Shown here piece by piece: positions 1 to 64,000 of a DNA stretch of 64,000 nt. Numbering within the stretch: position 1 is the first letter of the stretch; each line of letters opens with the position of its first letter. The DNA comes from Calothrix anomala FACHB-343 (GTDB taxonomy: Bacteria; Cyanobacteriota; Cyanobacteriia; Cyanobacteriales; Nostocaceae): contig NZ_JACJQG010000009.1 in NCBI RefSeq assembly GCF_014696435.1, forward strand, positions 111,589-175,588, given 5' to 3'. The position numbers and the translations under genes are program-made. The notes below the pieces were generated by a model that saw only the letters and a list, made by a program, of their open reading frames with translations, did not search any database and had not been told where the DNA came from.

Positions 1-66
1 GCAAATAAATAATATGTTCATGCTTGCTCATCCGAGCAAGGTTTACCTTACATTCACTACACAAAT

Positions 67-462
67 ATGGCGCGACAACCAACCAAAAAAACCGGAAGCA
101 AGAAGCAAAAGCGCAACGTACCCAACGGTATGGCTTACATCCAGTCTACTTTCAACAATAGCATTGTCACCATTACCGATCAAAACGGCGATGTGATTTC
201 ATGGGCAAGTGCTGGTTCTAGCGGTTTTAAAGGCGCAAAAAAGGGAACTCCCTTTGCTGCGCAAACTGCTGCTGAAAGTGCTGCACGTCGAGCCATTGAC
301 CAAGGAATGCGGCAAATTGAGGTCATGGTAAGTGGCCCCGGCGCAGGTAGAGAAACTGCGATCCGCGCACTCCAAGGTGCAGGATTGGAAATTACCTTGA
401 TTCGGGATATCACTCCGATTCCTCATAACGGTTGCCGTCCGCCCAAGCGCCGCCGAGTTTAA
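67..462 (+). CDS. rpsK: 30S ribosomal protein S11
   Basis: S11 sits on the platform of the small subunit near the mRNA exit and helps shape the decoding region. The 131-residue product has the family's full length, a basic N-terminus, the conserved NNSIVTITD segment and the glycine-rich GPGAGRE loop, and ends in the basic PPKRRRV tail. The ATG at 67 follows an AT-rich leader. It is the first complete gene in the window and is followed by rpoA, the usual cyanobacterial order (rpsM-rpsK-rpoA-rplQ); rpsM would lie just left of the window edge. Confidence 0.98.
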
Positions 463-808
463 CACCAACCTTGAGGGCGGTGAAAGCAAGAAGTTCGAGC
501 ACGGAAAAGTCACCTGTAATGCCTGCTTGAACCAAGGAAAAGCAAACTGCTGTGGCAAAATTGTGGCTTTGGACTTCAGACGGCTTGGGTAACCTAAAAA
601 CGAGCAAATCCTAGCAACAGGAAGCTGGAAATTTTTCGGAATACCCAAAAATTAAATATTATCGCCCAAAAGCTGAATTAGGGGTGCAATTAAAGACATT
701 TGCAGTTGGCAGATTGACATACCTAGAGTAAGCTTCAGGGCAAGAACTAAATTCGGGAGGCAAGCGATTTGCCTACTAGCAGCACCTTAAACAGAGGGAG
801 GCAACTCC
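463..808. other. rpsK-rpoA spacer, 346 bp
   Basis: No gene is supported here. The stretch ends in a strong purine-rich ribosome binding site (GGGAGG at about 796-801) that fixes the GTG start of rpoA. Reverse-strand open frames across this spacer run into rpsK and have no family signature, so they are shadows. Confidence 0.6.
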
Positions 809-1756
809 GTGGCGCAGTTTCAAATTGAATGTGTAGAGTCTACAACTGAGGAAAGTCGAAGCCATTACAGTAAATTTGTCTTGGAACCTCTAGAACGCGG
901 TCAAGGAACGACAGTAGGTAACGCCTTAAGGCGGGTTTTACTGTCCAATCTAGAGGGGACAGCAGTTACAGCAGTAAGGATTGCAGGTGTTTCACACGAG
1001 TTCGCCACAGTTCCGGGTGTGCGGGAAGATGTGCTGGAAATCCTCATGAAAATGAAGGAAGTCATTCTCAAAAGTTATTCCTCTCAACCGCAAATAGGGC
1101 GGTTACTCGTTAATGGCCCTGCAACCGTTACGGCGGCACATTTTGATTTGCCAAGTGAAGTAGAAATCATCGATCCCACCCAATATGTAGCCACCTTAGC
1201 TGAAGGCGGCAAACTAGAAATGGAATTTCGGATCGAGAGAGGTAAAGGTTATCGCACCGTAGAACGAGGACGGGAAGAAGCCACATCTTTGGACTTCTTG
1301 CAAATCGACTCGGTGTTTATGCCAGTGCGAAAAGTTAACTATAGTGTCGAAGATGCCCGTGGGGACGGCTCGATCGCTAAAGACCGATTGCTATTAGAAG
1401 TTTGGACTAATGGTAGTATCTCTCCCCAAGAAGCACTATCATCGGCTGCGGGCATTCTGGTAGATTTATTCAACCCACTAAAAGATATATCACTAGAACC
1501 CACCGATACAGGTTCAGATATTCCCGACGATCCTACCGCCCAAATTCCCATCGAAGAATTACAGCTTTCTGTCAGGGCATACAACTGTCTCAAGCGCGCA
1601 CAAGTTAACTCTGTAGCCGACTTGCTGGATTATACCCAAGAAGACCTGTTAGAAATTAAAAACTTTGGTCAGAAGTCAGCCGAAGAAGTAGTTGAAGCTT
1701 TACAGCGACGCTTAGGCATTACCCTACCCCAGGAAAGAAGCTCTAAACACAGCTAA
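809..1756 (+). CDS. rpoA: DNA-directed RNA polymerase subunit alpha
   Basis: Alpha dimerises to start RNA polymerase assembly and contacts regulators and UP elements through its C-terminal domain. The 315-residue protein has the N-terminal assembly domain (about 1-235, with FVLEPLERGQGTTVGNALRR) and, after an acidic proline-containing linker, an alpha-CTD (about 250-305) with the helix-hairpin-helix region LLEIKNFGQKSAEEV. The GTG start at 809 is chosen because a strong Shine-Dalgarno GGGAGG lies just upstream and the protein then begins MAQFQIECVES, typical of cyanobacterial alpha. It is co-directional with rplQ, 42 nt downstream. Confidence 0.98.
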   Translation: MAQFQIECVESTTEESRSHYSKFVLEPLERGQGTTVGNALRRVLLSNLEGTAVTAVRIAGVSHEFATVPGVREDVLEILMKMKEVILKSYSSQPQIGRLLVNGPATVTAAHFDLPSEVEIIDPTQYVATLAEGGKLEMEFRIERGKGYRTVERGREEATSLDFLQIDSVFMPVRKVNYSVEDARGDGSIAKDRLLLEVWTNGSISPQEALSSAAGILVDLFNPLKDISLEPTDTGSDIPDDPTAQIPIEELQLSVRAYNCLKRAQVNSVADLLDYTQEDLLEIKNFGQKSAEEVVEALQRRLGITLPQERSSKHS

Positions 1757-1798
1757 AATCAAAACCGTTAGTACGTTAGTAATTGATATTGCATTATT

Positions 1799-2149
1799 AT
1801 GCGTCACCGTTGTCGGGTCAAGAAACTTGGTAAACCAGCAGATCAGCGTCGTGCTTTGTTACGGGCGCTGACTACTGAACTAGTCCGTCATGGACGAATT
1901 ACCACTACTTTAGTTAGAGCTAAAGTAGTACGCGCGGAAGTAGATAAAATGATTACCTTAGCTAAAGATGGCTCCTTAGCAGCACGTCGCCAAGCTTTGG
2001 GCTACATCTACGATAAATCACTAGTTCATGCTCTATTTGAGCAAGCTTCCACTCGCTATGCAAATCGTCAAGGCGGTTACACCCGCATCCTGCATACAGT
2101 ACCTCGTCGGGGTGATAATGCTGAGATGGCGATTATTGAACTAGTTTAA
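1799..2149 (+). CDS. rplQ: 50S ribosomal protein L17
   Basis: L17 is a large-subunit protein near the peptide exit tunnel. The 116-residue product starts [20 protein letters not shown] and ends with the conserved [14 protein letters not shown] motif, both diagnostic. It follows rpoA in the same direction, as in almost all bacteria. After its stop, short CATTGGT/TGACAACT-type tandem repeats separate it from truA. Confidence 0.98.
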
Positions 2150-2213
2150 GTCATTGGTCATTAGTCATTGGTCATTTGCAACTGACAACTGACAATTGAC
2201 AAAACAAATCTGT

Positions 2214-3062
2214 ATGATAGAAAGCCACCAGCCAAGAGAAACTCATCGAGTAGCCCTAGTAATTCAATACTTGGGCACTCATTTTCATGGCTGGCAACGG
2301 CAAAAGCAACAGCGTACAGTTCAAGAAGAGATAGAAACAGCGATCGCGAAAATTCTTGGGTATCATGTAACACTACATGGTGCAGGCAGAACCGATGCGG
2401 GAGTTCACGCCGCCGCCCAAGTTGCCCATTTTGAAGCTACGGGTTTAATTCCACCTCACAAGTGGGCAGATGTTCTTAATAGCTATTTGCCCAATGATAT
2501 ATTAATCAGGGCTTCAGCAGGTGTCGGTAACCGTTGGCACGCTCGTTTTAGTGCAGCCTATCGGCGGTATCGCTACACGATATACACTGAAGATCAGCCG
2601 AACTTGTTTGTGCGACCCTTCAGTTGGCATTATTATTATGCACCCCTAGATGAAACCTTAATCAAAGCTGCCCTGAAACCCCTGCTGGGAAAGCATCATC
2701 TAGCTGCTTTTCATCGTGCAGGCTCAAAGCGATCGCATTCTTGGGTAGAAGTACAAGCAGCAGAATGTCATCGTAACGGGCCATTAATTCATATTGAAAT
2801 CCAGGCAGATGGATTTTTGTATGGCATGGTTCGGCTTTTAGTAGGGATGCTGGTACAAGTAGGTACTGGACAGCGCACCCTAGCTAACTTTACTGAATTG
2901 TGGAAAGCTGAACGACGAGAAGAAGTGAAATATGCCGCACCTCCCCAAGGTTTGTGCTTGTTGCGAGTCGGCTATCCAGATTTCCCTTTTTCCCCAAATG
3001 TTTGGTATGACAATCTGCCAAAATTTGTTTTTAGTCAAGAGTCAATGGTCAAAAGTCAATAG
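2214..3062 (+). CDS. truA: tRNA pseudouridine(38-40) synthase TruA
   Basis: TruA isomerises uridines 38-40 in the anticodon stem-loop of many tRNAs. The product has the catalytic motif GAGRTDAGVHA with the nucleophilic Asp near residue 61, and the downstream FLYGMVRLLVG segment of the family. The ATG at 2214 (MIESHQPRE) is preferred over the TTG at 2196 because the latter lies inside a TGACAAC-type tandem repeat. The C-terminus (SQESMVKSQ) runs into another repeat (TCAAGAGTCAATGGTC), so the last few residues are repeat-derived. It sits between rplQ and rplM as in other cyanobacteria. Confidence 0.95.
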   Translation: MIESHQPRETHRVALVIQYLGTHFHGWQRQKQQRTVQEEIETAIAKILGYHVTLHGAGRTDAGVHAAAQVAHFEATGLIPPHKWADVLNSYLPNDILIRASAGVGNRWHARFSAAYRRYRYTIYTEDQPNLFVRPFSWHYYYAPLDETLIKAALKPLLGKHHLAAFHRAGSKRSHSWVEVQAAECHRNGPLIHIEIQADGFLYGMVRLLVGMLVQVGTGQRTLANFTELWKAERREEVKYAAPPQGLCLLRVGYPDFPFSPNVWYDNLPKFVFSQESMVKSQ

Positions 3063-3081
3063 TCAATAGGCAATAGTCCCA

Positions 3082-3116
3082 TGACAACTGACAACTGACA
3101 ACTGACAACTGACAAC
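3082..3116. repeat. TGACAAC heptamer tandem repeat (5 copies)
   Basis: Five perfect tandem copies of TGACAAC lie directly before rplM. Related repeats occur before truA (about 2165-2200). This is the short tandemly repeated repetitive (STRR) class common in heterocystous cyanobacteria. It creates false upstream start codons for rplM. Confidence 0.9.
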
Positions 3117-3142
3117 CAAAAATGACAAGGGACAAATTACAA

Positions 3143-3598
3143 ATGACTAAAACATACCTTCCTTCTCAAGATTCTCTTGAGCGTGAGTGGTACGTAGTAG
3201 ATGCTACAGACCAACGCCTCGGCCGCCTCGCTAGTGAAATCGCTATGGTTTTGAGAGGCAAAAAGAAAGCTGAATATACTCCCCACCTAGATACAGGTGA
3301 TTTTGTCATCGTGATCAATGCCGATAAAGTAGCAGTTACAGGTAAAAAACGTACCCAAAAACTCTACCGTCGTCATTCTGGTCGTCCTGGCGGGATGAAG
3401 ACAGAAACCTTCGCCAAGCTGCAACAGCGTTTGCCAGAAAGAATTGTCGAACATGCTGTGAAAGGGATGTTACCTAAAAACAGCCTGGGTAAGCAGTTGT
3501 TCACCAAGCTGAAAGTTTATGCTGGCCCAACTCACCCCCATGCAGCACAACAACCCAAAGAACTCAAAGTTAATACAATTCCTGGAGCAGAAAGTTAA
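3143..3598 (+). CDS. rplM: 50S ribosomal protein L13
   Basis: L13 is an early-assembly large-subunit protein. The product shows the family core [23 protein letters not shown] and the later [16 protein letters not shown] and AVKGMLPKN motifs. The ATG at 3143 (MTKTYLPSQ, 151 residues) is preferred over 3122 because the extra seven residues come from repeat DNA. Its stop overlaps the start of rpsI by one base (TAATG), which indicates coupled translation of L13 and S9. Confidence 0.97.
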
Positions 3599-4017
3599 TG
3601 GTAGCAGTAGCAGAAACTACTAGCGGTCGTGCCGTATACTGGGGTACTGGCCGTCGTAAGTCCGCAGTAGCAAGAGTTCGCCTCGTTCCTGGTAGCGGTC
3701 AACTGATTGTTAACGGTAAAGATGGTAACTTGTACTTCCAGTTCAACGCCAACTACTTGGGTGTCATCAAAGGCCCTCTAGAAACCTTGGGACTAGAGAG
3801 TGAATATGACATCTTGGTGAAAGCTGAAGGTGGTGGTTTGACCGGACAAGCTGATTCTATTCGTTTGGGTGTAGCTCGTGCTTTATGCCAACTAGATCCA
3901 GATAACCGTTCACCTTTAAAAACAGAAGGTTACCTAACCCGCGATCCTAGAGCTAAAGAACGGAAGAAATACGGTTTACACAAAGCTCGCAAAGCACCTC
4001 AGTACTCAAAACGTTAG
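3598..4017 (+). CDS. rpsI: 30S ribosomal protein S9
   Basis: S9 is a head protein of the small subunit whose C-terminal tail reaches the P-site tRNA. The 139-residue product contains [15 protein letters not shown] and [17 protein letters not shown] and ends in the conserved basic SKR tail, which contacts tRNA. It overlaps rplM by one base, the standard L13-S9 pairing. A block of GGGCATT heptamers follows the stop codon. Confidence 0.98.
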
Positions 4018-4023
4018 GGCATG

Positions 4024-4072
4024 GGGCATTGGGCATTGGGCATTGGGCATTGGGCATTGGGCATTGGGCATT
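4024..4072. repeat. GGGCATT heptamer tandem repeat (7 copies)
   Basis: Seven exact back-to-back copies of GGGCATT fill 49 bp between rpsI and rpmE, followed by degenerate CTAGCCC/CTAGTCC heptamers (about 4083-4112). This is a cyanobacterial STRR tract and does not encode protein. Confidence 0.95.
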
Positions 4073-4160
4073 TTTAATTATCTAGCCCCTAGCCCCTAGT
4101 CTCTAGTCCCTGCCATCATCTGAAAGTTATAATTGATATAGATTCACCACAAAAGGAACA

Positions 4161-4400
4161 ATGGCTAAATCTGATATTCATCCCAAGTGGTATCCAGAAG
4201 CAAAAGTTTACTGCAACGGTCAAGTAGTGATGACTGTTGGCTCTACTAAGCCAGAACTGCACGTAGATGTTTGGTCTGGAAACCATCCTTTTTACACCGG
4301 CACTCAGAAGATTATTGATACTGAGGGTCGAGTAGAACGCTTCTTGCGTAAGTACGGTATGAGCAGCACTCAAAGCGCTGGCGACTCAAACAAAAAGTAG
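4161..4400 (+). CDS. rpmE: 50S ribosomal protein L31 (zinc-free form)
   Basis: L31 bridges the subunits near the central protuberance. The 79-residue product carries HPFYTGTQKIIDTEGRVERF, the family signature. The cysteines that bind zinc in the C+ form (CxC and CxxC) are not kept: only one Cys (YCNGQ) remains, and the CxxC just before HPFYTG reads WSGN. It is therefore the C-minus type, expected not to bind zinc. An AAAAGGA Shine-Dalgarno sequence lies just before the ATG. It is the last ribosomal protein gene before prfA. Confidence 0.96.
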   Translation: MAKSDIHPKWYPEAKVYCNGQVVMTVGSTKPELHVDVWSGNHPFYTGTQKIIDTEGRVERFLRKYGMSSTQSAGDSNKK

Positions 4401-4501
4401 CGGGTTGGCTCTGCGGTTAACGACGACCCTGCAATCAGCTGGGTCGATTGTCATTTAATGCTTGAGCCAATTTGTTATTTTAAGGAGCGATCGCACTCAT
4501 C

Positions 4502-5602
4502 ATGGCTGAATCATACCTGCTGGACAAACTAAAATCTGTTGAACAAACTTTTAATGAATTAACTCGTCGTCTTGGTGACCCCGATACCGCGAGAAATCCT
4601 GACGAGTTTCAACAAATTGCTAAATCTCGTTCTTCTTTGGAAGAGGTAGTTAATACCTATGAAACTTGGAAAGTAGCTCAAGAAGATTTGATCGGAGCGC
4701 GTCAGGTTTACAAAGAATCGGCGAGCGATCCGGAGTTGCAAGAAATGGCAGCGCTGGAAGTAGACGAACTAGAACAAAAAATAGAATATTTAGAGAACCG
4801 CTTAAAAATATTATTGCTACCCCGCGATCCCAACGATGATAAAAACATCATGTTGGAAATTCGTGCTGGTACTGGCGGCGATGAAGCGAGTATTTGGGCT
4901 GGCGATTTACTGCGGATGTACTCTCGCTACGCTGACAGCCAAGGTTGGAGAGTGAAACTAGTGAGCGAGTCACTAGGGGAAATGGGCGGTTTTAAAGAAG
5001 TAATCCTGGAAATTCAGGGTGAGAGTGTTTACAGTAAGCTGAAGTTTGAAGCCGGAGTCCATCGGGTGCAGCGCGTACCAGCAACAGAAGCAGGCGGAAG
5101 GGTTCACACTTCTACAGCCACAGTCGCTATCATGCCAGAAGTGGATGATGTGGAAATCCACATTGACCCTAAGGATATTGAAATGACTACGGCTCGTTCT
5201 GGTGGCGCTGGTGGACAAAACGTCAACAAGGTGGAAACTGCTGTTGACTTGATGCACAAACCTACCGGAATTCGGATTTTCTGTACAGAAGAACGCAGCC
5301 AGTTGCAAAACAAAGAACGGGCGATGCAAATTTTGCGGGCGAAACTGTATGAAATGAAGTTACGGGAACAACAAGAAGCTGTAACTTCGATGCGGCGATC
5401 GCAAGTTGGTACAGGATCGCGATCGGAAAAAATTCGCACCTACAATTATAAAGACAACCGCGTTACCGATCACCGTCTGGGACAAAACTATTCTCTTAAC
5501 CCTGTATTGGAAGGCGATTTAGAATCAGTTATACAATCTTGTATCTCTCAAGACCAGCAGGAACGTTTGGCAGAGTTAGCGGCTTCTGGTGCTACAAGCT
5601 AA
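4502..5602 (+). CDS. prfA: Peptide chain release factor 1
   Basis: RF1 recognises UAA and UAG stop codons and triggers peptide release. The 366-residue protein has the stop-codon recognition tripeptide PAT ([12 protein letters not shown]) and the catalytic GGQ loop ([13 protein letters not shown]), both intact. A Shine-Dalgarno-like AAGGAG lies upstream of a HIP1-type GCGATCGC just before the ATG. Its last 27 bases overlap the 3' end of a convergent hypothetical gene. Confidence 0.98.
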
Positions 5603-6058
5603 TTGTTCGTTTGATAATTTATCTTCAACCGCTTGTTGTGATGTTATTTTTAACACCGATAAGCGGTTTTCTAATGCAGTAGAAATTGCCTCTACCATTT
5701 CCTGAAAATATTGATAGTAAAGAAATTCATGCTTCAGAATATGATTTAATATTTTCCAATCACTCAGTGTTTGGCAGGTATCAATTAATTTTTCTACTTC
5801 CTGTTGCCAACGCTGAAAAATTCTGTAGCTGAAAAAGCTGCTGCAAATATTACCTTTTTCATCCCAATAGGAAATACAAACTTGATGCTTCAGGGAATGG
5901 ATTTTCTTGATTTGCTTCACCTTGTAGCCTTTAGCGTTTAAAGCTGCTTTCGCCTCAGGATGAGAAATAAACCATTGTTCTGGTTTAATTTTATTAGACC
6001 TAATCAGGCTGTGACCTTTACGGCGATAGGAGTTAATTTTGCGCGGACTACACAACAT
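5576..6058 (-). CDS. Hypothetical protein, convergent with prfA
   Basis: I do not recognise a named family. The 160-residue product (from MLCSPRKIN) is basic at the N-terminus ([20 protein letters not shown]) and rich in aromatic residues, with no signal peptide or membrane segment. The ATG at 6058 is chosen because AAAAGGTG precedes it at good spacing. Its start region (6037-6070) is repeated almost exactly (30 of 34 bases) at 6634-6667 between the two HTH paralogues, where only a fragment remains. This suggests the gene was once paired head-to-head with the neighbouring HTH gene and that the pair was duplicated. Its 3' end overlaps prfA tail-to-tail. Confidence 0.65.
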
Positions 6059-6214
6059 AATGCACCTTTTAAGCAAGTAACAGTCATGGCACAAATTTAC
6101 TATTGGCGTTATCTCAATATTTAAAGGAAAATTGTTATATTAAAACTTAAACTTTAATATACTATTGACAACTATCAATGTCAATTGAAAATTAAAATTG
6201 TAAAGATTGCTGAT

Positions 6215-6225
6215 TAAACTTGTAA
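6215..6225 (+). promoter_or_regulatory. Operator-like 11-mer TAAACTTGTAA upstream of first HTH gene
   Basis: Exact TAAACTTGTAA, 28 nt before the GTG of the HTH gene at 6254. The same 11-mer occurs at 6932-6942, 6977-6987 and 7473-7483, always upstream of an HTH gene; the last copy is half of an inverted repeat. Assigning it as an autoregulatory site is inference. Confidence 0.45.
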
Positions 6226-6253
6226 ATAACGCAGTTGAATAGCTAAACAAGCA

Positions 6254-6616
6254 GTGAACATTGAAAGCAGAGAAAAACTGATTGAAATTATCAAATTAGC
6301 TCGTGGTTCCATGAGTCAGCGAGCATTTGGCAAGCTTTTGGGAGTTTCGGCTACTGCTGTTCAATTGTGGGAAAAGGGTGTAAACGTTCCAGATACAGAG
6401 TATTTAGCGAAAATAGCAGCTAGAGCAGGCTATACATTAGAAGAATTACTCGGTTGCTTAGATGGCAAACCAATACCAGAAACTTCAGATTTAAGTTTGA
6501 TTTTGAGACAAATCAAGCACATGCCTCTTAACCAAGTGGCGCAAATTGTTCAGGCGGCGGCTGATAGACTGGCTGCTGTAGCCCAAGCGTCTGAAGATGA
6601 AGCCAAAGCTAGTTGA
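6254..6616 (+). CDS. XRE-type HTH transcriptional regulator (copy 1)
   Basis: A 120-residue DNA-binding protein. The Cro/C1-type helix-turn-helix covers about residues 18-60, with MSQRAFGKLLGVSATAVQLW as the helix-turn-helix core and GYTLEELL closing the domain; a helical tail (about 75-120) may dimerise. It starts at GTG 6254. It is very similar along its length to the product at 7065-7427, so the two are local duplicates. The upstream TAAACTTGTAA element and the divergent hypothetical gene at 5576 suggest control of itself and possibly that neighbour. The targets are not known. Confidence 0.85.
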   Translation: MNIESREKLIEIIKLARGSMSQRAFGKLLGVSATAVQLWEKGVNVPDTEYLAKIAARAGYTLEELLGCLDGKPIPETSDLSLILRQIKHMPLNQVAQIVQAAADRLAAVAQASEDEAKAS

Positions 6617-7064
6617 ACCAATCCATAACATGATTTTGCGCGGCTTACGCAACATGATGCACCTTTTTCCCCTAATTTGACCAAAGAGGCGGAGGGGCAG
6701 GGGGCAGGGAGCAGGGGGAGCAGTCCCCTGTCCTGGAGCCGTGGAGCGGAGCGGAACACGGGTATGAAGCCCCGCCCTTGTTTGTTCGCTCTTACTGGGG
6801 CGGAGTCTGAGCTTCTGTTCCAAGTCTTCCCCCTTGCCCCCTGCTCCCCTGCTTCTTGTGACAGCTTGCAGTCTGTAACGAATTTCCGCGATAAAATGGA
6901 TGAGTATCGTTAATTTAGACAATTTTATATTTAAACTTGTAATTGTAAAGCCTAGATTTAATTTACCGTTGGCAAGTAAACTTGTAAATGCCTAAATGCC
7001 TAAATTAAATATTTATTTATCGCTGAGAATAAACTAGTCAATTCAGGGGAAAAATACTACAGCA
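6617..7064. other. Spacer between HTH paralogues with gene relic and G-rich repeat
   Basis: At 6634-6667 lies a relic of the 5' end of the hypothetical gene at 5576-6058, including its ribosome binding site and first codons (minus strand reads MLRKPRKIM against MLCSPRKIN). Then comes a GGGGCAGGGAGCAGGGG-type low-complexity tract (about 6690-6860, with its complement), followed by an AT-rich promoter region carrying two TAAACTTGTAA elements. No intact gene is seen. Confidence 0.6.
6972..6987 (+). promoter_or_regulatory. Operator-like imperfect inverted repeat upstream of second HTH gene
   Basis: CAAG-TAAA-CTTG core with a full TAAACTTGTAA right half (6977-6987), 77 nt before the GTG at 7065. 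An additional half-site TAAACTTGTAA is at 6932-6942. Compare the more complete inverted repeat at 7466-7483. Confidence 0.45.
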
Positions 7065-7427
7065 GTGGATTTAGAAGCTAGAAAGAAACTGATTGAAGTC
7101 GTGAAAATGGCTCGTGGCTCGATGAGTCAAAGAGCTTTTGGTAAACTTCTGGGCGTTTCGGCTACTGCGGTGCAATTGTGGGAAAAAGGCGAGTCGATTC
7201 CAGATACACAAAATTTAGCCAACATTGCAGCGAGAGCAGGCTATACGATGGAGGAATTGCTGAACTACCTTGGTCTTAAGCCAGTGTCAGAATCCTCTGA
7301 TGTAAATCAGATTGTCAAGTACATCAAATCTATGCCGTTAAGCGAAGTCGCCATTATTGGCAGAGTAGTAATGGATAGATTAGCAGCAGCTGCGGAAGCT
7401 TCGGTAGATGAAGTTAAAGCAAGTTAA
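7065..7427 (+). CDS. XRE-type HTH transcriptional regulator (copy 2)
   Basis: Paralogue of the product at 6254-6616, also 120 residues and also starting with GTG. The HTH core MSQRAFGKLLGVSATAVQLW is identical between the two, so both probably recognise the same or very similar DNA. They differ mainly in the C-terminal helical half (about residues 68-110). Two TAAACTTGTAA elements precede it. Repeated TAAACTTGTAA sites next to paralogues with identical recognition helices make cross-regulation likely, but this is inference. Confidence 0.85.
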   Translation: MDLEARKKLIEVVKMARGSMSQRAFGKLLGVSATAVQLWEKGESIPDTQNLANIAARAGYTMEELLNYLGLKPVSESSDVNQIVKYIKSMPLSEVAIIGRVVMDRLAAAAEASVDEVKAS

Positions 7428-7465
7428 ATAGTTAGTTGAATGTTTGTGAGCGATCGCGCTTCTGT

Positions 7466-7483
7466 TTACAAGTAAACTTGTAA
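7466..7483. promoter_or_regulatory. Inverted repeat TTACAAG-TAAA-CTTGTAA
   Basis: Two perfect 7-bp arms around TAAA, 202 nt before the third HTH gene (7686). The right half is the same 11-mer found upstream of both HTH paralogues. The size and symmetry fit a dimeric Cro/C1-type repressor site. Confidence 0.5.
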
Positions 7484-7685
7484 TTTTATTGACATGAATA
7501 TACGAAAATATTAAATTTTATTACAAATAAATAATAATAAATACAAATTTTATCAAAGTCTTGCTTTTTATTTGTTGTGCATAAGATAGCACTGGTGGAG
7601 AGAAAAGTAAGCCAGCATTGGGTGTGGAAACCTCTGGAATTAATTGAGATAATGTGAAAAAATTTTATTTTTTTGAGGTGTATTT

Positions 7686-8171
7686 ATGTCACTACCTAAT
7701 GAACCTTCAGCTTGGCAAGTAGAATCAAGCGATGCTTTTGTACCAGTTTATTATAAAGGTGATTTAGCTGGGTTTTTCAAAAAAGAATATGCTCATGACA
7801 TTATTAAGTTTTTAAATGAGGAAGAAGTTTTAAAAAAAGCACTGAAATTGGCTTGTATTGATTTAGTTAAAGAAACTAATGGTGATAGCAAAGAAGTAAG
7901 CAATTTGATCAAAAAATATATCAAAATGAGTAGGCGTCCCAAGTACGGAACGAGAGCGATCGCGCTTTTATTAGCTGAAAGACAAAAGGCGCTTGATTTG
8001 AGTAGTCAGGAGTTTGCTAAATTCTGCGATACATTTAAACTTTCACCAGATGCACTCAATAATATTTATGCTGGCGAAGCTATTGAAGATAATTTATTAG
8101 CACCGCTTTCTAGGATACTAGGTATAACAAAAGAACAGTTACTAGAAGTGCGGGATGGTTCAAAAGAATAA
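7686..8171 (+). CDS. HTH-domain protein, function unknown
   Basis: A 161-residue protein with GAGGTG before the ATG. The N-terminal third (about 1-50) is non-repetitive and aromatic-rich (VYYKGDLAGFFKKEY). The C-terminal half (about 85-155) resembles a Cro/C1 helix-turn-helix: LLLAERQKALDLSSQEFAKF, then SPDALNNIYAG and ILGITKEQLLEV. It follows the two HTH paralogues in the same direction with the TTACAAG inverted repeat in its leader. It could be an antitoxin or regulator; no toxin partner is evident. Confidence 0.7.
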   Translation: MSLPNEPSAWQVESSDAFVPVYYKGDLAGFFKKEYAHDIIKFLNEEEVLKKALKLACIDLVKETNGDSKEVSNLIKKYIKMSRRPKYGTRAIALLLAERQKALDLSSQEFAKFCDTFKLSPDALNNIYAGEAIEDNLLAPLSRILGITKEQLLEVRDGSKE

Positions 8172-8293
8172 GGGACTTACAACTAAAAAAATATACTAAC
8201 ACTTTTTAGGCAGAGGGGCAGGGGGCAGGGAGCAGGGGGAAAAATAAAAATATTTTCTCTCAGAACTTCTACATATCATATTGGTAGAATCTT

Positions 8294-9121
8294 GTGAAAA
8301 CTGACATTATATTTTATCGGCTATTTCTTGAAATACCGAGTATTTTCTTTGAACTGATTAGCAATCATCCTGAGGAAGCCAACAATTATCAGTTTGCATC
8401 CGTTGAAATTAAACAAACTTCATTTCGGATTGATGGTGTATTTTTACCTGTAGAAACCATTGATAAACCGATTTACTTCGTTGAAGTGCAATTTCAACAA
8501 GATGACGAAATTTACTCAAGACTGATAGCAGAAATATGTTTATACCTGCGTCAGAACAAACCCCAAAATGATTGGAATGCTGTAGTTTTATATCCGAACA
8601 GGAATGTAGATACAGGAGATATAAAACACTATCGGGAATTTTTTGATAGTCAAAGAGTAAGAAGAATTTATCTCGATGAATTAGGTGATAATGCAACATT
8701 ACCAATTGGCATAGCTACTGTTAAATTAGTAATTGAAGACAAAGATATAGCTATTAACCAAGCAAGGGAGTTGATCGCCAGAACTAGACAAGAGACAAAC
8801 TCTCAATTACAGCAACAATTATTACAATTAATAGAGACTATTTTGGTTTATAAATTCCCCAATATGAGTCGGGAGGAAATTGAAGCAATGTTTAGCTTGA
8901 GCGAGTTAAAACAAACTAGATTTTATCAGGAAGCTTTTCAGGAAGGGAAGGAAGAAGGCATAGCACAAGGTGAGCGGACTGGTAAGTTAAAAGCAATAAT
9001 ACCAATGTTGTCTGCTGGGTTGACTGTAGAGCAAATAGCTCAAGCTTTGGAATTGAGTGTAGAGGAAGTTAGCCAGATAGTACAGCAACAGGCTTCTAAT
9101 TCCACAAGCAGCGAAGCATAG
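8294..9121 (+). CDS. Rpn-family / DUF2887 recombination-promoting nuclease-like protein
   Basis: The N-terminus (KTDIIFYRLFLEIPSIFFEL) and the following SFRIDGVFLP...PIYFVEVQFQ segment match the cyanobacterial DUF2887 group of Rpn/PD-(D/E)XK proteins: Asp in RIDG and Glu-x-Gln in VEVQ stand at the nuclease-core positions. Rpn proteins in E. coli promote RecA-independent recombination and can be toxic nucleases. The C-terminal third holds the GKEEGIAQGERTGKL hinge and a short helical tail typical of the family. It starts at GTG 8294. A G-rich repeat tract (8214-8240) precedes it. Catalytic activity is not shown by sequence alone. Confidence 0.8.
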   Translation: MKTDIIFYRLFLEIPSIFFELISNHPEEANNYQFASVEIKQTSFRIDGVFLPVETIDKPIYFVEVQFQQDDEIYSRLIAEICLYLRQNKPQNDWNAVVLYPNRNVDTGDIKHYREFFDSQRVRRIYLDELGDNATLPIGIATVKLVIEDKDIAINQARELIARTRQETNSQLQQQLLQLIETILVYKFPNMSREEIEAMFSLSELKQTRFYQEAFQEGKEEGIAQGERTGKLKAIIPMLSAGLTVEQIAQALELSVEEVSQIVQQQASNSTSSEA

Positions 9122-9336
9122 CAGCAGAATTTGAATAATAGGGTAGACGAATGTCGAAATGGGGGCTGTAATTTAGGTATATATAACTTAATTAGATGTG
9201 AGTGTGACAATCTCAGACTCTTTTTTTATCATTGCTGAAAATTTCCCTGACGAAATATTAATTAAATTTTGTTAAGATTGACACGGCAATAACTCTTCAT
9301 CCCCCAACTACCCATCCCCTACCTGAGAGAAACTTG

Positions 9337-11031
9337 ATGCTGCGACTAGAACATATTAGTAAAATTTACCCTACAGGTGAAGTTCTTAAGGACATCAACT
9401 GGGAAGTCAAACCAGGCGATCGCATCGGCTTAGTCGGTGTCAATGGTGCAGGTAAATCTACCCAGCTAAAAATTATATCTGGGGAAATGGAACCCACATC
9501 AGGCGAAATCATTCGTCCTGCGAGTTTACATATAGCTTACCTGAACCAAGAATTTGAAGTTGACCCCAGTCGGACTGTCAGAGAAGAATTTTGGACTGTA
9601 TTTAAAGAAGCGAATCAAGTACAGCTTTCCATCGCTGAGGTGACAAGAGAGATGGAAACTGCGACTCCAGAGGAACTGGATAAATTAATCCACAAATTAG
9701 ACAAATTACAGCGTCAATTTGAAGCCTTAGATGGTTATGGTTTAGAATCACGCATCGGGAAAATCTTACCAGAAATGGGATTTGAACAAGAAGATGGCGA
9801 TCGCCTCGTTAGCGCCTTCTCTGGTGGTTGGCAGATGCGGATGAGTTTGGGTAAAATTCTGTTGCAAAAACCCGATTTATTGCTACTGGACGAACCGACT
9901 AACCATTTAGACTTAGAAACTATTGAATGGTTAGAAAATTACCTCAGAAGTCTGACAACGCCAATGGTCATAGTTTCCCATGACCGGGAGTTTCTTGACC
10001 GTCTCTGTAACCAAATTGTGGAAACTGAACGCGGTGTTTCTACTAGTTACCTGGGTAATTATTCTGCATATTTGCTACAAAAAGCGGAAAATGAAGCAGC
10101 ACAACTAAGTGCTTACGAACGCCAGCAAAAAGAAATCGAAAAACAACAAACATTTGTTGATAGATTCCGCGCTAGTGCTACCCGCAGTACCCAAGCCAAA
10201 AGTCGCGAAAAACAACTAGAAAAAATTGAACGGATTGAAGCACCAACCGCAGGGGTAAGAACTCTGCATTTCCGCTTCCCCGATGCACCTCGTAGCGGTA
10301 GAGAAGTGGTGAATATTAAAGAGTTGACTCATATCTATGATGATAAAATCTTGTTTTTAGGCGCGAATCTCTTTATTGAAAGAGGCGATCGCATTGCTTT
10401 CTTAGGCCCCAACGGTGCAGGTAAATCTACCCTATTACGGGTAATTATGGGTATGGAGCCACCTACAGAAGGTACTGTGAAATTAGGCGATCATAATGTA
10501 ATTCCGGGTTACTTTGAGCAAAATCAAGCAGAAGCTTTAGATTTACAAAAGACAGTCATGGAAACAATTCACGATGAAGTTCCTGACTGGAAAAATGAAG
10601 AAGTGCGCACCTTATTAGGACGTTTCTTATTTACTGGAGACACAGTATTTAAACAAGTTGGTGCATTAAGCGGTGGCGAAAAGGCGCGTCTAGCTTTAGC
10701 GAAAATGCTCTTACGTCCAGCGAACTTACTCATATTAGATGAGCCGACAAACCATTTAGATATTCCAGCAAAAGAAATGTTGGAAGAAGCACTGCAAAAT
10801 TATGAGGGTACGGCGATTGTTGTCTCTCACGACCGTTATTTTATCTCCCAAGTAGCGAATAAAATTGTGGAAATTCGCGATGGTGAATTCCGCGTCTACT
10901 TAGGCGATTATCATTACTATCTGGATAAAATTGCTGAAGAAAAAGAACAAGCCAAGTTAGAGGCGATCGCAGCTGAAAAGGCTGCTAAGAAAGCCGCTAA
11001 AGCCGCTAAAGCCTCAGCAAAACGTAAATAA
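9337..11031 (+). CDS. ABC-F family ATP-binding protein
   Basis: A soluble duplicated ABC ATPase without membrane segments, the class that acts on ribosomes (EttA/Uup-like). Domain 1 has Walker A GVNGAGKST and signature FSGGWQMRMSLGK; domain 2 has GPNGAGKST and LSGGEKARLALAK; both have LLLDEPTNHLD/LILDEPTNHLD Walker B plus the ABC-F interdomain linker rich in charged residues (about 240-300). The C-terminus is a short Lys/Ala-rich tail. ATG 9337 is preferred over TTG 9334. The exact subfamily cannot be decided by eye. Confidence 0.93.
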   Translation: MLRLEHISKIYPTGEVLKDINWEVKPGDRIGLVGVNGAGKSTQLKIISGEMEPTSGEIIRPASLHIAYLNQEFEVDPSRTVREEFWTVFKEANQVQLSIAEVTREMETATPEELDKLIHKLDKLQRQFEALDGYGLESRIGKILPEMGFEQEDGDRLVSAFSGGWQMRMSLGKILLQKPDLLLLDEPTNHLDLETIEWLENYLRSLTTPMVIVSHDREFLDRLCNQIVETERGVSTSYLGNYSAYLLQKAENEAAQLSAYERQQKEIEKQQTFVDRFRASATRSTQAKSREKQLEKIERIEAPTAGVRTLHFRFPDAPRSGREVVNIKELTHIYDDKILFLGANLFIERGDRIAFLGPNGAGKSTLLRVIMGMEPPTEGTVKLGDHNVIPGYFEQNQAEALDLQKTVMETIHDEVPDWKNEEVRTLLGRFLFTGDTVFKQVGALSGGEKARLALAKMLLRPANLLILDEPTNHLDIPAKEMLEEALQNYEGTAIVVSHDRYFISQVANKIVEIRDGEFRVYLGDYHYYLDKIAEEKEQAKLEAIAAEKAAKKAAKAAKASAKRK

Positions 11032-11425
11032 GCAGGTCGTAGCAGTCAAATTTAAATCGGGTGCGTGATGCTAAAATTCCTTGGTTGACAAGGATTAATA
11101 CCCAAGTTTAAGCATTACGCACTACTGCTATTTAAAGATTTATTAACCAGGAATTAACACACACTTGCAGAAATACCGCTCAATCTGCAACATCTATGAT
11201 AAAACCCAAGTTAGAGACTAACTACTGACGGTACACAAAAGCTTTTTTGGCATAAATAGCCCCACACAATTATCACAAATAATACGCAAAAGTTACTAAA
11301 GTTAAAAAAAATCTAAAAAATACTGAAACTTTTCATAAAAGAAGTTAATAAGCAGAAATCCTCTTGCAGTGGTGATTAGCAGTGGTATCATTCGGGTATT
11401 ACAAAAAGTAAAGGGCAATTTTACT
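11032..11425. other. Intergenic region with an imperfect inverted repeat
   Basis: No gene is supported. Arms GTGCGTGATGCT (11061-11072) and AGCATTACGCAC (11111-11122) pair with one mismatch around an inner CCTTG/CAAGG hairpin, and AGCAGT near 11041 matches ACTGCT near 11124. It looks like a small MITE or a transcribed hairpin. The rest is AT-rich leader of gpmI. Confidence 0.5.
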
Positions 11426-13024
11426 ATGACCAAAGCACCTGTTGCTCCTGTGGTGCTAGTCATTTTAGACGGATGGGGCTACTGCGAGGAGAAGCGTGGA
11501 AACGCGATTGTTAATGCGAAAACTCCAGTCATGGATAGCTTATGGGCAGCTTATCCACACACCCTCATCCGCACCTCAGGAAAAGCCGTAGGGTTGCCAG
11601 ATGGACAAATGGGCAACTCGGAAGTTGGTCATTTGAACATTGGCGCTGGACGGGTAGTACCGCAAGAATTGGTACGCATCTCCGATGCGGTGGAAGACGG
11701 TTCTATCAAGCTCAACCCAGCACTTGTCAAAATTTGCCAGGAAGTGCGCGATCGCAATGGCAAGCTGCATATAGTCGGTCTGTGTTCCGAGGGTGGCGTA
11801 CATTCCCATCTCACCCACGTAGCAGGTCTACTAGAGTTAGCTAAGGATCGGCAAGTTTCCCAAGTTTGTATCCACGCCATTACCGATGGTCGTGACACCA
11901 CACCGACCCAAGGTATCAAAGCAATTGGGCAATTGCAAGAATACATAGACCGCATAGGTATTGGGCAGATAGTCACCCTGAGCGGTCGCTACTACGCGAT
12001 GGATCGCGATCATCGTTGGGATCGAGTTAAACGTGCCTATGACGTAATGACCCAAGATGAGGTGACTGACAATCGCCAAGCTGTAGAAGTCTTACAAGCA
12101 TCCTACGCTGCCGGAGTCACAGACGAGTTCATCAACCCCACACGCATTGCTTCTGGCGCAATTGCAGCCGGGGATGGAGTCATTTTCTTCAACTTCCGCC
12201 CCGATCGCGCTAGACAACTCACTCAAGCTTTTGTTAGCCCAGAATTTACAGGCTTTGAAAGACAGCTGATTCAACCCCTAGCCTTTGCTACTTTTACTCA
12301 GTACGATCCAGATTTAAAAGTAGCGATCGCCTTTGAGCCGCAAAATCTCACCAATATTTTGGGAGAAGTCATAGCTAATCAGGGTTTAAAGCAGTTCCGC
12401 ACCGCAGAAACAGAAAAATACGCCCACGTTACCTACTTTTTCAATGGCGGTCTAGAAGAACCTTTTGCAGGCGAAGATCGGGAACTCGTAAGCAGTCCAA
12501 TGGTAGCAACTTACGACAAAGCCCCAGCCATGTCAGCAGAAGCAGTCACAGATGTAGCGATCGCCGCGATTGAAAAATGTATCTACTCGTTAGTTGTGAT
12601 TAACTATGCCAACCCGGACATGGTAGGACATACGGGTCAGATAGAAGCTACGATAGAAGCAATTGAAAAAGTTGATCGCTGTTTGGGTCGCCTACTTGCT
12701 AGCATTACTAAAGTTGGTGGGACAACAATTATTACTGCCGATCACGGTAATGCTGAGTACATGCTAGATGATGCGGGTAATCCTTGGACAGCCCACACCA
12801 CCAACCCTGTACCTTTAATTCTGTTGGAAGGAGAAAAAGTCAAAATCCCTGGACATGGTACAAACGTCGAACTGCGAAGCGATGGCAAGCTAGCCGACAT
12901 TGCACCAACTATTCTTGAGATTTTACAACTACCTCAACCATCAGAAATGACAGGGCGATCGCTAGTAGTCCCAGCCGGATATGATGTGCAACGCAGTCGT
13001 ACCCCTGCCCAAGTAGGTTTGTAA
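11426..13024 (+). CDS. gpmI: 2,3-bisphosphoglycerate-independent phosphoglycerate mutase
   Basis: It interconverts 3- and 2-phosphoglycerate in glycolysis using two Mn2+ ions and a phosphoserine intermediate. The product shows the metal-binding VILDGWGY (Asp near residue 15), the nucleophile motif MGNSEVGHLNIGAGR (Ser near 65), the DGRDT segment and the late ADHGNAE metal motif. The ATG at 11426 (MTKAPVAPVV, 532 residues) fits the family better than the GTG at 11369, whose extra 19 residues are unlike it. It is followed by secG, a conserved cyanobacterial arrangement. Confidence 0.97.
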   Translation: MTKAPVAPVVLVILDGWGYCEEKRGNAIVNAKTPVMDSLWAAYPHTLIRTSGKAVGLPDGQMGNSEVGHLNIGAGRVVPQELVRISDAVEDGSIKLNPALVKICQEVRDRNGKLHIVGLCSEGGVHSHLTHVAGLLELAKDRQVSQVCIHAITDGRDTTPTQGIKAIGQLQEYIDRIGIGQIVTLSGRYYAMDRDHRWDRVKRAYDVMTQDEVTDNRQAVEVLQASYAAGVTDEFINPTRIASGAIAAGDGVIFFNFRPDRARQLTQAFVSPEFTGFERQLIQPLAFATFTQYDPDLKVAIAFEPQNLTNILGEVIANQGLKQFRTAETEKYAHVTYFFNGGLEEPFAGEDRELVSSPMVATYDKAPAMSAEAVTDVAIAAIEKCIYSLVVINYANPDMVGHTGQIEATIEAIEKVDRCLGRLLASITKVGGTTIITADHGNAEYMLDDAGNPWTAHTTNPVPLILLEGEKVKIPGHGTNVELRSDGKLADIAPTILEILQLPQPSEMTGRSLVVPAGYDVQRSRTPAQVGL

Positions 13025-13106
13025 ACAAGATAACAGTTAACATTTAACTGTTAGCTTCACCCTGACACTTTTGTTTTGAAATTGACTATCTATTTAGATT
13101 GCTACC

Positions 13107-13340
13107 ATGACAGTTTCTAATATTGTTCAAGGAATTTGGGCACTTTCCGCCGTTGGTTTAATCGTCTTAGTTTTGCTGCATAGTCCCAAAGGAGATGGTA
13201 TTGGAGCCATTGGCGGACAAGCTCAACTATTTAGCAGCACCAAAAGTGCAGAAAACACCTTAAACCGAATTACTTGGGCATTAACAGTAATTTTTCTCGG
13301 TTTAACAGTAGTTTTAAGCGCCGGCTGGCTACCTAAGTAA
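13107..13340 (+). CDS. secG: Protein translocase subunit SecG
   Basis: SecG is the small accessory subunit of the SecYEG channel. The 77-residue product has two hydrophobic segments (about 3-22 and 55-74) with the conserved loop HSPKGDGIGAIGGQAQLFSS between them. It lies 82 nt after gpmI in the same direction. A short inverted repeat (AACAGTTAA / TTAACTGTT, about 13032-13052) between them lacks a T-run and is not called a terminator. Confidence 0.95.
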   Translation: MTVSNIVQGIWALSAVGLIVLVLLHSPKGDGIGAIGGQAQLFSSTKSAENTLNRITWALTVIFLGLTVVLSAGWLPK

Positions 13341-13357
13341 GCATAGGGAATAGGGAT

Positions 13358-14107
13358 ATGGGGCAAAAAATCCAATACCCAACACCCAACCCCCAGAAAA
13401 ATTTATTTCTACGACAGTTACTAGCAGTTCTTACCTTAGCCATAGGCACAGGGCTGCTAGTTATTTTTACTCATCTTCCTGCTACCGCCTCATTTCCTTC
13501 ACCAAAACCCCATCCTCTACCGCCAACCTTAGCCCAATGGCAAGATAATACCAACAGTGGCGATTATTTTGGAGAAATTACACCCACTCAAGTTGGTTAT
13601 TTAGTTTGGTCGCAGTTTCCCATTAAAGTTTACGTAGAAACGCCAACAACAATTAACAGCCAGCAAGCGCAAGCTTGGGTTAACAGCGTCTTACAAGCTG
13701 TGCAAGAATGGAATGCTTATTTACCTTTATTAATAGTAGAAAAACCAGAGGTTGCAGATATTAAAATTTTGCGCAAAGCACCACCTCTGCAAATTTCCCC
13801 TACTGATAAAATTCCCCGTGCGCGTTCAGCTTTAACAACCTACGAGTTATATACCAACAACAAAGTTTTATTGCATCGCTTCACTATATTATTGAGTCCT
13901 AGCCAGACTGGTAATTATGTCCTAGCCGCAGCGCGTCACGAACTCGGCCACGCCTTGGGAATTTGGGGTCATAGTCCGCTACAAACTGATGCTTTATACT
14001 TTTCTCAAGTACGCCAACCGCCGCCGATTTCTGCTAGAGATGTGAATACCTTGAAACGGGTTTATGAACAGCCAACTAGTTTGGGGTGGTCTTTGGTAGA
14101 GAATTAA
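13358..14107 (+). CDS. Secreted or membrane-anchored zinc metalloprotease, matrixin-like
   Basis: The product has an N-terminal hydrophobic segment (about 17-37) followed by a Pro-rich stretch, consistent with export to the periplasm or a membrane anchor. Near residue 190 it carries ARHELGHALGIWGHS, the extended zinc site HExxHxxGxxxH/GH of metzincin/matrixin peptidases, preceded by a DIKILRKAPP-type beta region. It begins 17 nt after secG. The first residues (QKIQYPTPNPQ) derive from CCCAACACC-type repeat DNA, so the true start may be slightly downstream. The substrate is unknown. Confidence 0.82.
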   Translation: MGQKIQYPTPNPQKNLFLRQLLAVLTLAIGTGLLVIFTHLPATASFPSPKPHPLPPTLAQWQDNTNSGDYFGEITPTQVGYLVWSQFPIKVYVETPTTINSQQAQAWVNSVLQAVQEWNAYLPLLIVEKPEVADIKILRKAPPLQISPTDKIPRARSALTTYELYTNNKVLLHRFTILLSPSQTGNYVLAAARHELGHALGIWGHSPLQTDALYFSQVRQPPPISARDVNTLKRVYEQPTSLGWSLVEN

Positions 14108-14131
14108 ATTAATAATAAAAAGATGTGGGTA

Positions 14132-14154
14132 GGGGTTTAGCAATGCTAAACCCT
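14132..14154. repeat. Palindromic repeat, GGGTTTAGCA / TGCTAAACCC
   Basis: Perfect 10-bp arms around one base, just after the metalloprotease stop. There is no T-run on either side, so it is better read as an interspersed palindrome than as a rho-independent terminator. Confidence 0.6.
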
Positions 14155-14193
14155 ATAAAAAATCTATATGTATCGCGATTTTATTGAATTGGT

Positions 14194-14430
14194 ATGACTA
14201 ACTTAAACGTACAGATACCTGAATCTTTGTATAAACAAATTGAAGCCTTAGCAATTAGAGAAAATATGTCCATTGAAAAGCTTGTAGCGATCGCTTTATC
14301 TGCACAAGTTTCTGCATGGTTGACTAATGGCTATTTAGAAGAAAAAGCCAAAAGCGATAGTTGGCAGAAATTCCAGCAAGTTTTGAATAAAGTCCCTAAT
14401 GTAGAGCCAGAAGAATACGATAAATTTTAG
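14194..14430 (+). CDS. Small ribbon-helix-helix-like protein (CopG/antitoxin type)
   Basis: A 78-residue protein whose N-terminus (NLNVQIPESLYKQIEALAIRENMSIEKLVAIAL) has the beta-strand plus two-helix pattern of ribbon-helix-helix DNA-binding proteins. The C-terminal third is charged and could bind a partner. Antitoxins often look like this, but no toxin gene follows; the next gene is on the other strand. Function is inferred from pattern only. Confidence 0.65.
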   Translation: MTNLNVQIPESLYKQIEALAIRENMSIEKLVAIALSAQVSAWLTNGYLEEKAKSDSWQKFQQVLNKVPNVEPEEYDKF

Positions 14431-14515
14431 AGACTTAATATATAATCAACGACAAGATATGCATTAAATTTCCACCTATCTAAGAGTCATATACTAATGT
14501 GAAATTTATTCTTTA

Positions 14516-14881
14516 TTACGATAGACCATAATGTGTTTTTACTATAGTAGCAAGTAATTGTATAAGTACACCAACTGTTATTGTACCTCCTTTTTCTTTC
14601 ACTGTGTCCATAGCTTTTTTCCACATAGTCTCACTACGGGCAGTTACAGCAAAATCATGACCAGAGGATGTCAAGTTTCTCAATACAGCTTGAGGACTTT
14701 GACTAAGGGTATTGGTAGTAATATTTCCTACGGCAAGACCAGCATCAATTATTAAATATGCATGGTAATCAATTTGTTCTTGAGAATAGTTTTCTATTTT
14801 GATAACTGTAGGTGCAAATCCATGAGCAGAGTCTTCTATCAAAAGAATGATTTTACGAATTAACTCTAAATCTTGTTTCAT
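14516..14881 (-). CDS. DUF2513 domain-containing protein
   Basis: The 121-residue product starts MKQDLELIRKIILLIEDSAHGFAP and continues YSQEQIDYHAYLIIDAGL, the order expected for DUF2513, a winged-helix-like family found in mobile and phage-related regions. The C-terminus (MDTVKEKGGTITVGVLIQLL) also fits. The biochemical role of the family is not established as far as I know. It stands alone between a + strand RHH-like gene and a + strand nuclease-like gene. Confidence 0.75.
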   Translation of the reverse strand: MKQDLELIRKIILLIEDSAHGFAPTVIKIENYSQEQIDYHAYLIIDAGLAVGNITTNTLSQSPQAVLRNLTSSGHDFAVTARSETMWKKAMDTVKEKGGTITVGVLIQLLATIVKTHYGLS

Positions 14882-15195
14882 ATAATCTATTTTTTGTATT
14901 TAGTTTCTCTACAAAAACCTCATTGCAGCTACTGGAAAGATTCCCAGAGATAATTATTAATCTATAGGATATTTTTTATAATTTTTGATAGATGTTGTCT
15001 TCTCCATATTTGCAAGCTAAATCTTGCTTTTAAATTAGGTGGGTTGAATTAAACCTAAGATGAGTTAACGTAGCGTAATCCATGCTTTTAAAGGGTTTAA
15101 GGCTTTGTGAAGGTGCGATCGCATTTTACAAAGAATTGTGCTTTCCTACTTATTATAATACGCTACAATGTAAATTTTATCACATTGCTTTTTAT
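14882..15195. other. Intergenic region, nothing specific seen
   Basis: AT-rich divergent promoter region between the DUF2513 gene and the DUF4365-like gene. It includes a HIP1-like GTGCGATCGCA at about 15114. An in-frame extension of the downstream gene to an ATG at 15082 exists but looks non-coding. Confidence 0.4.
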
Positions 15196-16302
15196 ATGGA
15201 ATGGACAAAACTCTTAGTAGACCAACAAAATGATTTTATTCAAAGGCTGAAATCTGGTCATCTGCTTCATTGTGAAATAGAAGGACAAAATAGTGAGTTA
15301 ACAGTCATTTCAGGCGAGAGATTAAAAAAACTAAGGGACTTTTGCTGGGAGATGGTGAAAAAGTATAAGCCAGACGACCCAAAAAAGTACTTTATTAATA
15401 ATCTAAAAGGAAAGCTCGGTGAAGAAGTTGTAAAATCCCGTTTAACTAATTTCGTGACTGAAGTAGATTATGAAAAACGAATCGGCGGCGATGGAAAAAT
15501 TGATTTTACATTGACTTCTCAGCCAAATATTGGCATCCAGGTAAAAGCACGTCAAGGCGATATTAATCAAGTCAAGTGGTTAATTAGCAAAGAAGAAGTT
15601 GATAAAAATGCTGTTTTAGTTTGTATCTTAATTCAAGAAGAAGTAAACGAATCACAGAATACATACAACCTGATTTTATCAGGATTTTTGCCAACAAATA
15701 TGATTCAGTTCAGTGAAGGTAATAATTTTGCCTCATATGGTATAGATGAATTGCTATACTGTGGTGGTTTATATAGTTACTTACAAAGTTTAATACCTTC
15801 CCCACGTGAAAATGTTCAAAGTGGCTCTTGTGAAAGCGAAATTACTAGATATAATTCAGCTTTGGAAACATTAATATCATCTATTATTAATCAACTTCTT
15901 CAACATGAAGACTTCATTGAAAAATCTCAAAATATTATAGTAGCTGAAATGATTGGACAGGAAGCAACAGCTTATGATAGACACGACGGTTTAATAGATG
16001 GCTATGTGACATACTACCAACCTGCTCAAGCATTTTTTAAAATTGAAGATGGTGATTTTTATACCTTGGAATGGACAATTGCTTTTAAAGTAACCGGAAC
16101 GGCAGATATTGGCTACGTTACTAGCGATGGCGAAGATGGGTATAACTCCGTTTTAGCTTTCTGCGAAGGCAACGTTAATATTAAATTTACAGATGATTTT
16201 CGGGACTACTTTCTCTTAAACGACAGCATAGAAGAAATAATTGAAGACGTGTTTTCAAGTATCGAATTTCAAGCAGAAATTGATTTAATTTCTTTCGATT
16301 AA
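15196..16302 (+). CDS. DUF4365-like protein with PD-(D/E)XK-type core and extra C-terminal domain
   Basis: After MEWTKLLVDQQ the protein (368 residues from 15196) has a segment at about 75-130 with the pattern of a nuclease core: GKLGEEVVKSRL, then GGDGKIDFTL and IGIQVKAR (Glu, Asp, Gln-x-Lys), as in DUF4365 and related restriction-like proteins. The C-terminal half (about 240-368) is a separate acidic beta-rich region (YDRHDGLIDGYVTYYQPAQAF...) that I do not recognise. ATG 15196 is preferred to 15082, but the longer form cannot be excluded. It may be a defence or DNA-damage nuclease; no partner gene is obvious. Confidence 0.6.
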   Translation: MEWTKLLVDQQNDFIQRLKSGHLLHCEIEGQNSELTVISGERLKKLRDFCWEMVKKYKPDDPKKYFINNLKGKLGEEVVKSRLTNFVTEVDYEKRIGGDGKIDFTLTSQPNIGIQVKARQGDINQVKWLISKEEVDKNAVLVCILIQEEVNESQNTYNLILSGFLPTNMIQFSEGNNFASYGIDELLYCGGLYSYLQSLIPSPRENVQSGSCESEITRYNSALETLISSIINQLLQHEDFIEKSQNIIVAEMIGQEATAYDRHDGLIDGYVTYYQPAQAFFKIEDGDFYTLEWTIAFKVTGTADIGYVTSDGEDGYNSVLAFCEGNVNIKFTDDFRDYFLLNDSIEEIIEDVFSSIEFQAEIDLISFD

Positions 16303-16329
16303 ATTCGCACTTTTATAGTACTTTATAAA

Positions 16330-16730
16330 TCAAATAAACAAATCACAGTCAACCCTAAAGAATTCGCCCAAAGCTTGAGCTTGAGCTTTACTGATTTCTT
16401 GCTGACCATTAATCACTGCCGAAACAACAGCTTGAGAACCAAGAATACCAACCAAATCTGATTCTGTTATATCCCTTTGCTCCATCAAAAACGCAATATA
16501 GAATCAGGCTGAGAAGCTTTCCCAGGCAAATAGTATTCTTGTTCAAACTTTTCAATTAAAATAATTAGCAACTCATAAAGCTCATCCTCTTCTGGGCTTC
16601 GGTTAGAGCGGTGCATTAATTCTTCTACAATAGCTAAAGCTTTTTTATTCTCTTCTTCATTCCTAATCAGTTTTGGCTGATACTGCACTAATAAATTTTT
16701 ATATTTATCTGAATTAAAAGTAAGGGTCAT
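16330..16730 (-). pseudogene. Frameshifted HigA-type antitoxin (HTH) gene
   Basis: The first frame (16730 to 16485) encodes the N-terminal helical region typical of COG5499 antitoxins (MTLTFNSDKYKNLLVQYQPK ... EEDELYELLIILIEKFEQEYY) and stops after SILRF. From the same point another frame continues with FLMEQRDITESDLVGILGSQ, then AVVSAVINGQQEISKAQAQA and an end LGEFFRVDCDLFI, which is the expected HTH half. The switch falls at a run of five A (16487-16491, T on the coding strand). One extra base would restore a normal antitoxin of about 133 residues. It could be real decay, a sequencing error, or slippage. No toxin gene is adjacent. Confidence 0.85.
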
Positions 16731-16830
16731 TTTTATCGGAAAAAGTTAGGTTTAAAACCTCGCCCCTAGTGGGCGAAAAAATCCTTGTTTCGCAAGGTAG
16801 GTAGAAACCCCACCCCTTGTGGGTGGCTGT

Positions 16831-16866
16831 CTTTAATTTTGAATTTTGAATTTTGAATTTTGAATT
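16831..16866. repeat. TGAATTT-type heptamer tandem repeat
   Basis: About four copies of TTTGAAT/TGAATTT lie directly left of the MITE at 16873. Upstream (16750-16830) are several short GC-rich hairpins (CGCCCCTAGTGGGCG, CCACCCCTTGTGGGTGG). STRR-type DNA. Confidence 0.8.
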
Positions 16867-16872
16867 GATTCA

Positions 16873-16971
16873 TACCAATTTAAATAATCTTTGCGACACA
16901 TCAAAATATTCTAGAGGGCATGGCAGTGCCAGTGCCCCTACAATCTGTCGCATTCTTTTTTCCAATTGGTA
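16873..16971. mobile_element. MITE, 99 bp, with TACCAATT...AATTGGTA ends
   Basis: Left end TACCAATTTAAATAATCTTTG and right end (reversed) TACCAATTGGAAAAAAGAAT share terminal TACCAATT and an internal TGCGACA, forming imperfect inverted termini of about 28 bp. The interior carries GGGCATGGCAGTGCC-type sequence. A TA at each end is compatible with a TA target duplication as in IS630/Tc1 elements. It encodes no protein. Its right end supplies the last codons and stop of the broken antitoxin gene at 16938-17126. A related copy is at 58791-59061. Confidence 0.85.
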
Positions 16972-17126
16972 TTACATTTAATTTGCTCAGGTTCTAGCGG
17001 TTTATTCACAGACAAGCACAGGCGGTCAAATTCGCGCAATGTAGTCCGATCAATAAGTCCAGCCTTATGCAACCCTTTAGCTGTTTTGTGAACAGCTTCA
17101 AGAATTAGTGATTTCTTATTCGGCAT
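16938..17126 (-). pseudogene. HTH antitoxin gene truncated by a MITE
   Basis: The intact part reads MPNKKSLILEAVHKTAKGLH, KAGLIDRTTLREFDRLCL, and LEPEQIK, which matches the N-terminal half of roughly 100-residue HigA-like HTH antitoxins in which EPEQIK leads into the helix-turn-helix. Exactly after EQIK the sequence enters the MITE; the last residues (NTNWKKECDRL) and the stop codon are MITE DNA, and the HTH is missing. Just upstream the same strand can be read DIETTKPEGEVRKVIYNAE and stop, overlapping this start codon as toxin genes often do, but that frame is closed a few codons earlier. Probably a dead TA locus. Confidence 0.7.
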
Positions 17127-17268
17127 TGTAAATCACCTTTCTCACTTCACCTTCGGGCTTGGTTGTTTCGATATCCTGTAGCGTTTAAGGAAAAAGTACT
17201 GATTAGCTGCACTATTCTATCCTCTCAGATGCAGTGCAGCTAACCAAAATTTATATCAGAACCTTTAC

Positions 17269-18417
17269 TTACAATCTATGAGTTAGGGGTAAAGGTCGCT
17301 GTAGTAGAACTTCGCGATACAATTGTTCCAACTGAGTAATATTATCAGTGAGGGTATAGCGTTCCAATACACGCTTTCTGGCTTTCTGTCCCAACACAGT
17401 TGTTAACTCAGGATGATCTTGGAATAGTGGTAAGAGGGTTTTTAATTGCGATCGCACTGTCTTAGTATTTAAAACTACACCTGCACCTTTCTCTAAAACT
17501 TCCCCATCAGCACCCACATCTGTAGCTAAACAAGCCAAACCACAAGCCATTGCTTCTAACAGCGATAAAGATAGCCCTTCTACCAGCGAAGGTAAAATAA
17601 ATACATCCGCTCCCTGTAAAATCTCGATGCGGCGGTTTTCATCAGCTATAAATCCTAGCCAAATAATCCCTTCTTCTGCACCATAAAACGGCTGTAAAGA
17701 AGATTTCAAAGGGCCATCGCCAACAATCAACAGCTTACTATCTGCTTCCATTTCCGACTGCTTCCAAGCACGCAGCAGGGGTTCGACGTTTTTCTCTGGT
17801 GCTATCCTTCCTTGATAGACAAATAAGCGTTCGGCTTGAAATTCTGCTTTGACTTGAGAACTTCCGGGAGCATATTTACTGGTATCAACTCCGTTAGGAA
17901 TGACAGCAACTTTTTCTTCCCGCACGCCCATCCGCCCTAATAAATCTCGCTGAATTTGGGAAAATACAATCACGCGATCGTAGTTCACCAAAAAAGGTGC
18001 GTATAGCTGATAGGCCAAAAGTTGAGTTCCGGAGATCAGTTTTGCCCCTTTACCTGCAAATGGTGTGTGGAAAGTAGCGATGAGGGGCAAATTCAATTGC
18101 TCGCAAATTTCTGGAAGAATAAAGTCCAGGGGAGATAAAGTCAAAGAAGCGTGGACGATATCTGGTTTAATTTCCCGCAACGACTCAGTTAATACTTTGG
18201 TTGCTTTAAATGTGGGAATTGTGTAAACCTGAGACTTATAAAGGAAGGGTAAGGAAACTTCTTGAAATTTGGGCCAGTTATCAGGTTCAGATTCTTCTTG
18301 GGCAAAGTGGAGAAAGCTAACTTCATGCCCTCGGTCTAGCAAGGCATTTGTAATTTCTCGACTATAGGTTACATTGCCACAAAATGGTGATTTTTTTCCA
18401 ATCCAGGCTATACGCAT
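17269..18417 (-). CDS. GT4-family glycosyltransferase, possibly the galactolipid synthase DgdA
   Basis: A 382-residue GT-B fold glycosyltransferase. The N-terminal acceptor half starts MRIAWIGKKSPFCGNVTYSR; the C-terminal donor half has VYQGRIAPEKNVEPLLRAW and FILPSLVEGLSLSLLEAMACG, the GT4 EX7E-type motif. The start and length resemble what I remember of cyanobacterial DgdA, which adds a second galactose to monogalactosyldiacylglycerol, but this is from memory and needs a direct alignment. The neighbours do not decide the question. The family assignment is firm, the substrate is not. Confidence 0.85.
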   Translation of the reverse strand: MRIAWIGKKSPFCGNVTYSREITNALLDRGHEVSFLHFAQEESEPDNWPKFQEVSLPFLYKSQVYTIPTFKATKVLTESLREIKPDIVHASLTLSPLDFILPEICEQLNLPLIATFHTPFAGKGAKLISGTQLLAYQLYAPFLVNYDRVIVFSQIQRDLLGRMGVREEKVAVIPNGVDTSKYAPGSSQVKAEFQAERLFVYQGRIAPEKNVEPLLRAWKQSEMEADSKLLIVGDGPLKSSLQPFYGAEEGIIWLGFIADENRRIEILQGADVFILPSLVEGLSLSLLEAMACGLACLATDVGADGEVLEKGAGVVLNTKTVRSQLKTLLPLFQDHPELTTVLGQKARKRVLERYTLTDNITQLEQLYREVLLQRPLPLTHRL

Positions 18418-18841
18418 TCTTTATTTAGTTATAGGAAGAGCGGGTTTAGTATTTAGTTATTTTTCCTTTATGCTTGCGCTTTTATCTTGTTGTCATCACT
18501 GGCTGGTTAGCAGTCATCAAACCTCATATTTTCTCCCGATCAAATAGGTAAATTCTTAGCTTGCTTCAATTCGGAATGGAATAAAGATAACATTCAAAAC
18601 TTAACAAAGTTCTCAATCTTTCGCTTCGATGTTGGCACTTCCAAATAGCAACAATGTCTATTTATCGCTTTAGTTATGCTATGGAGAATTTGTTAATAGA
18701 TATGAGTTAATAAAAACCCCTTAAGCCAGGATTCACAATGCTCCCTAGTTATGCCTATGGTAATTTATGGCTGAGTTCAGTCTATCACGAAAACTTCAGC
18801 TTGCAGTAAATGATTAAGGATCTCAAATTAATGATTAATAA
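18418..18841. other. Intergenic region, nothing specific seen
   Basis: 424 bp between two minus-strand genes. It must hold the promoter of the glycosyltransferase at 17269-18417. No repeat, RNA or small gene could be supported. Confidence 0.4.
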
Positions 18842-20455
18842 CTACCGATGAGCGTTATACCAGGTAAAGATACCTCCAAAAAAGACGATTACAGCTAATG
18901 CCAAAAACACAGCTTGTAAGCCGATAAAGGTTTCTGCAACCCCAGCTAATGCTAAAGGTAATGAAAGGGCGATATTAATGACATTATTTTGCAGACCAAA
19001 AACTTTACCCCGCATGTCTGGTGGGGTTTCTGTTTGGATTGTGGTTTGCATCGGAATGCCAACGAGTGCGCCAAAAACACCCAACATTGCTACTAACAAA
19101 AGTACGATCCAGAGGTTGGTTGTAAATATGGATAAACCAATCAGCGCTGCGGCCATACCCAAACAACCACAAAGACTTAAGGCAGTATAAGAGAAGCGTT
19201 GACCAAACTGACCAAGAATTGTCGCTCCTCCAGCAATCCCGACACCACCAGCTGCTAATAAAAAGCCAAATTGCGAGGCTTTCATGTTAGGAATTATTTC
19301 TGCCATGCGCACAGCTAAAACAGTTAGGGCAGCAAAGATAGAAAATAATATGATTAATTGCACTAAAGCGCTACGTACACGATGATTGTCTTTGAGATAA
19401 CGCAATCCATCGCGTAAATCAGCAAAAACATGGGGAAATTCGGTGGCGGCGTCGTGGGGTTTTTCTTTAGTTACCAAGAAACTCAAAATAATGCCCGCGA
19501 TCGCATAACTCCCACCGACTAAAATTTCCTTACCTAATCCACCATGTCCACCTATTTGTAACCACAGTTGATCCGCGATCGCTAATAGTGGTTCTCCAAC
19601 AGCAAAACCCACAATCACCGAGGCCATCATGGTTGTGGTGTACAGGGAATTAGCCGAAAGTAAATGCTGTTCTTCCACTACTAAGGGAATGGCTGTTTGT
19701 TCGGCTGGGGCAAAAAACTGTGTCAGGGTGGAAACTAAAAAAGTCACGCCTAAAATGATCAAAAACCCGACTGGCAAAACTCCTACTGGTTTCCAATCAT
19801 GGGTAAACCATAACAGCAAGGGAATCACTAACACCAAAATCCCTCGCCAAACATTCGTGGCTACTAGCACCGTCTTTTTTGACCAACGATCTACAAATAC
19901 ACCAGCTAAGGAACCAAATAGCACGGCGGGAATGGTAAACGCCATCATTAAAGCGGATACCCAACCACTAATGCTTTGATGACTCGCTTGAAACTGGGTA
20001 TTGATCAAGGCAATCATCAGTACCAGATAAACTTTATCTGCTAGCTGGCAAAAAACTTGACCGCCCCAAAGTGCTAGGAAATTTGGGTTTTTTAATACAG
20101 GTAAAAACCCCTTTTGGGGAAGATTATCTGAGGCTTCATCTTTACCTGAATCATTACCATTGACATCTGGCGGTTCTTGTGCAGGGGTGATGGGTGCTTG
20201 CCCATTCACCTCAGTTTTGGTTGATGTATCTTCTTCATTGATGACATCAGGTGTTGATTTTTCCGACAGCCAATTTTTATTGTTTTGGGAAATTTCCTGC
20301 GGGGAAAGATCCTGGTTGTGGATTTGACTCGGCCGAGGTTTGGGAACAGCACTCAAGTGGCTGGGTGCTGTAGAATCTGATGCTCTATTCTGTTTTTTGG
20401 CGTAACTCGGTGACAAAGGTAGGATTTTTGTATCCAAATCAGACGGTTGCATCAT
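18842..20455 (-). CDS. MFS transporter with long disordered N-terminus
   Basis: From [10 protein letters not shown] the protein (537 residues) has about 120 hydrophilic, Ser/Pro/Asn-rich residues, then around 11-12 hydrophobic helices starting at [20 protein letters not shown]. The loop [13 protein letters not shown] is the MFS signature between helices 2 and 3. The closest pattern is the DHA3-type multidrug/macrolide exporter group; the substrate is unknown. Its start overlaps the end of recO (ATGATG within the last codons of recO), so the two are probably co-transcribed. The long N-terminal tail is unusual for MFS proteins. Confidence 0.85.
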
Positions 20456-21353
20456 GGTTGGCAGCAAAGTAAGAATCGATTAAAGTGGCGGAGCGAATTT
20501 GACGACCTAAATGATACTGAGCATACTGGCGCAGGATTTGCTCAACAGATAACCAGCCGTCATCTTTAGCGGCATTTATATGCATTATCTCTGGTTGTGA
20601 CAGCTGCTGGAGTAGATAAAGTTCTCTCGCATTTAAACGCTGAGAAATTACTGGTAGCTCTTGCTGATGTACAACTGTTTGGTAGGTAGAAGTGTCAGAG
20701 TTAGGGGAAGTTGAGGTTGTGGGGGCTTTCCCTGAAGAATTAGTTTGTCTCTCCCGTTGTTTTTCTTTTCGCAACTCTTCCCAAGTCGCCAAACCAACTA
20801 TTCCCCCAGCAGCAATACTAAATCCAACTTGCCAGTGGGGGTCTGTAAAATTTGGTACTAGTTGACGTTGCGTCAAAGCACAAACTTGCACCTGTGGTGT
20901 CAACCCTGCCAAAGCTAAAAGGTGAAATACTCCATGAGCCAGATGTGCTAGAACACCTGCTTCGTTCTGAGACAAAGTTTCCAAACGATTGAGATGTTCG
21001 TTGAGCAACTCATAAAGTTCTGCTTGGGGTTGTTCGCTCAAAGCTTGACAGAGGACAATTTCTGCTAGATATTGACTGGCAGCTAATTTACCTAAATCTT
21101 TTGTCAACCCTGGATAGGTTTTTACTGTTTGTGCTTGTGTAATTTTATCAAGCGATCGCCCTTTGGCAATCAGTAGTTCATTGACGACAAACATGCCACT
21201 CCTACCACCCAGGCTAGAATTGTGCTTGCGTGCCCCAGGGGCAACAGCTCGGATTAAACCGAACTCAGGTGTCAAAATTGTTACTATTTTATCTGATTCG
21301 CCTAGTGCCTGGGTTTTCAGATTAATTCCCGTTACTTGATAAGTTCTAGTCAT
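20439..21353 (-). CDS. recO: DNA repair protein RecO
   Basis: RecO works with RecR to load RecA onto SSB-coated DNA and anneals strands. The product begins [46 protein letters not shown], the OB-fold N-terminus of the family, followed by the helical domain. The zinc-finger region typical of some RecO proteins is not obvious here, and a Ser/Thr-rich insertion lies at about 215-235. It overlaps the downstream MFS gene and lies 87 nt after deoC, separated by TCATTAG-type repeats. Confidence 0.93.
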
Positions 21354-21440
21354 TAGTCATTAGTCATAGTCATTAGTCATCAGCCATAGTCATTAGTCAT
21401 TAGTTGAGTAAATAAAGACAAATGACAAAACAACAAATGA
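21354..21440. repeat. TCATTAG/AGTCATT heptamer repeats between deoC and recO
   Basis: About eight degenerate copies of a TAGTCAT-type heptamer make up most of this spacer. STRR-class DNA; no gene. Confidence 0.8.
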
Positions 21441-22121
21441 CTATTCAACCTTTTCCAGGTTATCTCGCTGGCGGATTAAATCAACACCACGAGATGTGCC
21501 CAATCTAGTAGCACCCGCCAAGATTAATTCTATGGCTTGATTAACGGTGCGAATACCGCCTGAGGCCTTAATTCCTACCCTTTCGCGGGCAATCTCCTTC
21601 AACAGACGTACATCAGAAATAGTTGCACCCCCATTCCAGCCTGTACTGGTTTTTAAGAATGCAGCCCCAGCTTCCATAGCTATTTCTGCTGCTATTTTTT
21701 TCTCTGCATCTGTTAACAGATTGGTTTCTAAAATTACCTTCACTGTTTGCCCAGTTTCTTCACAAATCTCCGCAATTTCCCGGTGGACGGCTTCAGTTTT
21801 ACCAGCTTTTAACCAACCCAAGTTGATGACTACATCAAGTTCAGTGGCTCCATTTTCCACTGCTTCTTGGGCTTCATAAAGCTTAACAACTGAAGTAGTT
21901 GCCCCAGTCGGAAAGCCGATGACTGTACAGACTTTGGGATTTTTACCATGAAGGAGTTCTGCGGCTTGCTTAACATAGGTAGGGTGCAAGCAAACCGCCG
22001 CAAAGTGAAATCTATCTGCTTCTTCACACCATTGCTCAACCTGCTCTGGAGTAGCCGTTGGCGTTAACAGGGCATGATCGATAAATGGCGCAATATCAAT
22101 GTCTGGATAGTCTGCTGCCAT
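21441..22121 (-). CDS. deoC: Deoxyribose-phosphate aldolase
   Basis: DeoC splits 2-deoxyribose-5-phosphate into glyceraldehyde-3-phosphate and acetaldehyde through a lysine Schiff base. The product has [57 protein letters not shown] (catalytic Lys) and [10 protein letters not shown] (second Lys), all hallmarks. ATG 22121 ([10 protein letters not shown]) or 22136 (MAKGTMAAD) are both possible. It runs in the same direction as recO. Confidence 0.96.
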
Positions 22122-22371
22122 CGTGCCTTTTGCCAATTATTGATTATTAATCTTTATAAAAAATTAAAACATTTCTTATATATATATTAAACCACATTTA
22201 TTACGAGTTTATCCCGAAAAACAGGCTACTGCATAGGTTTTAGATGAGAGCTTTACAGGTAGCCTGAAATTACCTACGTAGTTATAGCATTTTAGCTAGG
22301 GGCTAGGGGCTAGGGATTAGAGAAGAGATTAATGGTTATAAGTCGTAGTCAGGACTTTAGCGATCAAAACT

Positions 22372-23508
22372 TTACGATGAACTACTAGCTGTTAAAAAAT
22401 CAAGAATAGTTTGCGCTAAGGCTTTTGATGCTAAATATGGTACGCCATTACCAATAGTTTTAAACATATTTGTGAGTGACATATTCTCTGGAAGGGCAAA
22501 ATTTGCAGGTAAAGATTGAATGGCTAAAGCTTCAGCTACAGAAATTCTTCTAACCTTGTAGGGATGTAAATGTACTTCATTATTGCCATAACAAGCAGTT
22601 GGTGAATAGCGCCATCTGTGTAGGCGTTTAAAAGACTTTTTAGAATCATCTCCCTCAGCAACTGTAGCAAATTTTGTTATCCCCCCTCTAGGTTGAAAAT
22701 AATGTTTAGCATTGGGATGTTGCAATACATCATTTTTTCTAAACCAGTATTCAACTGTAAGTTCTTGAGGAATATTCTCAGGACAATTAATTATAGAGTT
22801 TTCTTGAAATGGTTCGCACTTTCGCCAAGGATAGGCAAAAACTTTCTCTTGAGGATATAAAATGTAATTCTTCCAAAGAAATACATCTGTAAGTGTTACA
22901 TTATCATTAATTATTTTTTTAATTAAGCTATTTCTGAAGCCAATTAAAATAATTCTTTCCCTATCCTGTGGTACACCATATTCAATAGCATTAATTAAGC
23001 GTTCCGTTAATATATAACCTGCGTTTTGTAATTTTAATTTTAAAGAGTCAAAAAATAAACGATGTTTTTTCGTGCGCCATAAACCTTTAACATTCTCAAA
23101 TAAAAAGAAATCTGGTAAATGACGACAAATTAATTCAATATAAGCAGCAGAAAGTTTACCATTATCTCCCAAATAACCTTTATTTTTACCGCCAATTGAA
23201 AAATCTGGACAAGGAGGCCCGCCAATAAAGCCAATAAGATTATAAGATTTACGGCAATCTTGGACTAATTCTCTCAGTCGTTTAGCTGGTAATTCTTCTA
23301 AAAGTTTGCTTACATCTGCATCTTCCCCTTGATAATATCCATATTCAGGTAACGGTAGATTGAGAATTTGCCTAGAATAGCGGTATGCGGCGATAAATGG
23401 GGCAAATATTTCATTGACATAAACAATATTAAAACCGCTATTTTCAAAACCTAAATCGAGAAAACCTGAACCAGAAAAGAAAGAGAATATACAAGGCTGA
23501 AGGCTCAT
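22372..23508 (-). CDS. DNA (cytosine-5) methyltransferase
   Basis: From MSLQPCIFSFFSGSG (378 residues) the order of motifs is that of C5 methyltransferases: motif I FFSGSGFLDLGFE (about 10-22) binding AdoMet, motif IV GGPPCPDFS with catalytic Cys near 100, motif VI LFENVKGLW (about 136), motif VIII QDRERIILIG (about 181), and a late FKTIGNGVPYLASKA (motif X). The variable target-recognition region lies between VIII and IX. No restriction enzyme gene is next to it, so it looks like a solitary enzyme. The N-terminal SGFLDLGFE...VYVNEIFAPF pattern is reminiscent of the M.XorII/CGATCG group, which would make it a HIP1-site methylase; this is a guess to be tested. Confidence 0.93.
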   Translation of the reverse strand: MSLQPCIFSFFSGSGFLDLGFENSGFNIVYVNEIFAPFIAAYRYSRQILNLPLPEYGYYQGEDADVSKLLEELPAKRLRELVQDCRKSYNLIGFIGGPPCPDFSIGGKNKGYLGDNGKLSAAYIELICRHLPDFFLFENVKGLWRTKKHRLFFDSLKLKLQNAGYILTERLINAIEYGVPQDRERIILIGFRNSLIKKIINDNVTLTDVFLWKNYILYPQEKVFAYPWRKCEPFQENSIINCPENIPQELTVEYWFRKNDVLQHPNAKHYFQPRGGITKFATVAEGDDSKKSFKRLHRWRYSPTACYGNNEVHLHPYKVRRISVAEALAIQSLPANFALPENMSLTNMFKTIGNGVPYLASKALAQTILDFLTASSSS

Positions 23509-23674
23509 TTTATGAATACATAATTCAGAAATAAATAAATTTTTATTTAATATCATGAATAATATATTTTATTTAATAACATAACATACAAATAATGTCA
23601 TATGCTTAAAGCATATATATAAATTATTAGCAGACTATGGTTTGATTAATATATAGCTAAATAAATCTATAATC

Positions 23675-23810
23675 CAATACAGTTCAGTTAGCGTTGAAAA
23701 CATTAAACTTTGTAGGTTGGGTTGAGGAACGAAACCCAACATTTCCGGGGTTTTGTTGGGTTTCACTTCGTTCAACCCAACCTACGATGATCCTTAACTG
23801 AACCGTATTG
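23675..23810. mobile_element. MITE, 136 bp, with a perfect 10-bp target duplication
   Basis: The termini are CAATACAGTTCAGTTA and, reversed, CAATACGGTTCAGTTA. The 10 bases ATCTATAATC occur immediately outside both ends (23665-23674 and 23811-23820), a clean target-site duplication. The interior is a long hairpin built on TAGGTTGGGTTGA / TCAACCCAACCTA. No coding capacity. It was presumably mobilised by a transposase encoded elsewhere. Confidence 0.92.
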
Positions 23811-24049
23811 ATCTATAATCAACAATCAAATAAAAAGCAATAACTATGAGTTACTAATTAATGATATCTTTATACATTTATCCTAGCTGGCTTGTCCCAG
23901 TCGAACAAATTAGAAATAAAAGTGAAATTATCACCTTTATTCAACAGATAGCCCAGCAATAATTAGATAGAATTTTGTTAAAATATGTCTTTTGCTGTAA
24001 TGTGCTTTATATATTATGAATTGATATTAAGTAAAAATTTCCAAATATT

Positions 24050-24307
24050 ATGAATATGTCTGAACCTTTCGTTGACATTGACGCAATTTTTAATCTTGCT
24101 ATGAAAGAAACCGAAGAATTGATGAAACTTGGCTTTGATATTAGCGATCCTTGTGCTGTCACATCATTAGAATGGTATGCCAATAAATATCCAGAAATTG
24201 CAGAAAGGTGTAATAATGCCTTGCTAGAACTAATTGACAAACAAGCTGCAACTACTCCTGCATTGGTTGGTGCTGCTTACTCTGACAATGATTTAGATGC
24301 TTTTTAA
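24050..24307 (+). CDS. Hypothetical small acidic protein
   Basis: An 85-residue, acidic, mostly helical protein (MKETEELMKLGFDISDPCAV, YANKYPEIAERCNNALLEL) with no membrane segment or known motif that I can see. The ATG at 24050 or 24056 could be used. It lies alone between a MITE region and a convergent minus-strand gene. The compositional pattern looks coding, but function is unknown. Confidence 0.55.
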   Translation: MNMSEPFVDIDAIFNLAMKETEELMKLGFDISDPCAVTSLEWYANKYPEIAERCNNALLELIDKQAATTPALVGAAYSDNDLDAF

Positions 24308-24406
24308 GTAATCACTCAGATCATCTGTGGTTGAACAATATTTAGTGATATTAAAATTAATTTGCACGCAAAGACGCTCATAATAACTTTGCGCCTTTGC
24401 GTGAAA

Positions 24407-25846
24407 TTATCCGACAGCCTTCTCAACAGCAACTTCCGGTAACAAACGCTTGACACCTTGCTTAACAAAACCTTGCAGAAAAGCCATCTGCTGATTTTGC
24501 TGGAAGACATTTTGTAAAGTTTGCCGCAATTTCTCTAAATTCAAGTTATTACCAGAATCTAAAGCTATTTCTTGTTGTTGGAAATACTCTACTAAACTTA
24601 ACCCAGCTACTCTGGTAAGATAAGCTGCGCTGACTCCCTGTACTACACCACCAGCGACAAAGGTAACGGCGTTACTTTTGAGTACAGTACTTACAGCTTT
24701 TGTGGAAAGTTCGACTAAACCCAGTTTCAGCATTAAACTTCCCATTGTTCCAGCTACGGTTTGCGCCTGTTCCAAAGAGAATTTCTGCTGATAAATATTA
24801 CCCAAATCCATTACCATTTGGGCATTAATCGCCGCAGTGGCTAAAACATCAAGTGCGGGAACTGGGTTAGCAAAAGCAGCAGCCGCAGCTATCCATTGAT
24901 ATTGTTCTATAGTTGGGGTAGCGCGATCGCGTCTGACTCCATTTACCCAGTTTTTCGCCTCAGCTTTGAGTAACTTAGCTTTTCTCCATGTCGTCGCCCA
25001 AACTAACTTCTGAGCTTGCTGAGTCACAATTTTGCTGAGTTGCTGTGTTAACTGCTGGATATCTGCTGCTGGTTGTTCTAACCATTCTTGTACAGAACCG
25101 TCACTCTCATGCTTCCTGACTTTGATAGCAAGGGGAGACACAGCTGTTGCAACTAAATTTCCTTGTGTCCGTTGTTGTAATGACAGCAAAATACTAGCAC
25201 GTTCATCTGGTAAATACTGGTCTTGCTTGTTGAAAACCAACATTACAGGTTGATTGGCTGCTTTTAGCTGCTGTAAAGTCTGAAATTCCGAATCTGTTAA
25301 GTCACCGTTGGTGAGAAACAGAACAAAATCAGATGTTTCTACTTCTGTGACAACATCGGTTTCTGAATTATCGCTAGCTTTGATAAATAATGGTGCTGTC
25401 TCGTAGAAGCTGAATTTCTGCTTGATTGTTGCTTGCCAATTAGACTTTAAAACTTCTATCAAGGTGGTTTTACCCACCGATTTACCACCAGTAACAGCTA
25501 GTTTAATTTCTTGGCGATCTAAATCTAAGAGTAATTGGTTAACTTGTTCTCGTAGGTAGCCTATAGCTGGATGATTTTCTGATTCTTGTACCAGTTGGTT
25601 AATTACGACTTCAGCTTGAGCGATCGCATTTTCTACATCGGCTCTTTCTACAAGCTTAATATCAAATTGCTCCACCCTAGCTTGCGGGCGATTTTTTTGG
25701 AATAACCACAATCCCCCACCAATAGCTAAAGCACTCAATAAACCAAACTCGCTAACTTGCACTATAGAATCGTGCCAACTATCTAACATCCACAGAGAAA
25801 AGGACAATCCCAATCCTCCCACTAAAATTGGTCGTTGTAACTTCAC
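24407..25846 (-). CDS. GTPase-domain membrane-associated protein (DUF697-type)
   Basis: The product (479 residues from a GTG at 25846) starts VKLQRPILVGGLGLSFSLWM with one or two membrane segments (about 6-50), then a GTPase domain with P-loop VTGGKSVGKTTLIEVL (about 133), and NKQD (VFNKQDQYLP) as G4. The C-terminal third is Ala-rich and hydrophobic like DUF697 (AAAAAFANPVPALDVLATAA). The GTG is chosen because GGAGAG precedes it at 8 nt; earlier starts would overlap the upstream homing endonuclease gene. Members are widespread in cyanobacteria but of unclear role. Confidence 0.8.
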   Translation of the reverse strand: MKLQRPILVGGLGLSFSLWMLDSWHDSIVQVSEFGLLSALAIGGGLWLFQKNRPQARVEQFDIKLVERADVENAIAQAEVVINQLVQESENHPAIGYLREQVNQLLLDLDRQEIKLAVTGGKSVGKTTLIEVLKSNWQATIKQKFSFYETAPLFIKASDNSETDVVTEVETSDFVLFLTNGDLTDSEFQTLQQLKAANQPVMLVFNKQDQYLPDERASILLSLQQRTQGNLVATAVSPLAIKVRKHESDGSVQEWLEQPAADIQQLTQQLSKIVTQQAQKLVWATTWRKAKLLKAEAKNWVNGVRRDRATPTIEQYQWIAAAAAFANPVPALDVLATAAINAQMVMDLGNIYQQKFSLEQAQTVAGTMGSLMLKLGLVELSTKAVSTVLKSNAVTFVAGGVVQGVSAAYLTRVAGLSLVEYFQQQEIALDSGNNLNLEKLRQTLQNVFQQNQQMAFLQGFVKQGVKRLLPEVAVEKAVG

Positions 25847-25914
25847 AACCGTTACTCTCCGAGCTTTTTGGATGGTTTCTACTCCAGAATAGATCAAAAC
25901 CCTGTTTGTCCGAG

Positions 25915-26373
25915 TCACACAGGCGAACAAACACAATTTTCTTTACTTAGTGCTTGTAAAATTAATTCCCAAGCATCGCGATATTTTGCAGAACGAGGTT
26001 TACGCTGTCGTTTTTCAGTTTCCACAAGATGAATTTCGCTACCATAGCCGATGAAGACATCGATTGGGAAGATATAAAACAGGTCAAGTTGTTCTATATA
26101 TATTAGGGCAAAATCAAAATCGGTTGGCTTATATGCTTCTCTTAGCATTAGCCGACGATTTGTTTTGGTACGGCGATTATCTACAACATAATTACCAGAA
26201 GGCTGATCGAACCAAGCATATTTGACTTGAATTTTGATTACAGTTCCTTCTACATCAAATGCTAAATCGTAAGGTAGCCTGTCGCCTATAGGTTTTAAAA
26301 CTCCCCAACCCCGCTTTAAGGCGTGAAGAACAGCAGCTTGTTCGGCAATATCTCCTTTGAGCTTTGTGTCCAT
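25915..26373 (-). CDS. Homing endonuclease, I-Ssp6803I-like (PD-(D/E)XK)
   Basis: The 152-residue product (from MDTKLKGDIAEQ) has the small PD-(D/E)XK layout of I-Ssp6803I, the enzyme of the Synechocystis tRNA-fMet intron: Glu in KGDIAEQAAV, Asp in GDRLPYDLAF, Gln-x-Lys in VIKIQVKYAWF, then NRRTKTNRR, DFDFALIYIE, IFPIDVF and a basic RQRKPRSAKYRDAWELI end. Length and motif order agree well with that family. It starts only 77 nt after the 3' end of a tRNA-fMet gene containing a group I intron, downstream of a terminator hairpin, whereas the known relative is encoded inside the intron. It probably cuts intronless tRNA-fMet genes. Confidence 0.88.
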   Translation of the reverse strand: MDTKLKGDIAEQAAVLHALKRGWGVLKPIGDRLPYDLAFDVEGTVIKIQVKYAWFDQPSGNYVVDNRRTKTNRRLMLREAYKPTDFDFALIYIEQLDLFYIFPIDVFIGYGSEIHLVETEKRQRKPRSAKYRDAWELILQALSKENCVCSPV

Positions 26374-26396
26374 GTACTCGTAACGCACAATAACTA

Positions 26397-26430
26397 AAAC
26401 AAAACCCCGCAAACAATAAAGCTTGCAGGG
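26397..26430 (-). terminator. Rho-independent terminator of the tRNA-fMet gene
   Basis: On the minus strand CCCTGCAA and TTGCGGGG pair (one G-T) around a 9-nt loop, followed by TTTT. It separates the split tRNA gene from the homing endonuclease gene, so the latter probably needs its own promoter or read-through. Confidence 0.75.
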
Positions 26431-26449
26431 TCTTATTTTGTTGTTAATT

Positions 26450-26770
26450 TGGTGGCGGGAAGTGGATTTGAACCACTGACCTTCGGGTTATGCTTACCAT
26501 CTACAGCTTTCGCTGCCCAGATTTACTGGTTTGTGGTCTGGACTGTCCCTTCACCCTCGTCTTTATCGTTAGGGTGCCTGCCTTCCAGTCTCTACACCTT
26601 CTCTATTTCTAGAGCTTGGTTCGGGATTACCACGCTAATGGCTTCCCCGAGTTTGACAGGTAAACGCACGTAAGTTTCTTTACGTACCGCCCAATGCAAA
26701 ATCAACTGATAAGCGTTTAGTTAACTTTGCTTGTTGAGCCCGACGAGCTACCAGGCTGCTCTATCCCGCG
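26450..26770 (-). tRNA. Initiator tRNA-fMet (CAU) interrupted by a group I intron
   Basis: The 5' exon (26770 to 26737, CGCGGGATAGAGCAGCCTGG...) ends at U33, and the 3' exon (26492 to 26450) starts with the CAU anticodon and ends with an encoded CCA. Joined, they fold as a full cloverleaf with initiator traits: an unpaired C1 opposite position 72 and three G-C pairs (GGG/CCC) closing the anticodon stem. The splice position is uncertain by up to 2 nt because CA is repeated at both junctions; group I rules (exon ends in U, intron ends in G) favour the split between U33 and C34. Confidence 0.93.
26493..26736 (-). ncRNA. Group I intron in tRNA-fMet, 244 nt
   Basis: Reading the minus strand, the intron carries the conserved core GGTGTAGAGACTGGAAGG, then CACCCTAACGATAAAGACGA, then GGACAGTCC and CAGCGAAAGCTG near the 3' end, closely paralleling the core of the cyanobacterial tRNA-Leu(UAA) group IC3 intron as I remember it. 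It ends in G and is too short to encode a protein. It should self-splice using guanosine. Its likely mobility enzyme lies outside, at 25915-26373. Confidence 0.9.
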
Positions 26771-26818
26771 TCGCTTGTTCACTTTTTTAGTATAAACCTA
26801 AAGTTTAGATTTTGGCAA

Positions 26819-27766
26819 CTACAAAAGCGATAATTCTCCGACAACTTCTAAACGCTTGTATTTTCCTAAGATCATAAACTTCTCAGATAAGCTTTCGGCA
26901 ACGCTGGGAGTAATCCAGCCCATTTGTTGCAGTAAGTGAATGGCAACTGCGTATTTTGCCCGCTTGCTTCCATCCATAACTTTAATTGCTAATCCCATGC
27001 CTTCCCCTAATCGGCCAATGCACTGTACTCCTTCTGCACCAGCTTTACTTACCAATTCCCCAGGAGTTAAGCGCATGAGTTCGGTATCAAATTCCCCATC
27101 TCCCGCTACCATTGTTGGGTGATGAGTCATAGCTCTGACAATCCGCTCCATATCTAAAGTTTTCCCGGAGGCTAGCAAGGCATAAAGCGAACCCATCTGA
27201 CCCAGTTGCATCAAGTAAGTGGGTGCGCCACAATCATCATGAACGCCAATAAATTCCTCAGATGGCATTCGCAGCAATTCTGCTACCTTGCTGAGAATTA
27301 GCTGTTGGACTGGGTGTTTGCGTTCTAGGTAATTATTTAAAGGCCAATGGCGTTGCTGACATACGGCTAACATTCCCGCATGTTTCCCAGAGCAATTGTA
27401 TTCTAGAGGACTCCGCTTACCTTCAGGAACCGGACATTGGAGGGTGCTGGGGTCAAGATCGGCTCGCCACAGGATATTAAATACCTGTCTGACTTGCTCT
27501 ATGCTACCTTTATGGGAACTAGTGATGATAGCTAAGTCGCGATCGCTGAGATCGTAACGTTCTAAAGTACCTGTAGATGTGACTGCTAGGGCTTGAAATG
27601 GTTTTAGTGCTGAACGGACAAATGTAGCCGTTTCCGCATTCCCAGCAACGGATAAAACCCGTCCCCGTTCGTCGCAGACAACAGCTTGGACTATGTGCCT
27701 CGATTCAATAATTCCTTCCCGGAGCAACCTGACTTCCAAGGCTGCGGCTTGAGTTCGCTTTCCCAT
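26819..27766 (-). CDS. L-asparaginase II family protein
   Basis: The product matches the COG4448 asparaginase group (as in Rhizobium): EVRLLREGIIESRHIVQAVV at the start, SALKPFQALAV, TSSHKGSIEQV, the YNCSGKHAGMLA motif with conserved Ser/Lys, and HDDCGAPTYL. It hydrolyses asparagine to aspartate and ammonia. ATG 27766 (MGKRTQAAALEVR) or 27772 are both possible. It follows rsfS and the CGLD27 gene in the same direction, an order I recall from other cyanobacteria. The spacer to its upstream neighbour holds two GACGCG palindromes and heptamer repeats. Confidence 0.9.
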   Translation of the reverse strand: MGKRTQAAALEVRLLREGIIESRHIVQAVVCDERGRVLSVAGNAETATFVRSALKPFQALAVTSTGTLERYDLSDRDLAIITSSHKGSIEQVRQVFNILWRADLDPSTLQCPVPEGKRSPLEYNCSGKHAGMLAVCQQRHWPLNNYLERKHPVQQLILSKVAELLRMPSEEFIGVHDDCGAPTYLMQLGQMGSLYALLASGKTLDMERIVRAMTHHPTMVAGDGEFDTELMRLTPGELVSKAGAEGVQCIGRLGEGMGLAIKVMDGSKRAKYAVAIHLLQQMGWITPSVAESLSEKFMILGKYKRLEVVGELSLL

Positions 27767-27824
27767 TGTCATGGGTTAAAATTTATCTCTTATTGTTATT
27801 TTTTATGATTTGTCAGTTGTCAAA

Positions 27825-27870
27825 GACGCGATTGATGGCGTCAGTTGTCAGAGACGCGATTAATCGCGTC
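27825..27870. repeat. GACGCGATTAATCGCGTC palindrome, two adjacent copies
   Basis: A perfect 18-bp palindrome at 27853-27870 and a degenerate copy at 27825-27842, embedded in TCAGTTGTC-type repeats. The family recurs at about 29351-29374, 32154-32178, 33346-33363, 34334-34351 and 63355-63372, usually flanked by CAGA and TGTACAATTGTC. Confidence 0.9.
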
Positions 27871-27941
27871 TGTACAATCGTCAGTTGTCTGTTGTCAGTT
27901 GTCTGATGACAAATGACTAATGACAAATGACTAATGACGAG

Positions 27942-28442
27942 TTATAACAAATGCCAAACTATACTACCAGCAACAAACATTCCTGCCAAGCCAGCAAAGG
28001 TTAGTTGCAAGCGCCGGAGAATGGGTTTGATTTCGTAGGTGGCGATTAAGCGATCGCGGTTTAATATTTCCTCTGGTTTAATCCAAGTTTGACCGTCATA
28101 CCATCCAGACTCTTCATAAAATACTGCGCGGCTAGTTAGGCGATCGCTTACGTAATACCAACCTAAGTACAAACGTACCAGTAGGAGGATAACGCCAATA
28201 CTTGCGCCTGCTGCACCGCAAAGAAGAAACTGGCCAATCTGCTTATGTGGTGGAAAACTAGCTGCGGCTACGGGGCCAGCTATAATCCAGGAGAAACTCC
28301 AAAGCATGAGCATTTTGGTGATATGTTGCCGCCAATTTAGGGCACAATCACTAAATAGCCAAGATGTTCTTAATTGTTCGTACTCATTGAGTGGTTGTTG
28401 TTCAGTCGGAACTGGGCAATTAGAAACCGAGGATCTTATCAT
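27942..28442 (-). CDS. CGLD27 family (DUF1230) membrane protein
   Basis: The 166-residue product contains [56 protein letters not shown] and [15 protein letters not shown], the conserved blocks of the plant/algal/cyanobacterial CGLD27 family. Two or three hydrophobic segments (about 45-62, 73-92, 150-166) indicate a membrane protein. Green-lineage conservation suggests a photosynthesis-linked role, not yet precise. Its ATG overlaps the rsfS stop by 4 nt (ATGA), so the two are translationally coupled. Confidence 0.9.
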
Positions 28443-28897
28443 GTTGGCTTACCCCCACCGTCGTCGGCTGTTGGAAGTTCTAAACGTTCAGCATGAGACC
28501 AGAATGCTTCTAAATTATAAAACTCCCGCTCCTTCGGCATCATGATGTGGACAATCACTTCGCCATAATCTTGCAATACCCAACTTCCTTCGGCTTTACC
28601 CGCAGTGCGCAAAGGATTTCGTTGCAAATCTGTTGCTACTTGTTCTTCTATAGCTTCAGCGATCGCTCTCACTTGGACGCGAGAATAGCCTGTCATCACC
28701 ACAAAATAATCTGCTAAGTACGATACATCTCCTACTCTTAGCAATAAAATTTCCCCAGCTTTGCGGTCTGATGCAGCTTCGGCTATAGTTATCGCTAATT
28801 TTCTGGCTTCATCGGTTTCGGTCTGTGGGCTAGTGATCGCGCTTTTTTTCAAAGATACGGACTGTATAGGAAAATCTCCTTGGTAAAATTCAGACAT
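28439..28897 (-). CDS. rsfS: Ribosomal silencing factor RsfS
   Basis: RsfS binds L14 on the large subunit and blocks subunit joining when nutrients are short. The 152-residue product has the family core [41 protein letters not shown], and [30 protein letters not shown]. It heads a probable operon with the CGLD27 gene (4-nt overlap) and asparaginase. Confidence 0.95.
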
Positions 28898-29497
28898 TAA
28901 CCCTCAGGTGCTTTATGCCTTTTGTTACATCTTTTTACAATTTTTCACAACCCATTAGCTTGTAGCTGTTTAAATTGTTTTTTTTGCATCCTAACAAAAA
29001 AAAGGTCTGTTTGGATTTTGAACTCAGTAAGCAACCCTGTGTTGCTGAGTTAGCTCAGGGACTAGAAAGCATGATTTCACCTAAATCGCTCGTGAGAATA
29101 GAGACAGACTCAATATGGTTAGTTACTGAGCAAGTTTATACTGCAAGCAATTAGTCGCGAATTACATTTATAATTCAAAATGTATTATAATTATAACTAC
29201 ATGTTGTATACTATTCCTCTTCTCATAGGAAGAAAGCATAGAGAAATCATACTTACTACAGAGCATCTGACACAATCAATAAAAACTCCACCCATAAAGG
29301 GATAGGATATTAGACTACTTTCAAAAAACAACTCACAACTGACAATTGTACAGACAAGGGTTATCGCGTCTCTGACAAAGGAAACGAAATAAAAATTGAG
29401 GTTATTAACAGTCCCAGATAAATAGTCAATTGACTATGGACTATTGACAACCTCAATTTAATTATCACCATATCGTCAGCTTGATTGCTGATAGTTA
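28898..29497. other. Long intergenic region with hairpin and repeats
   Basis: 600 bp with no supported gene. It holds an inverted repeat AACTCAG..AGCAAC / GTTGCTGAGTT (29020-29050), a variant of the GACGCG repeat (CAGACAAGGGTTATCGCGTC, 29351-29370), and GTCAATTGACTATGGAC-type heptamer repeats (about 29425-29450). The left part should contain the rsfS promoter. Confidence 0.5.
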
Positions 29498-29658
29498 GGG
29501 AGCATCCCAAATGTGCAAAAACGCCCTCACCCTATAAGGGTGGGGCTAGAAATACGAAGCCTGCCTTCGCAGGCTATCAAACTTTTAGCCTGCGAAGGCA
29601 GGCTTTGTTGGTATAGCAATACCCTTCTAGGGTATTGCGTCAAAATTGGGATGCTCCC
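29498..29658. mobile_element. MITE, 161 bp, perfect 13-bp ends and 8-bp target duplication
   Basis: It begins GGGAGCATCCCAA and ends TTGGGATGCTCCC, exact inverted complements. GATAGTTA flanks both sides (29490-29497 and 29659-29666). The interior carries a perfect hairpin AGCCTGCCTTCGCAGGC plus GCCTGCGAAGGCAGGC and a CTATAAGGGTGGGG motif. No coding capacity. An 8-bp duplication is compatible with several IS families, so I do not assign a parent. Confidence 0.92.
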
Positions 29659-29693
29659 GATAGTTACTATCGCTACATACTGTTGTGGCAATT

Positions 29694-30965
29694 TTAAACT
29701 TCTTGATTCGAGATTGTTGTTGCATTAATTACTGGCTCGTCTACCATAAGAGATTCGCATAATGACTCATAGTTATTTAAAGCTTGCTCAAATGCATATT
29801 GTTCCACAGCATATTGACGGCTTTTATAACCAAAATTTTTGACTTTTTTGGGATTTTGATACAAGTCTAAAATTGCATTTGCTAAAGCTTGAGGATCTTC
29901 TGGAGGGACAACAAAGCCACCACCACTTTGCTTAATTGCTTTAGCAGCAGTACCATTTTCCGGTACAGAAGCAATTAATGCTCGTCCACTAGCAAGTAAT
30001 ACTTGTATTTTTGACGGCATATTGAAAGATATCACATTTTTCTTTTGCACTACTAACCCCACATCTGCAGCCGCTAACATTTGTGGTAATTTTTCTCTGG
30101 GTTGAAAGGGTATCAATAAAACGTTGTCTGCTCCGAAATTTAGACATTCTTGTTGTAACCTACGTAACCCTTTCGCCTCCCCTGCGATCGCAAATACAAT
30201 ATCTGGGATATGGCGTAACATCGCAGCAGCTTTCACCACTGTTTCTAAGCCTTGAGTAAGTGCAATATTTCCTGAATAGAGAACTACAAATTTATTTTGA
30301 AGATTGTGTGTGGCGCGAAATTGATTATTTTCTTGAGGTAAAGGACGAATAAAATTCACATCTACCCAGTTAGGAATAGAGACAATTTTGCTAGCTGGTA
30401 CACCCTTTTTGAGCAAATTATCGATGAAACCATCAGCAATCACGCTAATTTTAGTAGCGCTGTGATAAGCAAACTTTTCTAACTGTGTAAATAGCTCGAT
30501 GAGTAATTTATTTTTCAGTATTCCTAAGTGAATAGCCGCTTCTGGTAAAATATCTTGCAGATTTAAAATTACAGGACAGTTATATAACAAACCTAAAAGG
30601 GAAGCTGGCAAGCAAACAGGTAATGATGGCGATGTAGAAATAATTACATCAGGTCGCCAGCCTAACAGTGCAGGTACAAAACTAGTGACGACAAAACTAG
30701 CATCTAACAATATTCGATCGAGTAACTTAGGTTCTGGACGAACCCAGACATAACTGCGTTGAATTTCCACTCCGTTTTTATATTCTGTATGAAACAACTT
30801 ACCCCGGTAGTTAGAGTAGATTTGACGTTCCGGGTAGTTTGGCATAGCTGTAACTACACGCACCTGATGTCCCCGCTTTACCAGTCCCTCTGCTAGTTCC
30901 GTCATTAGCGGAGCAATACCAATAGGTTCTGGATAGTAGTTGTAGGAATAAATCAAAATCCGCAT
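29694..30965 (-). CDS. GT4 glycosyltransferase, WcaI-like
   Basis: The 423-residue product starts MRILIYSYNYYPEPIGIAPL and has GHQVRVVTAMPNYPERQIY, then WRPDVIISTSPSLPVCLPAS in the acceptor half and VVLYSGNIALTQGLETVVKA plus MPSKIQVLLASGRALIASVP in the donor half. This is the WcaI-type branch of GT4, used in exopolysaccharide synthesis (fucosyl- or related transfers). It is not adjacent to other polysaccharide genes. A 14-bp palindrome CTTACTTAAGTAAG lies upstream at 31116-31129 and may be regulatory. Confidence 0.9.
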   Translation of the reverse strand: MRILIYSYNYYPEPIGIAPLMTELAEGLVKRGHQVRVVTAMPNYPERQIYSNYRGKLFHTEYKNGVEIQRSYVWVRPEPKLLDRILLDASFVVTSFVPALLGWRPDVIISTSPSLPVCLPASLLGLLYNCPVILNLQDILPEAAIHLGILKNKLLIELFTQLEKFAYHSATKISVIADGFIDNLLKKGVPASKIVSIPNWVDVNFIRPLPQENNQFRATHNLQNKFVVLYSGNIALTQGLETVVKAAAMLRHIPDIVFAIAGEAKGLRRLQQECLNFGADNVLLIPFQPREKLPQMLAAADVGLVVQKKNVISFNMPSKIQVLLASGRALIASVPENGTAAKAIKQSGGGFVVPPEDPQALANAILDLYQNPKKVKNFGYKSRQYAVEQYAFEQALNNYESLCESLMVDEPVINATTISNQEV

Positions 30966-31115
30966 AAAAATTAGTCAGAGTTATCTGGTTTTTTATTGAA
31001 AAACAATATTTATTCCCAAGATTTTTTGAACTTCTGACACACCCTAATTCATTGTCCCTTTAGTCTGTTTTTCTGTCATTGATTTTTCTATGAAGATTAA
31101 GTAAACTTTGATATA

Positions 31116-31129
31116 CTTACTTAAGTAAG
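31116..31129. promoter_or_regulatory. Palindrome CTTACTTAAGTAAG upstream of WcaI-like gene
   Basis: A perfect 14-bp palindrome about 150 nt upstream of the glycosyltransferase start. A protein-binding site is possible, but the base composition is AT-rich, so chance is not excluded. Confidence 0.3.
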
Positions 31130-31260
31130 AATTAAATTAACTGTAAATAATTACATCTATAAAGAAGAATCTAAGGAAGTAGAATTACTTACGTATAATT
31201 CTGGTTTTTTATCTTGATTGGACAGCACAATATTCAAGTTCTCAGATTAAATACTGAAAG

Positions 31261-32007
31261 TTAGAGAATTTGGGATAAAAATTTGCGAGTTCGCTCTTGT
31301 TGAGGCTGGTTGAAAAAGGAATCTGGTGTGCCTGATTCGATCAGAAAACCACTATCCATGAGGATTACCCTATCAGCAACTTCACGAGCAAATCCTACTT
31401 CATGGGTGACTACAACCATTGTCATTCCTTCCCTGGCGAGATTGCGCATCACATCCAAAACTTCTCGAACCATTTCGGGATCTAAAGCTGAGGTCGGTTC
31501 ATCAAATAGCATGATTTTAGGCTGCATAGCTAAAGCACGAGCGATCGCTACCCGTTGTTGCTGTCCCCCAGATAACTGTCCGGGATATTTATGGGCTTGT
31601 TCTAAAATTCCCACTCTTTCTAGCAGTTGCATAGCTAAATCTTGGGCTTTCGCCTTCGTCCAGCGACGCACCCAAATAGGAGCCAAAGTAATATTTTGCA
31701 GTACTGTTAAATGGGGAAATAAATTAAATTGTTGAAATACCATTCCCACTTCTTTGCGAATTGCGTCAATATTGCGCAAATCATTGCTAAGGGTAATACC
31801 ATCGATAATAATTTTGCCTTTTTGATATTCTTCTAAGGCATTAAATGTGCGGATAAAGGTAGATTTACCAGAGCCAGAAGGCCCCATTAAGACAACGACT
31901 TCGCCACGATTGACTGTTAAGCTCACACCTTGGAGTGCATGAAATTTCCCATACCATTTATGAACATCTTCGGCAATAATGATGGGATTTGATGTTGATT
32001 GTGCCAT
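31261..32007 (-). CDS. bgtA: Polar amino acid ABC transporter ATPase
   Basis: A PAAT-type ATPase of 248 residues: Walker [16 protein letters not shown]-loop [12 protein letters not shown], signature [17 protein letters not shown], Walker [13 protein letters not shown] and switch [13 protein letters not shown] are all intact. It is the last gene of a minus-strand cluster natF-natG-natH-bgtA, matching the Anabaena N-II uptake system, whose ATPase BgtA also serves a basic amino acid system. It sits at the cytoplasmic face and energises uptake. Confidence 0.93.
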
Positions 32008-32153
32008 GAAAATTTACCTTAAATAACTAATTCCTATTTGATATGTGAACTAAGGGGAAAAGGGGCAAAAGGGAAGGGAAGGGGGACAAGGAAGATAAGT
32101 ATTTATGAATTATTTAGGATTGCTATATTAACTATTGACCATTGACCATTGAA

Positions 32154-32178
32154 CAGACAAGGGTTATCGCGTCTCTAA
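32154..32178. repeat. GACGCG-family repeat, variant copy
   Basis: CAGACAAGGGTTATCGCGTCTC, the shortened form of the GACGCG palindrome repeat, lies just downstream of natH among ATTGACCATTGACC heptamers. Confidence 0.7.
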
Positions 32179-32185
32179 CAATTGA

Positions 32186-33337
32186 CTATTGACTAATTTG
32201 CTTTTCTAAGCGTCGAGAAGCTAGAGACATCGAGTAACAAAATACCCAATAAATTGAGCCAATAAATAAATAAACCTCTGCATATCTGCCAATAAATTGT
32301 GGTTGTGCCAAAATTGAACGGGAAATTCCTGTTAGTTCTACTAATCCTACTAAAGATAAAAGTGAGGTATCTTTAAATAAACCGATAAATTGACCAACAA
32401 TTGCGGGAATTACAGCCCGTAAAGCTTGAGGTAGTATAATTAATATAGTCACTAACAGAGAATTCAAGCCTAATGCTTTTGCGGCTTCTACTTGTCCCCG
32501 CCATACAGCCTGAAGTCCGCCACGCACGTTTTCTGCCATATAAGCCGCGCTAAATAAAACGAGTCCGGTAATTGCGCGTACTACTCGATCTAAACGTAAA
32601 TCAACTGGTAAAAATAATGGGAGCATTACCTGAGCGAGAAACAAAATTCCAATTAGAGGTAGTCCTCGAATTATTTCAATATAGAGAATTGAAAACCAAC
32701 GAATGATTGGTAAATTGCTAGTACGTCCTAAAGCTAGTAAAACTCCAATGGGGAAAGAAAGAACAATACTAACTGCTGCCATTAACAAGGTAAGTAGTAA
32801 ACCATTCCACGAATTTGTAGATACAGATTGCCAGCCTAATCCACCACCAATTAACCAAATAATCAGACTAAAAGATAATAACCATGTTAAGGAAAGCCAA
32901 GGCAATATTATTTTAGGAAATTTTCTGCCTATTCCGAATCCGATAGCTAACAAAATAGAAATTAATAGTAACCAACTTCGGGATGTCAAATCCCCTGGTA
33001 AACCCATTAAAAATCCAGCAATTATAAAAGTATAAACTGCAATTTGACGCTTTGTTAAATGCTGTTTACTAGAAAATACACCCCATGTTATTGCAGTTAA
33101 AGTGGACGCGATCGCCAATACAATCCACACGCGCCAATATAAGGATTGGGGAAATCTACCAACTAAGAATAAACGTAAGTTAACTTGAACTACTGTCCAT
33201 TGTGCTTGGGTAGTTGTCCAAATAATAATGCTTTTGGCTAACCAAATTAGGAATGCTATACAGATAATAGTCAGTAAGCTGTTGTACCAAGTATTAAAAA
33301 GATTTTTACGCAGCCACAATAGTTGAGGATTAGTCAT
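32186..33337 (-). CDS. natH: Polar amino acid ABC transporter permease NatH
   Basis: A membrane permease of 383 residues with about eight hydrophobic helices. The C-terminal His/Glu/Gln permease domain holds the EAA loop (VEAAKALGLNSLLVTILIILPQALR). The long N-terminal extension with extra helices (about 15-180) is typical of NatH/AapM-type permeases. It pairs with NatG to form the channel. The gene lies between natG and bgtA, with a GACGCG palindrome in the short gap upstream. Confidence 0.92.
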   Translation of the reverse strand: MTNPQLLWLRKNLFNTWYNSLLTIICIAFLIWLAKSIIIWTTTQAQWTVVQVNLRLFLVGRFPQSLYWRVWIVLAIASTLTAITWGVFSSKQHLTKRQIAVYTFIIAGFLMGLPGDLTSRSWLLLISILLAIGFGIGRKFPKIILPWLSLTWLLSFSLIIWLIGGGLGWQSVSTNSWNGLLLTLLMAAVSIVLSFPIGVLLALGRTSNLPIIRWFSILYIEIIRGLPLIGILFLAQVMLPLFLPVDLRLDRVVRAITGLVLFSAAYMAENVRGGLQAVWRGQVEAAKALGLNSLLVTILIILPQALRAVIPAIVGQFIGLFKDTSLLSLVGLVELTGISRSILAQPQFIGRYAEVYLFIGSIYWVFCYSMSLASRRLEKQISQ

Positions 33338-33345
33338 TTATCAGA

Positions 33346-33363
33346 GACGCGATTAATCGCGTC
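33346..33363. repeat. GACGCGATTAATCGCGTC palindrome between natG and natH
   Basis: A perfect 18-bp palindrome in the natG-natH gap (64 nt), flanked by CAGA and TGTACAGTTGTC. It could affect expression balance within the operon transcript by forming a hairpin. Confidence 0.9.
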
Positions 33364-33401
33364 TGTACAGTTGTCAATTGTCAATTTTCTCTCTTATCCC
33401 G

Positions 33402-34325
33402 TTATCTTTCTTGAATTTGTACTATGCGGTTGAACAAATTCATGACTACGGAAATTGTTAAACTGAGGGTGAGGTAGGTAAGCATAATTAGTAACATGAC
33501 TTCTACGGCACGCCCAGTTTGGTTAAAGGTGGTGGAGGCGACAAAATAAATATCGGGGTAGCCAATAGCGATCGCTAAACTGGAATTTTTGGTCAAGTTG
33601 AGATATTGGCTGGTTAGCGGTGGGATGATTACCCGCAAGGCTTGGGGAAACACCACCAACCGCATGACTAACCCTGGTTTTAAACCAAGCGATCGCGCAG
33701 CTTCCCACTGTCCTTTAGGTACTGATTGAATCCCAGCGCGGACAATTTCGGCTATAAATGCGCCTGTATAAAAAGTTAAACCCAGTAGTAAAGCAGAAAA
33801 CTCTGGAGATAAAGTGAACCAAGGAAATTCTGCACCATTTTGGCTCAGGTAAATCAACCCCCAGAGAGAGATTTTATTTTCAACTTTGGGGAAACCAAGA
33901 AATACCGCAAAGTACCAAAACAGTAATTGCAGCAGTAACGGAGTATTGCGAAAAATTTCTACGTAAACTAGGCTGATATTTCTGACTAACCAATTATCAG
34001 AAAGTCGTGCAATTCCTGCACTAACTCCAACAATTGTTGTCAGCAAAATTCCGATAATTGCTATGCGCAATGAGTTAATTAGCCCAACCCATAAGGCTTG
34101 ACTATAGCTATCAGTTGGTTTGTAAGCAATTAAAGTTTCACCAATATCAAAAGATGCTTGTTGCTGGAGAAAATTAAACCCAAACTGAATACCGAGTTGC
34201 TGTAAATTGCGGTTGAGGTTACTCCAGAGAATTGTGACTACAAATGCTGCTAAAAATACAGCGATTAATTGTCCTGCAATTCGCCAAAAACGGCGATCGC
34301 GCCACAATAATTTGAAATTTGTCAT
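33402..34325 (-). CDS. natG: Polar amino acid ABC transporter permease NatG
   Basis: A 307-residue permease with an N-terminal helix (about 15-33) and the conserved domain from about 80 on: SLVYVEIFRNTPLLLQLLFW and the EAA loop QWEAARSLGLKPGLVMRLVVFPQALRVIIPPL. This is the AapQ/NatG type. It lies directly after natF, with a GACGCG palindrome between them. Confidence 0.92.
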   Translation of the reverse strand: MTNFKLLWRDRRFWRIAGQLIAVFLAAFVVTILWSNLNRNLQQLGIQFGFNFLQQQASFDIGETLIAYKPTDSYSQALWVGLINSLRIAIIGILLTTIVGVSAGIARLSDNWLVRNISLVYVEIFRNTPLLLQLLFWYFAVFLGFPKVENKISLWGLIYLSQNGAEFPWFTLSPEFSALLLGLTFYTGAFIAEIVRAGIQSVPKGQWEAARSLGLKPGLVMRLVVFPQALRVIIPPLTSQYLNLTKNSSLAIAIGYPDIYFVASTTFNQTGRAVEVMLLIMLTYLTLSLTISVVMNLFNRIVQIQER

Positions 34326-34333
34326 TTGTCAGA

Positions 34334-34351
34334 GACGCGATGAATCGCGTC
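34334..34351. repeat. GACGCGATGAATCGCGTC repeat between natF and natG
   Basis: One base pair away from the perfect palindrome of the family, in the natF-natG gap. Three members of the same repeat family therefore punctuate one transporter operon. Confidence 0.9.
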
Positions 34352-34405
34352 TGTACAATGGTCTTTTGTCATGAGTTCTGGATGTGGGTTTATCTGATCC
34401 TGCGA

Positions 34406-35500
34406 TTAACGGAAAGGTGGAGAATAGAGTAATCCGTTTTTTGACCACAGTTGATTTTGACCGCGTGCTAAATTGAGTTTTGTTTTCGGGCCGAGATTGC
34501 GATCGTAAACTTCGCTATAGTTGCCAACATGCTTGATGATTCTGGCTGCAAAGTCGTTGGTTAACCCCAGACTTTCACCCAGGTTTCCTTCTGTTCCTAA
34601 AAACCGCTTAATATCTGGATCGCTACTAGTGGCAAATTGTGCGAGATTTTGAGAATTAATCCCTAATTCTTCAGCTTTAATTAGGGAATAAACTACCCAT
34701 TTGACAGTATCCGCCCATTTTGTGTCTCCTTTGGCGACTGCTGGTGCTAATGGTTCGGATGAAATGACTTCATCAAGAATTACATTGTCTTCTGGTTTGG
34801 GTAGAAGCGATCGCCGCGCCACTAACGCAGAGCGATCGGCTGTAATTCCATCACAACGTCCTTGTGCATAGGTCGCAAAGGTAACGTTAACATCCTCAAA
34901 CACTACGGGTTTATAAGTAATACCCCGTTTGCGCATTTGGTCGGCTAAATTTTGTTCAGTAGTCGTTCCAGTTTGCACGCAGATAGCTTTATCTTTTAAG
35001 TCAGCTAATGATTTTACACCGCTACTTTTGCGGATCATAATCGCTTGACCATCATAAAAAACCACAGGTGCAAATTCCAGACCGACAGAGGTTGTACGGC
35101 TCAATGTCCATGTGGTGTTGCGGCTGAGAATATCTACTTCCCCAGTTTGTAAGGCTGTAAACCGTTCTTTGGCGCTGAGATTGCGAAATTCCACTGCATC
35201 GGGGTTGTCAAATAAAGCTGCTGCGACGGCGCGACAGACATCAACGTCAATTCCGCTATATTTTCCATCAGTTCCGACAAAACTAAATCCTGGAACTTCA
35301 CCACTCACACCACAAATTAGCTGACCCCGGTTTTTTACCGTATCCCAGCGATTTTTAACTGTTGGTGCTGCTTGCGGACTAGTGGTGCTATTTGCATTGT
35401 TATTTGCATTTTGGGATTCGCCACCACAAGCACTAATGGCAAAGATAAGAGGTGCGATCGCTAAAATTAAAGCTGATTTACCCATAAAAGTTGTGGACAT
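34406..35500 (-). CDS. natF: Amino acid ABC transporter substrate-binding lipoprotein NatF
   Basis: The 364-residue product has a signal peptide ending in a lipobox (FAISACGGESQ), so it should be a lipoprotein facing the periplasm. The mature part is a type II periplasmic binding fold (GQLICGVSGEVPGFSFVGTD, YSGIDVDVCRAVAAALF, DILSRNTTWTLSRTT, CDGITADRSALVARR), as in AapJ/NatF, which bind acidic and neutral polar amino acids. It is the first gene of the natF-natG-natH-bgtA operon; its promoter must lie in 35501-35986. Confidence 0.93.
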   Translation of the reverse strand: MSTTFMGKSALILAIAPLIFAISACGGESQNANNNANSTTSPQAAPTVKNRWDTVKNRGQLICGVSGEVPGFSFVGTDGKYSGIDVDVCRAVAAALFDNPDAVEFRNLSAKERFTALQTGEVDILSRNTTWTLSRTTSVGLEFAPVVFYDGQAIMIRKSSGVKSLADLKDKAICVQTGTTTEQNLADQMRKRGITYKPVVFEDVNVTFATYAQGRCDGITADRSALVARRSLLPKPEDNVILDEVISSEPLAPAVAKGDTKWADTVKWVVYSLIKAEELGINSQNLAQFATSSDPDIKRFLGTEGNLGESLGLTNDFAARIIKHVGNYSEVYDRNLGPKTKLNLARGQNQLWSKNGLLYSPPFR

Positions 35501-35986
35501 TTACATGATAAAATGTGTTTACTACTACAATTGTTCTGTAAAACTCAGTAGATGTTTGTAATATAAAACTTTTTGGTATCCTGTATTAAAAATTTAGCTA
35601 ATACAAACATATTTTTTGATAAAAAATCTAAAATTGGCACAAATCAAAAGCAGTATTATGGGGCTTTTAATCAGCAAAAAATAATTATTTAACTATGTCG
35701 AAAAGCTATAACTTTGAACTTCTACTCAGCATCAACTAGATAATATAAGACTTAGGCACAGTCTATCAATTCCTGTGTAGACTCTCTAAATTCTTGGCAT
35801 ACTTGGAGTCTAGGCGGTTCAATAAATTCAGTATTTTTGAAATTCTTGCGTAAATCCTGTAATCAACAAAAGCTGAATTGCATAATTCTAGGAAAGCAGA
35901 AGTAGCTGTACTAACTTAGGCAGATGCCACTAGCAGGTTAAACTAGGTTTGGTAACAGCTGCTCCAGCATTCCTTATGAGGCTATT
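35501..35986. other. Divergent promoter region of natF and the YbjN-like gene
   Basis: 486 bp, AT-rich, with no open frame of interest. No NtcA site of the GTA-N8-TAC type could be confirmed by eye. Nothing else specific seen. Confidence 0.4.
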
Positions 35987-36544
35987 ATGGGAGCTCATCT
36001 GAAACAGATTGCTAAATATTTAGACAACCTTGGTTGGGATTATCGTGTTGATGACGAAGAAGAGCGGATTATCACAGGTGTGGAAGCCGATCACCTAGAA
36101 GACTTCCTGATAGTTGTGCAATTGGATGAGGAAGGCAAATTTTTTCGGGTATTTGCGCCTCAAGTGATCGCAGGAGTTCAAGAGCATCCTTATAAGGGAG
36201 CTATTCTACAAACCATGTTGGCGATTTCTTGGGAAACCAAAATGCTGCAATGGGAATATGACCCATCAGATGGCGAAATCCGTGCGATTATCGAGTTTCC
36301 CTTAGAAGACTCCATCCTCACAGAGAAACAATTTAACCGTTGTTTGAGCGGCTTAATTCAAATTGTTGATAGCATCGCCATGCCAAGGTTAAAAGAGGTC
36401 ATGGAAACAGGTAAAGACCCTGGTAATATCGAACTGGGCGAAAGACTGTTACTGAGTATTCAAGAAGAGGCTCCCGGATTATTAGAAATCCTTGAAAAAG
36501 CAATGGAAGCCAGAAAAAAGCGCGGAAGTTTTCCTAACGAGTGA
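35987..36544 (+). CDS. YbjN domain-containing protein
   Basis: The 185-residue acidic cytoplasmic protein has the YbjN/T3SS-chaperone-like fold pattern: HLKQIAKYLDNLGWDYRVDD, FLIVVQLDEEGKFFRVFAPQ and MLAISWETKMLQWEYDPSDGEI. Cyanobacteria carry several such proteins with no firm role. It is followed 77 nt downstream by a DUF3318 gene in the same direction. Confidence 0.8.
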   Translation: MGAHLKQIAKYLDNLGWDYRVDDEEERIITGVEADHLEDFLIVVQLDEEGKFFRVFAPQVIAGVQEHPYKGAILQTMLAISWETKMLQWEYDPSDGEIRAIIEFPLEDSILTEKQFNRCLSGLIQIVDSIAMPRLKEVMETGKDPGNIELGERLLLSIQEEAPGLLEILEKAMEARKKRGSFPNE

Positions 36545-36621
36545 GGCGGATTATCACTGAAATAGCTATACTCCAAAGTGATACCCTCACTATATACTGA
36601 ATTTTTCTAGGGCTGGATTTT

Positions 36622-37266
36622 ATGACATCCTATGCAACCTCCTCTGCCAAAGCAGAAATGAGTGAACTTCGGCGTTTAAAAGGCTTACTACCGCCAGAAT
36701 TGCAGAGCTGGGTCACCGTTGAAGGCACAACTGAGGTCAATCCACCCCTGATCCGTAGCGAAGAAATTGGTAAAGACCAAGTAGAAATTCAAATTGACTT
36801 GGTGAAATGGGACAGCCTAGCTATGGATCAGCGTAATCTGCTGTTTTGGCACGAAGTCGCCCGCATTCAAAATGACACAATTCCCAAAGATGGTTGGGAA
36901 ATGGCAGCATTAGCTATTGGTTTAGGTGGTGCTGTCGGTGAGTTGTGGGTACAGGATGGATTGTTACTAGTTTTAGCATTAGCACTTTGCGGTGTTTCTG
37001 GTTGGCGTTTATACCAAAAAAATAATGGAGAAAAGCAACTAAAAGAATTAGTTGATGCTGACGAAAAAGCGATCGCACTAGCAACTCGCTTTGGTTACAG
37101 TCTCCCGAATGCTTATAAAAGTTTGGGTAGTGCTTTAAAAACTTTAATTGATACCACCGCTAGCAAACGCCAGCGCTCAAAATATGAAGCAAGACTTTCT
37201 GCCCTCAAACGCAGTGCCAATAAAGCAAAAACTAAATCTAGACCTGTAGATGAAGGTGGATTTTAA
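36622..37266 (+). CDS. DUF3318 domain-containing membrane protein
   Basis: The product (214 residues) starts with SELRRLKGLLPPELQSWVTV and continues QRNLLFWHEVARIQNDTIPK, the signature blocks of cyanobacterial DUF3318. One hydrophobic hairpin (about 92-135) probably sits in the membrane; the C-terminus is basic (RQRSKYEARLSALKRSANKA). Function unknown. Confidence 0.85.
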   Translation: MTSYATSSAKAEMSELRRLKGLLPPELQSWVTVEGTTEVNPPLIRSEEIGKDQVEIQIDLVKWDSLAMDQRNLLFWHEVARIQNDTIPKDGWEMAALAIGLGGAVGELWVQDGLLLVLALALCGVSGWRLYQKNNGEKQLKELVDADEKAIALATRFGYSLPNAYKSLGSALKTLIDTTASKRQRSKYEARLSALKRSANKAKTKSRPVDEGGF

Positions 37267-37339
37267 TCAGTGTTTCCACCCGCTTCCTAGTTGCTTGTGT
37301 AACTAGGGAGCAGGGGAGGGAAGGGGACAAGGAGGGCAA

Positions 37340-37440
37340 ACAATTCAAAATTCAAAATTCAAAATTCAAAATTAAGAATTCTATTTGACTGTTGACTGTT
37401 GACTGTTGACCAATGCCCCATGCCCAATGCCCCATGCCCT
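37340..37440. repeat. CAAAATT and GACTGTT heptamer repeats
   Basis: Four CAAAATT-type copies (about 37342-37373), then about three GACTGTT copies (about 37387-37411), then CCAATGCCCCATGCC repeats up to the queE stop. STRR-class spacer. Confidence 0.85.
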
Positions 37441-37441
37441 T

Positions 37442-38239
37442 TTACAACTGATTCAACATTTTATGAGTTTGCGGCACAACACGAACGTGATGCACAAACT
37501 TTTTCATTAGAGCTTGCCACTTCAAAACCTGTTCTGGTAAAGGGGCAACTATAGGTTTATTTGCCAATTTCTCCCAGTCAGCCAAAGGTGTGACAGGTTG
37601 TAAAAAAACCGGGATTTCAGGACTCACATCTGCCACTAATAAAGCTGAACGCTCCAATTCGGTAGGCTCTGTGTTTTCGGAAATAATTATCTTGACAAAA
37701 ACATCTAAATGTGAGTCATAACCTAATTTAAGGCATTGAGCGTGTTCTTGCCAATAGCTTTCACCGCTAACACTAGGTAGCTTAAAATCCATGCCTACGG
37801 AATCTAGGTAGGGTAAGAGCATAGCTAACTGTTCTGGGCGATGACCTCCAGTCTCTAGATATATGGGCAGATTGGTGAGCGATCGCACCTGGGGGAGAAA
37901 TGAAGCCAAAAAAGGCGCATGAAGCAAAGGTTCGCCCCCAGTTAAGCTGATGCTATCGTGTAGAAAAGGAATATTTTGCCGTTCAACCCATTGTAATAAA
38001 GTGGGTAGGGAGACAGGATTAGAATGCACTTCAAAATCCCGTAAGCCTGGGGTTTGCTCTATATTACAGGTGTCTGGTGCATTCCAAGTATGGGCGCTAT
38101 CGCAAAAGTGACAGCGTAAATCACAAAAAGCAAAGCGAATAAAAATCTGCCTTGTCCCGACATTGAGTCCTTCCCCTTGAATAGCAGAAAAGACCTCTAT
38201 CAGACGTGCAGTAGGATTAACCGTAGTTTTAGAAGTCAT
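37442..38239 (-). CDS. queE: 7-carboxy-7-deazaguanine synthase QueE
   Basis: QueE is a radical SAM enzyme that contracts 6-carboxy-tetrahydropterin to 7-carboxy-7-deazaguanine on the way to queuosine and related 7-deazaguanines. The 265-residue product has the N-terminal EVFSAIQGEGLNVGTRQIFI motif, the cluster motif FCDLRCHFCDSAHTW (CxxxCxxC) and SLTGGEPLLH for SAM binding. It stands alone on the minus strand. Confidence 0.95.
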   Translation of the reverse strand: MTSKTTVNPTARLIEVFSAIQGEGLNVGTRQIFIRFAFCDLRCHFCDSAHTWNAPDTCNIEQTPGLRDFEVHSNPVSLPTLLQWVERQNIPFLHDSISLTGGEPLLHAPFLASFLPQVRSLTNLPIYLETGGHRPEQLAMLLPYLDSVGMDFKLPSVSGESYWQEHAQCLKLGYDSHLDVFVKIIISENTEPTELERSALLVADVSPEIPVFLQPVTPLADWEKLANKPIVAPLPEQVLKWQALMKKFVHHVRVVPQTHKMLNQL

Positions 38240-38460
38240 GGGATGATAGCCAGGCGATCGCGCTGCGTCTTCACAACAGCAAGTAAGCTTTTTTAGTCTC
38301 TTGTTCTATTGTGAATCTTCGCAGCCATCTACAGTTTCTACCAAGTCACCCGCAATTAGTCCTGATTTCTACTAATTACAGGTGATGATAGATAATTACA
38401 TGAGGACAAAATTAATGTTTTGCAGCTTACATTTACCCAGCAATTAAAGTGCAGAGCTTC

Positions 38461-39486
38461 ATGACTAGCCAACTTCAAGAGGTCGATTTTCTCGTTACTT
38501 ATTTAAATGAAATAGCAATAGTGCAAGTACCTATCCGATTGACTGTGCTTGAAGGCGTAGAATTCAAGCAAACTTGCCAAAAGTTAATTCAGGAAAATGC
38601 ACAAATTAAGCAAATAATCATCGACTTTCACCAAACTACTTTTATGGATAGTAGTGGTTTAGGTGCTTTAGTCAGTAATTTCAAAACCGCCAAGGAAAAA
38701 CAAGTATTATTTATACTACGTAATGTAACTCCTCCAGTAATGGCAGTCCTCAACCTCACAGGATTGGATCGAGTTTTTCCCATTGAAGCCTTGGATATAT
38801 TAGCGCAAAAAGAACAACATAGTCTGCCAAGTACTCAGGTATCGTCTGCGCGTCAGGTTGAGCAGCTACCTACTACTCATCCTTCTGTAGCATCTTGGAT
38901 GAAACGGTTGATTGATATAGTGGGAGCGCTCTTCGGTTTAGTAATTACAGGATTTTTGCTGATTCCCATTGCCATTGCTATTACAATTGACGATCCCGGC
39001 CCCATTTTCTTTAGTCAAACCCGTTGTGGTTGGATGGGGAAGCGGTTTGAAATTTGGAAATTTCGCTCCATGTGCGTGGATGCAGAAGCCAAAAAATCCC
39101 AAGTAAAAAACCAAGTACAAGGTGCTTTTTTTAAGAATGAAAGCGATCCTAGAGTGACAAAGGTAGGGCGCTTTTTACGGCGTACTAGTCTCGATGAATT
39201 ACCACAATTTTGGAACGTTCTTCAAGGTGATATGAGTTTAGTTGGTACTCGACCACCTACACCTGATGAAGTAGAACGCTATGAAGTACCAGAGTGGCAA
39301 CGTTTAGATGTTAAACCTGGGATGACAGGCGAATGGCAAGTAAATGGCAGGTCAAAAGTACGTAGTTTTGAAGATGTAATTCGCTTGGATTTACAGTATC
39401 AAAAAAATTGGAGTTTACTGTATGATCTGAAGCTAATTTTTAAAACTGTAGCTATTCTTTTTAATAAAAACAGTGGTGCAGTTTAA
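38461..39486 (+). CDS. STAS domain fused to an exopolysaccharide sugar transferase
   Basis: The N-terminal 100 residues form a STAS/anti-anti-sigma domain with the phosphorylation-site type motif FMDSSGLGALVSNFKTAKEK. After a Ser/Thr-rich linker, one membrane helix (about 145-175: VGALFGLVITGFLLIPIAIA) leads into a bacterial sugar transferase domain of the WbaP/ExoY class (DDPGPIFFSQTRCGWMGKRF, WKFRSMCVDAE, RRTSLDELPQFWNVLQGDMS, GTRPPTP, KPGMTGEWQVNGRS). It would transfer a sugar phosphate to undecaprenyl phosphate at the membrane. ATG 38461 or GTG 38449 may be used. The fusion suggests that sugar transfer is under partner-switch control. Confidence 0.92.
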   Translation: MTSQLQEVDFLVTYLNEIAIVQVPIRLTVLEGVEFKQTCQKLIQENAQIKQIIIDFHQTTFMDSSGLGALVSNFKTAKEKQVLFILRNVTPPVMAVLNLTGLDRVFPIEALDILAQKEQHSLPSTQVSSARQVEQLPTTHPSVASWMKRLIDIVGALFGLVITGFLLIPIAIAITIDDPGPIFFSQTRCGWMGKRFEIWKFRSMCVDAEAKKSQVKNQVQGAFFKNESDPRVTKVGRFLRRTSLDELPQFWNVLQGDMSLVGTRPPTPDEVERYEVPEWQRLDVKPGMTGEWQVNGRSKVRSFEDVIRLDLQYQKNWSLLYDLKLIFKTVAILFNKNSGAV

Positions 39487-39538
39487 GAAATTAGTTGCAT
39501 TTCAAATTTTTGGGTAACTCATAAATCACGCAATTAAT

Positions 39539-39582
39539 CTGTGTGCCTCAGTTGAATTTACTATGAGGTACACAGATTTTTT
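39539..39582 (+). terminator. Rho-independent terminator after the sugar transferase
   Basis: CTGTGTGCCTCA pairs with TGAGGTACACAG (one G-T) and is followed by ATTTTTT. It is located 53 nt after the stop codon at 39486. Confidence 0.88.
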
Positions 39583-39705
39583 ATTAATTATTTATTTTTT
39601 TCATTAAATTAAAGATGAAAAACTAAAATACGAGATTACAAGTTAGTGATGTAAAGATAATTGTAAACAATGTTTTGTGGCCTTATTTCTGCCATTCTCA
39701 AATAG

Positions 39706-41163
39706 CTATCTACCAAAATATTGCTGATATAAATTACAGCTTATCATTACTTGATTATTTTGCATATTCACCAGCCCCATACTATGTAACTTAAAAGCCT
39801 GTACTTGCTCTAACTCTATTGGCGCTTTTGCTTTTAGTAACTGCTCAAAAGCTATTGCTAGTTCTGGGTGCTGTTGTAAATACCACAAGTGTTGATGGAG
39901 ATATTCACTATAAATTCCTGTATCAGAAGCTGCAGTTTGCATCAGTTGTTCCCAAGTTAAATCTTGGTGTGCTAAATGATAAAAAGCCATACGCAATAAA
40001 TAAGGATGACCGCCTACCAGCCACATGAGTTCGGCTAAATCGCCTATGGAGATATTAAGTTGATGACGCTGCGCTAAATCTTGCACTTGCTCCCAGCTAA
40101 ATGAGCGTAACTGAACTGAAAAACCTACCGAAAATGGGGATTTATGGATAGTTGATGGAATATAAAATTCTGTAGAGTTGCTGACTATTATTCTGAGTTT
40201 TTTCCATATATCATTATCTTTAGCTTCCTCATACCAAGAACGCAATAGAGAGAGAAAGTCCTGAGCAACTTCGGGATAATCAAAAATTTGGTTTACTTCA
40301 TCTAAAGCCAAAACTAAAGGATTTTCAATTTGCAGGAGTAAATATTCTTGTAAATAAATTGTACAGTTTGCTTTACTACCCAAATCATCATCCCAGTAAT
40401 CACTTAGCCTATTTGTTAGCTTAAGTTTATGGGTAATGTTGGCACACATCCAGCGCAATAATTTATTGATATCAGTCAAAATTTTTTTATCTGCTTGTAA
40501 AAGATTTAAGCTAACAGTTTGATAGCCTAACATAGATGCATGAGCGATAATCCTGACCATGAAAGAGGTTTTGCCCATCTGTCTTGGTGATTTAATCTGA
40601 ATCAGAGAGCCTGGATGGATTATCTCTTGATAACATCGATTTTCATTAGGGATACGCTCAATATAAAACGCAGAAGTTAACGAAACATAACCTTTTGGTG
40701 TTTCTAAATCGATAGGTTTTTGATGAATTACTGTTGTTAATTTTGTCAGGGAAGAAAGTGATTGGGAATGATTTAGAAATGAAAAATCTACAAGATTTTG
40801 TGTATGAATAGACTGAAATTGTCCGCTATAATAAGGCTCCAGTCGCTTTCGCAATTTTTCAATTAGTTTTTGACATCTAGTAGAGCTTTGATTGGCTTGT
40901 CGCCTTTCTACGACAGTTCTAATATTAGTTTTATTAACTTTTTCCCCTATAACTTCTGAGAGTAGTTTCCATAATTGTGGGGCTACAGTTTGTTTAATAT
41001 AACTTGCAGAATACTGGAACTCTTCAGCAATCTGGTTATAAGTCTTTCTTTGACCATCCCAAGATTCTTGTAAGACAGCCTTTTGGATAGCCGTTAAAGA
41101 TTTTCCTGTTTTAGCATAAACTAATTGTTCAACAAATTTTAATCCTCCTGCGATGTTTTTCAT
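39706..41163 (-). CDS. AAA-like (AAA_35) ATPase with N-terminal HTH-like region
   Basis: The 485-residue product begins with a helical region of the type seen in Nostocales signalling ATPases (LTAIQKAVLQESWDGQRKTY, NQIAEEFQYSASYIKQTVAP), probably DNA- or protein-binding. The NTPase part has Walker A IKSPRQMGKTSFMVRI (near 195), Walker B NPLVLALDEVNQIFD and the VGGHPYLLRMAFYHL sensor region. Such proteins usually have a C-terminal effector domain; this one ends shortly after the ATPase region, so the effector may be supplied in trans. Precise role unknown. Confidence 0.82.
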   Translation of the reverse strand: MKNIAGGLKFVEQLVYAKTGKSLTAIQKAVLQESWDGQRKTYNQIAEEFQYSASYIKQTVAPQLWKLLSEVIGEKVNKTNIRTVVERRQANQSSTRCQKLIEKLRKRLEPYYSGQFQSIHTQNLVDFSFLNHSQSLSSLTKLTTVIHQKPIDLETPKGYVSLTSAFYIERIPNENRCYQEIIHPGSLIQIKSPRQMGKTSFMVRIIAHASMLGYQTVSLNLLQADKKILTDINKLLRWMCANITHKLKLTNRLSDYWDDDLGSKANCTIYLQEYLLLQIENPLVLALDEVNQIFDYPEVAQDFLSLLRSWYEEAKDNDIWKKLRIIVSNSTEFYIPSTIHKSPFSVGFSVQLRSFSWEQVQDLAQRHQLNISIGDLAELMWLVGGHPYLLRMAFYHLAHQDLTWEQLMQTAASDTGIYSEYLHQHLWYLQQHPELAIAFEQLLKAKAPIELEQVQAFKLHSMGLVNMQNNQVMISCNLYQQYFGR

Positions 41164-41282
41164 AGTGACTTTAGATACTGAGTAACTAGCATAATTTATA
41201 CTAGTCTATTCGCTTTTTTACTGGATGAAAATTGCGATCGCATTCTTCTTAGTTTTTGGCTAACTTCCCTGGAAAGCTGAAA

Positions 41283-41321
41283 ATAAAAAATTGCTGTCTC
41301 TTACCAAGGAAGAAACAGCAG
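41283..41321 (-). terminator. Terminator downstream of the THxN PEP-CTERM gene
   Basis: On the minus strand CTGCTGTTTCTT and AAGAGACAGCAA pair around a short loop and are followed by TTTTTTATTT, 38 nt after the stop codon at 41359. Confidence 0.85.
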
Positions 41322-41358
41322 TCAGAATCAGAGGTTGGCGAGAATCGAATGTATGACA

Positions 41359-42114
41359 CTATACCTTAGCTAGAGATTTTAATCGTTGTTTTTGATTCAG
41401 CCGAGAAACAGCAGCTAAAGCAGCAAAAGCAACTACACCTAAAGCGGAACTAGACTCAGGCACTCTTTTGGGTGGAGCAGCAGTAATTTTAGCGTAAAGG
41501 TAAGCTGAGTTACTACCACCTTCTTGGGAAATGAAATTATTTACAGGGGTACCAGTGGCAGACTGGCTGAATCCTACAAGTTGTAAGGTATAGTCTAAAC
41601 CCGCAAGACTAAAGGTGTTTACGTTCTTGGGAGTAGAGAAGGTAATTTTATCAGAGCAGACGGTAACGCTGTAATAAGGGCAATCACTAACTCTGCCTAC
41701 GTTTGGCGTTTCGTCAATATTAAAGCTAAAGTTAAAAGTTTGTGATGTTATGGGCAAACCGCTAAAGTTTAAGTTGATTCCTAGATCTACTTTTGAGGCG
41801 GCTGTTCCTGAAGCGATCGCTTTATTATAGTGTGTCAGCGTACCAACTTTAAATACCTGATCGATATTGAAATTTAATGAGCCAACTCCTTTAAATCCTA
41901 ATCCACTCTGACCATTGCCTACATCCTGTCCCCAACGTATTTGTTTTTCTGTATATACAGTTTGATATTTGATATTAGTTCCACCGACAGGATTACTCCA
42001 ATTAGCAGAAGAACTTGTTAGAGATAAAGCATTAGCTGAAGAAGCAAAAAATCCTAATGCGGTGGTAGCGGTAATCGCAATAGAGAATTTTATCAGAAGA
42101 TTTAAGGTTGCCAT
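41359..42114 (-). CDS. THxN-family PEP-CTERM exported protein
   Basis: From MATLNLLIKFSIAITATTAL the protein has a signal peptide cleaved after SANA, a beta-rich body with NWSNPVGG, KQIRWGQDVG and GTLTHYNKAI (the THxN motif), and a C-terminal PEP-CTERM-type tail (VPESSSALGVVAFAALAA followed by Arg/Lys). Such proteins are exported and processed by an exosortase at the cell envelope. No exosortase lies nearby. A longer start at 42168 would place the signal peptide internally. A divergent relative is at 60776-61621. Confidence 0.88.
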   Translation of the reverse strand: MATLNLLIKFSIAITATTALGFFASSANALSLTSSSANWSNPVGGTNIKYQTVYTEKQIRWGQDVGNGQSGLGFKGVGSLNFNIDQVFKVGTLTHYNKAIASGTAASKVDLGINLNFSGLPITSQTFNFSFNIDETPNVGRVSDCPYYSVTVCSDKITFSTPKNVNTFSLAGLDYTLQLVGFSQSATGTPVNNFISQEGGSNSAYLYAKITAAPPKRVPESSSALGVVAFAALAAVSRLNQKQRLKSLAKV

Positions 42115-42168
42115 AGAACTAATGATTGGAAAAAGGTAAAGGTTAATAATGGATCTGATTGCCCACAA

Positions 42169-42650
42169 GAATTTCTGGTTGTTATAGCTTTGTGTAATTG
42201 AACTTACAGCAACGCAAAAATAGCTAACTCTGACTAGTCCTTGTCCTCAGTATGTCAACGGATATAGCCTAGGTAAATATACAAATGTTCGTATCTTGTT
42301 ATATTGCAATAGCTAAAAGTTGCTTTTATTAAGTCTTTAATCCAGCTATTGCTAACTTTTTATAGTCATTAATAAAAAAATTGACAAATTAAAATATATA
42401 TGCATTAAATACAGTGTCTACAAAAACGAAATAATGTCAATATATATAAATTATGGTCTTTTTTCGCAGATAAGTGTCTGGCTACTAAATGCTAGCTAAG
42501 ATAGCACTCAACGAATGTGTCTACCCATAGAGGAATACAGTGATTTCTTATGAGATACTGAAGCGATCGCATTTTTTGAGGTGAGAGTGCGATCGCCTGA
42601 ATAGTTCTTTAGTAAACCTACTTCGATTAAAAGCAGGGAGTTAGTTGAAG
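42169..42650. other. Intergenic region with a HIP1-bounded repeat
   Basis: AT-rich region with no supported gene. It contains the first of three copies (42563-42596) of the 34-bp GCGATCGC-bounded repeat. Confidence 0.5.
42563..42596. repeat. 34-bp repeat bounded by HIP1 octamers (copy 1)
   Basis: GCGATCGC, then ATTTTTTGAGGTGAGAGT, then GCGATCGC. Near-identical copies lie at 43278-43311 and 43782-43815, all within 1.3 kb. Confidence 0.9.
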
Positions 42651-42869
42651 CTATGTGTCTTCAGCCAGCATTGATTCTTTAACTGCTTGCACTAACTCTT
42701 CTTCTGTACATTTATACAAATCTCGCAGGCGGAATACTTGCCATACTTCCATTTTCGGCGTTGTTCTCCCTTTTTCCCAATTGCGAATTGAAGATTCCGC
42801 GCAGTCTAGTTCTTTCGCGACATCTAAGACTGTAAGCCCTGCACGATCTCTCAAGGCTCTTAAATCCAT
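42651..42869 (-). CDS. Small XRE-type HTH protein
   Basis: A 72-residue protein that is almost entirely a Cro/C1 helix-turn-helix: LRALRDRAGLTVLDVAKELD, CAESSIRNWEKGRTTPKMEV, then LYKCTEEELVQAV. It is divergent from the 83-residue gene at 43019, with about 150 bp between them that could hold a shared operator. Its target is unknown. Confidence 0.8.
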   Translation of the reverse strand: MDLRALRDRAGLTVLDVAKELDCAESSIRNWEKGRTTPKMEVWQVFRLRDLYKCTEEELVQAVKESMLAEDT

Positions 42870-43018
42870 AGCTGACTAGACCTTTGATCTGATTTTAAAC
42901 CGTTAATATTTAACGTTAAGTATTGACAATATATATTAGTTTGCACTTTAATCATCATTGAAGAGGCGTTAGTGCATCCCCGGCAAGAGACTCGCTAACG
43001 CCCTTCACTAAACTCCTT

Positions 43019-43270
43019 ATGGATAAATTAATCATGCCACAAAACAACCAACACAACGATTTCTCGTCAGAAACTCAGGCGAAGGCATATCAAGAACGTC
43101 TGAATCCTTGGGCTATTACTCGGTTACTTCCAGATATGCAAAGGGTAACTGTTGCGAGATTTCGCACTCGTTCTGATGCTGACGGTCATTTGCAACGTTT
43201 ACGTCAACTTATACCTGACGCTAGCTTTATGGTGGTTTTTGACTATCAGCGTGAGGAAGTTGTGATTTAA
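43019..43270 (+). CDS. Conserved small hypothetical protein
   Basis: An 83-residue protein, hydrophilic at the N-terminus and then with a compact alpha/beta pattern WAITRLLPDMQRVTVARFRT, RSDADGHLQRLRQLIPDASF, MVVFDYQREEVVI. I think it belongs to a small cyanobacterial family without assigned function. ATG 43019 or 43034 may be used. The divergent HTH gene at 42651 may regulate it. Confidence 0.6.
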   Translation: MDKLIMPQNNQHNDFSSETQAKAYQERLNPWAITRLLPDMQRVTVARFRTRSDADGHLQRLRQLIPDASFMVVFDYQREEVVI

Positions 43271-43277
43271 AGAATGA

Positions 43278-43311
43278 GCGATCGCATTTCCTGATGTGAG
43301 AGTGCGATCGC
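43278..43311. repeat. 34-bp repeat bounded by HIP1 octamers (copy 2)
   Basis: GCGATCGC...GCGATCGC with ATTTCCTGATGTGAGAGT between (three mismatches to copies 1 and 3). It abuts the truncated 5' end of the VapC-like gene. Confidence 0.9.
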
Positions 43312-43318
43312 TACATAA

Positions 43319-43699
43319 GTAGAAGGTGTTAAATATCTCAATGAAGACTCAATTATTCGCCAGAAACTAGAAAATACCAATTTAGAAGATATTGCAGTTT
43401 GTTCAGTTGTCAAGCTAGAGTTGTTTTATGGAGCAATGAGAAGTGATAATCCCGATAAAGTATGGGCAAAAGTCAAGCGATTTTTAGAAGTATTTATTTC
43501 TTTACCACTAGATGATATTTCCGCTTTAAATGCAGGTAGGATTCGCGCTCAATTAGCTAATGCTGGTACTCCTATTGGCTATAATGATTTATTAATTGCT
43601 GCTATTGCACTGTCGCATGATTTAATTTTAGTGACTCATAATACTAAAGAATTTGTCAGAGTTGAAGGGTTAAAAATAGAAGATTGGGAAATCGCATAA
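43319..43699 (+). pseudogene. VapC-like PIN-domain toxin lacking its N-terminus
   Basis: The open frame reads YLNEDSIIRQKLE, LEDIAVCSVVKLELFYGAMR, LPLDDISALNAGRIRAQLAN, GTPIGYNDLLIAAIALSHDL and VTHNTKEFVRVEGLKIEDWE, an otherwise normal VapC. The first strand with the catalytic LLDTN aspartate is absent: an in-frame stop (43316-43318) and the HIP1-bounded repeat lie where it should be. There is no proper start codon for the full remaining domain and no antitoxin gene upstream. It is probably a dead toxin remnant; the TTG at 43421 could start a shorter fragment. Confidence 0.8.
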
Positions 43700-43781
43700 T
43701 ATAATTTAATAAAAAACTATAAATTTTTACTACACAAGCAAAGCATTTATAAAATTAATTTTTGAATGTATATATTTGAAA

Positions 43782-43815
43782 GCGATCGCATTTTTTGAGG
43801 TGAGAGTGCGATCGC
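43782..43815. repeat. 34-bp repeat bounded by HIP1 octamers (copy 3)
   Basis: Identical in all 34 positions to copy 1 as read here, 83 bp after the VapC remnant's stop. Copies 2 and 3 bracket the VapC remnant. Confidence 0.9.
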
Positions 43816-43846
43816 TACAGCAGTATAAGATAATTCAAAAAAATAA

Positions 43847-45043
43847 TTATTTAATTCTAAAATTCCAAGTTTTGATAGCTAAATCAACATACCAACCTAA
43901 ATTATCAGGTGTTTTTTTCTCATAAGATTTCCACCACTGATAAATATCTTCATCAATGGGTGGTTTCATACCTTTGAGTAGATAAAGAAATAAATGAAAT
44001 GTATTCAGAGAACCTAGTGAAGCTTGTGATAGATAATGATTAGGCTTAGTCCAGATTGACATACCATGTCTGTTAAATGATGAGCAGACATGATTTTCAG
44101 GTTTATTTTTGAGATCGATTGTAGTTTTGGTACATACTAACCAATCCACAATTGAATTTTCCGAAAAAGGGTTGCTATCTTTTGCTAAAATAAATCCATA
44201 TCTGGCTACAGGTATTTTTATATTTGTTTTTACATTGGTAGGCAACCACAGAAATAAGTATATGCCTTTACCAGTATTTGTTATTTCTGCTATTTTTTTA
44301 TGATTTTCTCCTTCACCAGTTCCGTATAGTACTTTTCTATAAGTAGCACTAACCATTTCTTTTACGTTTGGCTGCGCCATTAGCAATGCTCGTAAATTTG
44401 TAAAATCGTATTTACATTCTTGAGGTAATTTGCTTCTAAAATTGGAAGTAAACGCTGGTAATGCTCTATTATATAACTCATGGTCAGTGGCATTTTTAGG
44501 TAAGCCAAAAATAGGGTAAGGAATATCGTATACACGATGATCTATTTTAAATAGACCTGAGTGATTGTGAAGCTCTAGACTGAATTCATAAAAATATATA
44601 TTGTCCTCAAATTTGGAGGATTCTTTATCTGTATAATTATCTTCATGAAAAATCGGTGCGATCGCTATTAAATTTACTGGTAAAGAGTAATCTATGATAT
44701 CTTCAAAAGGCATCTCTAATAAAAGAGCTTTTCGATAACGAATTAATTGAGAAACTAGCCCTCTGTCTTCTTCATTTTTTAACTCTATGATAACTGGTTG
44801 TTTGGAAATTTTATGACAACATAATAAATCACATCGTTGCATTTTAATGCTAAACTGTCGCTTGACTAAAATCAAATCAGTAAATATTTTTTCAAAATTT
44901 TCTTCGATATAATCTTCCAAATCTATCTCTGATTGAAAGCGTAACTTCCCACCTGCATATATTAATTTACGATTATTTTTATCTGAGGCTTTATTAAATG
45001 ATTTCAGGTTATTTGTTAAATGTTTCGCTTTGAGGTATGTCAT
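43847..45043 (-). CDS. NucS/DUF91-like PD-(D/E)XK protein of unknown function
   Basis: The N-terminal 130 residues have a nuclease-like layout: FQSEIDLEDYIEENFEKIF (conserved Glu), MQRCDLLCCHK (Asp), QPVIIELKNEEDRG (Glu-x-Lys) and VSQLIRYRKALL, resembling the NucS/EndoMS C-terminal domain. The remaining 260 residues are a separate region (LRALLMAQPNVKEMVSATYR, GIYLFLWLPTNVKTNIKIPV) that I do not recognise. The gene is AT-rich and stands beside TA-like and xisHI genes, so a defence or mobile-element role is plausible but unproven. Confidence 0.6.
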   Translation of the reverse strand: MTYLKAKHLTNNLKSFNKASDKNNRKLIYAGGKLRFQSEIDLEDYIEENFEKIFTDLILVKRQFSIKMQRCDLLCCHKISKQPVIIELKNEEDRGLVSQLIRYRKALLLEMPFEDIIDYSLPVNLIAIAPIFHEDNYTDKESSKFEDNIYFYEFSLELHNHSGLFKIDHRVYDIPYPIFGLPKNATDHELYNRALPAFTSNFRSKLPQECKYDFTNLRALLMAQPNVKEMVSATYRKVLYGTGEGENHKKIAEITNTGKGIYLFLWLPTNVKTNIKIPVARYGFILAKDSNPFSENSIVDWLVCTKTTIDLKNKPENHVCSSFNRHGMSIWTKPNHYLSQASLGSLNTFHLFLYLLKGMKPPIDEDIYQWWKSYEKKTPDNLGWYVDLAIKTWNFRIK

Positions 45044-45444
45044 AGTATTTATAGAGTTTTTTTCTAAATAAAAGATGCTTAGATATATACTTACTAAATT
45101 TAAATAATTTAATACCTAAATAATAATTTAATACATCTAAAAACCCAGATAAACATATCCAAAATAGTTGCAAATTACAATATATTTTCCAGTGCAATTA
45201 CTGAATTATCTCCCTTGCAAATAACTTCTATTTACTCATAAGTAAATCCAAATTGCTGAAAAATTAGCAAAATATATGCAGGAGATACAATTTCCGCATA
45301 TTATATCTATAGGAACTATTCCTGATTGACTTTTTACTTCACGAGTATATAAGCAATCAATTCTCAAATTTTTTAGTGTCACTGATAATATTCTATTTGA
45401 GGTAAGCGATGATACCCTGCTATTAAATTAATCTCTGCTCATCC
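45044..45444. other. AT-rich intergenic region, nothing specific seen
   Basis: 401 bp, strongly AT-rich. A short minus-strand frame near 45009-45197 overlaps the 5' end of the NucS-like gene and looks random. No toxin gene for the antitoxin at 45445 was found here. Confidence 0.4.
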
Positions 45445-45633
45445 TCAAGGGATTAACATCTTTTTAACTTCATCTAAAGACACTGAATGGCTGTCTTTCT
45501 CTTCCTGTTTAGCTTCGCGTAAATCTCTTAAATCTTCTAACAATTCTTGAATTTTCAAAAATTCTTCGTATGGCAAAACCGCAAATTCTCTTTGCCCATT
45601 TTTTGAAATAAATGTAGGATGTAATTCAATCAT
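45445..45633 (-). CDS. Orphan Phd/YefM-like antitoxin
   Basis: The 62-residue product MIELHPTFISKNGQREFAVL, PYEEFLKIQELLEDLRDLRE, then an acidic tail, is typical of the short antitoxins paired with RelE toxins in cyanobacteria. No RelE-like gene follows in the next 400 bp, so it is either orphaned or pairs with something else. It lies 20 nt downstream of xisI in the same direction. Confidence 0.65.
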   Translation of the reverse strand: MIELHPTFISKNGQREFAVLPYEEFLKIQELLEDLRDLREAKQEEKDSHSVSLDEVKKMLIP

Positions 45634-45653
45634 TTTAAACCTATCTTTTTATT

Positions 45654-45998
45654 TTAAGCAACAGCAAACTCAGTCAATTTACGAGTTTCTGGAGAGTGAA
45701 AGGCTAAAACAATATCTTCTTTCGGTACACCTTCCCTTAATAACTCAGTAGCGATTCCTTCCTCAGTCCAATCTTCCTCAATGTAAATCTTCTCATTTTT
45801 AATGCGAACATAAACAGTAATTGCAGTAATTTTTTTCTCGTCATGCCAACCAACTTGAAACCAAATATATTGATCTCTTTGTTCATCCAAAGCTAAGACA
45901 CTATCAACTCCAGAAGGATTAGGAGTTTGTGATGCTAATTGTTCATATTCTGTGAGAATTTTTTTGATTAAATTCCGATAATTTGCTAGTTTATCCAT
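45654..45998 (-). CDS. xisI: XisI family protein
   Basis: The 114-residue product (MDKLANYRNLIKKILTEYEQ ... VLALDEQRDQYIWFQVGWHD ... EDWTEEGIATELLREGVPKE) is the XisI type. In Anabaena XisI and XisH control excision of the fdxN element during heterocyst differentiation, but most cyanobacterial copies are not next to such elements. Its start overlaps the end of xisH by 13 nt. No recombinase xisF is in the window. Confidence 0.92.
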   Translation of the reverse strand: MDKLANYRNLIKKILTEYEQLASQTPNPSGVDSVLALDEQRDQYIWFQVGWHDEKKITAITVYVRIKNEKIYIEEDWTEEGIATELLREGVPKEDIVLAFHSPETRKLTEFAVA

Positions 45999-46402
45999 TT
46001 AACAATCTCCTCGGTTTTCAAATCAACAATAATTAGAAGTAAATTAGTCTCTTCAATTACTAATGAAATTGCTTTTTGCTGAAAAAATGATTGATAAATA
46101 GCTTTACTAATCCCTAAATAAATTTTAGTTTCGGGCACAACAGCTTTTAATAAAGTACGATAAATAATATATTGACCTAAAGCTGTTTCAAATTCACGCA
46201 TCGGTGAACGACTAATAAAACTTTTGATTTCTACAATAATTTGTTGTCCATTACGTTCAACTTCTAAAGTTCTATCAGCAAGTAAATCAGCAAATAACTG
46301 AATTTTTTCATATTTAATGGTATAAGGATCAGCCGTAATCGTCCAGCCATCTTTAATTAAGGCATTTTTAACCGCATCATGGTAGATATCTTTTACTGGC
46401 AT
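45986..46402 (-). CDS. xisH: XisH family protein
   Basis: The 138-residue product starts MPVKDIYHDAVKNALIKDGW, the XisH hallmark, and contains LLADRTLEVERNGQQIIVEI followed by KSF, a pattern compatible with a PD-(D/E)XK fold (Asp, then Glu-x-Lys). It overlaps xisI by 13 nt, so the two are translationally coupled. The pair without xisF suggests a function other than fdxN-element excision, possibly nuclease-inhibitor like; this is inference. Confidence 0.93.
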   Translation of the reverse strand: MPVKDIYHDAVKNALIKDGWTITADPYTIKYEKIQLFADLLADRTLEVERNGQQIIVEIKSFISRSPMREFETALGQYIIYRTLLKAVVPETKIYLGISKAIYQSFFQQKAISLVIEETNLLLIIVDLKTEEIVKWIN

Positions 46403-46452
46403 TGTTACCCTGTTAATAACAGTCAGGTGGGCATTACACCCACCTAATAAAA

Positions 46453-49098
46453 CTATACTAACAAAGCCTGCTGTTCCTTAGAAATCACGCGCCCTTCATC
46501 CTCAAAACCGGCGATTTGATCGAAGTTCAAATAACGATACAAATTGTCAGCAAAAGGATTAATCTTCTTCGCCACAATATCCAGATATTCCTGTACTGTG
46601 GGAATGCGTCCTAATAATGCACAAACTGCGGCTAATTCTGCAGAGCCTAAATACACTCTTGCACCTTTACCCATGCGATTATTAAAGTTGCGGGTAGAGG
46701 TAGAAAATACAGTTGTGCCATCAGCAACTCGCGCCTGATTTCCCATGCATAAACTGCATCCTGGCATTTCTGTTCTCGCACCAGCCGCACCAAATACGCT
46801 ATATACACCTTCTTCTTTTAATTGGTTTTCGTCCATGCGGGTGGGTGGTGCTATCCACAGGCGTGTTTTTACTTCACCTGCGCCTTCTAAAACTTTCGCT
46901 GTTGCCCGATAATGACCGATATTTGTCATACAAGAACCAACGAATACTTCTTGCACCGGATCGTTAGCAACTTCCGATAATAATTTAACATTATCGGGGT
47001 CATTGGGAGCGGCTACAATTGGTTCTTTGATTTCGTTCAAATCAATTTCAATGATTTCGGCATACTCTGCATCTGCATCGGCTTCCAGTAATATGGGATT
47101 GGCTAACCATTCTTCCATTTTGGCGACACGACGCATGATAGTACGCTCATCGTGATAACCTCTGGCTACCATGTTCTTTAACAGCGCAATGTTAGAACGC
47201 AGATATTCGGAAATTGTTTCTGTACTCAGTTTAATTGTGCAACCTGCACAGGAACGTTCTGCTGATGCATCTGTTAATTCAAAGGCTTGTTCTACTTTTA
47301 AATCTGGTAAGCCTTCCATTTCTAAAATTCGCCCAGAGAAGACGTTTTTCTTGTTCTCTTTCTCTACTGTTAACAATCCTTTTTGAATGGCGACGTAGGG
47401 AATAGCGTTAACAATATCTCTGAGGGTAATTCCTGGTTGTAATTCTCCTTTGAATCTTACCAAAACTGATTCTGGCATATCCAAAGGCATGACACCTAAA
47501 GCTGCTGCAAAAGCTACTAACCCGGAACCTGCGGGGAAGGAAATTCCTAAAGGAAAGCGGGTGTGAGAATCGCCACCAGTTCCGACGGTATCGGGTAACA
47601 GCATCCGGTTTAGCCAAGAGTGAATGATACCATCACCAGGACGTAGGGCAACGCCACCACGTTGGGCGAAAAAGTCTGGTAAGTCGTGGTGGGTTTTGAT
47701 ATCAACAGGTTTGGGATAAGCTGCAGTGTGACAGAAACTCTGCATTACCAAATCAGCACTGAAGCCAAGACAGGCGAGTTCTTTTAATTCGTCGCGGGTC
47801 ATGGGGCCTGTGGTATCTTGGGAACCAACGGTAGTCATGATCGGTTCGCAAGATGTACCAGGGCGCACACCGGGTAATCCGCAAGCTTTCCCTACCATTT
47901 TCTGGGCGAGGGTGTAGCCTTTACCTGTATCTTCTGGTGCTTGGGGACGAATAAATAAGGTGCTGGGTTCTAAACCTAATGCTTGGCGGGTTTTGTCGGT
48001 GAGGGTACGCCCAATTAACAAAGGTATACGTCCACCTGCACGGACTTCATCAAGAATTGTATCGGGTTTGAGGGTGAAGGTAGAAATTACTTCGCCGGCT
48101 TCGTTGGTAATTTCGCCTTTGTAGGGATGGATGGTAATTACATCACCTGTTTCTAACTTGGTGACATCGCACTGAATTGGCAAAGCACCAGCATCTTCAG
48201 CTGTATTAAAGAAAATAGGCGCGATCGCACCACCTAAAATATATCCCCCTGCGCGCTTGTTGGGAACGAAGGGAATATCATTACCCATGTGCCACAATAC
48301 GGAGTTAATAGCAGATTTCCGCGATGAACCGGTACCTACTACATCACCAACATAAGCCACAGGATGTCCTTTTTGCTTTAACTCGGCAATGGTGTTTAAG
48401 CTTCCCGGTTGCCGTGACTCTAGCATGGCTAAGGCGTGTAGGGGAATATCCGGGCGCGTGGTAGCGTGGGTAGCGGGGGATAAGTCATCGGTGTTGGTTT
48501 CCCCAGGTACTTTGAAGACTGTAACGGTAATTGCTTTGGGGAGTTGGGGACGAATGGTAAACCACTCAGCTTCTGCCCATGAATCTATCACGCGCTTGGC
48601 AAAGGGATTGGTTTTAGATAGTTCCAAAACATCATGGAAAGCATCATACACCAACAGAATTTTGCTGAGGGCGTTGGCGGCGTATGCGGCGATGGGTTCC
48701 TTTCCTTGTCCCCCCATTACCAAAGGGGTTTCGGAAGAGTCGGAGACAGAAACGGTAGGAGTTTGCAGCAATTCAATTAAAGCTTGGACATTGTAGCCGC
48801 CTACCATCGTTCCTAGTAATTCTACCGCCTGGATACGGGAAATTAAAGGGCTTTTGGTTTCACCTTTAGCGATCGCAGTTAAAAACCCCGCTTTCACATA
48901 AGCAGCTGCATCAACTCCAGGGGGTACGCGATCGCGCAATAAATGCAATAATGTATCTTCTTCCCCTGGTGGCGGATTTTTGAGCAATTCACATAATTCT
49001 GATGTTTGCTTTGCATCCAATGGTAGGGGAGGAATACCGAGTTGGGCGCGTTCTACAACATGCTGACGGTATTGTTCTAACATTTTTGTATTCTCCAT
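46453..49098 (-). CDS. acnB: Bifunctional aconitate hydratase 2 / 2-methylisocitrate dehydratase
   Basis: AcnB isomerises citrate to isocitrate with a 4Fe-4S cluster. The 881-residue product has the AcnB order: N-terminal HEAT-like domain ([20 protein letters not shown]), then the swivel domain ([40 protein letters not shown]), then the catalytic domains with cluster cysteines in [14 protein letters not shown] and [11 protein letters not shown]. The ATG at 49098 is adjacent to an alternative at 49083. It is single-gene, with a long upstream region shared with a divergent TA locus. Confidence 0.96.
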
Positions 49099-49293
49099 TG
49101 GGATGTTCTACTCTTAATTATGAAATATTTTTTGGCAAGATTTGGCTATCAAAGTTTACTCCATTTTTATAGCTGAATGCCCTACTTATAATTGGGTGTT
49201 AGCAATTTTTTCTCATACTTAAAGTATAGTTTAATTCCAAATTGACATAAAGATATCTGAACTGTCACAACTGAATATTATTTAACGATTAAT

Positions 49294-49315
49294 TGTTACC
49301 ATGATATCGGTAACA
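49294..49315. promoter_or_regulatory. Inverted repeat TGTTACC-N8-GGTAACA
   Basis: Seven-base perfect arms around ATGATATC, about 190-210 nt upstream of the toxin gene. The spacing suits a dimeric regulator; the binding protein is unknown. Confidence 0.4.
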
Positions 49316-49471
49316 GGCTATGGCCAAAACAATTGTCAATTCGCAATTCATATTTCTCAAGGAAAATGTACGATCTCATTGGGCAATTGTTAATTAATGG
49401 TTTTCAAACCCTGACTGATTTGATAATTGCAAATTGCGTAGCTTGCTTCGCGAAGGGTAATGTAAATTGCC

Positions 49472-49487
49472 AATTGTCATGACAATT
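49472..49487. promoter_or_regulatory. Palindrome AATTGTCATGACAATT before the TA operon
   Basis: A perfect 16-bp palindrome ending 16 nt before the toxin ATG (49504). TA operons are commonly repressed by the antitoxin binding such a site. It resembles nearby CAATTGTC repeats, so a repeat origin is possible. Confidence 0.45.
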
Positions 49488-49503
49488 TTTGCTAAAATTT
49501 ATT

Positions 49504-49842
49504 ATGGAAGTTCAACCACAGGATATTAGAAATTATTTAAGTAGTGATGGTAAAGATATTTTTTCTGAGTGGTTTGACTCTCTGCGTGATAGAAGAGCAA
49601 AGGCTAAAATAAGAGCAAGACTTGACCGAGTAGAGGAGGGTAATTTAGGTGATTATAAATCAGTTGGTGATGGTGTTTTTGAACTGAAAATAGACTATGC
49701 TTCTGGCTACCGTATATACTTTGGTCAGGAAGGTTCAGCAATTATTATTCTTTTGTGTGGTGGCGATAAAAGCACCCAGGATAAAGATATTACTAAAGCC
49801 AAGAAATATTGGCAAGACTATAGGAGTAGAGATGATGCCTAG
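49504..49842 (+). CDS. RelE/HigB-like addiction module toxin
   Basis: From MEVQPQDIRNYLSSDGKDIF the 112-residue product has the plasmid-addiction killer (RelE superfamily) pattern: FSEWFDSLRDRRAKAKIRAR, LDRVEEGNLGDYKSVGDGVF, ELKIDYASGYRIYFGQEG and a C-terminal IILLCGGDKSTQDKDITKAK. Such toxins cleave mRNA on the ribosome. It overlaps the antitoxin gene by 8 nt, toxin first, as in HigBA systems. Confidence 0.88.
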   Translation: MEVQPQDIRNYLSSDGKDIFSEWFDSLRDRRAKAKIRARLDRVEEGNLGDYKSVGDGVFELKIDYASGYRIYFGQEGSAIIILLCGGDKSTQDKDITKAKKYWQDYRSRDDA

Positions 49843-50128
49843 AAGTACAAGCTATCACGAAAAACTGATACAAGACCTTCAAAATCCCCTAGAAGCAGCA
49901 GCTTATATTGAGGTTGTTTTAGAAGAAGGCGATCCGAAAATGATGAGTAAAGCACTGAAAAATATTATAGAAGCGCAAGGTGGAGTTGATCGTCTGTCTG
50001 CACAAGTCAAGGAACGATACAATAAACTTGACCAGATGCTATTAGATCAAGGCGAAATTGAGTTTTACAGTCTAAACTCTTTGTTGGATGCTTTAGGGTT
50101 ACATTTAGCAGTAACAGTAAAGCCATAA
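49835..50128 (+). CDS. HigA-like addiction module antidote protein
   Basis: From MPRSTSYHEKLIQDLQNPLE the 97-residue product has AAAYIEVVLEEGDPKMMSKA, ALKNIIEAQGGVDRLSAQVK and a compact HTH-like end (LNSLLDALGLHLAVTV), typical of probable addiction module antidotes paired with RelE-type killers. Start at 49835 or 49832 (MM), overlapping the toxin by 8-11 nt. It should neutralise the toxin and repress the operon. Confidence 0.87.
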   Translation: MPRSTSYHEKLIQDLQNPLEAAAYIEVVLEEGDPKMMSKALKNIIEAQGGVDRLSAQVKERYNKLDQMLLDQGEIEFYSLNSLLDALGLHLAVTVKP

Positions 50129-50616
50129 TTTGCAATTCGCAATTCGCAATACCGCAAGCGGTGAATCCTGCGGATACGCTATGCGTTCACGTAACGTTCT
50201 CGGAGAGTAGGTTAAGGCCAACGCAATTCGCAGTTTATAATTGATGAAGCTCTTCAACCAAAGCAGTTTCAGGATTATTCGATATCCTTCACTCATCAAC
50301 TCAATTGGAAAAATAGCTCATTCGATGATCCTAGTAATTACGCACCGAACACAAAAATCCCCACAAGGGTGGTCAAAAGTCAAAAGTCAATGGTCAAAAT
50401 TCAGCTTTTTGGACTATGGACTATTGACCATTGACAAAAAGCATGAAAATATCTGACACTGCGTAAGTCCTAGATCCTTAACTAAATCGTCTTGGGTTAT
50501 GGAGTTATGGCGATCGCTCCTTGGTGGGAAGTCAAAAGTTTATTGAATATCTGCAATATTGTTAACTAATTCAGATACAATAATAAATTTGTCTGTTGCA
50601 TCCGATTTTTTAGTAT
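50129..50616. other. Intergenic region with heptamers and a MITE
   Basis: It starts with CAATTCG heptamers (50130-50150), then GCGGTGAATCCTGCGGATAC-type sequence common in cyanobacterial spacers, then the MITE at 50332-50472. No gene is supported. The right end holds the ferredoxin promoter. Confidence 0.55.
50332..50472. mobile_element. MITE with TTACGCACCGAAC / TGCGTAAGTCC ends (copy 1)
   Basis: About 141 bp, nearly identical to 53191-53332. The right end is TGCGTAAGTCCTA; the left end is partly degenerate (TAGTAATTACGCA). The interior includes AAAAGTCAATGGTCAAAATT and GGACTATGGACTATTGACC. Confidence 0.85.
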
Positions 50617-50934
50617 ATGTCCAAAACATACACCGTTGAAGTTATCCATCAAGGTGAGAGCCACACTTTACAAGTCCCGGAAACCGAAACTATCTTATCT
50701 GTAGCTGATGCTGCTGGTTTAGAATTACCTAGTTCTTGTCATGCAGGTGTTTGTACAACTTGTGCGGGTAAAATTATTTCTGGAACTGTCGATCAAAAGG
50801 ATGGTATGGGCGTAAGTCCAGAGTTACAAAAACAAGGTTACGTGTTGCTTTGTGTAGCTAGACCTCTTTCTGATATCAAAGTGGAAACAGAACAAGAAGA
50901 TACACTTTATCAACTGCAATTTGGCAAAGACTAA
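50617..50934 (+). CDS. Plant-type [2Fe-2S] ferredoxin
   Basis: An electron carrier of 105 residues with the cluster motif SCHAGVCTTCAGK (CxxxxCxxC) and the distant fourth Cys in YVLLCVARP. The C-terminus is acidic and slightly longer than photosynthetic PetF (LSDIKVETEQEDTLYQLQFG), so it is probably a minor paralogue. It stands alone; the next gene is a small hypothetical. Confidence 0.93.
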   Translation: MSKTYTVEVIHQGESHTLQVPETETILSVADAAGLELPSSCHAGVCTTCAGKIISGTVDQKDGMGVSPELQKQGYVLLCVARPLSDIKVETEQEDTLYQLQFGKD

Positions 50935-51054
50935 TTTAAGAATGAAGTATTAAGGCTAAAGGATGAAAAATTGACAGAAATTGCTCTTTTAATACTTCAT
51001 CCTTTATGCTGATATCAGTTATTCTAGAAACACAGTTCGCAAGAATAAGCAACA

Positions 51055-51237
51055 ATGACTACCCATTTTATTACCGCAGAAATCGACCTCCAAGAAACTC
51101 CCACAGAGTTAGAGCAAGCGATCGCCGCCGAATTGCAAAAACAAGGCGAACCTTTACGATGGGCGATTACTGCTGTGGATACAGAACAACAAAAGGCTAC
51201 TGTGGAAGCTGTTGTCACTACAGCCAGTGCAGAGTAA
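51055..51237 (+). CDS. Small conserved cyanobacterial hypothetical protein
   Basis: A 60-residue protein with alternating polar/hydrophobic beta pattern (THFITAEIDLQETPTELEQA, EPLRWAITAVDTEQQKATVE). Coding bias and isolated placement between two clear genes support it. No function known. GTAATTC heptamers follow its stop. Confidence 0.65.
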   Translation: MTTHFITAEIDLQETPTELEQAIAAELQKQGEPLRWAITAVDTEQQKATVEAVVTTASAE

Positions 51238-51400
51238 TTACTAATTCGTAATTCGTAATTCGTAATTTACACAACAGTATAAGACCCTTAGTTTATCCAT
51301 CGAGAGGTCAAACACATGGTTATGAATGGTTCAAATCCCGCGTGTCTGACAGCATAGGAAAATAATTACGAATTACGAATCATCAATTACGAACTATTTT

Positions 51401-52465
51401 ATGCAACGTCCATATACTGCTATTTTAATTGTACCAACTGGCGTTGGCGCAGCAATCGGCGGTTATGCCGGGGATGCTTTACCAGTAGCCAGAGTTATCT
51501 CACAGGTGTGCGATCGCCTAATCACCCATCCCAATGTCCTCAACGGTGCAAGTTTGTACTGGAATCTACCCAATACTTTCTATGTGGAAGGTTACGGACT
51601 TGACAAATTTGCCGCAGGATGCTGGGGTTTGCGTCCCGTCCATAAAAATAAAATAGGTTTGCTTTTAGACCAGGGTATAGAACCAGAATTAAAGCTGCGA
51701 CACTTGCAAGCAGCCGACGCAGCCAGAGCGACACTAGGCTTAACCCTGACAGGTTATGTAATTACGGATACGCCATTAAATATAGAATTACGCAAATCAC
51801 CATCTGGGATTAGTTGGGGAACCATTGGTAACCCCGATAGTTTATTAAGAGCAGCAGAAGTATTAATTAAACAAGCAGGTGCAGATGCGATCGCAGTAGT
51901 CGCCCGTTTCCCCGATAATATGGAAACCGAAGCAGTCGAAAACTACCGCCAAGGTAAAGGCGTAGATCCCCTAGCAGGTGCAGAAGCCGTTATTAGCCAT
52001 TTAATCGTGCGTAGCTTTCAAATACCCTGCGCCCATTCTCCCGCATTAGCTGCCGCACCACCAGAGGCAAATTTATCTCCCCGTTCCGCCGCCGAAGAAT
52101 TAGGCTATACTTTTTTACCGTGCGTACTTGTCGGTTTAAGTCGCGCACCGCAATTTATCATAGAGAAAGGAACGAGCAAATATCTACCAGAAGATATTTG
52201 GGCAGAGCAAATTGATGCTGCAATAATACCAGCAACCGCTTGTGGTAATAGTGCAATTCTCAGCTTAAATCACAGTCGATGCCAAATTATCACAGTTGCG
52301 GAAAATCAAACTCAAATCCAAGTTCCTCCTCAACCCTTAGGGATTAAATCCATCCAGGTAAACTCCTATTTAGAAGCAGTCGGTGTATTAGCCGCACATA
52401 AAGCAGGCGTCGATCCTCATATTCTCCATCCACAAATCAATTCTTTAAACCAACTGAATTATTAG
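51401..52465 (+). CDS. DUF3326 domain-containing protein
   Basis: The 354-residue product starts MQRPYTAILIVPTGVGAAIG, GYAGDALPVARVISQVCDRL and contains WNLPNTFYVEGYGLDKFAAG and CAHSPALAAAPPEANLSPRS, the conserved DUF3326 blocks. No signal peptide. The family is common in cyanobacteria and plants and its function is not known to me. Confidence 0.88.
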   Translation: MQRPYTAILIVPTGVGAAIGGYAGDALPVARVISQVCDRLITHPNVLNGASLYWNLPNTFYVEGYGLDKFAAGCWGLRPVHKNKIGLLLDQGIEPELKLRHLQAADAARATLGLTLTGYVITDTPLNIELRKSPSGISWGTIGNPDSLLRAAEVLIKQAGADAIAVVARFPDNMETEAVENYRQGKGVDPLAGAEAVISHLIVRSFQIPCAHSPALAAAPPEANLSPRSAAEELGYTFLPCVLVGLSRAPQFIIEKGTSKYLPEDIWAEQIDAAIIPATACGNSAILSLNHSRCQIITVAENQTQIQVPPQPLGIKSIQVNSYLEAVGVLAAHKAGVDPHILHPQINSLNQLNY

Positions 52466-52599
52466 TCAACAGTCAATAGTCAACAGTCAATAGTCAACAG
52501 TCAACAGTCAACAGTCAAATAAAATTCTTAATTTTGAATTTTGAATTTTGAATTTTGAATTTTAAATTGTTTGTCCCCCTTCCCTTCCCCTAAACACCC
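52466..52599. repeat. AGTCAAC and TGAATTT heptamer repeats
   Basis: About eight AGTCAAC/AGTCAAT copies (52468-52517) and about five TTTTGAA copies (52532-52562). This spacer directly precedes the GTG start of the CPBP protease gene. Confidence 0.9.
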
Positions 52600-53181
52600 G
52601 TGGTTGAACAACAAAAACAAGAACCAGAAATTCCTTACCTAACACGCATCCAAGTACTAGGAGCGATGGGAGCGACTGCTATCATTTTGTGGATAGTCGC
52701 CAAGCTGTGGTTGCGCTTTGGTGAAGTGTCGATATTTCCTTGGCGTTGGCATGAAAAAGATTTACTCTTAGGGGTGGGGTTGGGATTAATTATCACTACT
52801 TTGAGTGGTTTAACTTATCGCTTGATCCCCGCCTATCGTAAAAGTGCAGATTATTACTTAGATTTGGTACTCAAACCTTTAGTTTTACCAGATATTATTT
52901 GGCTGGGATTGCTACCAGGATTAAGTGAAGAATTATTATTCCGAGGCGTGATGATTCCCGCTTTAGGTGCGGATCATGTAGCTGTTATCGTCTCTAGCCT
53001 TTGTTTTGGTGTATTGCATCTGAGTGGTTCCCAACAATGGCCTTACGTATTGTGGGCAACCATCGTCGGTTTAATGTTAGGATACAGCGCAATATTGAGT
53101 GGGAACTTATTAGTACCAATTATTGCCCATATTATCACTAATTTGATTTCTAGTTATATGTGGAAATTGCGCAAAGCGTAA
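52600..53181 (+). CDS. CPBP-family intramembrane metalloprotease
   Basis: A membrane protein of 193 residues with about six hydrophobic segments and the CAAX/Abi signature: LSEELLFRGVMIPAL (EExxxR), LCFGVLHLSGSQQWPYVLWA (His) and VPIIAHIITNLI (HxxxN). It starts at GTG 52600. It probably processes or protects a membrane protein or peptide; substrates are unknown. A bidirectional terminator lies downstream beyond a MITE. Confidence 0.9.
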   Translation: MVEQQKQEPEIPYLTRIQVLGAMGATAIILWIVAKLWLRFGEVSIFPWRWHEKDLLLGVGLGLIITTLSGLTYRLIPAYRKSADYYLDLVLKPLVLPDIIWLGLLPGLSEELLFRGVMIPALGADHVAVIVSSLCFGVLHLSGSQQWPYVLWATIVGLMLGYSAILSGNLLVPIIAHIITNLISSYMWKLRKA

Positions 53182-53190
53182 ACAAAATAA

Positions 53191-53332
53191 TAGGACTTAC
53201 GCACCGAACACAAAAACCCTCACAAGGGTGGTCAAAAGTCAAAAGTCAATGGTCAAAATTCAGGTTTTTGGACTATGGACTATTGACCATTGACAAAAAG
53301 CATGAAAAATATCTGACACTGCGTAAGTCCTA
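53191..53332. mobile_element. MITE with AGGACTTACGCA / TGCGTAAGTCCT ends (copy 2)
   Basis: 142 bp, bounded by perfect 12-bp inverted ends and a TA at each side. It is nearly identical to the copy at 50332-50472, only 2.7 kb away. Starts 9 nt after the CPBP stop codon. Confidence 0.9.
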
Positions 53333-53365
53333 AATAATTAACTAAAACTGTTGATATTTTCCCTC

Positions 53366-53407
53366 AAAAATGTAGTGATGAGCAATGTCCACCACTACAT
53401 TTTTTTA
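53366..53407. terminator. Bidirectional rho-independent terminator
   Basis: TGTAGTG and CACTACA arms flanked by AAAAA on the left and TTTTTTT on the right. It can stop transcripts from the CPBP gene (+) and from purN (-). Confidence 0.85.
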
Positions 53408-53411
53408 ACTT

Positions 53412-54086
53412 TTAAACATGATTGAGGAGAAGCGATCGCCTTTGTGCCGCTAGTGCGATCGCCTGTGGTAAAATTCGATGTTCCTCAATTTGAATCCTGG
53501 CATGGAGCGTGTCTGCCGTATCATCTACTAAAATTGGCACTGCTGCTTGCATAATGATAGGGCCGCTGTCTACTTCCAGACAAACTAAATGCACCGTACA
53601 ACCAGTAATTTTTACCCCCGCAGCTAAAGCCTGTTCTACTGCATGGATACCCTTGAAACTTGGTAATAAGCTGGGATGAATATTAATAATTTGTTCGGGA
53701 AAAGCATCAATTAAAACTGGTGTTAACAGCCGCATCCAGCCAGCTAAAATTACCCATTCCACATCATAGTTTTGTAAAGTTTGTACAAGTACCCCATCAA
53801 ACTTTTCTCGGTTTTTATAATCGCGGTGATTCAATAATATTGCTTCTACACCCCGATTTTTAGCTTTAATTGCCGCTTTAGCATCAGGGTTATTGTAAAT
53901 TAAAACTTGAATTTGCGCGTTCAGATTTTCTGTATCAATAGCTTGAGCCACCGCCTCAAAATTGCTGCCATTTCCTGAAGCGAGAATACCTAATTTTATA
54001 GGCGTGGTAGATGCTAATTGATGATGAGAAATAGAGGGAGAAATTAAACTAGTCGTAGCAGTATCAACAACAGAACAATCGCTCAT
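53412..54086 (-). CDS. purN: Phosphoribosylglycinamide formyltransferase 1
   Basis: PurN transfers a formyl group from 10-formyl-THF to GAR in purine synthesis. The product has KLGILASGNGSNFEAVAQAI, the catalytic NIHPSLLPSFKGIHAVEQAL (Asn-x-His) and GCTVHLVCLEVDSGPIIMQA (conserved Asp). The first 25 residues (MSDCSVVDTATTSLISPS...) are extra to the usual core, so a later start is possible. It overlaps its upstream neighbour by 4 nt. Confidence 0.95.
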   Translation of the reverse strand: MSDCSVVDTATTSLISPSISHHQLASTTPIKLGILASGNGSNFEAVAQAIDTENLNAQIQVLIYNNPDAKAAIKAKNRGVEAILLNHRDYKNREKFDGVLVQTLQNYDVEWVILAGWMRLLTPVLIDAFPEQIINIHPSLLPSFKGIHAVEQALAAGVKITGCTVHLVCLEVDSGPIIMQAAVPILVDDTADTLHARIQIEEHRILPQAIALAAQRRSLLLNHV

Positions 54087-54631
54087 AAGTTAAGGTCAAT
54101 AATTTGGATATTTTCTGGTAATTTGGGATTATCAGAAACTTTAGTAAATAAAGTTGCTGTACCAGAAAAAGCTGTAGGTCTAGGTTTACCTGGATCGGTA
54201 TTATCTAATTGCACTCTTAACTGACCGTTAGCAGTAAATTCAAAAATTGTGAGTGCCTTTTTTTGCTCCTGGGAAATAATCACATCAAGATGCATTGGTT
54301 GTGGAGTCGGGTTAATACTATACCCAAATTCCACAGCCATCGGCTTTTGGGAATTAGGGGAAAGAATATATAATTTACCATCTGGCGAGAACACAAAGGT
54401 AAGTATTAACTCAGATCCAGGATCTTTGCTTTCCCATTGACCTATTATTTGCTGTGCAATTGGGTTAGTTGGCTGATTTGTCGCTGGTGCAGTTGGAGTT
54501 GGTGCTGGTGCTGGTGTTGTTTGAGCTAGCACAGCCTTGTTCAAAGTCATTGATAATGCTATAAGTAGGCAGTTAGTCAGCATTGTGCTAGCGATCGCAA
54601 ATCTGCCAAAGTAGGGGAAAATTTGAGGCAT
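54083..54631 (-). CDS. Exported hypothetical protein upstream of purN
   Basis: The 182-residue product has a signal peptide (MLTNCLLIALSMTLNKAVLA, cut before QTT if started at 54583), then a Pro/Ala/Thr-rich linker and a lipocalin-like small beta domain (IGQWESKDPGSELILTFVFS, PDGKLYILSP, ALTIFEFTANGQLRVQLDNT). Probably periplasmic. No function is known. The ATGA-type overlap with purN suggests co-transcription. Confidence 0.75.
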   Translation of the reverse strand: MPQIFPYFGRFAIASTMLTNCLLIALSMTLNKAVLAQTTPAPAPTPTAPATNQPTNPIAQQIIGQWESKDPGSELILTFVFSPDGKLYILSPNSQKPMAVEFGYSINPTPQPMHLDVIISQEQKKALTIFEFTANGQLRVQLDNTDPGKPRPTAFSGTATLFTKVSDNPKLPENIQIIDLNL

Positions 54632-54716
54632 CCGTTTAAGCCAAATCGATTGACAGGATCTTAGCAGTACCTCTTGAGAGAATCACACCCCACCGCATTT
54701 CACTGCCAAAATAGTC

Positions 54717-55607
54717 ATGACTAAATCCCGTTCCCATCAAACCCAGCTGCTAGATAATGATACAGTCGCCGCTTGGATTTTTCTCACACCAGCCCTGATT
54801 TTACTAGGTTTATTTATCATTTGGCCGATCGCCTATTTGTTTTACCTCAGTTTCACAGCTGGTAGTTTTACCTCCAAAGGAACTTATCTTGTAGGCTTAA
54901 AAAATTACTGGCGCTTGCTATTCAATGCCGATTTTTGGCAAGTCTTGGGTAACACTGCTTACTTTACCATTGCCACAGTCATTCCCAGTCTAATCATTCC
55001 TCTAGGGTTAGCAGTATTATTAAACCGTTCTTTGGCTTTACGGGGTGTCCTGCGCAGCGCCTATTTTTTACCTTCAATTATTTCTCTTGTCGCTGCTGGC
55101 TTAGGATTTCGCTGGCTATTCCAAACCACTGGCCCCGTAAACAGCTTTTTAAATATCTTTGGTATCCCATCTATTCCTTGGTTAGGTGACACATTTTGGG
55201 CTATGCCAGTACTTATTTTATTAAGTATTTGGAAACAACTCGGCTTTAATATGGTCGTATTTCTAGCCGGATTGCAAGCCATACCCCCCAGCCGTTACGA
55301 AGCCGCCGAACTCGATGGTGCAAACGGTTGGCAACAATTTTGGCATATTACCCTTCCCGGATTGCGATCGACTTTAATATTTGCAATTGTTACCACAGCA
55401 ATATTTACCTTACGCAGTTTTGAGCAAGTTTACGTAATTACAGGTGGCGGCCCTCTGAATACCACAAATTTGCTAGTTTATTACATTTATCAAGAAGCTT
55501 TTGGTCAATTTGATTTTGGTTATGCGGCTGCTGCTGCAACAGTACTACTAGCCGTCACCTTAGTATTTGTGTATTTGCAATTGCGAACCTGGGGTGAAGA
55601 ATCTTAA
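54717..55607 (+). CDS. Sugar ABC transporter permease (UgpA/MalF type)
   Basis: A 296-residue permease with six hydrophobic helices and the EAA loop PSRYEAAELDGANGWQQFWH followed by ITLPGLRSTLIFAI, typical of the carbohydrate CUT1 group. The N-terminus TVAAWIFLTPALILLGLFII fits. No partner permease, binding protein or ATPase is adjacent, so its partners must be encoded elsewhere, as often in cyanobacteria. The substrate cannot be decided. Confidence 0.9.
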   Translation: MTKSRSHQTQLLDNDTVAAWIFLTPALILLGLFIIWPIAYLFYLSFTAGSFTSKGTYLVGLKNYWRLLFNADFWQVLGNTAYFTIATVIPSLIIPLGLAVLLNRSLALRGVLRSAYFLPSIISLVAAGLGFRWLFQTTGPVNSFLNIFGIPSIPWLGDTFWAMPVLILLSIWKQLGFNMVVFLAGLQAIPPSRYEAAELDGANGWQQFWHITLPGLRSTLIFAIVTTAIFTLRSFEQVYVITGGGPLNTTNLLVYYIYQEAFGQFDFGYAAAAATVLLAVTLVFVYLQLRTWGEES

Positions 55608-55945
55608 AGACGTTTTTGTCATCACTCTCACACCCAGAACAAAAATGTTAAATTTATTAAAAGCAACCAAATAATTTTCGCTAAACTATAGTTAAACTAT
55701 CATGTACAGCAACTAAAAATTACTTGTCGCCCAGTTGCCAAAATAGCTATATAACTGGTTGTCAAATTTAAGTGAAATTAATGATAGTAAAATTACCAGT
55801 ATATTAGGTCAGGAAAATTCTAACTTTAGGAACTCTTCAAAGGTTTTCCAGCAAAAATGACCTGGCATAAATCAATTTTCCATCACAATAATGGAGTGAG
55901 AGTATAAAACTACTCACCATCATTCGTGCAGCGAGTTGACAGTGC
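55608..55945. other. Intergenic region, nothing specific seen
   Basis: 338 bp AT-rich leader of the kinase gene. No hairpin with T-run or repeat was recognised. Confidence 0.4.
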
Positions 55946-57565
55946 ATGAGCTACTGCTTAAATCCTACTTGTTCTCATCCAGAAAATTTGGCAACTAGCC
56001 GAAGGTGTCAGTCTTGTGGCTCACAACTACTATTAAACAATCGCTATCAGGTGGTTAAACCATTAGGTCAGGGGGGCTTTGGTGCAACCTTTTTAGCCCA
56101 AGATCAAGGCTTACCTGGAGAACCCAGTTGTGTAATCAAGCAGCTACGTCCCTCAGCCACCGCACCACATGTTTTACAAATGGCGCGGGAACTGTTTGAG
56201 CGAGAAGCCAGAACCTTAGGTAAAATTGGTACCCATCCTCAAATCCCCAGGTTACTAGACTACTTTGAAGCCCAACAGCAATTTTATTTAGTTCAAGAAT
56301 ATATTGGTGGTGCTACTCTTCAGCAGGAAGTACAACGTAATGGTAGCTTTACAGAAGCTGGAGTCAAGCAATTTTTAAGCGAAATCTTGCCATTGCTGCA
56401 GTATATTCACGACCAAAAGGTAATTCATCGCGATATTAAACCAGCTAACTTGATTCGCCGTACTCAAGATTCCCGCATGGTACTAATTGACTTTGGTGCA
56501 GTTAAAAACCAAGTCACTCAAGGTTTTCCCGGCCAATCCGAGCAAACAGCATTAACTGCTTATGCAATTGGGACTCCAGGTTTTGCACCCCCAGAGCAAA
56601 TGGCGATGCGTCCAGTTTTCGCTAGTGATGTCTACGCACTAGGGGTAACTTGTATTTATTTATTGAGTGGTAAAACACCTAAAGATATAGAATACAATCC
56701 CTCCACAGGGGAAATGATTTGGGAGCCACTGGTACAAGTGAGCGATCATTTAGCGAGCGTGTTGCGGAAAATGTTGGAAGTGTCAGTCCGCAATCGCTAC
56801 AAGTCAGCCCAAGAAGTACTCAGAGGGTTGGAAATGGAACCCTATCTAGATAGTTTAGCTAAGGGACTGCTGGTTAAATCAGATGGCTCTGTGAAAGAGC
56901 AGACACATAACCGTATGGCAGATTCGGCAATTTTGTCCAACAATCCTGCCAGCAATCCCAATAATCTAGGAGTAGCCAATGTAGCAGCCGCTATTAGAGC
57001 TAGACGAGCTAAATCTTCAGAAAGCCTGGGATTGCAGCATCGGGGAACGCGCTCAGGGGTGGTAATGGCAAAACCCACAATGATGGAGAGTAACAATAGT
57101 AATAACTCGTTAAATCAAAATCCTAAAGTAGTACGAAAATTAAGTACTCAAGATTTACTAACCGCCTATGTTAAAGGCAGAAGGGATTTTGCTTTACACA
57201 ATTTAAAAATGCTCAACCTGCAAGGTGCTGATTTATCAGGAACAAATTTCCATTCTGCGCAATTGCAAAAAACTAACCTTCAGGGCGCTAATCTCCACGA
57301 CAGTGACTTTGGTAGAGCTAGTCTAAATGAGGCTAATCTGCGAGATGCGAACCTCAGCAAAGCTTACTTTAGCAACGCTGATTTAGAAGGTGCAGATTTA
57401 CGCGGCGCTGACCTTAGCTATGCTTATCTCAGCAATGCTAATCTTCGCGGTGCTAATCTTTGTGGTGCTAATCTCACAGGTGCCAAAATTACCGATGAGC
57501 AACTGGTAGTAGCAAAAACAAATTGGATGACAGTCCGCCCTAATGGCAAAAGAGGTTTATTGTAA
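55946..57565 (+). CDS. Serine/threonine protein kinase with pentapeptide repeats (SpkB-like)
   Basis: The 539-residue product has an N-terminal Cys motif (C4, C9, C21, C24) like a zinc ribbon, a Hanks-type kinase domain (about 33-300: LGQGGFGATFLAQD, HRDIKPANLIRR, LIDFGAVKN, GTPGFAPPEQ), a Ser/Asn-rich linker and a C-terminal beta-helix of about 18 pentapeptide repeats (A(D/N)LxG; about 420-520). This order matches SpkB of Synechocystis, linked to oxidative stress. All catalytic residues are present. A FHA-domain gene follows, which may read its phosphothreonine output. Confidence 0.93.
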   Translation: MSYCLNPTCSHPENLATSRRCQSCGSQLLLNNRYQVVKPLGQGGFGATFLAQDQGLPGEPSCVIKQLRPSATAPHVLQMARELFEREARTLGKIGTHPQIPRLLDYFEAQQQFYLVQEYIGGATLQQEVQRNGSFTEAGVKQFLSEILPLLQYIHDQKVIHRDIKPANLIRRTQDSRMVLIDFGAVKNQVTQGFPGQSEQTALTAYAIGTPGFAPPEQMAMRPVFASDVYALGVTCIYLLSGKTPKDIEYNPSTGEMIWEPLVQVSDHLASVLRKMLEVSVRNRYKSAQEVLRGLEMEPYLDSLAKGLLVKSDGSVKEQTHNRMADSAILSNNPASNPNNLGVANVAAAIRARRAKSSESLGLQHRGTRSGVVMAKPTMMESNNSNNSLNQNPKVVRKLSTQDLLTAYVKGRRDFALHNLKMLNLQGADLSGTNFHSAQLQKTNLQGANLHDSDFGRASLNEANLRDANLSKAYFSNADLEGADLRGADLSYAYLSNANLRGANLCGANLTGAKITDEQLVVAKTNWMTVRPNGKRGLL

Positions 57566-57983
57566 TTTCCGGTTCTTCAGATCAGTCGCTCAGATTTCTT
57601 TACTCAACATTAGTAGCTAAAAGGTTGGTGAAAAAACCTAGTGCTGATGATATGACGATTATCTTTGCAACAGCTATTTGCTCTATCTAAAATTTTTGAG
57701 CAACGGTATCGCTAATACATACGTTATTTCACTTAATAGTGAGAAATTTTAATAAAATTTTTATATTTATAATCTGTTACATTTTACTAAAGATAATTTA
57801 CAATAAAAAATAAACTGAAACAATAATTTTTCATAAAAGATTCTGATGAAATGTATTTATTTTTATTTACACAAGAAAACTGTTACCTAAAAAACGATCA
57901 ACTTAACGCCCTAAGCTACCTCTGTTTTTAATTAGTAGCGATAAGTAAATTGTTCACTGATAGTAGGCTGAGAAGAAATATTA
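57566..57983. other. Intergenic region, nothing specific seen
   Basis: 418 bp between the kinase and the FHA gene, AT-rich, with no terminator or repeat recognised. The gap is long for a shared transcript, so the FHA gene may have its own promoter. Confidence 0.4.
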
Positions 57984-58763
57984 ATGACCGAAATCAGCAA
58001 ATCACATTTTTTGCCAATTAAAGGCTTATCTATGCAGGCTGAGTTGCAAGAGAAAGAACTAGAACGGCGATTAAGTTTATTTCAAGTATTTCTCAAATTA
58101 TATGAACAACATCGCAACGTTCTAGATGACTTCCTGCAATTAGAAAACCTAGCTCAAACATCATCAGCAGTAAATAAAATTTACGTCCAAGGTGTTGTAG
58201 AGGGTTCTACAGTTTATATCATTACTAATCTGTGTGACCAAAAAACTCAAGCTTTGCAACAACCCCAGGGAATTTGGACTATAGGTAAAGATGAGAGCAA
58301 TGGTATATCAATTGCCGATCCATATCTATCCCATCGCCATGCGGCTATTCAATATATTGACAATCAAGGCTTCTACTTGATTGACTTTAACAGTGCAAAT
58401 GGTTCATTTATCAACGGTGAACCAGTTTACCAGCCGACGAAACTTAATGATGGCGATCGCATTCGTTTAGGAATGATAACTTTTGATTTTTTTGTGAATC
58501 AAACTCGCTCCACTCTACCCACAGTGGCTGTAGAGTTACTGATGCAGCTTGTACCCGCAAGGAATGAGAATTCACTAAATTTACTTAATTCCAGCAGCTA
58601 CCAAAAAAATTATAAAATTCAGTCTCTGAACGGTACTTTACAAATTACTAAAGGCTCATACTTAATTGATGATTTAAAATATGAGCAATCTCACTTTACT
58701 GAAGAGGAAAAGTCTGAGATTTTAGATCGCTTTTTTAGCAAACATAAGTCTGATATTCTTTAA
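57984..58763 (+). CDS. FHA domain-containing protein
   Basis: A cytoplasmic protein of 259 residues. The FHA domain is at about 97-165 with GKDESNGISI, SHRHAAI (Arg-His of the phosphothreonine pocket) and NSANGSFINGEPV. The N-terminal 60 residues form a likely coiled coil (ELQEKELERRLSLFQVFLKL). The C-terminal part is unknown and acidic. FHA domains bind phosphothreonine, so the upstream SpkB-like kinase is a candidate partner. Confidence 0.9.
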   Translation: MTEISKSHFLPIKGLSMQAELQEKELERRLSLFQVFLKLYEQHRNVLDDFLQLENLAQTSSAVNKIYVQGVVEGSTVYIITNLCDQKTQALQQPQGIWTIGKDESNGISIADPYLSHRHAAIQYIDNQGFYLIDFNSANGSFINGEPVYQPTKLNDGDRIRLGMITFDFFVNQTRSTLPTVAVELLMQLVPARNENSLNLLNSSSYQKNYKIQSLNGTLQITKGSYLIDDLKYEQSHFTEEEKSEILDRFFSKHKSDIL

Positions 58764-58790
58764 ATTCAAGGCAAAATGAGTCCGTTGTCA

Positions 58791-59061
58791 TACCAATTTA
58801 AAAAAAGAATGCGATAAATTGTAGGGGCATGGGAATGCCCACTTGTGTCAACTTAAGCTCAAAACCTTTCTCTATCTCGTTTCCAGCCGGAGGCTGGAAA
58901 TGCGTATTCGTGGGCTGCTGCGTCGGAAGCTGATAAATTGAGGCGGAGCCTCAAGATAATAGCTCCCACGCAGAGCATGGGAGCTAGATAGAATTAGGGT
59001 TTCACGTTAAGTTGACACCAATGGGGAATGCCATGCCCTCTAAAATATATTGATGTGCCGC
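58791..59061. mobile_element. MITE of the TACCAATT type, interrupted by another element
   Basis: The left part (58791-58839: TACCAATTTAAAAAAAGAAT, GCGATAAATTGTAGGGGCAT) and right part (59024-59061: GCCATGCCCTCTAAAATATA, TTGATGTGCCGC) align with the two halves of the element at 16873-16971 read in reverse. Between them sits a 184-bp insertion at 58840-59023. The far right terminus is missing or degraded. Confidence 0.8.
58840..59023. mobile_element. Nested MITE, 184 bp, with 9-bp target duplication
   Basis: The ends are CACTTGTGTCAACTTAA and, reversed, CATTGGTGTCAACTTAA, extended by imperfect similarity for about 34 bp. GGGAATGCC flanks both sides (58831-58839 and 59024-59032). The interior holds CCAGCCGGAGGCTGG and AGGCGGAGCCT hairpins. 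No protein is encoded. Confidence 0.88.
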
Positions 59062-59217
59062 TTTAGTGGCTAAGAATTTATCAAAACTAGTAGTCTGACA
59101 ATCTAACTTTGATGTGTGAAGAAACGAACCGCGAAGGCATGAAGGGCACGAAGAAAGAGGTAAAGAAGAGAATTAAAAAATGATTCACCTAGCAAAGATG
59201 ACTTGTCAAAGTACTAG

Positions 59218-59254
59218 TATGGGATATATAGGTAAATTAACTATATATCCCATA
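59218..59254. repeat. Perfect 14-bp inverted repeat downstream of recA
   Basis: TATGGGATATATAG and CTATATATCCCATA around a 9-nt loop, 9 nt past the recA stop. The T-run (TTTTT) is on the + side, so as a classic terminator it would act on + strand transcripts; for recA it would be a hairpin without U-tract. Confidence 0.7.
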
Positions 59255-59263
59255 TTTTTGCGT

Positions 59264-60337
59264 TTATTCTTCTTCTTCTAAATCTTCTTCTTCCTCTTCA
59301 TCGCTTACCTTAGTGACAGAGTTAGCAGAAACAACTGCACCTTTGTCTAGCTTTTCACGAACTAACTGCTTAATTTGTGCAGCAAAGTCTGGTTTTTCTT
59401 CTAGGTATTTGATGGCGTTGTCCCGACCTTGAGAAATATTTTCGCCATTGAAGCTATACCAAGCACCTTTACGGAGCAAAATGCCTGTTTCTTCAGCTAG
59501 GTCAACAAGACAACCTATAGTAGAAACTCCTTTGCCAAAAATAATGTCAAATTCCGCAATTCTAAAGGGTGGTGCTACTTTATTTTTTGCTACCTTGACT
59601 TTGACGCGGTTACCAAATTCATCTGTACCTTTTTTCAAGGTTTGAATCCGACGAATATCTAAGCGTACCGAGGCGTAGAATTTTAAGGCATTACCACCTG
59701 TTGTGGTTTCTGGACTACCATAGGTAACGCCGATTTTTTGCCTCAATTGGTTGATAAAAATTACTGTGCAGCCAGATTTACCAATATTACCAGTAATTTT
59801 CCGGAGAGCTTGGCTCATTAATCGGGCTTGCAGACCAACGTGAGCATCTCCCATATCGCCTTCAATTTCGGCTCTGGGTACTAGGGCGGCTACGGAGTCA
59901 ATGACTACAATGTCAACCGCCGCAGAGCGAACCAATTGATCGACAATTTCTAAAGCGGCTTCACCTGTATCTGGCTGGGAAACCAAAAGATTTTCAATAT
60001 CTACACCTAAGGCGGCAGCATAGGTGGGGTCGAGAGCGTGTTCTGCGTCCACAAAGGCAGCAATACCACCTTCTCTTTGCACTTCTGCGATCGCATGTAG
60101 TGCTACTGTGGTTTTACCGGAGCTTTCCGGCCCATAAATCTCAATCACCCGACCTTTGGGTAAACCTCCACCCAATGCTAAATCCAAGGTGAGTGCGCCT
60201 GTGGAAATTGTCTCTACCCGCATCCGAGTAGCATCCCCTAAGCGCATGATTGCTCCTTTACCAAAGCTGCGCTCAATCTGGTTGAGTACAATATTCAGCG
60301 CTTTTTGCTTGCCAGAAGTATCGGTATTGATAGCCAT
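59264..60337 (-). CDS. recA: Recombinase RecA
   Basis: RecA forms ATP-dependent filaments on single-stranded DNA for strand exchange and for LexA cleavage. The 357-residue product has Walker [10 protein letters not shown], Walker [13 protein letters not shown], the L2 region [20 protein letters not shown] and an acidic C-terminal tail ([13 protein letters not shown]). A LexA-box-like sequence lies 56-69 nt upstream of the start. Confidence 0.98.
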
Positions 60338-60392
60338 TCCTGCCTCTAACTAAATATATGGATTTAAGGACTTTTGGGATTGGAGTCTGAGT

Positions 60393-60406
60393 AGAACAGA
60401 TATACT
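60393..60406 (-). promoter_or_regulatory. LexA-box-like site upstream of recA
   Basis: The minus strand reads AGTATATCTGTTCT, one mismatch from the cyanobacterial/Gram-positive LexA consensus RGTACNNNDGTWCB. Its position 56-69 nt before recA fits SOS control. Binding is not proven. Confidence 0.6.
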
Positions 60407-60683
60407 ATTTTAGCCAGAAAATTCTGGAATTAGAACTTTTTAAACAAGAAAGTATGACAAGATCGTAACTCGAACTGATACATTGACGTTGAACATGACC
60501 CTCATACTTTATTTTGGCTTGTACAGGCCTAGTTTGGGGAACTCAGATCGTTATCACTTTCAAGTCGCTACAAATATAGCAGTTCTCGGTTGAATACAAT
60601 ACAGCCTAGAACACCGTAGCAAAAAGATTCTTTTTTCAGCAGCTACTACAATAGCTGATAGATTTAGGCAAAATTCAATACAT

Positions 60684-60729
60684 AGAATACAGGAGGCAGT
60701 GCCTTGTAGCCTTCTGCCTCCTGTATTCT
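60684..60729. repeat. Perfect 16-bp inverted repeat
   Basis: AGAATACAGGAGGCAG and its exact complement separated by 14 nt. No T-run on either side. It lies 47 nt after the PEP-CTERM gene's stop and may stabilise that transcript or be a repeat element. Confidence 0.75.
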
Positions 60730-60775
60730 GGAAATTAAGGACTAAATTCCTGATTTACGTGCCTTTTGCGGCAAA

Positions 60776-61621
60776 TTACCTACATGAAGATTTAGCTTTT
60801 TGTTTAGAGAAATTTTTGCGATATAACAGGTACATCCCTGCTAACAATGAACCAGCAACGGTTGAGGGTTCGGGTACATTGTTTTTTGGGGGAGAATTAG
60901 GTTTTTGTCCATAACTTACTCTGGCATAAATCTCATGTTCAATGCCAAACTGATTCTGTGCAAAATCATCTTCCAGAGCAGAAATACTAGTCTGAGGTGG
61001 ACGGGGAAATATTGGTTTGCCAAAGCCGCCGATCTCAAATATAAATGAATCTAAATTATAGATAAATTCAGTTGTGGGTAATGGTGTAGCAAATTCAACA
61101 CGGTCTGCGTAGGCTACGTCTTTCAGTTCTTGAATATTTTTTGGCTTTGCTGGATTGGGTGTGTTTACTAAATTAAAATTTACTTGTAACAATTTATTTA
61201 CTGGTTTTTGGCTATCGCCAAAAGATAGAGCCAGATTTAAAGTTACATTTTTGACATTTGTGTCTGCGTAGTTGATAGCGTTAAAGTATTTTAAAGTACC
61301 TATTTTCGTCCAAGAGCCTTGATCTGCTGAAAAGGAATTTCCCGTAAATGTCAGTTCATTAGCTTTCTTGGTAGCCGAAATTTTAGCTACTGTACCCCAG
61401 CTAAATTTGTTTGTACCTACACCCTGAACCATTGTTGCGCACTCAGGATGGTTCGGGGTCTTTAAGCAAAGGTTAGCTTCATCTAAAATCGGGTTGCTCC
61501 ATACACCATCCGCGCTACCGGAAATAGTGAAAGCTTGGGCTTGACTAGAAAACCCAAATGCTGCTAGGGCAAACATTGAACAACCAGATATAGCAGTGGT
61601 AAAAACCAAACTCATGTTCAT
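60776..61621 (-). CDS. PEP-CTERM exported protein, THxN-like relative
   Basis: The 281-residue product has a signal peptide (SLVFTTAISGCSMFALAAFG ... QAQA), a beta-rich body with DGVWSNPILD, TNKFSWGTVAK and GTLKYFNAINY, and a C-terminal NVPEPSTVAGSLLAGMYLLY tail followed by basic residues, a canonical PEP-CTERM sorting signal. The order W-x-N-P, SWG, GTL-x-x-(F/Y)N parallels the protein at 41359-42114, but the THxN box reads LKYFN. Exported and probably exosortase-processed. Function unknown. Confidence 0.88.
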   Translation of the reverse strand: MNMSLVFTTAISGCSMFALAAFGFSSQAQAFTISGSADGVWSNPILDEANLCLKTPNHPECATMVQGVGTNKFSWGTVAKISATKKANELTFTGNSFSADQGSWTKIGTLKYFNAINYADTNVKNVTLNLALSFGDSQKPVNKLLQVNFNLVNTPNPAKPKNIQELKDVAYADRVEFATPLPTTEFIYNLDSFIFEIGGFGKPIFPRPPQTSISALEDDFAQNQFGIEHEIYARVSYGQKPNSPPKNNVPEPSTVAGSLLAGMYLLYRKNFSKQKAKSSCR

Positions 61622-61977
61622 ACGTCAGGTTTCGACTCCTACCTGATACCTAACCCATATACCTTAGTAAAGATGCGGAAATAAACCAAGAAGTTTCCGC
61701 CAACTTAATTAAATTTTTACACAAGCTTTATATTACTACTTAAAAACTTTATATATTGGTATATATTAAATCCAAGTATGATACAGTATTTTCTTGGACA
61801 AGGTAATAGTTAAATTTTTTCAAGCTAGAGAAATTTACAGATAGATAAAAAATATTGCAGAGGAGCGGAGAGGCAAATACACGCAAAATGTGAATTTTGC
61901 CCCTCATCTCCTCTGCAAGTTCAGAGTGCGTAGACGTAAAGCGGCTTGTCGCTAGACACCGCCAAAGCCAAAAGCTA
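61622..61977. other. Intergenic region with an inverted repeat
   Basis: It holds arms TTGCAGAGGAG (about 61854-61864) and CTCCTCTGCAA with GGCAAA/TTTGCC inside, and a spacer sequence of the type GTAGACGTAAAGCGGCTTGT before chlP's stop. It could end chlP transcription. No gene. Confidence 0.5.
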
Positions 61978-63234
61978 TTAGGGTGCTAAGGCGTTACCAC
62001 GAATCAGGCTACCAATGGTTTTGGCAGTAATTTTTAATTGAGTTATGGGGTTAGCGGGGACAACTGTTTTGTACAGGTAGCTGTCGAATGTGAGTTTTTG
62101 CACATCCAAGTCAGCGCACATTTCTACAAAAGCCTCGCGGGTAGCGTCGGAACGATAAAATACGGTTTGCAGAATGTCTAATACCTTGTAGGTAAGCCCG
62201 TATTTTTTATCCCAGCGCTTCAGGTAAACTTTGAGATCGTTTTCTGTGGGGATTTTTTTGCCGTTGTCGGACATTTCCACAATGGTTTCGGCACACATCC
62301 GCCCAGATTTGGCTGCAAAGTAAATACCTTCACCAGAAGATTTGGTAACGTAGCCTGCTGCATCTCCTACTAAAGCGATTCTACCGACAACGCGGCGAGG
62401 ACGGGGATGTTCGGGGATGGGGTGGGCTTCAACTTTGATGATTTTACCGCCTGCTAACTTCTCGCTAGCACGAGCGCGAATCCCTGCTTGTAACTGTTTA
62501 ATGCTGGCTTTATTTACCTGCATTGTGCCAGTACCGACGGCTACGTGATCGTATTTGGGGAATACCCAAGCGTAGAAGTCAGTAGAAACGTCATTACCGA
62601 CATACATTTCGGCGAGATCGTTGTAATAAGCCATTTTGTCTTGGGGTAGACGAATGCGCTCTTGGAATGCGATCGCATAATTGTAATCCCCAGCATCCAT
62701 TTCTTTCGCAATCCGGGAATTAGCCCCATCAGCCCCAATTACTAAATCCACTTTTAAGGTTTTAGCAATACCTGTTGAGCCACCTTCTGTATGGTCTACA
62801 TAATGGATGGTATAGGGGTCAGTATTGTTGGTAGGTATATCAAGTTTATGAACGGTGGCATTAATTAAAATTGCACCTAGTTTTGCCGCACGATTCCGAA
62901 GGAAGCCATCCAAAACCTCACGGCGGCACATTCCTATATACTCATCTTGATTTATCAGATTGATATCAACTTCTCTATTTGAAGGTGATATCATTTTCAT
63001 CTTGCGCACGCGGCGATCGATAATTTCCGGTGGTAAGTCAAACTCACTCACCATACACAGGGGAATGGCTCCCCCGCAAGGTTTAGCATTATCTAGCTTC
63101 CGCTCGATTAGATAAGTTTCAATCCCAGCTTTTGCCAGTGTTTCGGCGGCAGATGAACCAGCTGGGCCCGAACCAACAACAGCAACCCGTAGTGTCAAAG
63201 GTTTTCTCCCAATCTTGAGATTTACCGAAAGCAT
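61978..63234 (-). CDS. chlP: Geranylgeranyl diphosphate/chlorophyll reductase
   Basis: ChlP reduces the geranylgeranyl group to phytyl for chlorophyll and tocopherol. The product has the FAD-binding LRVAVVGSGPAGSSAAETLA, KPCGGAIPLCMVSEFDLPPE, and DLVIGADGANSRIA and VGDAAGYVTKSSGEGIYFA motifs. The start is either ATG 63234 or, more likely by comparison with the family, TTG 63195 (MTLRVAVVGSG). An apparent start at 63339 lies in heptamer repeat DNA (GGTCAATGGTC) and is rejected. Confidence 0.95.
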   Translation of the reverse strand: MLSVNLKIGRKPLTLRVAVVGSGPAGSSAAETLAKAGIETYLIERKLDNAKPCGGAIPLCMVSEFDLPPEIIDRRVRKMKMISPSNREVDINLINQDEYIGMCRREVLDGFLRNRAAKLGAILINATVHKLDIPTNNTDPYTIHYVDHTEGGSTGIAKTLKVDLVIGADGANSRIAKEMDAGDYNYAIAFQERIRLPQDKMAYYNDLAEMYVGNDVSTDFYAWVFPKYDHVAVGTGTMQVNKASIKQLQAGIRARASEKLAGGKIIKVEAHPIPEHPRPRRVVGRIALVGDAAGYVTKSSGEGIYFAAKSGRMCAETIVEMSDNGKKIPTENDLKVYLKRWDKKYGLTYKVLDILQTVFYRSDATREAFVEMCADLDVQKLTFDSYLYKTVVPANPITQLKITAKTIGSLIRGNALAP

Positions 63235-63354
63235 CCTACCACGGACGTTTGGCTCATTTCTCGCTCTTGCTTCTGGTTTTGACGGAAATGCAATATTCCT
63301 TAATATTTCGATACGAATAGCTATGGAGTCAATAGTCAAGGGTCAATGGTCAGA

Positions 63355-63372
63355 GACGCGATTAATCGCGTC
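63355..63372. repeat. GACGCGATTAATCGCGTC palindrome upstream of chlP
   Basis: A perfect copy of the palindrome repeat, again flanked by CAGA and TGTACAATTGTC, 120 nt upstream of the chlP ATG. Confidence 0.9.
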
Positions 63373-63561
63373 TGTACAATTGTCATTGGTCATTTTTGAT
63401 CTTTCCTCCTTGTCCCCGATTTTGTGGGGTTTACTTGCATATGCCTTATTTTTGGCTGTAATTATGTAAATTTACGCATAAATATTTTGGAGATTGAGTT
63501 AAATTTGACCAAGCATAAAAATTGATTTGGACTCTCTTTCCGAAATAAAGAAGTATTAATA

Positions 63562-63972
63562 ATGGAAATTTCTCTATTAGATTCTCTAGGCAGAAAGGCT
63601 GGTATTGTAGCAATTACTGGATATCAAAAATACCTTTCTCCCCACAAGGGCTTTGTTTGTGCGCACCGAGTGTTATATGGTGGGGAATCTTGCTCTCAAT
63701 ACATTAAACGGGTAATTACAGAAGATGGATTTACAGCCTTACTGACTAAATCTCGTCATCGGTTTCAAGCTTGTAAGCAAGCTAACCAGATTTTGCGATC
63801 TGCCGGAGGTGGCGGCGCTTCGCTATCGCAATCTGAGGAATCAGAACCAACTGAGGATGAGTCTGACTCAAATCTGCATTCACCAAACAAAAAGGGGAAG
63901 AGCTGGCGAAGCTGTCACCAAGTGCAAACTAAACAGTTTAGTTTAGAGAGCAGTCTGGAAATCAAGGGATGA
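63562..63972 (+). CDS. YidD-like membrane protein insertion factor with extended C-terminus
   Basis: The first 80 residues match the YidD fold order: AGIVAITGYQKYLSPHKGFV, CAHRVLYGGESCSQYIKRVI, FQACKQANQIL. YidD proteins sit at the membrane near YidC and aid protein insertion. The canonical CRFxPTCSxY is altered here to CAHRVLYGGESCSQY. A 55-residue Ser/Glu-rich tail follows (SQSEESEPTEDESDSNLHSP), longer than in the short canonical form. It is the last complete gene in the window. Confidence 0.78.
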   Translation: MEISLLDSLGRKAGIVAITGYQKYLSPHKGFVCAHRVLYGGESCSQYIKRVITEDGFTALLTKSRHRFQACKQANQILRSAGGGGASLSQSEESEPTEDESDSNLHSPNKKGKSWRSCHQVQTKQFSLESSLEIKG

Positions 63973-64000
63973 AACTTTGTTAGCACCCTTTGTTAGCACC

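Follow-up and report, generated by a model that had tools for sequence, protein, structure and literature searches.

Organization of the tRNA-fMet locus

The window, by which we mean the whole 64,000-nt stretch of Calothrix anomala FACHB-343 DNA that was analysed, carries on its minus strand and in this order a gene which we take to be asparaginase-like, a split tRNA-fMet gene, a terminator-like hairpin, a nuclease gene and one more gene (Table 1). Joining the exons (26770–26737 and 26492–26450) gave a 77-nt sequence that ARAGORN called as tRNA-Met(CAT), and the same program made no tRNA call on the split gene at 26450–26770 (minus strand). The C1-C72 mismatch that marks initiator tRNAs is present in the split gene. 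Group I introns follow a rule by which a U closes the 5' exon and a G closes the intron, and the boundaries of the intervening sequence agree with it. Rfam model RF00028 (Intron_gpI) matched 26523–26713 of the minus strand with 55.6 bits (E 1.7e-12), above the curated cut-off of 50, so that the covariance model bears out an initial annotation, made from the letters of the DNA, in which the tRNA-fMet gene is split by a 244-nt group I intron. No uninterrupted tRNA-fMet copy was found in this genome at up to 2 mismatches.

The same annotation had placed the nuclease gene after a terminator, and the fold of the sequence between tRNA and nuclease (26396–26449; -26.2 kcal/mol, z -7.2) is indeed a strong hairpin. 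Its statement that the gene begins outside the tRNA also stands, although the distance needs a small correction, from the 77 nt claimed to 76 nt counted past the CCA. Elsewhere in the window, a C-5 cytosine DNA methylase gene (22372–23556, minus strand; PF00145, E 2.5e-47) adjoins a tRNA-Arg(CCG) at 23710–23788.

Table 1. Features of the split tRNA-fMet locus, in window coordinates.
Feature	Coordinates	Strand	Evidence or remark
Upstream neighbour, presumably asparaginase-like; native flank	26819..27772	(-)	Common to empty sites and 31/80 named loci
tRNA-fMet 5' exon, end ...GGGCU	26737..26770	(-)	Sequence; joined exons = tRNA-Met(CAT)
ORF-less group I intron, 244 nt	26493..26736	(-)	Rfam RF00028 match; 5 genomes of the genus lack it at this very site
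tRNA-fMet 3' exon, CCA encoded	26450..26492	(-)	Sequence; joined-exon tRNA call
Terminator-like hairpin and T-run	26396..26439	(-)	Fold; alignment (empty-site genomes have the hairpin too)
Nuclease cassette	25900..26391	(-)	Missing from empty sites L151, L152, L154; ends shifted 3–5 nt in L153, L155
Free-standing I-Ssp6803I-type PD-(D/E)XK homing nuclease, 152 aa (P0001)	25915..26373	(-)	PF11645; 2OST_A
Putative decayed copy of intron core (nuclease 3' end and a few bases beyond; stop inside)	25900..25956	(-)	9.1 bits; codon phase
Downstream neighbour, native flank	24407..25846	(-)	Start codon picked by alignment with empty sites

The nuclease and its relatives

The window nuclease matched PF11645 over residues 1–137 of 152 (E 3.4e-54) and its only PDB match was 2OST_A, I-Ssp6803I (residues 3–142, E 2.2e-67), while an NCBIfam search with the same protein returned no match. 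Residues E11, D36, Q49 and K51, presumably the catalytic residues of an I-Ssp6803I-type nuclease, were invariant across 17 aligned relatives. The proposed kinship with I-Ssp6803I therefore holds, and assignment to a different PD-(D/E)XK family is not what the alignment gave. Comparison of the coordinates of gene and intron likewise confirmed that an enzyme of this type is here coded entirely outside the intron; an ORF-less intron with an adjoining free-standing nuclease is the layout of a collaborative homing pair.

One further PF11645 gene was found in the same genome (L002, 897–1553, minus strand, contig C47), which encodes a distant protein (34% identity; family match with E 1.1e-20) and lies directly behind an intact, intronless tRNA-Arg(TCT). 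This gene is perhaps the homing nuclease of another tRNA.

Distribution of layouts and co-occurrence with the intron

A scan of named species, with one genome per species, yielded 131 relatives of the nuclease, of which the best 80 were kept. Among these best 80 of 131, 40 were located in the intron (39, and one seen by its 5' side only at a contig end), 38 lay downstream of the tRNA, one was upstream (L127) and one was unplaced (L117). With the exception of the unplaced gene, all (79/80) were in, or at most 2.2 kb from, an intron-bearing tRNA-fMet. The in-intron form occurred in many phyla among the best 80 of 131, and the downstream form was found in cyanobacteria and Bacteroidota (L118, L121, L125, L134, L136), mostly at a tRNA-to-gene distance of about 100–170 nt and in some loci at 0.8–2.1 kb. 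The layout in the window can thus no longer be read as a one-off local case, since 38 of the best 80 of 131 relatives share it. A group I intron was confirmed by Rfam in 14 of 20 sampled loci and also in L118, L119, L127, L132 and L048.

Several individual loci depart from these common arrangements. In L127 (766–1580) a third gene order places the nuclease between the asparaginase-like gene and the intron-bearing tRNA-fMet, and in L075 (2076–3944) an IS200/IS605-type transposase pair lies between tRNA-fMet and nuclease. No tRNA-fMet halves were found near the nuclease in L117 (3200–4000), where an integrase-like reading frame, recognized by eye, and a stretch resembling a tRNA 3' end precede the gene, as if a mobile element had split the tRNA from the nuclease. 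The L048 intron retains at 1247–1300 the first codons of a deleted nuclease ORF. Intact tRNA-Met genes adjoin L090, L092, L096 and L108; judged by eye, the one beside L090 looks like an elongator tRNA-Met, a judgement that concerns L090 alone of the four.

When 388 genomes of the order were searched with the protein, 27 gave a match at 1e-10, and the states around these matches were an ORF in the intron (L018, L019, L020, L021 and L024, within introns of about 650 nt), a gene downstream of an ORF-less intron, and fragments. Across the 388 genomes, an uninterrupted tRNA-fMet junction was detected in 304 and an intron 3' junction in 63. The intron junction was present, and an uninterrupted tRNA-fMet absent, in every one of the 23 genomes whose nuclease match spanned 110 aa or more, in comparison to 40 with the intron junction and 304 with an uninterrupted copy among the other 365 (Fisher p 1e-20 for 23/23 versus 40/365, uncorrected for the kinship of these genomes, which are not independent). 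Five of the 23 nuclease genes are damaged, by an early or internal stop in G344 and G279 and by loss of the N-terminus in G035, G036 and G376. Genomes with C-terminal fragments only have either an uninterrupted tRNA (G077, G321, G045) or the intron (G125). An intact nuclease without the intron was found in none of the 388 genomes, and 39 of the 63 intron genomes had no nuclease match; introns outlive nucleases. The two tRNA-fMet forms, with and without the intron, coexisted in a single genome (G361), in which no nuclease was detected at E 0.01. A search for plasmid vehicles of the nuclease gave no match.

Related nucleases were also identified in four viral contigs (L170–L173; 54–57% identity), where the gene is part of a tRNA array and immediately precedes an uninterrupted tRNA-Met(CAT); no group I intron was found in these loci. 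The anticodon stem is altered from the usual target in L170 and L172. The L173 tRNA, next to a nuclease of 54% identity, is likewise uninterrupted and retains GGGCTCATAACCC unchanged. Unless the specificity of this nuclease has shifted, L173 argues against a simple rule under which an intact nuclease and its target are never found together. Annotated phages contributed 49 records; none reached 60% identity or covered 80% of the query.

Empty sites, flanking genes and selection

Within the genus, intron and nuclease were present or absent together in all nine genomes, with both in four (the present genome, G388, G389 and G393) and neither in five (G390, G391, G392, G359 and G381). When the window was aligned with the five empty sites, the intron and a cassette of about 492 nt directly behind the terminator each stood out as a clean insertion. 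Comparison of the locus in relatives with and without the intron, which the initial annotation had proposed, gave paired presence and absence within the genus as well as the association across the order.

In one lineage the comparison also recovered a putative conversion footprint. Carriers G389 and G393 and the lacking genomes G390, G391 and G359 are 96–98% alike in the upstream coding sequence, 95–98% in the 60 nt before the tRNA, 98–100% in the right flank and 95–97% in the next gene, whereas similarity in the 48-nt spacer that separates nuclease from tRNA drops to 71–73%. The spacers of G390, G391 and G359 are identical to one another and share 88% with a second lacking lineage, and those of G389 and G393 are 85% alike, differing from each other more than the flanks do. 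The odd spacer is that of the carriers, as if intron, spacer and nuclease had arrived together. For the pair L059–L060, nuclease dS was 0.28 in comparison to 0.72 and 0.51 in the flanks and the introns were 96.7% identical, which suggests transfer within the genus.

In the 28 loci where both flanking genes were present, the distances of nuclease and intron tracked those of the flanks (r 0.83 and 0.71), and once the flanks were accounted for no sign of co-transfer of the two remained (partial r -0.27); the history of these loci therefore looks mostly vertical. This result could be interpreted as a worn-out pair, in which intron and nuclease are remnant neighbours of an old homing system that are inherited vertically and are no longer mobile. 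The broken copies in G077, G321, G045, G125, G344, G279, G035, G036 and G376, together with the many introns that lack a nuclease, would also be expected on that account. However, the median dN/dS of the nuclease was 0.085, near the 0.065 of the asparaginase-like flank, with 0.143 for the other flank (26 loci, 311 usable pairs), and the paired presence and absence in the genus, the foreign spacer between native flanks and the low nuclease dS of L059–L060 all argue against a pair that has ceased to move. We consider the worn-out pair unlikely.

Probable ribozyme core sequence at the end of the nuclease gene

The C-termini of in-intron nucleases follow the pattern QWAA..ET..R.PVKFGEA..VIPSQA, in which PVKFGEA corresponds to the core stretch CCTGTCAAATTCGGGGAAGCC. 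Introns without a nuclease have this stretch, as does the Rfam consensus, and it thus belongs to the intron. Free-standing genes carry tails such as QAVSKENCVCSPVSFGEAGF (L060) and QKVFGKETEEQQPLKFEEFLGDIIPIQAQSDGN (L011), and the end of L125 (GWAAAVK) resembles the ...WAA of its in-intron neighbours in the tree. In the window the closing part of the nuclease gene, together with the first few bases after it, resembles core helices that we take to be P3-P4.

A DNA profile of the core stretch was built from 25 introns (16 distinct) of genomes without a nuclease match and was scored on the 100 nt after the nuclease domain, with 4,800 dinucleotide shuffles as the null. The 72 free-standing rows, for which the domain end was required and among which fragments L026, L027 and L028 were included, reduced to 48 distinct tails. 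Of these, 21 scored above the 99.9% shuffle level (5.0 bits), where related tails are not independent, and 17 exceeded all 4,800 shuffles (highest 8.6 bits), including the window tail with 9.1 bits. The other 27 tails fell below the 99.9% level and several genes had no tail at all. A protein profile of 19 in-intron tails placed 18 of 36 free-standing tails above its 99.9% level and 10 above every shuffle. The codon phase was the same in all 20 readable free-standing matches as in 33 of 36 in-intron ORFs. Among 192 control coding windows only three scored above 0 with the core profile: L028 (70.0, the intron itself), L006 (3.4) and L062 (2.9). No trace of a tRNA 5' half or of an intron leader was found upstream of free-standing genes in 66 regions.

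Since many free-standing genes close with what looks like a worn, in-frame version of a core stretch that belongs to the intron and that in-intron ORFs enter, the simplest account suggested by these sequences is that such genes came out of the intron. We infer at least one such exit, in cyanobacteria, a move opposite in direction to the usual story, and we claim it from the tails and not from trees. A remaining alternative explanation of the tails is gene conversion, with an in-intron copy as the donor and a free-standing gene as the recipient.

Phylogenetic analysis, in which L018 (internal stop) was dropped, as were rows without an assigned layout in the unextended tree, placed a large clade of downstream genes from cyanobacteria (36 rows, 97/83) among in-intron rows and L125 among in-intron Bacteroidota-type rows (99/86), with the viral rows adjoining Arcicella-type rows. 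A single clade for all free-standing genes was not rejected by AU tests (p 0.41 for 87 rows; p 0.067 for the 92 rows to which the viral ones belong), nor was a single cyanobacterial clade (p 0.30) or a single clade of Bacteroidota and viral genes (p 0.14). The number of exits is accordingly not claimed, as these tests, on an unrooted tree, reject no single clade; tree-based polarity was dropped for the same reason and because L002, on a branch of length about 10, was useless as a root.

The usual direction would have a free-standing nuclease and an ORF-less intron converge on one site, with later entry of the gene into the intron, and the window would then represent a stage before entry. This is the route published for phage systems in the available text of PMC3984707, and the four viral contigs with free-standing relatives beside an uninterrupted tRNA-Met, as well as an unrooted tree in which one free-standing clade is not rejected, are in keeping with it. 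A gene that had never resided in the intron should not possess the core stretch, whereas many free-standing tails look like the core and keep the in-intron codon phase. The initial annotation's stage in intron-endonuclease association, if understood as a free gene on its way into the intron, is at odds with these tails, and we regard the usual direction as a distinctly poor explanation of the window. The tails disfavour it for cyanobacteria, and it may hold for the first origin of the family.

A probable two-piece homing unit and its relation to known systems

An unrelated role of the nuclease, for example in defence or DNA repair, with an incidental place near tRNA-fMet, might be entertained from distant PF11645 proteins elsewhere, such as L002 beside its intact tRNA-Arg and phage proteins of less than 37% identity, but it is very hard to reconcile with the linkage of 79 of the best 80 of 131 relatives to an intron-bearing tRNA-fMet in many phyla and three gene orders, with the count of 0 in 388 genomes for an intact nuclease without the intron, and with the lack of any intact gene seen far from tRNA-fMet among those best 80 of 131.

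Our preferred reading, to which we assign a probability of roughly 0.7, is that the locus is a split collaborative homing unit resident in cells, whose layout was made by exit of the nuclease from the intron. The homing unit would consist of two pieces, the tRNA-fMet intron and, about 200 nt beyond its end, the nuclease gene. By analogy with I-Ssp6803I, the nuclease would cut the anticodon region of uninterrupted tRNA-fMet genes, and the intron would shield the carrier's only tRNA-fMet from cutting and then splice itself out. Repair from the carrier would, as the usual route, copy intron, spacer and nuclease in one conversion tract, of which a putative footprint was seen in one lineage. The ORF would once have been inside the intron, where its 3' end crept into the core. 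A copy would then have been placed directly after the tRNA, and this free-standing gene would have kept a piece of the core as its tail; the intron would have become, or stayed, ORF-less. The co-occurrence, empty sites and footprint also fit the earlier suggestion that intronless alleles are the target of an enzyme acting in trans and that the intron itself stays minimal. The linkage to intron-bearing tRNA-fMet genes, the low dN/dS, the tails and the lack of a nuclease match in G361, the one genome with both tRNA forms, likewise count in favour of the preferred reading. Against it weigh the missing nuclease-intron link in the 28 loci, the 27 tails below the shuffle level, the confinement of the footprint to one lineage whose two carriers have divergent spacers, the 66 upstream regions free of any tRNA or leader trace, and the unchanged GGGCTCATAACCC in L173.

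A broader proposal, which we put forward tentatively and at slightly less than even odds, is that split homing units were made by exit independently in the ancestry of the cyanobacterial genes and in Bacteroidota (L125), with the phage arrays as a third, intronless form, so that the arrangement would be a recurrent stage of a cycle and not a step to entry. A nuclease gene that has crept into the core would leave the intron, keeping part of the ribozyme as a protein tail, and would go on homing in trans with the intron left behind.

The tRNA-fMet intron of Synechocystis PCC 6803 is described in the available text of PMC1995217 as 655 nt long with a 150-codon ORF, I-Ssp6803I being intron-encoded, and in that of PMC3073962 the ORF overlaps P1/P2 by 61 nt. 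The window shares with this system the nuclease family and the tRNA gene but differs in layout, as the ORF is inside the intron in Synechocystis and downstream of the tRNA, beside an ORF-less intron, in the window. The available parts of PMC5733544 and PMC3610870 mention the tRNA-fMet intron and make no mention of a neighbouring nuclease.

The term collaborative homing is used, in the accessible text of PMC6083498, for cyanophage S-PM2, where F-CphI adjoins the psbA intron; in the portions available of this paper, PMC3984707 and PMC10448857, F-CphI cuts the intronless gene and the intron prevents self-cutting, and PMC3984707 also reviews collaborative homing and the entry hypothesis. An ORF-less intron beside a free-standing nuclease is common to S-PM2 and the window. 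In contrast to S-PM2, the window pair is on a cellular chromosome, has a PD-(D/E)XK nuclease and would have a tRNA target; moreover, relatives of its nuclease are found inside the same intron and its tail points to exit. Among the open-licence papers found to use the term, no title names a pair in a bacterial chromosome.

The overlap of intron ORFs with the ribozyme core is known as core creep (PMC3073962, in the text available), and the in-intron relatives behave in this manner, as in L098, whose end QWAACEETHLRTPVKFGEAVCEVIPSQAPMDI runs into the core. Free-standing genes differ in that they retain the extension in decayed form, as in L060, which would date a period of intron residence.

Collaborative homing has been described in phages, and here, at one and the same tRNA site, a single family has forms inside the intron, downstream and upstream of the tRNA, and on phages. 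The putative two-piece homing unit is widespread in bacterial chromosomes, with a nuclease gene that appears to bear the trace of its former residence in a ribozyme. Empty sites in the same genus, combined with a molecular trace of direction, make the origin of split units testable in culturable cyanobacteria and Bacteroidota, and the locus would offer an instance in which part of a ribozyme core has become the tail of a protein.
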